From the IMG/VR virus record IMGVR_UViG_3300047171_000041, positions 1 through 22,839 of that record: a stretch of DNA of 22,839 nucleotides; one strand, 5' to 3'. Shown here piece after piece: positions 1-22,839 of the stretch. This DNA comes from a virus. Below the pieces are notes generated by a model. It did not search any database, was not told the origin of the DNA, and was given only the letters and a program-made list of their open reading frames with translations. The stretch's first letter is position 1, and the number at the start of each line of letters is the position of its first letter. The position numbers were made by a program, and so were the translations under genes.

Positions 1-16
1 CTTCATGATGAATAAT

Positions 17-49
17 AAAACCCCCATCGGTTCGTCCGGTGGGGGTTTT
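17..49. terminator. Strong, probably bidirectional rho-independent terminator
   Basis: Bases 17-30 and 36-49 form a 14-bp stem (one T/G wobble) around the five-base loop TTCGT. Both ends of the stem are A/T runs: T-rich sequence follows at 46-55 on the plus strand, and TTTTATTATT follows on the minus strand. It can therefore end the minus-strand late transcript that has passed gpM and the repeat array, and also any plus-strand transcript from the left of the window. In one plus frame the first bases read GAA TAA TAA, which could be the tail of a plus-strand gene, but six codons are too few to call it. Confidence 0.85.
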
Positions 50-101
50 CTTTTGGAAAATCGGTGATATGGTCTGATCAGTCAAAGGGCGTGATCGTTC
101 T

Positions 102-980
102 TATCCTGAAAACGAGCCATAGTCGCCGACAGAATCATAATGGCAGAGCAAGCCATATACTGAGAAAGCATCATAACCTTAGTGCGAGCCAGCGACAGTG
201 AAAGCTTCATAGCCTGGGTGCGAGCCAGTCAACATGAGAGAATTAAGAAAGCGAAGCGAGCCAAAAAGCTACATAGAATCATTTCAAAAGAGCGAGCCGC
301 AGGCTAAGAAAGCGCCATAGAAATAGAGCTAGTCAAAGGATTTGATAGATCATAGCGTCTGAACGAATCAGGCGCGCGGATAGCATCAAAGAACATGAAT
401 GAGCCATTGACTCTGAAAGTATCATAGTGAGAGGGCGAGCCATAAACGATGAAAGCACCAAAGTTGCGGATCGAGCCATCAAAGAGGACAGATTAAATCA
501 ACTGAGCGAGTCATTGAAATAGATTGAACCATGTTGAACAAATGAATCGGATGAACTGAAAGCATCAGGCTTAAGGAATGAGCCTTACGATGGGAGAGAA
601 TCAAAGGTTAGAAGCGAGCTATTGTGAATGAAAGATCAAGTCAGGAAAGCGAGTCACACGGTTGGATTGAATCATAGAACGAGAACGAATCAAGTAGATG
701 AAAAGCACCCAACATCGAGAATGAGCCAGGATGTCCGAAAGAACTATTCCGCCTGAGCGAGCCATCCCCATCGACAGAATCAGATCAGCGAAGCGAGCCA
801 GAACGTTTGAAAGAACCAATCCATCGGAGCGGGTCACATCGCCAGATTGAACCATACACAGAGAACGAATCAAGCGGAGAGACAGCATCACGCTCAAGGA
901 ATGAGCCATTGGGTTGGAAATAACCATTACATCTGAGCGAGCCAGGACGTTCGAAAGAATCACGAAGTCTGAGCGCTCAA
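102..980. repeat. 49-unit, 18-bp periodic degenerate word array with higher-order blocks
   Basis: This stretch has no convincing gene. On the plus strand each unit is 8 unconserved bases plus a 10-base word such as GAGCGAGCCA, GAAAGAATCA, GAACGAATCA, GAATGAGCCA, GATTGAACCA or GAAAGCATCA (minus-strand consensus TGRYTCNYTC). The word ends fall at 119, 137, 155, 173 and onward to 980. All steps are 18 except three 17-bp units (336-352, 479-495, 622-638). Units ending at 119-335 alternate GAG-type and GAA/GCA-type words. From 336 the array repeats an ordered set of variants in blocks 336-513 (10 units), 514-656 (8), 657-836 (10) and 837-980 (8). The last unit is degenerate and overlaps the stop codon of the gpM-like gene. 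Hand-counted lines are 43-53% G+C. Function unknown. One minus frame (619-990) is open and reads as hexapeptides, but the phase jumps break it. Confidence 0.9.
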
Positions 981-1324
981 TTCTGATCAAACCTCTCTTG
1001 CAGCAAGACTTGAAGCTCGAACCAGGAACTTTGCTGGTTCGGCTTCCAGCTTAATGCCTCCCATTTGCGAGCCGTGGTTTCGCTCGGAAGCGTGTAATAG
1101 AAAAACAATCCAATATGCGCCCGCAAGAATGTCAAAATCGTATTGTAATCGGTGGCTGATAGCTGATTCCATGCCAGCGTCGCATTCAGCGGTGAATTAT
1201 TCACCCCATCAACAGCCGCCACAACATATCCATCGCCGAGCTGCGAGCGCAGCATCCGTGGCTGCTCATCCAAATTGAGTGGCGCGAACGGTGGAACCGG
1301 CGGCGAAAAAGTGTCCAATGCCAT
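977..1324 (-). CDS. gpM-like minor tail protein
   Basis: A 115-residue protein resembling the phage minor tail protein family of lambda gpM. In that family the protein acts at the tail tip after the tape measure is in place. Visible family features are the early GDGY motif followed by a Dx-N segment, a central run ending in FLRAHIGLFFY, an aromatic/proline stretch, and a C-terminal segment ending in ERF that resembles the FEQ end of gpM. It starts two bases after the stop of the tape measure gene, the position expected of gpM after gpH in lambda. AGGCGG upstream of the ATG can serve as ribosome binding site. It is the last recognisable gene of the operon here; no gpL, gpK, gpI or gpJ homologue follows. 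Its stop codon is inside the last unit of the 18-bp array. Confidence 0.75.
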   Translation of the reverse strand: MALDTFSPPVPPFAPLNLDEQPRMLRSQLGDGYVVAAVDGVNNSPLNATLAWNQLSATDYNTILTFLRAHIGLFFYYTLPSETTARKWEALSWKPNQQSSWFELQVLLQERFDQN

Positions 1325-1326
1325 CG

Positions 1327-4300
1327 TCAGCCGCCTTTCCTATTGAGCATCCCGCCCGGCACGCTTTCTTGCAGGATAACCTGGTGCACCGCGCTGGTGA
1401 CGCTGTGTTTGAGCTGCTGCTGGATCTTCATCTGCGTCTGGTGGTCAATGCCGTTCTGGCCCGCCGCGCCAGCCGCCACCGTGATCGGCGCATTGACGGT
1501 GATAGTATGGCCGCCGCCCCCGCCGCCACCCATGGCAATACCCAGTTTGCCGCTGGCGTTCCGCTGCAGCGGCACGATCGCCTCCGGGCCCGCCTCGCCC
1601 ATCAGCGCCATGGGGACGGCGGTGGGCTGGTCGATGATGGTTCCAGTCGCAAAGGGTGTCACACGGCCCGGCGCGAAGACGCCGCCATTGGCAAACGGCA
1701 TGATTTGGCCACCGCTGGCAATGCCGCCATTGGCCAGGAAGCTCCCGATGGCGCTGGCAATGGAAGAAAAAATACCCGGCGATCCGCTGCCAACCGTCGC
1801 ACCCAGCTCATCGACAAACCCCGGCGCCGCCGCATTACCAAAATTCGACGCCGCTGTTGCCGATGAGAACAAGCCTTGCAGGCCTTTCGCCGCCAAAGTG
1901 CCAAGCTGCCCCTTAGCCGCACCGCCAAAAAGACCTCCTATATCGTTCAAAATACCTCCCGCGACAGATTGGCCACCACCCGGCGTCCCGTAGTTTTGGC
2001 TGCCGGGACCGTTCGACCCTGGCGCCTGATCCGCCGTACCGTAGGCGCTTCCGTGGTAGAGCTGCTGGAAGAAAGACCCCAGATTATTCTGCACCGCGGC
2101 CGTGAAAGGCTGGCCGACCGAAGCCTGAAACAAATCCCGGCCCGAACTCATAAGCAGATTCCGAAGCTGGTATTTGAGATACAAGCCCTGCCCGTTCGGA
2201 TGCTGGAAGCTGAAAATAGAATTGGTCAGCGCGCTATCGGCCGCCTGCGGGATCTGGTTGAACGCGGCCTGTTGCTGGGCTTGCTGCTGAGCCTGATATT
2301 GGAGCTGCGCGTCCTGCGCGGCGCCGGCCAGATATTGCTTACCTTCGGTGCTGTTTGCGGGGATATTCAGTGACTGCAGGGTATTCATCGCCTCGGCCCG
2401 GGCGCTCGCCTGGGATTGCTGCAAGGGCGATGCCACCGGACCCAATGAAAGCTGCGCTTGAAGGGCTTGGCGCCGCTGGCCTTGACGCTGGATCTGCGCA
2501 TTCAGCTCGGTGATGTTCTGGCCAGCGATCGACGCACCCGTCGATGAAATGACATTCCCTTGCTGCTGGATATTCAGCCGCGCCGCCGCTTTCTCGGCGC
2601 TCGTGGCGTTCGGGTCAGAGAGCACCTGCTGCGATTGGCGGATTGACTCATTGGGCGCCACGCTTGCCTGGGCGATTCGCTCCTGCGTCGGCCCTTTCAG
2701 CGCCGCGTCGGCGAGCGCCTTGGATGCGCGGACTTGGACATTTGTGGCGGCCGTTGTTTTGGCAGCCGCTTCGGCCTGGCCGCTCAAAGCCGCCGTCAAA
2801 AGCTCGGCCGCGCGGGCGGCCTGCTGCATGGGCGACGCATTGTTCGCCAGCGCCTCCAATGTCGCCTGAATTGTTGCCTGCGCCCGGGTGGCAGCACCCT
2901 CACCCTGGCCGTAAGCATTCGTCATCGAGGCCGATTGATAGATCTGGTTATTGGTCTGACCATAAGAGGAATCATATTGCGATTGCTGACTGAGAACAGC
3001 TTGCGTGCGGCGTGAGGTCAGATCTTGAGCAATCAAACCGGGGTCACCGAGGTTTGGGTTTGCAACAATTCCTGCCAAAGCAGCTTGGCCAGACCGGCCA
3101 GACAATAAATAAGGTTCCTGCGCCGTTTGAGAAGCGACTGCGACATTCGTTCCAGACTGCATCTGCTGAATTTGTAATTTAGTATCCAACTGACTGTTTT
3201 GAGTTGCCGCATCGACAACCGGTTTCAACACGCCGACATTTCTTCCAAGGCGCGATTGCTGAATCGCGTAATAAACAGCTCCTGATAAATCCGCACCTTT
3301 GAAACCAATTTTTTGTGCTTGCGCTATAATTTGATCTTGCGTCAGGCCACCGAGTTTTTTTGAATTTTGCGGATTACTGGCTGTGATTCTTGCTATATCC
3401 GTGCCGATACTCGCCGAACCATTATTCGTGCCATACATTTTGAATGCCGTCGCGACGTCATTTGGATTCGACCATTTTCCGTGAATTGCCGTCATATTTT
3501 GTTGATCAAGTGCAGCCGCCGCTTCAATCGAAGCGGGCGCGTTCGTCCGGTCAGTCAGATGAAATTGCTTCGCGGTGTCGGTGCTGAATTGACCAAGACC
3601 CACATGATCGCCGTTGACCTGATTGGGGTTTCCACTGCTCTCCTGATAAAGCTGCCAGCGCAATTGCCGCGTGGTCATACCGTGACGCTTCGCCGCGGCC
3701 GCAATCATCGGCTCGTAAGGCTGCATCACCTTCATCGCCGCCGGCGACAATTGCCCGCTGACCGACACGTTCGGGCGGTCGGGCGCTGGCGCTATCCCGG
3801 CCAATGCGTAATTTGTCACCGGACCAGCATCGCCGCCGGCGTATCCGATAGATGCAGGGCCACCCATGCTTTGCGTGACGCCCGATCCGGTGCCGATCGA
3901 CGCCTGGGTGACATAATAAGCCTGCGTCGGCGACGCGCTCTGCAAGGCGGTCGGAAGAGAGCCCGCCATCTGGTCAGGTAGCGGGGTGGCAAAACCCATC
4001 GCTACCGTTTGCTGGCCACCGCTTGGTTGCGATGCAGTCCCAGCTTGGCCTGGCATTCCCGGAATAGCACCCAACAGCGGATTGTTGCCGTTTTGAAAAA
4101 AGGCCTGTACCGCTTGACCAATGGCCGCTACATCGCGGCGCTGGCTAAGAGGCGCGCTCAATTCAGCACGCTTCACACCCGCGCTAATTTGCAAATTATT
4201 AACCTGATTCTGCTCCTGCATGAGAGCATTGATCTGATCGATTTTGTCCTTCAGCTCGGTGTATTTGTCGATTTGCTGCTGGACATATTGCACAGCACTT

Positions 4301-6747
4301 TGGCTGCCTGACGCCTGAGCCTGCGCCAAGGACTCGGCGTAGCGCTGCTGGGCTTCCAGTTTGTTCGCCAGCTCATCTTCGACACCCACCCGCCGCTGCG
4401 AAATCGACAAGAGGGTGCGCTGATCCTGAAGTTGCTGCGCCTCGCCGGCCGTGGTTTGCTGCGCGCCGGTCATTCCCTGGATAGCGAGCGCGCCGCCCGC
4501 TGCGCGCCGGTATTGAGCAGCGCCCGAGGCCGTGCGGAGATAGGTGTTCTGCTGCTGGGCCTGCGCAAGCTGGCTTTCGAGCTGCGCGCGGTCCTGGGCG
4601 GCGAGAAGCCCGCGGCTGCCCACCATCGCCCCGCCGGCGCTCTCCACCGCGCCGAACTGCCGGTAGGCCTGCGTGTTGGCAAAATCCATCTGCTGCAGGT
4701 TGCCGAGCGCGTCGAATTTTTGCTGGCCCTGAAAGACGGATGAAGCCCGGTTGCCGCTGCCCATCGCCGCCGATTGGGAGAATCCCTGGCTCAGTGCTGC
4801 GTTATAAGCCGTCAACCTGGCGCGCTGCAGCCCGACCATCGCCGAGCCGCCGCCGACATAGGTTCCGAGCGTATCGAGCATGGCGAGCTGCGCGCGGGTG
4901 GACTGCACGTCGCCGGCGACAAAATTCTGCTGGGTTGCCGCTTGGTTCGCCAGAAAGGCCTGCCGCTGCGGGGTTGTCAGGCCGACATTCACATCGCCAA
5001 CACGGGTGCCTGCGATGATCTGCTGCGGTGTCAGCGCGCCGCCGCCGGCCGCTCCCGTCATCCAGCGGGAAATCTCCGCCTCCGGCACGTTGTTCCGCTT
5101 GGCAAAAGCAAGGAGCGCCACCGCCAAGCCCTGGTTTTCGAGCATCTGGGCGTTGTTCGCGCCGCCCTGGGCAGCCGCCAACCCCTGATCACGAATACCC
5201 ATTGTGCTGAAGAAACCAGCATTCAGCCGGCCATTTTTATCCTTGGCGTTCGCCAGGATGTAATCGTTCGCGTTCTTTTGCTGGTCGAACGCCTCCTGGC
5301 CGCCGCGCACGCCGTAAAAGCCCTGCAGCGATTTGAGATATTGCGGGTCGTTCCCGCTAAACATCGGCGCTTGCTGCATGGCGCCATAGACATTCTCGGC
5401 ACCCGAATACCCAAAATCGCTGGCATTCTGCGCGTCCACTTTATACCGGTCGAGGAAGGCCGCCGACCCTTCATCCTTGCCCCGCGTGAAAGGCAGCGGA
5501 CGATAGCCATCGACGAAGGAATTGTTGAATTGGCCATTTTGGCCATAACGGCCATATCGCCCGGGCGCAGCCCGGACCGCCTTGGTGTTCTGGCCGAACA
5601 GCCTGAGCTGTATATCCCTTGCCGTCTCCACAATCGGCGCTGTCAGCCGGGCAAAATACCCACCCGATTCCTGCGTACCGCGTGCCCGCGCCGCAATCTC
5701 ATTGCGATCGGCCACATAGGCATCGCTGTTCTCGAATTGCAGATATTTCCCGAATTGAGTGTTCTGGTAGATATCGTTCATGTCGCCGGAAAAGGTCAGC
5801 TTTTCCATGTCCGACATATTAAAGGGATGCTTTTTGAGCCGGTTCATCAACGCTTGCATCGCGTTCCGCTGGCCGAGCATCGACGTCCGGGCCGCACCGC
5901 CATAATCGCGCTTGTTCTGGTAATCCATCCCCCAACCCGCCGCGACATACTGGCTGAGATCGTTGTAAGCGCGCGCGTCCTGCTGCTGCTGGCGCGTCAT
6001 GCGGGCGACCTGCATCTCGCGCCGGCCCGCCTGCACGCCGAACTCCTGGCTCTCGCGGAACATATTCTGCTGTTGAACCGTGCGGTAAGGCTCGGAATTG
6101 ATCGAGGTTTGAAGGCCTGGCGTGATCGGGCCGAGAATCGCCTGCTCAGTCGACAATTTTGACGTCGAATTCCGCTCGCGGCCCATGATTCGGACAAATT
6201 GCGCCAGAATTTCATCCGACGTCTGGTTGAGGTTGACCCCGTTGCGGGTTAAAATCTGCCGGTAGGCCTGCCCCTGCGCGGTGGTGCCGTCCACGGCCGA
6301 GCCGATACGCTGCAAGGCAGCCGTCGTCTGGCCGGCGTTCATGTGCAGATATTGGGCTTGGCGGTTGAACTGTTCCATGGCCGTGGCCGTCGTGCCGAAA
6401 AATTCGGCCATCGAGGACATCTGGCGCTGCATCTGCGACAGGCCCATGGCGAGGTTGTTGCCCGCAAACCCCGACTGCACGCGCGACGTCGCCAAGCGCA
6501 GAGCCTCCAATTTCTGCGTCACGACATCGAGATTTTGGGCGATCGAGATGAAGGAACTCAAACTGGCCCGGCCGGAGGAGGCCAACTGAGTCAGCGCGCT
6601 GGCGGTATTGCTGACCGATGTGACCATGAACTGCGTCGAAGCGCGCAGATGCTTGGTCGAGTCATTGAGCTGATCGAGCTGGGAAATGGCCTGTTGAATA
6701 TTGCCGGGATCGACTTGGTAGGAAAGCGAGGCAATCGTCTGACTCAT
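1327..6747 (-). CDS. Tape measure protein with embedded lytic transglycosylase domain
   Basis: 1806 residues, by far the longest gene here, placed directly after the tail-chaperone frameshift pair as in lambda-like tails. Tape measure proteins set tail length and leave with the DNA; at about 1.5 angstrom per residue this predicts a tail near 270 nm. The N-terminal part is helical and Gln/Ala-rich. Residues about 1010-1110 form a soluble lytic transglycosylase-type fold: QLYQESSGNP carries the likely catalytic Glu1036, and GLGQF follows at 1050-1054. Such domains cut peptidoglycan locally during DNA entry. The Gly/Ala-rich hydrophobic stretch at about 1590-1690 is typical of late tape-measure segments. 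GEAGPEAIVPL at about 1714-1726 is the conserved C-terminal motif of lambda gpH-like proteins, followed by a run of seven Gly. AGGGGA lies upstream of the ATG. The transglycosylase part has lower G+C than its surroundings. Confidence 0.95.
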   Translation of the reverse strand: MSQTIASLSYQVDPGNIQQAISQLDQLNDSTKHLRASTQFMVTSVSNTASALTQLASSGRASLSSFISIAQNLDVVTQKLEALRLATSRVQSGFAGNNLAMGLSQMQRQMSSMAEFFGTTATAMEQFNRQAQYLHMNAGQTTAALQRIGSAVDGTTAQGQAYRQILTRNGVNLNQTSDEILAQFVRIMGRERNSTSKLSTEQAILGPITPGLQTSINSEPYRTVQQQNMFRESQEFGVQAGRREMQVARMTRQQQQDARAYNDLSQYVAAGWGMDYQNKRDYGGAARTSMLGQRNAMQALMNRLKKHPFNMSDMEKLTFSGDMNDIYQNTQFGKYLQFENSDAYVADRNEIAARARGTQESGGYFARLTAPIVETARDIQLRLFGQNTKAVRAAPGRYGRYGQNGQFNNSFVDGYRPLPFTRGKDEGSAAFLDRYKVDAQNASDFGYSGAENVYGAMQQAPMFSGNDPQYLKSLQGFYGVRGGQEAFDQQKNANDYILANAKDKNGRLNAGFFSTMGIRDQGLAAAQGGANNAQMLENQGLAVALLAFAKRNNVPEAEISRWMTGAAGGGALTPQQIIAGTRVGDVNVGLTTPQRQAFLANQAATQQNFVAGDVQSTRAQLAMLDTLGTYVGGGSAMVGLQRARLTAYNAALSQGFSQSAAMGSGNRASSVFQGQQKFDALGNLQQMDFANTQAYRQFGAVESAGGAMVGSRGLLAAQDRAQLESQLAQAQQQNTYLRTASGAAQYRRAAGGALAIQGMTGAQQTTAGEAQQLQDQRTLLSISQRRVGVEDELANKLEAQQRYAESLAQAQASGSQSAVQYVQQQIDKYTELKDKIDQINALMQEQNQVNNLQISAGVKRAELSAPLSQRRDVAAIGQAVQAFFQNGNNPLLGAIPGMPGQAGTASQPSGGQQTVAMGFATPLPDQMAGSLPTALQSASPTQAYYVTQASIGTGSGVTQSMGGPASIGYAGGDAGPVTNYALAGIAPAPDRPNVSVSGQLSPAAMKVMQPYEPMIAAAAKRHGMTTRQLRWQLYQESSGNPNQVNGDHVGLGQFSTDTAKQFHLTDRTNAPASIEAAAALDQQNMTAIHGKWSNPNDVATAFKMYGTNNGSASIGTDIARITASNPQNSKKLGGLTQDQIIAQAQKIGFKGADLSGAVYYAIQQSRLGRNVGVLKPVVDAATQNSQLDTKLQIQQMQSGTNVAVASQTAQEPYLLSGRSGQAALAGIVANPNLGDPGLIAQDLTSRRTQAVLSQQSQYDSSYGQTNNQIYQSASMTNAYGQGEGAATRAQATIQATLEALANNASPMQQAARAAELLTAALSGQAEAAAKTTAATNVQVRASKALADAALKGPTQERIAQASVAPNESIRQSQQVLSDPNATSAEKAAARLNIQQQGNVISSTGASIAGQNITELNAQIQRQGQRRQALQAQLSLGPVASPLQQSQASARAEAMNTLQSLNIPANSTEGKQYLAGAAQDAQLQYQAQQQAQQQAAFNQIPQAADSALTNSIFSFQHPNGQGLYLKYQLRNLLMSSGRDLFQASVGQPFTAAVQNNLGSFFQQLYHGSAYGTADQAPGSNGPGSQNYGTPGGGQSVAGGILNDIGGLFGGAAKGQLGTLAAKGLQGLFSSATAASNFGNAAAPGFVDELGATVGSGSPGIFSSIASAIGSFLANGGIASGGQIMPFANGGVFAPGRVTPFATGTIIDQPTAVPMALMGEAGPEAIVPLQRNASGKLGIAMGGGGGGGHTITVNAPITVAAGAAGQNGIDHQTQMKIQQQLKHSVTSAVHQVILQESVPGGMLNRKGG

Positions 6748-6756
6748 GGCGTCCCC

Positions 6757-7059
6757 TCAATCAAGGCGCTCGGCCGCATGCGCCTTCAAGAAAAAAGTAT
6801 CGAGCACGCGCACCGCATCCAACTCCCAATGAGCCAGGCGCACGTCGCGCAACTCCTGCCATGCCAATATTTCGGTCGCCGGGAGAGGGAGAAATCCAGC
6901 CTGCGAAACAGGCCGGCCCGAATTCATCTCCCAAAACCATTCCCACAGATATTGAATCTCGATCGGCAACTCGCACGCCGGCCGATCCTCGGGATGCTTG
7001 CGCCCCGTCTGACGCTCAAACGAGGCATAAGCATCAGCCAGGGTGCCGCCGTTTTTTAG
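6757..7059 (-). CDS. Tail assembly chaperone, -1 frameshift extension (gpT-like)
   Basis: About 100 codons open in the -1 frame relative to the preceding chaperone gene, ending ten bases before the tape measure ATG. It has no good start of its own (only an internal TTG at 6969), so it is best read as the C-terminal half of a frameshifted fusion, like lambda gpG-T. The sequence holds the pattern LADAYASFERQTGR, then ELPIEIQYLWEWFWEM, then GRPVSQAG and HWELDAVRVLDTFFL. This matches a widespread alphaproteobacterial phage chaperone family with a YLWxWFxEL-type core and an LDxxYL-type end. In lambda the extension binds tail tube subunits while the G part coats the tape measure. The fusion depends on slippage at about 7051-7063. 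Confidence 0.8.
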   Translation of the reverse strand, partial: LKNGGTLADAYASFERQTGRKHPEDRPACELPIEIQYLWEWFWEMNSGRPVSQAGFLPLPATEILAWQELRDVRLAHWELDAVRVLDTFFLKAHAAERLD

Positions 7060-7063
7060 GGGG
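7051..7063 (-). promoter_or_regulatory. Candidate -1 programmed frameshift site
   Basis: The minus strand reads CCCCCTAAAAAAC. In the upstream frame this is GCC CCC TAA, a Pro codon followed by the stop of the short chaperone. A one-base backward slip of the peptidyl-tRNA on CCC re-pairs perfectly with CCC and avoids the stop, and translation continues CTA AAA AAC into the 100-codon extension. A +1 slip would reach a stop after only a few codons. The A6 run right after could also allow polymerase slippage. It is not a classical X XXY YYZ heptamer, so the mechanism is inferred. Confidence 0.65.
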
Positions 7064-7523
7064 CGTCGGCGCTCGAATTCGTGCTCTGCGAACCAGTAGA
7101 GTCGGTGGACGAGATCGCCAAAAAATTCGCGTCATCCACGATGAATACGCTTGCCCGCTCGAACAGCCAGACGAACCGCCGGTCGTTCCACAGCTTGCGC
7201 ACATTCTCCGGTGAATACGGGAACGGCTGGCCGTCGAGGATCTTCAAACTCCACCCGCGGGTGCAGGCGCAGATCACCTCGAAATCGTCGGAGCGCGCCT
7301 CGTCCTCGGTGACCTTGATGTTGCGTGCCCGCCGATCGATGCGGCGCTCCTGCACCACCCGCATGGCGGCGCGGTATTGCTTGGAATTGCGCCCGTTGAG
7401 CAGGATGTAAATCGGCTGGCCGTCATCATCGTAAACCGGTGAGCCGGTTTTGGGGTGAATGACTTCCATTTTGGCGCCGGCTTCGGACAGTTTTTGGGTG
7501 TCGAGATCTGCGAGATCGAACAT
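7056..7523 (-). CDS. Tail assembly chaperone, short form (gpG-like)
   Basis: A 155-residue protein between the tail tube region and the tape measure gene, the position of tail assembly chaperones. The N-terminal third carries a repeated turn (TGSPVYDDDGQPIYILL) typical of such proteins in alphaproteobacterial phages. It then has a basic helix (QERRIDRRARN), the segment SDDFEVICACTRGW, and the capping pattern PFPYSPENVRKLWNDRRFVWLFERASVFIVD, which is close to known short-chaperone families. The C-terminus is Ser/Thr-rich and ends at a TAA embedded in the CCCCCTAAAAAAC slippery stretch. A 21-base gap separates it from the gene before, with only a weak GATAGG upstream of the ATG. Confidence 0.8.
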   Translation of the reverse strand: MFDLADLDTQKLSEAGAKMEVIHPKTGSPVYDDDGQPIYILLNGRNSKQYRAAMRVVQERRIDRRARNIKVTEDEARSDDFEVICACTRGWSLKILDGQPFPYSPENVRKLWNDRRFVWLFERASVFIVDDANFLAISSTDSTGSQSTNSSADAP

Positions 7524-7544
7524 GTGTCGGCCTATCTGAAAAGG

Positions 7545-7898
7545 TTAAAAAATCGGCTTCGGCGCGCGACGCTTGCCGGGATCGTGAGCCGGCTGCTCGG
7601 GCACCAGACGCGCATAGAGATCGAAGCAGTTATTGCCGGTCGCCGCCACCCGCTTCTGCATGGTCATAATCAAGCCCAGCTCGACAGCATTCTGCAATTT
7701 TTTCACATCGCTTGCATCATCAAAGCACCAGCGCCATGTTTTTGTGCCGAGTTCATAATCGTCCTGCGCAACCTTGAACCAGCCCTTTTCAGTGATGCCC
7801 ATGGCGATCCACTGAGCGCGGCTGTGCGTCGGCAGGTTGGGTGTGACCAACGTGCCGCCGTAATTTCGCGGGTTATACCGCGATGCACCGATTGGCAT
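7545..7898 (-). CDS. Conserved small tail-region protein, function unknown
   Basis: 117 residues. Its ATG overlaps the TAA of the tail tube gene by one base (TAATG), implying translational coupling. It starts MPIGASRYNPRNYGGTLV, has a Trp-rich central part (KTWRWCFDDASDVKKLQ) and a basic Pro-rich end. I see no signal peptide, membrane segment or catalytic motif. Lying between the tube and the chaperone genes, it is probably a tail or assembly component, but I do not recognise the family. A 13-base match (GCGGCGACCGGC region near 7630) to the leader element described elsewhere is inside the coding sequence and is probably chance. Confidence 0.7.
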   Translation of the reverse strand: MPIGASRYNPRNYGGTLVTPNLPTHSRAQWIAMGITEKGWFKVAQDDYELGTKTWRWCFDDASDVKKLQNAVELGLIMTMQKRVAATGNNCFDLYARLVPEQPAHDPGKRRAPKPIF

Positions 7899-9139
7899 TA
7901 GACGGCCATGGAGTCTTGAATGACCACCATCGTATCGTCGAAGGCTGTCCCGGGCCCACCCAGGATCGATTGTTCGAGCGCGATGAAATTGAAGCTGCGG
8001 ATGATTTGCCGGTCACTGTCGTTTTTGCTGGCGGCCATCAGCTTCACGCGCGGCAGGAAAATCTGCACAAAATCCGCGTTCGGAGCGCTCGAAGTCGTCA
8101 TCATCAAAGCGAGCTGCAATTCCACTTCGTTGAGGAAGTCGGCATTCATGGTATCGGCCAGCATGAACGAGGTGAACGAGCCTTTGACGTCGAAGGTGCC
8201 CATGAACACGTTCGGGACGGTATTGCTGCCGACAACCGGATCGGCCTGGGCGGCCGCGGCGATCTGAATGTTGAACCCGGTCACAACCGCGATCGGCAGG
8301 CCTTTATAAAGCAACTTGCCATTGGTCGCGGTCAAAAGCGTGCTGGTGCTTTCGGCGGCGGCGGATGGGTATTGCTGCACGGTGCCGGCGACTTGGCTCT
8401 GGCCGATCACCCGCGCCTGGAAGGTTGCGAAGCCCGCCGCCGGCACATTGAGCGAAATATCGCTGATCCGGCAGCCGGACGAGATTTCCGAGACGCCGAT
8501 ATCGGAATACCATTGCTCAAAGGTCAAAGAGCCGAGCGTTTGGTTGGTGATGATTGCCGGAATCGTCAGTTTTTTGCCAACCGTCGCGACCGAGACCGTC
8601 TGGCCGGTGGTGTAAGCCACCAGCGCATCGCCGGGCGGGGCAATTGTCATGGCGTCCGCCACGACACCGGTGACCTGAAGATTTTGCGCGGAATCCACCG
8701 TGTCGGGGGACGAGTTGCCCGTCAACCGGACCACATCGCCGACCTTAAAGCCAGAAGTTAGGAAATTTTCGGTCGTGACGCTCAGCGTGATGACGCCGGT
8801 GGTGCCGTTGATCGAAAGAGTGGTGTCCGTGGCCGAGGCGATCGAGCCGCCCACCGCGAAGGTCGAGCGCATGAGATTTTGGAACAGGAGCTGGTAGCTG
8901 GCCGGCGACAGATAGCCCTCGATCTGACCCTGCACCTGACGCGGCCCCTGGCGGCTGTCGCGCATCTGCTGGCTGGGCAGAATTTCCTGGCTGTCGATTT
9001 CCTGGACCATGAGATTCAGGGTGGCAGCGGTCCGTCGCAAAAGCTGGCCGGCGCCGGTGGGAATCTGGCCGTAATTTGTCTCATTGATGACCGCTACGGT
9101 TTTTGCACTGCCGCGCGCATAGGTCAAAGATGCGGACAT
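7898..9139 (-). CDS. Tail tube protein (major tail protein)
   Basis: 413 residues forming the tube through which DNA passes. It resembles the phage tail tube family of about 300-450 residues. The N-terminus has a beta-rich start with NYGQIP, the middle has the segment LTFEQWYSDIGVSEISSGCRISDISLNVPAAGFATF, which is characteristic of that family (the EhWfsDi...s.f.GcrI...slplP..GmA pattern), and the rest is Ser/Thr/Val-rich beta sheet. Residues about 95-190 look like an added beta domain (RLTGNSSPDTVDSAQNL). It is placed just before the chaperone and tape measure genes, as in other siphophages. AAGGAGA lies nine bases before the ATG. Its 88-bp leader carries the shared GCGGCGACCGGCT element, consistent with a need for high expression. 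Confidence 0.85.
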   Translation of the reverse strand: MSASLTYARGSAKTVAVINETNYGQIPTGAGQLLRRTAATLNLMVQEIDSQEILPSQQMRDSRQGPRQVQGQIEGYLSPASYQLLFQNLMRSTFAVGGSIASATDTTLSINGTTGVITLSVTTENFLTSGFKVGDVVRLTGNSSPDTVDSAQNLQVTGVVADAMTIAPPGDALVAYTTGQTVSVATVGKKLTIPAIITNQTLGSLTFEQWYSDIGVSEISSGCRISDISLNVPAAGFATFQARVIGQSQVAGTVQQYPSAAAESTSTLLTATNGKLLYKGLPIAVVTGFNIQIAAAAQADPVVGSNTVPNVFMGTFDVKGSFTSFMLADTMNADFLNEVELQLALMMTTSSAPNADFVQIFLPRVKLMAASKNDSDRQIIRSFNFIALEQSILGGPGTAFDDTMVVIQDSMAV

Positions 9140-9203
9140 CGAGAAAGTCTCCTTGCTGCTTTGGCCTGCGGCACGGTGCCGTCAGGTGGGATCGATAAAG
9201 CAG

Positions 9204-9230
9204 CCAGACATTGAGCCGGTCGCCGCGTCA
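9204..9230 (-). promoter_or_regulatory. Shared leader element upstream of tail tube gene
   Basis: The minus strand reads TGACGCGGCGACCGGCTCAA followed by TGTCTGG. The first three bases are the stop codon of the preceding gene. The core matches leaders at 14820-14845 and 19030-19054. It begins about 90 bases before the tail tube ATG. It could be a phage-specific promoter or operator, or a conserved module-junction sequence. Confidence 0.5.
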
Positions 9231-9590
9231 CCCGAGATTTGCGACGACCGATAAATACGCGCTGCGCGCCAGCACGCTGCCTTTGACTGTCAGCACCGTG
9301 AAAACCAGAACATAATTCTGCGCGTTGACACCGGCATTCAGCCAAACGGTTATGCGCTGGTTGCCCGCGCTGAGCAGCGGCACACGGCCTTGCGTGCTAT
9401 CGAGCGCCAGGTCACCAATTTCGCTCGGCGTGCCATCCTGGTGCGAGATATTGATCGATTGCACGCTGGCAATTGAATCGCCGAGCGGACCAAGCTCGGC
9501 CGACAAATCATAAAACCGGGTATCGTCATCGCCCGCCGCCATGGATGGCATTGTCGGTGGCGAAGGGGACAGGCTGATCGTGCTGGACAT
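9228..9590 (-). CDS. Fibre-tail adaptor-like protein
   Basis: 120 residues with a disordered Ser/Pro-rich start and then a beta-rich Ig-like pattern: DLSAELGPLGDSIASV, ITVWLNAG, and NYVLVFTVLTVKGSVLARSAYLSVV. This arrangement (GDTIA..., then ...VWLSGG..., then ...Y.vt..itT..Gr....r...v) resembles small proteins annotated as phage fibre-tail adaptors. The role is inferred from that resemblance and from the position immediately after fibre genes and before the tail tube. A perfect AGGAGG lies just upstream, overlapping the TAG stop of the previous gene. The TGA stop is part of the shared leader element of the next gene. Confidence 0.55.
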   Translation of the reverse strand: MSSTISLSPSPPTMPSMAAGDDDTRFYDLSAELGPLGDSIASVQSINISHQDGTPSEIGDLALDSTQGRVPLLSAGNQRITVWLNAGVNAQNYVLVFTVLTVKGSVLARSAYLSVVANLG

Positions 9591-9599
9591 AAATTCCTC

Positions 9600-11159
9600 C
9601 TATGCGCCGCGTTGAAGAGTTGGCGACCACGCGCCTCTGGCCACAGCGCTTCCCGCGACCCCTTTGGGTAGCGATGCGACACCAACACCCATTGCCGGCG
9701 GCACAAAAGGCGCGGCCGCGCCGGTCAATATCGCCACAGATGTCAGATCCAATATTGCAAACGCACCCTGACCGCCGATCGAGAGCAAAGCCGCGCCGGA
9801 TATCTGAGCGAGATTCGCATTGATGGTATCGACTGCCGCTCCTGCGCCGATCGCGCCGGCGGTTGCCGCGAGCGCGCCATTCACAATGACGTCGCCGGCA
9901 CCTTGAATCACAGCGCCAGCAAGGAACGCGCCTTGCGCATCAGCCAGCACAGATCCGGCTGCCGCCAGCGCGCAGATGCTCGTCTGCACCAGCGCACCGC
10001 CGATGATTGGCCCCGCCCGCGCAACCAATGTCGCGTCGGCCGTCGAGACCAATTGGCCAACCACATTTGAGGATTCGCCTGCAGCGAGCGTGGCGCCGGC
10101 CGTAGCTGATAGGGTGCCCTGGACGCCGACCGATCCGGCGGCTGCCAAAATAGCCCCGCCGGCGATATCGAGCGCACCGCTTATGGCGACATTGGACGAG
10201 GCGGACAAAGCAGCACTCGCCGTCGCATACAGGTAGGCACCCGAATTCGACGTGGCTTGCGCCGCGAGCGTGGCGGCGACCGTTTGTGCGAGATGGCCGG
10301 ATGAGGTTGGCCCGGCCGACGCCGCCAAGGATGAGCCTGAATTTTCATTCAGCGTCGCGGCGATGCCGATGGCAGCCGCGGCAACCAATGTGGCTGATGA
10401 CGCGGCCGAAAGCTGGCCTGCCAAGTTCGATTGGGCGCTCGCAGCCAGCGATGCGCCAGCGGGCTGATTGAGGACACCTTGCGCACCGGTGCCACCTGCG
10501 CCGGCCAGCGTTGCGGTCGAGGATTGATTGAGCGCGCCGCCGACTTGAAGAAAAGCGGCGGCCACCAGAGTTGCGCCGGTTGTCAGGCTTAATGCGCCAG
10601 ACACAGCCACAGAGCCGGCGCCCGAAAAACTGACCGTCGTGGACGCCGCCAGCGCAGCAAAATCGGCCCCGCCGGCATTTGCAGCCAAGCTCGCCGAGGC
10701 CGTCTCGGCCAGCGCCCCGATCAAGGCGACCGACGCCGCGCCGACGAGGCTTGCGCTTGACGACGCTATCAGCGACCCAGCGATTGAAAGCTGGCCCTGC
10801 GCGACCAGGGCGGCACCGGCTATTTCAGATAGCGCGCCAGAAATCGACGAGGCCGCCGCGGCCGCCAATGACGAGCTGCTGGACGCATTGAGTTGACCCG
10901 ATACAACTGGTCCAGCCGCCCCAGACAGGAATGCGTTTGATGTCGCGCTTAACGTCCCTGCCGCCACCACTCCCGCGTGCGCCGATAAAGTGGCCGAATC
11001 AGTCGCAGCCAGATGACCGGCAATTGTCGATTTGGCTGTGGCCGAAAGGGTCGCGCTTGTTGTGGCGGCGAGCGTGCCGGTAATCGAACTTGGCGCAGCC
11101 GCGCCAGTCGTCCCCGCGATCGCAAGACTACCAATCCCTTGACCGGATGCTATGGGCAT
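9600..11159 (-). CDS. Fibre-like protein made of 23 exact 20-residue repeats
   Basis: 519 residues, extremely rich in Ala, Ser, Gly, Thr and Leu. After about 28 residues, 23 consecutive repeats of exactly 20 residues run with no insertion or deletion. The consensus is G-x-L-x-x-x-A-x-A-(S/T)-L-x-A-x-A-x-x-x-(I/V)-x, for example GALSEIAGAALVAQGQLSIA. The alternation of small and hydrophobic residues fits a beta-solenoid or triple beta-spiral shaft, as in fibrous phage proteins. The last about 40 residues are Pro/Gly-containing and non-repetitive (a possible tip or adaptor-binding end). It is flanked by an AT-rich tail fibre gene and a fibre-adaptor-like gene, so a side-fibre or whisker role is likely. 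No enzymatic motif is visible. The 60-bp DNA period makes repeat-number change by recombination plausible. Confidence 0.7.
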   Translation of the reverse strand: MPIASGQGIGSLAIAGTTGAAAPSSITGTLAATTSATLSATAKSTIAGHLAATDSATLSAHAGVVAAGTLSATSNAFLSGAAGPVVSGQLNASSSSSLAAAAASSISGALSEIAGAALVAQGQLSIAGSLIASSSASLVGAASVALIGALAETASASLAANAGGADFAALAASTTVSFSGAGSVAVSGALSLTTGATLVAAAFLQVGGALNQSSTATLAGAGGTGAQGVLNQPAGASLAASAQSNLAGQLSAASSATLVAAAAIGIAATLNENSGSSLAASAGPTSSGHLAQTVAATLAAQATSNSGAYLYATASAALSASSNVAISGALDIAGGAILAAAGSVGVQGTLSATAGATLAAGESSNVVGQLVSTADATLVARAGPIIGGALVQTSICALAAAGSVLADAQGAFLAGAVIQGAGDVIVNGALAATAGAIGAGAAVDTINANLAQISGAALLSIGGQGAFAILDLTSVAILTGAAAPFVPPAMGVGVASLPKGVAGSAVARGAWSPTLQRGA

Positions 11160-11166
11160 CTAGGAC

Positions 11167-12219
11167 CTACGGACCCAGAAAGACTTTATAGGCCCCATTT
11201 GCCCCTGAGCCACTGAACGAATTACTGAATATATCGGAAGGCACAAGTGAGGTCTTGAGAGCCGTTACTTGGTTTGTATTGTTATAAGGATTAGCAATTA
11301 CACCCTGATAACCACTATTGGCGTTTATCCTACCAAACACTGAATCTAACGCTGCGATATTGCCAATTTCGTATTGATTCAGAACAGGAGTTGGACTTGT
11401 AGCGTCTGCCGACATCAATCCTTGTAGATAGACCCCTGGAGGCAGCGTGAAAGCCGCAAAGTCAGTCGGTGCCGTAAGGGTCAAGAGACCCGACTTGCTC
11501 GCATCAAATGGTGTAGAGGCTGTCGGCTCCCAAATCAGATTCAACGCAGTTCCGGCACTATTTAGGGCGTAGAAGCCAAGTCGAACTTGACACGTCGTTG
11601 CCGGTGAGACTGGCGTGCCTGCCGTCTGGACTCCTATCGATACTTTGGTGATTGGGAAAGTACCGGTCCACAAAAACGCCAGCAAATTTGTGTTGTTTGA
11701 CCCAGACAGACTGTTCGAAACATTGTTGCCATTTTCAAGAAAAAAGCCATTTCCCATACCTCCCACCATGGTTGTCAATGTGGGCTGAAAAAACTTCGAG
11801 AGTTTGCCGTCCATCAACAGGCCAGGGGTTATGACTGACGGATCAAACTGACCAGCAGCACCGAGCGCGGCCAATAGCCCCGCACTCGTGGTGCCCGAAC
11901 TAACTAGCGCGGGCGGTGGAATCTCGATCGTGATGTCGCAGACATTTCCGGCGAATGTGATGGCCGATCCAGTGCTGGAATCGAGCAATTGCACCCGAGC
12001 AAGCGTGCCGGGTGATCCCGCCGTGTAGGTCCAGAGCGATAATTCCCAGGCGTAGTTGGTGCGATCTGCGATGCAAGCCACAACCTGAGTGCCACTCGTC
12101 AAGCTGGCAGTCGCGAAGGTCCGCCACGCGCCAGGGTTTTTGACGTTCGGCAAATTATAAGGGCCAGAGCCCGTGACGGTTCCGTATTCCCAAACTCTAG
12201 CGCGATACGAAATCGTCAT
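11167..12219 (-). CDS. Tail fibre/spike protein with conserved N-terminal attachment domain
   Basis: 350 residues. The first about 105 residues match a recurrent phage fibre N-terminal domain: VWEYGTVTGSGPY, then WRTFATASLTSGTQVV, then NYAWELSLWTYTAGSPGTLARVQLLDSSTGSAITFAGNVCDITIEIPP (read in parts). In that domain a WExGxGTY-like strand precedes a TLxR and an SSxGxxxxF motif. It is thought to anchor different receptor-binding parts to the virion. The remaining residues are Ser/Thr/Asn-rich beta sequence of unknown fold and probably bind the host surface. The C-terminal coding half is markedly AT-rich (71 G+C in 180 bases at 11221-11400), unlike its neighbours, a sign of recent exchange. TAGGAGA precedes the ATG. 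Confidence 0.75.
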   Translation of the reverse strand: MTISYRARVWEYGTVTGSGPYNLPNVKNPGAWRTFATASLTSGTQVVACIADRTNYAWELSLWTYTAGSPGTLARVQLLDSSTGSAITFAGNVCDITIEIPPPALVSSGTTSAGLLAALGAAGQFDPSVITPGLLMDGKLSKFFQPTLTTMVGGMGNGFFLENGNNVSNSLSGSNNTNLLAFLWTGTFPITKVSIGVQTAGTPVSPATTCQVRLGFYALNSAGTALNLIWEPTASTPFDASKSGLLTLTAPTDFAAFTLPPGVYLQGLMSADATSPTPVLNQYEIGNIAALDSVFGRINANSGYQGVIANPYNNTNQVTALKTSLVPSDIFSNSFSGSGANGAYKVFLGP

Positions 12220-12234
12220 GGCTTTGGTCTCCTA

Positions 12235-13869
12235 TCAAGCGACTGGCGCGGCGGTGATCGTGCCGGTGACGGTTTTGAAACCGCTGATCTGCGGTGCTTT
12301 AGCGCCCGAATAGGTCACGCCATTGAGCACCAGCACAGCTTCGGGATCACCGCTTTGGATTTGGCCGCCCGAACCGCTTTGATCATTGATCACCACATTG
12401 GTCAGCGTGACCTGGCGCCCTGTGGCCGCATTCAGCGTGCTCTCCATCGAAAAGCCGAGTGCGAGGGTATTGGCCGCGCCGGCCGACACCACGATCGTGC
12501 TGCCCGTCATGTTAAACAAGCCACCATCCGGGATATCGATCACGCTACCGCCAATCTTGCCGGTGGCGTCGGCAGAGCCGGTGAATGTGCCGCCAGTCAC
12601 ATTCGTGGTGCCAGAGCGGCTCTTCAGCGCGTGGGTCGAGAGCGCACCACAGGTCGAAACCCAGGAATTCAACGTCACCACGCTGGTCGGGCTGCCGCCG
12701 AGATAGATTTCATGCGTGTAGCCGTCGCCCGCCCCATTATTATGGGTGTAGCCGCCGGTCAGCACCACATTATCGGCAAAGGTGAGCAGCCCATCCTGGC
12801 AACCGGTGATTTCGACGGCATTGAGCGTGAACGGTATGCCGGGAGCCATCTCGCGCACGCCGGCCGCGTTGTTGCCAAGCGAACTTGGTATGCTTGCGCC
12901 CTGAATGGTGAGGTTGCTGATCGTCACGCCGGCCACGCTCGGCACCAACACGCCTTTGTTCGAATAAGGCTGGAGGCCGGTGCAATCGATGATCGTCTTG
13001 CCCATACCCGCGCCAGCAATTGTGCACGCGGTTCCGATCTCCGCCGTGCCGACGATGGTTCCGGCTGGAAGCTGCAAGGTCGCAGCCGCCGGCGTCGCCG
13101 CGATCAGCGCTGCCAATGTCATGGCGGATTGCGGCGTGTTCCCGATGATGCCGCCAGTCACCGAAGTCAGCGTCGGCGCCGGTGCCGCGATCGGCTGCGC
13201 CGGGATCGCGCTCTGTGGCAGCCAAGTCATATTCGCGCCATTGCTGTTGAACAGGCTGGTCAAGTAGTTGGCCGTGCCGGTGCCGCGCGAATTGGCCGCA
13301 TCCGCGTTCGACCACCATGGGATGTCGTTTACCAGGAACGAATTGATCCACATGCCATTCAGGCCATTTCCTGAGCCGATAATCTCGACACCGGTGAGGC
13401 CGGTGAAATCACCCTTCAGCGTGAAGACTTGGCTTCCGGTCATCACCTCGCCGACATCCGAGCTGATCGTGAGCGGGCCGGCGATGGCGGTCTGAGTCGT
13501 GCCCTGGTTGATGATGACGATGAACTGATTGACCACACCGCCGGGATTATTGGCGACCGACATCTGAATCGTATCCGGGCCCGTCCCGAGCGTCACCGGT
13601 GCGCCGCCGGTAATGCCGGAGGGCATTGCGAACGGATACGCCTGGCTGGCGGTCGTGCTCGTCGTCGTGGTGCCAGTCGTCGAGCCGGTTGAACCGGTCG
13701 TTCCCGCAATACCTGTGCCCCCAGCGATCGCGCCGCCACTGCCCGATGTCGAGCCGGCTGTCGAGGTTGAGGTCGAACTGGTGACAGCGCCGCTTGCGAC
13801 AAGGGCCGCAGCGTCATTCATGATCGCCGCCCAACTATCTTCCGTAAAGGTAACCGTGATCTGTGGCAT
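12235..13869 (-). CDS. Right-handed beta-helix tail spike with CBM-like domain
   Basis: 544 residues. It starts with a short helical head (TEDSWAAIMNDAAALV), then a Ser/Gly/Thr linker at about 32-75. Residues about 90-180 resemble the xylan-binding CBM60-type domain common in alphaproteobacterial surface proteins (GTGPDTIQMSVANN, the VFTLKGDFTG strand, then an NDI end). Residues about 240-540 are a parallel beta-helix of the pectate-lyase-like kind: AGTIVGTAEI, GAGMGKTIIDC, GVTISNLTIQG, DGYTHEIYLGG, and THALKSRSGTTNV, where the H-x-LKSR strand recurs in polysaccharide-related beta-helix proteins. Such spikes bind or cut host polysaccharide. I cannot identify catalytic residues with confidence, so binding versus lyase or hydrolase activity is open. 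AGGAAAA precedes the ATG. Confidence 0.8.
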   Translation of the reverse strand: MPQITVTFTEDSWAAIMNDAAALVASGAVTSSTSTSTAGSTSGSGGAIAGGTGIAGTTGSTGSTTGTTTTSTTASQAYPFAMPSGITGGAPVTLGTGPDTIQMSVANNPGGVVNQFIVIINQGTTQTAIAGPLTISSDVGEVMTGSQVFTLKGDFTGLTGVEIIGSGNGLNGMWINSFLVNDIPWWSNADAANSRGTGTANYLTSLFNSNGANMTWLPQSAIPAQPIAAPAPTLTSVTGGIIGNTPQSAMTLAALIAATPAAATLQLPAGTIVGTAEIGTACTIAGAGMGKTIIDCTGLQPYSNKGVLVPSVAGVTISNLTIQGASIPSSLGNNAAGVREMAPGIPFTLNAVEITGCQDGLLTFADNVVLTGGYTHNNGAGDGYTHEIYLGGSPTSVVTLNSWVSTCGALSTHALKSRSGTTNVTGGTFTGSADATGKIGGSVIDIPDGGLFNMTGSTIVVSAGAANTLALGFSMESTLNAATGRQVTLTNVVINDQSGSGGQIQSGDPEAVLVLNGVTYSGAKAPQISGFKTVTGTITAAPVA

Positions 13870-13886
13870 GATTTTTTCCTGTCAAT

Positions 13887-14216
13887 CTATAAAGCGTTGC
13901 GTAAAAGCCAAAAAAATTGCCGCACGATCAGGTAAAAGACCGCGCAGAAAAAAAGCATCGCCAAAGCTGCCCGCACGGCCGCCTCGGTGGACTCCGGCTG
14001 ACCATCCCCTTGCTTCTGGCAATGATCGGGCTGCACCAGGACAGCCAGAACACGGCAAAGGACACAGCCCCAGGCTTTGTGCTGCATGCGCGCACGATCT
14101 GCATGCAGGCTGACAGTCTGGTTTCTCTCGCCGCCGAGGAAGAGCGCGTTCAACAGGCAATCGAGCTGATAGCCTGCCGTATCCGCCCAAAACCATACAG
14201 CGGCGAGAAACTTCAT
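13887..14216 (-). CDS. Small C-terminal membrane protein, conserved phage family
   Basis: About 109 residues. I chose the ATG at 14216 (MKFLAAVWFW); a TTG two codons upstream at 14222 is an alternative. The pattern QLDCLLNALFLGGERNQTVSLHADRAR followed by WGCVLCRVLAVLVQPDHC resembles a small phage family in which a LNxLLGGxxxETLSxRAxRxR segment precedes a W...R.id.lf...dHC segment. That family is often near tail-fibre or lysis genes and has no assigned function. The last 30 residues form one transmembrane helix (LAMLFFCAVFYLIV) with a basic/aromatic end. A role at the membrane in lysis or adsorption is possible but not shown. It begins within ten bases of the previous stop. Confidence 0.6.
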   Translation of the reverse strand: MKFLAAVWFWADTAGYQLDCLLNALFLGGERNQTVSLHADRARMQHKAWGCVLCRVLAVLVQPDHCQKQGDGQPESTEAAVRAALAMLFFCAVFYLIVRQFFWLLRNAL

Positions 14217-14225
14217 GGCCAAGTC

Positions 14226-14780
14226 TTAAGCATTGCCATCCGTGACGGAGTAAGAACTAACCGACACCGATTGGTTGAGAGCGATCGACGTGTTGTTCAA
14301 CACGAGGTCGGTCGTGACATTGCCCTGATGCACGCAGTTGGTGCCGGATGGATCGTAAATCCGGAAGCTCGCCGCGGTGCCGGCCGCCGAAGCGGTCCCG
14401 GCCCAGGTGCCGTTGAGCGATGCGACGCCCGACGCCACGGCCAGCGCGTTCATTGGAAGCTGCATGGTGCAAAGCAGACCAGAAGGGTCGGAGGCGGCGG
14501 CATTTGCGGGCTCGGCGCCGGAGAAGATTTTCAAGGTCGGCGGCGCATAGGTCCACGTCACAGTGCCATCGGTTATGCTTGTGCCGGTGCCGGTCGGGCC
14601 ACCGGAAGCGGCGGACGTGCCGGCCGCGGTCACGCGATAGGTATTGCCACCATTGATGACCGTTTGCCCAACCGTGTAAGCGGTCGAGGCCGTCCAGCTC
14701 CCATTCGTGGTCAAAATCATCTGAGCCAGATGCTGGCTGGCGCGGGCGGTCCGCAAGCCGGTCGAAAACTGAAATGCCAT
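14226..14780 (-). CDS. Virion structural protein with carbohydrate-binding-like insert
   Basis: 184 residues. It begins with an N-terminal stretch (FSTGLRTARASQHLAQMI), then an inserted beta module at about 26-78: WTASTAYTVGQTVINGGNTY, then GPTGTG and a DGTVTWTY end, a pattern common in phage adhesins and chitin-binding-like modules. The rest (LKIFSGAEPANA, then SFRIYDPSGTNCVHQG, then SIALNQSVSVSSYSVTDG) matches a frequent phage virion protein type with an 'A-x-L-R-I-Y-S-G-x-x-P' opening and a C-terminal 'VSVSSFTVT' strand. The exact location (tail tip, fibre or head decoration) is unknown. AGAGGA precedes the ATG. Its leader carries the shared GCGGCGACCGGCT element, suggesting it is expressed at a level similar to capsid and tube. 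Confidence 0.65.
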   Translation of the reverse strand: MAFQFSTGLRTARASQHLAQMILTTNGSWTASTAYTVGQTVINGGNTYRVTAAGTSAASGGPTGTGTSITDGTVTWTYAPPTLKIFSGAEPANAAASDPSGLLCTMQLPMNALAVASGVASLNGTWAGTASAAGTAASFRIYDPSGTNCVHQGNVTTDLVLNNTSIALNQSVSVSSYSVTDGNA

Positions 14781-14819
14781 GGTGGAATCCTCTGTTCGCG
14801 GGGTTTCGTCTCATGGCCT

Positions 14820-14845
14820 GCTACATTCAGCCGGTCGCCGCATCA
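14820..14845 (-). promoter_or_regulatory. Shared leader element upstream of virion protein gene
   Basis: The minus strand reads TGATGCGGCGACCGGCTGAA then TGTAG. The first TGA is the stop of the tail-terminator-like gene, exactly as in the copy at 9204-9230. The remainder lies in a 62-base gap before the ATG at 14780. The same core occurs at 19030-19054 before the capsid gene. Confidence 0.5.
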
Positions 14846-15259
14846 TCCTGTTTCGGGTTCGTCGCTCAGCCAGCGCACAATGACAGGCACGGTCAGCCAC
14901 CCATTTGCTTCATTGGCCGCCATGGCCGAGGCGCCATTGATCGTCACCGTGCGGCCGCTGGTAAGCGAAAAACTGACATGCCGGTTGAAATAAGCCACCA
15001 GCGCGCTGGCCACAGCGAGCGCCGGCGCTTTGCCCTGTCCCACCGGCCAATTGACGGTGATGGAATAAGCCCCGCTTTCCACCATCAGGGTGTTGTCGCC
15101 CAGACCGGCGGGCGCGCGGGAATAAGAGGCCATCGTCGGCGCCAGATAAGGCCGGCCGGCCGTGGGCACATAGACCACGCCTTCCCAGGCGATATCGAGC
15201 GGTGTCACAAATTCGCCGAGATAGGTATCGAAAGCCGATGATATGAGATCGATCGACAT
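14843..15259 (-). CDS. Tail terminator-like protein (DUF4128-like)
   Basis: 138 residues. It has FDTYLGEFVTPLDIAWEGVVYVP near the start, a central ESGAYSITVNWPVGQGKAPALAVASALVAYF and an end with NGWLTVPVIVRWLSDEP. This is the layout of gpU-like tail terminators of the DUF4128 type, which cap the tail tube and join it to the head. It lies directly after the HK97 gp10-like gene, with a one-base TAATG overlap, as in other siphophage joining modules. The TGA stop is also the first codon of the shared leader element for the next gene. I see no unusual features. Confidence 0.75.
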   Translation of the reverse strand: MSIDLISSAFDTYLGEFVTPLDIAWEGVVYVPTAGRPYLAPTMASYSRAPAGLGDNTLMVESGAYSITVNWPVGQGKAPALAVASALVAYFNRHVSFSLTSGRTVTINGASAMAANEANGWLTVPVIVRWLSDEPETG

Positions 15260-15723
15260 TACAGGATGTTCGCCTGTTCACCGATCATCATCGGATTTTT
15301 GCCATCGATGACCCATTGGGTCGCGATCTGCGCGATCATCGGCATTTCATTGATGGTCTGCTCCATCATATGCCGGCCTTTCTGATTGTAGTGCCGCCCC
15401 AAGCTGTCTTCGCCGACAAACCCATACTCGATCCGGGCCGCATAGACGGTCGGATTGACGATATAGAACGGCGTGTCGAGCGTGAGCTGCGAGACGGCTT
15501 CGATGCTGGAATCCGAGCGCACGGTTCGGACATTTGGTTCGAGAGATATGGTCCAATGGGCGCGCAGATAGCCGGTATCGACGGGTGTAAGCGCCTGCAC
15601 GCGGGCGAGTGCGAGCAATGCGGTCGCCTGATAGGCTTCGAGCATCTTTTCCTTGGCCGCCCGCGTCCATTTGTCGACCTGGACATCGATCGGCTCATTG
15701 AGCGAGTCAGCGCCCGACATCAT
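15259..15723 (-). CDS. HK97 gp10-like head-tail joining protein
   Basis: 154 residues with the clear HK97 gp10 family signature: an N-terminal helix (KEKMLEAYQATALLALARVQ), then TPVDTGYLRAHW, and a downstream YAARIEYGF strand. These proteins complete the tail-proximal side of the connector. It begins with two adjacent ATG codons; the upstream one overlaps the TGA of the preceding gene (ATGA). The C-terminal helix (GRHMMEQTINEMPMIAQIA) is also typical. Its position between the head-closure-like and tail-terminator-like genes agrees. Confidence 0.85.
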   Translation of the reverse strand: MMSGADSLNEPIDVQVDKWTRAAKEKMLEAYQATALLALARVQALTPVDTGYLRAHWTISLEPNVRTVRSDSSIEAVSQLTLDTPFYIVNPTVYAARIEYGFVGEDSLGRHYNQKGRHMMEQTINEMPMIAQIATQWVIDGKNPMMIGEQANIL

Positions 15724-16310
15724 AGCCGCGCCTGCAGGTCGTAGCGCATCGGAACGCCCATGATGAAATACGGCATGACCCCGATGACGGAATAGGTTTG
15801 CCCATTGAAAATGATTTGATCGGTCGCCTTCGGCGCAGCGCCGAGAGTATAGGCCGCGAGCGTCACGCGCAGATCGCCCATGATAACCGCTGATCCATTG
15901 ACCAGATTGATCGGCATGCTGGCGATAACCGCATAGACCGACTGATCAGCCGCAAAATTGAAGCTGACCGCCGTGCCGGCCGAGTAGGCGGTCAGCAATG
16001 GCTGGGCCAGGGAGATGCTGACAAATCCGGCCGGTGTCGCCGGCGCGTTACCGGCCACGGTATAAGCTGCGCCGTTGAGCACAATCTGATCGCCCGCCAA
16101 GAGCTGGCCACTGGCCGCGGCGGCGATATCGACCACCTGCGCACCGCTTGCGGCGCCGGTCGCCAGCGTGGCGTTCTCGACGGTCGGCGGATTGACCAGC
16201 GGCGCCGGGCCGGTGCCAGGCGCTATGCGGCGCAGCGTGATCAAAGTGCCGCGCTGGTTAACCGCGTTCGCGTAGGACATCGCATATTGATTGGTCAGAA
16301 CGCCGCTCAT
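15720..16310 (-). CDS. Probable head closure protein with beta-domain insert
   Basis: 196 residues between the gp6-like connector and the gp10-like protein, the place of the head closure (SPP1 gp16/HK97 gp7-like) protein. The N-terminal segment YANAVNQRGTLITLRRI and the C-terminal segment (VIMGDLRVTLAAY, then ATDQIIFNGQTYSVIGV, then YDLQARL) fit the small beta-barrel closure fold, in which xDxhxxxgxxyxVxxV recurs. Residues about 45-115 (ATLATGAASGAQVVDIAAAASG and GDQIVLNGAAYTVAG) look like an inserted Ig-like or adhesin-like domain, explaining a length well above the usual about 110-130. Start and stop overlap neighbours (TGATG and ATGA). Confidence 0.65.
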   Translation of the reverse strand: MSGVLTNQYAMSYANAVNQRGTLITLRRIAPGTGPAPLVNPPTVENATLATGAASGAQVVDIAAAASGQLLAGDQIVLNGAAYTVAGNAPATPAGFVSISLAQPLLTAYSAGTAVSFNFAADQSVYAVIASMPINLVNGSAVIMGDLRVTLAAYTLGAAPKATDQIIFNGQTYSVIGVMPYFIMGVPMRYDLQARL

Positions 16311-16927
16311 CAGGGCATCGCAAAAATCTTGCGGTAAGGCTGGATCAGCGCCATCGCCGCACGCGGGATAGCACCCGCACCTTCAGGCCAATAAGAACGG
16401 CTCATGACACCGGAGAATGATTCATTGCTGACATTCGGATCGACGGCTTGCGAATTCACCATAGCCTTGGCGGTGAGCAAAACGGCTTGGGTGATCGATC
16501 CAGGGATCTGCGCGGGCAAATATCCGGCGTTGTATGTCACCTGAAGATTGCTGTTCCCACGCGGAAATACCTGCCCGGACGTGTAGAATATCCGGGTTTT
16601 ATCGAAACTCACCTGCGTCATGTCGATCGGGGTTTGTGGCACGCCGTTTCCAGCCCCCCAAACATTGAGCTGCACCCCGGCCGTCAATCCTGAAATGACA
16701 TTGATTGCGGCCACATTGTTAATCGGATTGAAAGTCGGAAAAATGAATGGCGAGCCGGTACCACTCACATTTTCGACATACCCTTGACTGGTCGGATCAA
16801 ATCCCAGCGCCTGAATGATCGCATCAGAAGCCGCCGTCAGAAGGCTGGTCAAGCTGAGTGCATCTGACGGCGCTGTGTCTGCCAGCCAGTTTTGGACTTG
16901 CTGTAAAGTCGCGAGCTGGCTGGCCAT
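16310..16927 (-). CDS. Head-tail connector protein, HK97 gp6-like
   Basis: 205 residues. A helical start (ATLQQVQNWL and LTSLLTAASDAIIQALGF) is followed by a beta hairpin region and NLQVTYNAGYLPAQIPGSITQAVLLTAKAMV, then a C-terminal helix (AMALIQPYRKIF). The LxVxYxAGYxxxxxPxxIxQAvL pattern is the hallmark of gp6/phage_connect-type adaptor proteins that dock on the portal. The gene ends with TGATG, overlapping the next start, and begins five bases after the previous stop. Residues about 45-110 (GSPFIFPTFNPINNVAAINVI, then VSFDKTRIFYTSG) form the usual beta domain. Confidence 0.8.
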   Translation of the reverse strand: MASQLATLQQVQNWLADTAPSDALSLTSLLTAASDAIIQALGFDPTSQGYVENVSGTGSPFIFPTFNPINNVAAINVISGLTAGVQLNVWGAGNGVPQTPIDMTQVSFDKTRIFYTSGQVFPRGNSNLQVTYNAGYLPAQIPGSITQAVLLTAKAMVNSQAVDPNVSNESFSGVMSRSYWPEGAGAIPRAAMALIQPYRKIFAMP

Positions 16928-16932
16928 AAGTC

Positions 16933-17364
16933 TCAGCCCCCTGCAACCGGCGTCGGATCGGGCGGCGGCTGCGATGGCGGTGTCTCAGCGACCGGCGCGG
17001 GTTCAACCACGGGGGCAGCTTCCGCAACCGGCGCGATCACGTCGGATTTGATTTTGCCCTCGGCCACAAGCTGGTCATAGCGTTTCTGGATGAAGTTGAA
17101 ACTCATCCGGCCGTCGACTTTGAAACCCGCCGCATTCATGTGGGAGATCAAAACCGCCTTGTCTGCCTTTTCGATTTTGGTATCAAAAAGCGCCTGCACT
17201 TCATCTTTGCTGATCTCGACGAAATTCAGGGCCTTGATCAGATATTGGTGGAGATGTGCCGGCAGGCTCTCGACTTCCAGAATGCCATCCTGCACAAAAT
17301 GTTCGACACCACCCAGAGATACGGATGTCACCGATCCAGGGGCCTTCAACGTTACGATCGGCAT
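16933..17364 (-). CDS. Unknown head-region protein with Pro/Ala-rich tail
   Basis: 143 residues. Residues 1-45 look like a small beta domain (MPIVTLKAPGSVTSVSLGG, HFVQDGILEVES). Residues 45-110 are helical and charged (ISKDEVQALFDTKIEKADKAVLISHMNAAGF). From about 112 to the end it is a repetitive Pro/Ala/Val/Glu stretch ending in PPPDPTPVAGG, probably disordered. Lying directly after the capsid gene, it may be a decoration or head-completion factor, but I do not recognise the family. AGGAGA precedes the ATG. Confidence 0.65.
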   Translation of the reverse strand: MPIVTLKAPGSVTSVSLGGVEHFVQDGILEVESLPAHLHQYLIKALNFVEISKDEVQALFDTKIEKADKAVLISHMNAAGFKVDGRMSFNFIQKRYDQLVAEGKIKSDVIAPVAEAAPVVEPAPVAETPPSQPPPDPTPVAGG

Positions 17365-17401
17365 GTGATTTCTCCTGTTTTCGCGCGTTTAGATGAATGA
17401 A

Positions 17402-17425
17402 GGGCGCCCGCTTATGCGGACGCCC
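17402..17425 (-). terminator. Hairpin after capsid gene, weak terminator or mRNA stabiliser
   Basis: On the minus strand a 10-bp stem (GGGCGTCCGC / GCGGGCGCCC with one U-G pair) closes the loop ATAA and begins eight bases after the capsid stop codon. The downstream TTCATTCATCT is only moderately T-rich, so full termination is doubtful. Partial termination, or protection of the capsid mRNA 3' end, would both raise capsid relative to the genes after it. Confidence 0.55.
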
Positions 17426-17432
17426 CACACGA

Positions 17433-18920
17433 TCAGATCGGCGAAAGATTGGTGATGACGCCGAGCGACGGCGTAAAGTAATGCTGCAACACCTGGTCCG
17501 AATAGACACCATAGAATTGCGAGCGACTCACTTTTGGCCATGTCGTTTGATAATAATCTCGCCGACACTTAATACGCATCGTTTGGCTGATGCCGTTCGA
17601 TGGATACGGAAGCGTATCGGTTGAGAAAAGCACAGTCCCCGGCACCATGTTTGGATGCAGGACGATCGGGATTTCGGTCGGACCACCGGACATCGCAAAC
17701 GGGTTGAGATATCCTTTGGGCATACCGCCGCCGACAATCTGGCCTTGCTGCACGTTGAAAACAAACCGTGCGGCGGAAGCCGAGGTCTGACCTGCAAGGA
17801 TTTTCTTGCGAATCCAAACCATTTCCTGCGAAGAGACGTGCATTTCGCTGGGCGAAAGGCGCAACTGATCCCAGAAATATTGCAAGGCGGTATCAAACTC
17901 GACCACACCACCATCGCCGTCAGCGGTGAGGCCCTGACCCGGTGTTGCGCCGAAGTAATAGGCGTTGTTGGCGGGATTGCCGGCAAAACCAAGAAGGCCA
18001 TCATGCACCAGAAGATTCTGGCTGTAGTTGGCCCCACCCGCAATCGATGCCGCGGTCTGCAAACCGATATTGGTGGCGGGCAGAGCCGTCAGATTGATCG
18101 CGGAAACACGAGTGACGCCAGCGAAGACTTCCGCACCGACCGCACCCGCAAACCAAGCATAGCCATACGCGCCCTGCATCGGATTGATCGAGGCATAGAC
18201 CGAGTTGGTCGTGCCGGCCGAGACGGTCACGGTCGCATTGGCGGATTTGGGCGCACAGCCACCGTTGAAGGTGGTGGTGGTGCCGTCCGCGTTCGCGCGC
18301 GTGCCCTGGGTGACAATCCCGGTGGAGCTGGAATTACCCAGGCCGTCATAGGTCAGCGCCACGCAGATCACGGACACAACGGCGCTGGCACCGATGGTGC
18401 CGCCGGTCGCTGATGCCGCCAAAGTCGGCGTGGTGGTGGTGGGCAGAGCGTAGCTCGCGTTCGAGCCAAGGATGATTTGCTCTTCCGAGATCATCGTAGC
18501 CTGCAGCAGAGTTTTGGTCGCACGCGCCATCACGTCATCATAGCCGGCGCCAGCCAGAACCGCTTCATCGGTGATCGAATCTTCGAGGCCGATGGTGCGA
18601 TACGAGGCATAGAAATCCTCGGTCTGGACAGCGATCACGCCACCACGCACACCCTCTTGAACGCCGGGGTTTACGTTGGTCTGGTTGATGGCCCGAACAC
18701 CCCTCCAGTTAGCTTGCGTGCCGGTACCACCCGTGACGCGCGGGATCTTGTTGCGCAGCGGGGTGAGCACCGGATAGAGGTCTTTGGCCACCGGTTCGAG
18801 GTCGTAGTTGGTAAGGCCCGAGGTCGGCGAAGTGGCTTGCTGGAACGTCGCTTTCGCGAGCGCATTTGAGTCGGATTTGGCGAGTGCTGCTTGCAGCATC
18901 GCATAAACGTCATCAGGCAT
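17433..18920 (-). CDS. Major capsid protein with Ig/Fn3-like insertion
   Basis: 495 residues. The N-terminal arm carries ATFQQATSPTSGLTNYDLEP and DLYPVLTPLRNKIPRVTGG at about 24-66, followed by NWRGVRAINQTN and a GLEDSITDEAVLAGAGYDDVMAR segment. This is the order seen in HK97-fold capsids annotated in many environmental siphophages. Residues about 158-295 form a Thr/Ser/Val-rich insertion (ALTYDGLGNSS, then ATVTVSAGT, then YGYAWFAG) that looks Fn3/Ig-like and would project from the capsomer. The C-terminal half (HVSSQEMVWIRKKIL, then FVFNVQQGQIVGGG) is typical P/A-domain sequence. It is separated from the scaffold-like gene by a terminator and from the next gene by a hairpin. AAGGTG precedes the ATG. 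A stretch resembling residues 24-50 recurs at 20622-20702. Confidence 0.9.
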   Translation of the reverse strand: MPDDVYAMLQAALAKSDSNALAKATFQQATSPTSGLTNYDLEPVAKDLYPVLTPLRNKIPRVTGGTGTQANWRGVRAINQTNVNPGVQEGVRGGVIAVQTEDFYASYRTIGLEDSITDEAVLAGAGYDDVMARATKTLLQATMISEEQIILGSNASYALPTTTTPTLAASATGGTIGASAVVSVICVALTYDGLGNSSSTGIVTQGTRANADGTTTTFNGGCAPKSANATVTVSAGTTNSVYASINPMQGAYGYAWFAGAVGAEVFAGVTRVSAINLTALPATNIGLQTAASIAGGANYSQNLLVHDGLLGFAGNPANNAYYFGATPGQGLTADGDGGVVEFDTALQYFWDQLRLSPSEMHVSSQEMVWIRKKILAGQTSASAARFVFNVQQGQIVGGGMPKGYLNPFAMSGGPTEIPIVLHPNMVPGTVLFSTDTLPYPSNGISQTMRIKCRRDYYQTTWPKVSRSQFYGVYSDQVLQHYFTPSLGVITNLSPI

Positions 18921-19087
18921 GATTGCACCTTGTGAGTCAGTGCCGGTGCCCAGCGGCGGTTATGGGCAATCCGGGTGCTCACACCGGGCATTCGAGCGGC
19001 GGCGCATGGCCGCGAAACACGCTCACACCAGATATTTTGTCGGTCGCCGCGACAATATAAATTTGCGTCGCCGCGATTTAGGCAAAG
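18921..19087 (-). promoter_or_regulatory. Capsid gene leader, likely promoter region
   Basis: This 167-base stretch lies between the terminator and the capsid ATG and holds no gene. Transcription must restart here if the terminator works. It contains the shared GCGGCGACCG element (19030-19054) and an AT-rich stretch around 19052-19062 (TTTATATTG on the minus strand). I cannot fix a -35/-10 pair with confidence. Confidence 0.5.
19030..19054 (-). promoter_or_regulatory. Shared leader element upstream of capsid gene
   Basis: The minus strand reads TTGTCGCGGCGACCGACAAA then ATATCTGG. GCGGCGACCG is identical in the copies before the tail tube gene and before the 14226-14780 gene, and AATRTCTGG is partly kept. 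Here it is about 110-130 bases upstream of the ATG and not linked to a stop codon. The core is also an imperfect palindrome (GTCGCGGCGAC), which could bind a dimeric regulator. Confidence 0.5.
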
Positions 19088-19113
19088 AAAAACCCCCGGC
19101 TTTCATCGGGGGT
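19088..19113 (-). terminator. Rho-independent terminator between scaffold-like and capsid genes
   Basis: On the minus strand ACCCCCG (19113-19107) pairs with CGGGGGT (19098-19092) around an eight-base loop, followed by TTTTTC. It begins 33 bases after the stop of the scaffold-like gene. It probably separates early-stoichiometry procapsid factors from the capsid transcript. Confidence 0.8.
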
Positions 19114-19145
19114 CTCGTTGTCAATTCAAAAATCAGGATTGGATT

Positions 19146-20534
19146 TTAGCTTGATTTTTGCATGATCTGTTTGATTTTATCGACCGCCGCCTCATCAGGA
19201 TCACGCTTGCGCATATCCTCCGATTGCGATGTGGAGGCAGCCGCAGCGCCGGCACCATCCTGGCTTTTGGCAAGTGCGACAGGCACTTCCGCGATATTGC
19301 CTTTGGGAGTGGTCGGCTGTGCGAGCAGATCGCGCACCATTTTTTCCATGTCGTTGAAGCGTTTTTCAAGCTGCTCTTTTTCGGCGCCGATCTGCATGGC
19401 TTTACCCAATGCTTCGCGCACCGCGCCGCCAACAGCGGGGTCGAGTTTGTTCAAGGCGTTCATCACCTGCTCGGCACTCTCGACCTTGGCCAAGCCGCCG
19501 TTCTCGACCGCTTTGTTGGCCGGCTGACCCGCACCCGCACCGCTCCCGTCGCCTTGCGGCATCGACCCGTCATTACCCTCATCGGTCGCGGTCGAACCAT
19601 CGATCGGCTCATTCGTGCCCTCGACCATTTGGCGGATATGATCGAGCTGCACGAGGGCGAGCGCCAAAATGCGGCCCAGCACTTCAAGCGGGTCTTCATT
19701 GGACTGGTCCGGCAGCGCGCCGCCGCCATCGCCGGTACCGTCGCCGGAGCCGTCGCCGGTACCATCGCCCGAGCCACCACCCATCGCACCGCCCGCACCC
19801 GCGTTCGGATCGTTCTGGCCGGGCACCGCTTTGGCCAACCCGTCATTGCCAAAGAATTTCGAGAGCGATTCACTCGACACACCACCCAATTCGAACATTG
19901 CCGCACCAGTGGTCAAAGCGCCTTCGGCCAGCATTTCGGGGTCGGTCGCAAATTTCCGCAGCTCGTCGGGCAACCAGCTTTTGGCGACGATCGCGTGCTC
20001 CGCGCTGTCCGGATAATCAGCGTGCGGGATGATAACGAGATGCATGCCCTCACCCAAATTATCAGGGTCTTCATCCTCGCCGAGCGGATCGACATGCTCA
20101 TTGACGGCCGCGCGCAGGGTCAGCTCAGCCATGGCGACGAGATGATCAAGCATTTCGCTGACTTCGGCGCTGGCCGGATCGGACCGTTCGCCAGGCTCTT
20201 TCTGCCCGACATAATCCAGGCCTTCCTGAATGCAGTGCACCTTATCGGTGATGCTGGACACCAGATTGGCGATCATGCCGACCGCGCCCATACCCTTGAA
20301 AAGCGGCACATCCAGCGCGCCTTCGGATTCCAGCTTGCCGAGCAGATCATCGGCCAGCGCGTTATCCTGCTTTTCAAGCTCACCTTGGGCGGCGGCCGAA
20401 AACTGGCTGAAGGTTTTGGCGAGCAGATCGCCGCGGTTGTCGGCGTCCGAATTCATAATCGCCTCGACGCTTTTCTGCAGCGTGGCGACCATTGGCTCAA
20501 TGGTTTCAAACATCGTGGTGTCCTTCTTGCTCAT
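19146..20534 (-). CDS. Scaffold-like procapsid assembly protein
   Basis: 462 residues from the ATG at 20534 (MSKKDTTMFETIEPMV). I prefer this start because the ATG overlaps the TGA of the remnant frame before it (ATGA), and because the longer GTG-started reading would carry capsid-arm-like sequence. Residues about 8-60 (VATLQKSVEAIMNSD, LLAKTFSQFSAAAQGELEKQ) resemble the scaffold-type C-terminal part that follows the protease in XkdF-like prohead protease fusions; I see no protease motif here. Residues about 235-285 hold a Gly/Asp repeat (GDGTGDGSGDGTGDG) encoded by 12-base repeats near 19724-19783. A coiled coil (GAEKEQLEKRFNDMEKMVRDLL) near residue 400 and a basic C-terminal helix (VDKIKQIMQKSS) follow; a basic C-terminal helix is the usual capsid-binding end of scaffolds. 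The overall acidity also fits. Function is inferred. Confidence 0.65.
   Translation of the reverse strand: MSKKDTTMFETIEPMVATLQKSVEAIMNSDADNRGDLLAKTFSQFSAAAQGELEKQDNALADDLLGKLESEGALDVPLFKGMGAVGMIANLVSSITDKVHCIQEGLDYVGQKEPGERSDPASAEVSEMLDHLVAMAELTLRAAVNEHVDPLGEDEDPDNLGEGMHLVIIPHADYPDSAEHAIVAKSWLPDELRKFATDPEMLAEGALTTGAAMFELGGVSSESLSKFFGNDGLAKAVPGQNDPNAGAGGAMGGGSGDGTGDGSGDGTGDGGGALPDQSNEDPLEVLGRILALALVQLDHIRQMVEGTNEPIDGSTATDEGNDGSMPQGDGSGAGAGQPANKAVENGGLAKVESAEQVMNALNKLDPAVGGAVREALGKAMQIGAEKEQLEKRFNDMEKMVRDLLAQPTTPKGNIAEVPVALAKSQDGAGAAAASTSQSEDMRKRDPDEAAVDKIKQIMQKSS
19724..19783 (-). repeat. 12-bp in-frame tandem repeat
   Basis: Near-identical 12-base units (plus strand GTCGCCGGTACC, GTCGCCGGAGCC, ATCGCCCGAGCC) repeat about five times inside the scaffold-like gene and encode alternating GDGT/GDGS residues. 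They form a low-complexity, negatively charged linker. Copy number could change by slippage without breaking the frame. Confidence 0.7.
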
Positions 20535-20768
20535 GTGTTTGCCGCTAAGAGCCAGAAGCAGCCTGGCACGGTGGCGCTTCCCGGCGGCGGCCCGCCGGCG
20601 ATGCCCAGTTTCTTTTGGAGCCGGATAGAGAGACTTGACGCGGCGTTCGAGGCCGTAGGCCGTGAGACCACTTGTGGGTGACGCGGACTGCGAAAAGGTC
20701 GCGCTTGCACCGCCCGATCCACCCCCTGCACTGCCGCCACCGCCTGATCCACCTGCTGCTCCGCTCAC
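20531..20768 (-). pseudogene. Frameshifted fragment resembling the capsid N-terminal arm
   Basis: A GTG codon at 20768, two bases after the stop of the preceding gene, opens a frame with a Gly/Ser linker (about 20 residues). It then has ATFSQSASPTSGLTAYGLER and VKSLYP at residues 23-49 (20622-20702). Eighteen of these 27 residues are identical to capsid residues 24-50, and the DNA aligns without gaps over the same length. After LYP the similarity appears to continue in the +1 frame (KKLGIAGG against NKIPRVTGG), ending at a TGA that overlaps the next ATG. I read it as a decayed or partial duplication of the capsid arm. A small real protein made by frameshifting, or an N-terminal extension of the scaffold-like protein in the original frame, cannot be excluded. 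Confidence 0.55.
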
Positions 20769-20770
20769 GA

Positions 20771-22839
20771 TTAAAGCCCCGAGCCTGATCCACTAGGATT
20801 CGGTCGCCCCGGCAACGTCGATGAATTGCCCGACGCTGCATTGACCGCATTGGCGCCCAAGCTGCCGGCGACACTGCCGGCCAAGCTGCCAAGGGGCTCA
20901 TATTTTTGACCGAATGCACTTCCGACCGCACTGCCAATTGCATCACCTGCAGTGGCAGCGGCGGCCTGCCCAGGCACAACGGGCTTGCCGGGCGCGGCTG
21001 CAACCTTCTGGCCCATGATCCGGCTGACCTGCTCGGGCGGATACCCGGCGAAGGCTTTGTAGCCAAAATGGCCCAAAGCTTCACCGAGCGCGCCACCAAT
21101 TGTCTCACCTAAAAAATGACCCGCCACCTTACCAGCGGCTGCACCGGCCTCAGTGCCAATACCCGGCAAAATATCAGTTCCGATAAATGCGCCTGCTGCC
21201 GAACCAATGGCACTCCCAATCTGGCCGCCAGGACCTTGCGCTACCGCGTTGGCTATGCCTTGTGTAGCGATCTCACCAGGCGTTGTTTTCCGCCCATAAC
21301 TACCACCGCCTAGGGCGTTGGAAACACCGTTGTAAAGCGCGCTTCCAGCCAACCCGGAAACAAGCCCAACTCCACCGACACGTGCCACATTTTTGAAAGT
21401 TCCACCAAGAGTCGGCGCTTTCACAGCGGCGTATATTTTGTTTGGCCAAAATGTCGCTGGTAGTTTTGGCGCTCCAGTCAATTTTCGTCCGAGCGCTCCA
21501 ACCAAAGCGCCAGCGCCAACCTCTGCAGCCACAGCCGGGATTTCCGCTGACGCTTTGTATTGCGGAACTGTCTGTTGGCTGGCGAGACCGATGCCGCGCT
21601 GGATATGTCCAGAGATTTCGCGGCGCGCGGCTGTGCGCAGATCGAACGGCGCGAACTGAGTCGCGCTGCCAACCGTCGCACCGATCGCGTCACGCTCGAT
21701 ATCGCGGCCGAATTTCGACGCTTTGGGCGTGCCGCTTTGGTTCTGGTTCTGCCCAGGAACGCTTGCCCGCTTCATCAGGGCGTTCAAATCATCCAGGTCG
21801 TCGCCGGACAGGACAAAATCGGCCTTGTTGTTCTTGTTCCGCTCCGCCTCGATCTCGGCATGGAGCGAGCGCGAGAACGTCATCGGCGATGCTTCACGCA
21901 GGGCTTGGCGCGTGACGTCTGTGCCACCGTTCGAGTGACGAATAATGGCGCGGCGGGCGATATCCATCGATTTTGGCAGATCATAGCCGGTCGCCTTATA
22001 AACTTGGCGGGCCATGACATCGAGCGCGGCTGAAAGAGTCGCTCGATCCGCCGAACTGGTCATCCCGAGACTGCGCGCGATATGCCCGACTGATGCCTCA
22101 GCCGCATCGGCCGAGGTGTCATCGCTCCATGGCGCTTCGCCAAAATCCTCTTTGCGGGATTGCTTCGTGTTCGCAGATCCGCCACGATTGGCATTTGGGC
22201 CAGGGCTATCCTTGCCCACCTTTTCGTAAATGGGCGCAAGGGAGGGCGCGGGAATCCGGCGCACATGACCGACAGTGGCGATTGCTTTTTTCAGAAGCAT
22301 TTGCTGAGCCGGGCTTTGCGGTGGGGATTCTGAGACAATTTTTTCAATCGCGCCATCAAGCGCCGCCACAGCCTCTCCACTATCGTTTGAACCAAAATCA
22401 CTCTGATCCGGCAGAATGCCGGTTCCCGCTTTGGCACCGTCATGGCGATAGCCGGTCAACAGCGAATAAGCCGCGCCTGATTTGAGAATACGTCCCTGAT
22501 TGGAGAAAAGGTCGCCAAGGGCGGCGTAGATTTTATCTCCTTCCGGCCCACCTTTAGACAGGTGTTGGTTGGTGAATTTATTCTTGAATGTGCCGGCTGC
22601 GCTATCGGCGGTGTTGTCATTGTTGTCGCGGAACTGGACACTCATGCCAGGGCCCGCGACGGTCGTGATTTTATTGATTTTGAAAAGCGCCTTGATTTGG
22701 CCATCGATATTCCGGGTTTCGTCTTCATTCAAGAACCCGGCATCACGCTGGCCATTTGGTCCTGCGGCGGCATTGTTGTTCTCGTAGAGCCTTTTCAAAT
22801 CCGAGACTTTTGAGAAGCTGCGCAGGGGAATTTCGCCTT
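20771..22839 (-). CDS. Partial large glycine-zipper virion protein, unknown function
   Basis: 689 codons up to the right edge. The frame stays open to the edge, so the 5' end is missing; a TTG at 22798 is probably internal. The first two thirds are hydrophilic and charged (for example LSGDDLDDLNALMKRASVPG near codon 370). Residues about 400-650 hold Gly/Ala-rich hydrophobic segments with GxxxG spacing (GSAIGSAAGAFIGTDI, GTEAGAAAGKVAGHFLGETI, GGALGEALGHFG). These resemble membrane-inserting glycine zippers in phage internal or ejection proteins. It ends in a Ser/Gly/Pro-rich tail. No portal, protease or transglycosylase motif is visible. Position upstream of the scaffold and capsid genes fits a head-associated protein. 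Confidence 0.6.
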   Translation of the reverse strand, partial: GEIPLRSFSKVSDLKRLYENNNAAAGPNGQRDAGFLNEDETRNIDGQIKALFKINKITTVAGPGMSVQFRDNNDNTADSAAGTFKNKFTNQHLSKGGPEGDKIYAALGDLFSNQGRILKSGAAYSLLTGYRHDGAKAGTGILPDQSDFGSNDSGEAVAALDGAIEKIVSESPPQSPAQQMLLKKAIATVGHVRRIPAPSLAPIYEKVGKDSPGPNANRGGSANTKQSRKEDFGEAPWSDDTSADAAEASVGHIARSLGMTSSADRATLSAALDVMARQVYKATGYDLPKSMDIARRAIIRHSNGGTDVTRQALREASPMTFSRSLHAEIEAERNKNNKADFVLSGDDLDDLNALMKRASVPGQNQNQSGTPKASKFGRDIERDAIGATVGSATQFAPFDLRTAARREISGHIQRGIGLASQQTVPQYKASAEIPAVAAEVGAGALVGALGRKLTGAPKLPATFWPNKIYAAVKAPTLGGTFKNVARVGGVGLVSGLAGSALYNGVSNALGGGSYGRKTTPGEIATQGIANAVAQGPGGQIGSAIGSAAGAFIGTDILPGIGTEAGAAAGKVAGHFLGETIGGALGEALGHFGYKAFAGYPPEQVSRIMGQKVAAAPGKPVVPGQAAAATAGDAIGSAVGSAFGQKYEPLGSLAGSVAGSLGANAVNAASGNSSTLPGRPNPSGSGSGL

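What the first reader, a model, noticed from the sequence alone, without database searches (positions are those of the whole stretch)
102..980. A 49-unit array of 10-bp degenerate words at exact 18-bp spacing, unlike any standard repeat class
Word ends fall every 18 bases from 119 to 980 with only three 17-bp exceptions. Within a unit, six word positions are nearly fixed (minus strand TG..TC..TC) and four vary in a limited way (RY and NY pairs), while the other eight bases look random. A CRISPR array has longer repeats and spacers; iterons and minisatellites conserve the whole unit. Strong conservation of a short word with free spacers over about 880 bp implies selection on the word and its spacing: perhaps a DNA-bound polymer, a partition or packaging site, or an RNA that binds a multimeric protein (the minus-strand RNA would show UC-rich words at fixed spacing, loosely like Rho or TRAP sites). 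All functions are speculative.
Basis: seen in the sequence. Interest (0 to 1): 0.92.

Follow-up and report, generated by a model that had tools for sequence, protein, structure and literature searches.

The report
A phage TIGR guide-RNA array
The odd 18-base rhythm is a TIGR array, a recently described CRISPR-like store of short paired guide sequences carried by phages; this one holds 24 guides and lies at the edge of a phage contig, without the protein that would use it.

Summary
The array is real (36-bp autocorrelation 15 sd above shuffles) and non-coding. It is not a new repeat class: it is a dual-repeat TIGR array (Tandem Interspaced Guide RNA; Faure et al. 2025, PMC12045711). Sense is the + strand. 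Ten-base edge (GAGCGAGCCA) and loop (GAAAGAATCA) repeats alternate, separated by 8-base spacers A and B: 24 units of 36 bp. The three 17-bp steps are 9-base loop repeats. The published Salicola phage CGphi29 array has the same GCGAGCCA edge and 8-base spacers. Strongest internal test: each edge pairs with the NEXT edge (position 8 with 3 in 23 of 24, p=0.0005), as expected if RNA is cut in mid-edge into 36-nt guides. Some 90 further arrays of this type were found, mostly phage; 71 of 90 lie by a same-strand gene whose profile and model match solved TasR/TasH structures. The window holds no tas gene, but its contig ends 109 bp upstream; its closest phage relative carries tas with a TIGR array. 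Across phages, spacers A and B travel together as 36-bp cassettes joined at edges (A-B kept 91%, edge neighbours 39%), a lead on how arrays grow.

The parts
110..975 (+). TIGR dual-repeat array: 25 edge and 24 loop repeats, 24 tigRNA units of 36 bp (35 bp in three)
110..119 (+). first edge repeat, 5' truncated (AAACGAGCCA)
   Evidence: [quoted passage not shown]
120..127 (+). spacer A of unit 1 (TAGTCGCC); spacer B is 138-145 (TAATGGCA)
   Evidence: all 24 pairs listed
128..137 (+). first loop repeat GACAGAATCA; loops follow every 36 bp
326..406 (+). example of staggered pairing: edges GAGCTAGTCA, GAACGAATCA, GAATGAGCCA; the 3' half of each matches the 5' half of the next
344..352 (+). 9-base loop repeat GATAGATCA, cause of the first 17-bp step
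487..495 (+). 9-base loop repeat GACAGATTA, cause of the second 17-bp step
630..638 (+). 9-base loop repeat GAAAGATCA, cause of the third 17-bp step
971..975 (+). last edge repeat, 3' truncated (GAGCG)
17..50 (.). strong hairpin with A and T flanks, terminator-like on either strand, just 5' of the array
   Evidence: z -4.7 on +, -3.3 on -
977..1324 (-). minor tail protein gene, convergent with the array; its operon would be transcribed through the array in antisense
   Evidence: phrog_14, 1e-9

Best explanation
It is a TIGR array. The + strand would be transcribed into a precursor RNA; a Tas protein dimer binds the box C/D-like ends of the edge and loop repeats, and the precursor is cut in the middle of each edge repeat into 36-nt tigRNAs. 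In each tigRNA the 3' half of one edge pairs with the 5' half of the next, and spacers A and B (8 bases each) pair with opposite strands of one DNA target (top strand = A, then reverse complement of B). Related arrays sit beside a Tas protein made of the Nop domain only (TasA, no nuclease), so the likely action is RNA-guided DNA binding, bending or blocking rather than cutting. Shown here: array anatomy, staggered pairing, tas linkage and Tas homology in related arrays, and a tas gene plus TIGR array in the closest phage relative. Inferred: transcription, processing, target binding, and the presence of a tas gene in this phage beyond the contig edge.
For: 36-bp period with two alternating 10-base repeats and 8-base spacers, truncated edges at both ends. 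Edge i position 8 pairs with edge i+1 position 3 in 23/24 (permutation mean 12.5, p=0.0005); over the non-redundant arrays 1016/1106 against 858 +/- 9, and position 7 with 4 996/1106 against 843 +/- 8; these two are the top pairs of the 100 position pairs scanned. Same edge GCGAGCCA, 8-base spacers and 36-bp lag in the published SpTIGR locus of Salicola phage CGphi29 (PMC12045711). 71 of 90 arrays have a tas gene within 2 kb, always on the GARNGARYCA strand, most often about 11 bp from the array. Tas profile hits TasR 9mty (8e-23), TasH (1e-14) and IS621 (4e-4); AlphaFold model pLDDT 90, Foldseek top 11 all TasR/TasH structures. Closest phage relative (495-aa window protein 17433-18920, 71% identical) has a tas homologue (2e-12) beside an AGCGAGCCA/AGAAACCCA array of 36-bp period.
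Against: No tas gene in the 22.8 kb held. The loop repeats of this array lack the position 3-8 pair that most other arrays keep (0.21 against mostly 0.8-1.0). No 3' terminator on the + strand and no sigma-70 promoter-like site found. No natural target found. No RNA data.
Confidence: 0.97

Rival explanations
1. An array of DNA sites for a protein polymer (partition, packaging or nucleoid site).
For: Fixed spacing and a short conserved word.
Against: The edge pairing is staggered: 3' half of one edge with 5' half of the next, not within a repeat (in variable arrays such as L059, L007 and L058, 100% across against 20-34% within). DNA sites give no reason for that; RNA cut in mid-edge does. Tas homology of the neighbour gene.
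Confidence: 0.02
2. A decayed coding repeat (hexapeptide repeat protein, 18 bp = 6 codons).
For: One 123-aa open frame on the minus strand overlaps the array; some frames give repetitive peptides.
Against: 8-22 stops in every frame of the array; the large related arrays are likewise closed in nearly all frames; the pairing rules follow edges, not codons.
Confidence: 0.005
3. A TIGR array that is an orphan: this phage has no tas gene, and the array works with a Tas protein supplied by another element, or is inert.
For: No tas in the window; a terminator-like hairpin rather than a tas gene lies just 5' of the array; loops have lost one pair.
Against: The contig ends 109 bp upstream of the array; related arrays lie on either side of tas and at distances up to hundreds of bp; the edge pairs are kept in 23/24, so the array has been under selection; the closest relative carries tas.
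Confidence: 0.12
4. A CRISPR array or an IS110 bridge RNA.
For: Repeats with variable spacers; Tas shares the IS110 domain.
Against: 10-base repeats and 8-base spacers; no Rfam match; bridge RNAs are single two-loop RNAs, not long arrays (PMC12045711).
Confidence: 0.005

Closest known systems
SpTIGR, Salicola phage CGphi29 TIGR-TasH locus (NC_020844)
   Same: Edge repeats AAGCGAGCCA and AAGCGAGTCA (both also occur in the window), 8-base spacers, 36-bp unit, locus among structural genes.
   Different: About 10 units against 24; loop AAGACAACCA against GAAAGAATCA; ends in a terminator; its Tas carries an HNH nuclease (PMC12045711), whereas the neighbours of window-type arrays are Nop-only.
TIGR-TasA dual-repeat systems (Faure et al. 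2025, PMC12045711)
   Same: Nop-only Tas of about 265 aa, dual-repeat array directly beside it, mostly in phages.
   Different: Arrays here are longer (up to about 43 units in one array) than the usual 5-15 reported; the window shows no tas gene before its contig edge.
IS110/IS1111 transposases with bridge RNA (IS621)
   Same: Homologous RNA-binding domain (Pfam Transposase_20; IS621 4e-4).
   Different: Only the Transposase_20 part is matched, no transposon ends known, and the guide is an array of 36-nt units.
Box C/D snoRNP (Nop5)
   Same: By the published structure, the same Nop fold and box C/D logic (PMC12045711).
   Different: Guides RNA methylation with K-turn structures; not compared here by structure.

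Membership tests
TIGR-Tas, dual-repeat | Two distinct alternating 8-12 nt repeats separated by spacers of about 8-9 nt, 36-nt unit | tested here: met
   Edge and loop repeats of 10 nt, spacers of 8 nt, lag 36 strongest
TIGR-Tas, dual-repeat | Box C (CCA-like) at the end of both repeats and a shared box D at their start | tested here: met
   Both repeats end RYCA and start GA; box D is GA rather than the UG of TasR arrays, which the paper allows if edge and loop agree
TIGR-Tas, dual-repeat | Edge pairs between successive edges, kept by covariation | tested here: met
   Window 23/24, p=0.0005; all arrays 1016/1106 against 858 expected
TIGR-Tas, dual-repeat | 5' truncated edge at the start and 3' truncated edge at the end | tested here: met
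   AAACGAGCCA at 110, GAGCG at 971
TIGR-Tas, dual-repeat | Rho-independent terminator after the last edge (typical, not obligatory, in the paper) | tested here: not met
   None found on the + strand after 975
TIGR-Tas, dual-repeat | Adjacent tas gene | tested here: inconclusive
   None in the window, whose contig ends 109 bp upstream; present beside 71 of 90 related arrays and in the closest phage relative
TIGR-Tas, dual-repeat | Tas protein has a Nop domain related to TasR/TasH | tested here: met
   Tested for the related arrays only: 9mty 8e-23, TasH 1e-14, Foldseek top 11
TIGR-Tas, dual-repeat | Processed to 36-nt tigRNA that guides DNA binding by both spacers | not testable with these tools
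   Needs small-RNA sequencing and binding assays
CRISPR | Repeats of about 25-36 nt with spacers of similar size | tested here: not met
   10-nt repeats, 8-nt spacers; no Rfam hit
IS110 bridge RNA | Single structured RNA with two guide loops next to a full-length DEDD transposase | tested here: not met
   49-word array; related Tas proteins of about 265 aa match only the Transposase_20 part

The most novel reading that the evidence does not exclude
The 36-bp tigRNA (spacer A + loop + spacer B, bounded by half edges) is the unit of inheritance of TIGR arrays: units are gained, lost, duplicated and passed between phage arrays as whole cassettes joined at edge repeats, at internal positions and without the one-ended growth of CRISPR arrays. 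Selection keeps A and B together because only the pair names a target.
Probability: 0.6. Interest if true: 0.55.

Novelty: new member of a known kind. Interest (0 to 1): 0.42.

Why it matters
It settles a striking but unannotated repeat as a member of a new class of RNA-guided system and brings some 90 further arrays of the same repeat type, mostly in phages, whose neighbour gene public libraries call a transposase. That set bears on two questions the discoverers left open: how TIGR arrays grow, and what nuclease-free TasA systems do. The staggered edge pairing is natural-sequence evidence that each 36-nt guide is cut in mid-edge and that the units are under selection one by one.

Tried and rejected
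Coding repeat (stops in every frame). Direct similarity to known phages (blastn, no match). Rfam (no match). Hits of the word pattern in bacterial genomes were mostly single matches, several of them with an open frame through the words. Search for natural targets (A followed by reverse complement of B, gap 0-2, exact A and at most 1 mismatch in B) in 0.9 Mb of held sequence: 38 matches against 33-47 for four control arrangements, so no signal; the sequence searched is too small. A tas gene inside the window: none. The nearest relatives by capsid-region protein (L131, L132) and by tail protein (L002-L004) lack arrays of the window's repeat type.

Full report
WHAT WAS CHECKED. The window is a 22.8-kb virus record whose structural genes lie on the minus strand (tail, head-tail and neck families). 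Between a terminator-like hairpin (17-50) and the end of a minor tail gene (977-1324, minus) lies the reported array. A chain search recovers 49 words with first bases from 110 to 971, step 18 with three steps of 17. Autocorrelation at lag 36 is 0.504 against 0.273 +/- 0.015 in dinucleotide shuffles. Word columns are strongly conserved, spacer columns nearly uniform.

RELATED ARRAYS. Four consecutive words as a pattern hit 89 stretches of viral contigs. Chained, these and the other loci held gave 103 arrays of at least 8 words; 91 strong ones, 69 of them non-redundant by spacer content, with up to 87 words. The large ones are closed in nearly all reading frames. In bacterial genomes the same pattern gave 23 stretches, 21 of them with a single match, several with an open frame through the words.

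THE PARTNER GENE. In the orientation GARNGARYCA the arrays follow, most often by about 11 bp, the stop codon of a gene of about 265 codons on the same strand. With a profile, 71 of 90 arrays have such a gene within 2 kb, all 71 on that strand; most of the rest sit at the edge of the DNA held. Pfam calls it Transposase_20 and PHROGs a transposase (phrog_4285). The alignment of 28 such proteins finds, among solved structures, TIGR TasR (9mty, 8e-23), TasH (1e-14) and the IS621 recombinase (4e-4). The AlphaFold model (pLDDT 90) has TasR and TasH structures as its eleven best Foldseek matches. With about 265 residues they have room for the Nop domain only, that is, they are TasA-like.

IDENTITY. 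Faure et al. (2025, PMC12045711) describe TIGR arrays: two alternating repeats of 8-12 nt (edge and loop) separated by spacers A and B, cut in mid-edge into 36-nt tigRNAs, bound by a dimer of a Nop-domain Tas protein; A and B pair with opposite strands of the target. Repeats end in a box C (CCA) and start with a box D that agrees between edge and loop. In their SpTIGR locus (Salicola phage CGphi29) the two spacers total 16 nt; read here, its edges include AAGCGAGCCA and AAGCGAGTCA, which also occur in the window, and its lag-36 autocorrelation is 0.486. The window's array reads on the + strand as edge GAGCGAGCCA, 8 nt, loop GAAAGAATCA, 8 nt. It starts with a 5' truncated edge and ends with a 3' truncated edge, as published arrays do. 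The three 17-bp steps all fall in loop repeats, each with one base fewer.

THE STAGGERED PAIRING. If RNA is cut in mid-edge, each guide carries the 3' half of one edge and the 5' half of the next. Position 8 of edge i pairs with position 3 of edge i+1 in 23 of 24 cases in the window, with repeated switches between C-G and T-A, against 12.5 in permuted orders (p=0.0005). Over all non-redundant arrays the figures are 1016 of 1106 against 858 +/- 9, and for position 7 with 4, 996 against 843 +/- 8; these are the two top pairs of the 100 position pairs scanned. Within one edge the same two positions match far less in variable arrays (window 0.60, L059 0.20). In other arrays the loops pair positions 3 and 8 within themselves; the window's loops mostly do not (0.21). 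The source paper reports such edge pairs for TasR arrays from the structure and from comparison between loci; here they are seen unit by unit inside arrays next to TasA-like genes.

THE MISSING TAS GENE. No tas gene lies in the window, but the contig ends 109 bp before the array. The closest phage relative found (71% identity over the 495-aa protein at 17433-18920, by position the likely major capsid protein) carries a tas homologue (2e-12) directly beside a regular array of AGCGAGCCA and AGAAACCCA repeats with 36-bp period. So the lineage does carry TIGR-Tas, though with another loop repeat and at another place relative to the structural genes.

HOW ARRAYS CHANGE. Related arrays share whole units at internal positions amid gains and losses. 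Where two different arrays share an identical spacer A, the spacer B across the loop is shared in 335 of 367 cases, but the spacer B across the preceding edge in only 129 of 334. Per distinct spacer A, 84% have a single partner B but only 27% a single edge neighbour. Unshared units are spread along the arrays, somewhat more at both ends, not at one end only. So the cassette that is inherited appears to be the tigRNA, bounded by half edges. Pairs of arrays are not independent, but both figures come from the same sample, so the contrast stands. Faure et al. name array growth an open question.

MECHANISM AND LIMITS. Shown: anatomy, selection on edges, tas linkage and Tas homology in relatives. 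Inferred: transcription from the + strand, processing, and DNA binding by a nuclease-free Tas. The minus-strand tail operon would, if it reads on to the hairpin at 17-50, transcribe the array in antisense; whether this silences it late in infection is untested. No target was found.

VERDICT. A genuine TIGR array whose edges look selected: a new member of a known kind, and an entry to a large set of phage TIGR arrays of the same repeat type.

Noticed in passing
window 17-1324: The tail operon (minus strand) is convergent with the array and would run through it in antisense up to the terminator-like hairpin; in related phages the array is co-directional with tas.
   Followed up: no
L063, L040, L051, L055, L058 and other related arrays: Spacers A and B are inherited together as 36-bp cassettes; break points fall mostly in edge repeats; single units are duplicated at non-adjacent places (15 identical pairs, 1 adjacent).
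   Followed up: partly
L129:8610-12522: A tas gene flanked by long arrays on both sides (105 and 60 words by a loose chain search), far above the 5-15 units reported as usual.
   Followed up: no
L117:1072-2115, L126:5897-7015, L127:553-1671: Longer Tas proteins in which the Tas profile matches in two stretches, suggesting an inserted domain.
   Followed up: no
L062 and L115 (Acidobacteriaceae bacterium KBS 96, KB906767.1): The same TIGR array type, sharing units with a viral contig, occurs in a named bacterial strain genome, a possible host for experiments.
   Followed up: no
H1, PP438412.1 Microcystis phage Mvi-JY20, 21466-21996: A named phage record encodes a distant Tas relative (29% identity) annotated as hypothetical; its surroundings were not read.
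   Followed up: no
L102 and L097: 18-bp word arrays in Pseudoalteromonas and Mammaliicoccus genomes that pass the pattern but have open frames and no tas gene; likely coding repeats, not TIGR.
   Followed up: partly
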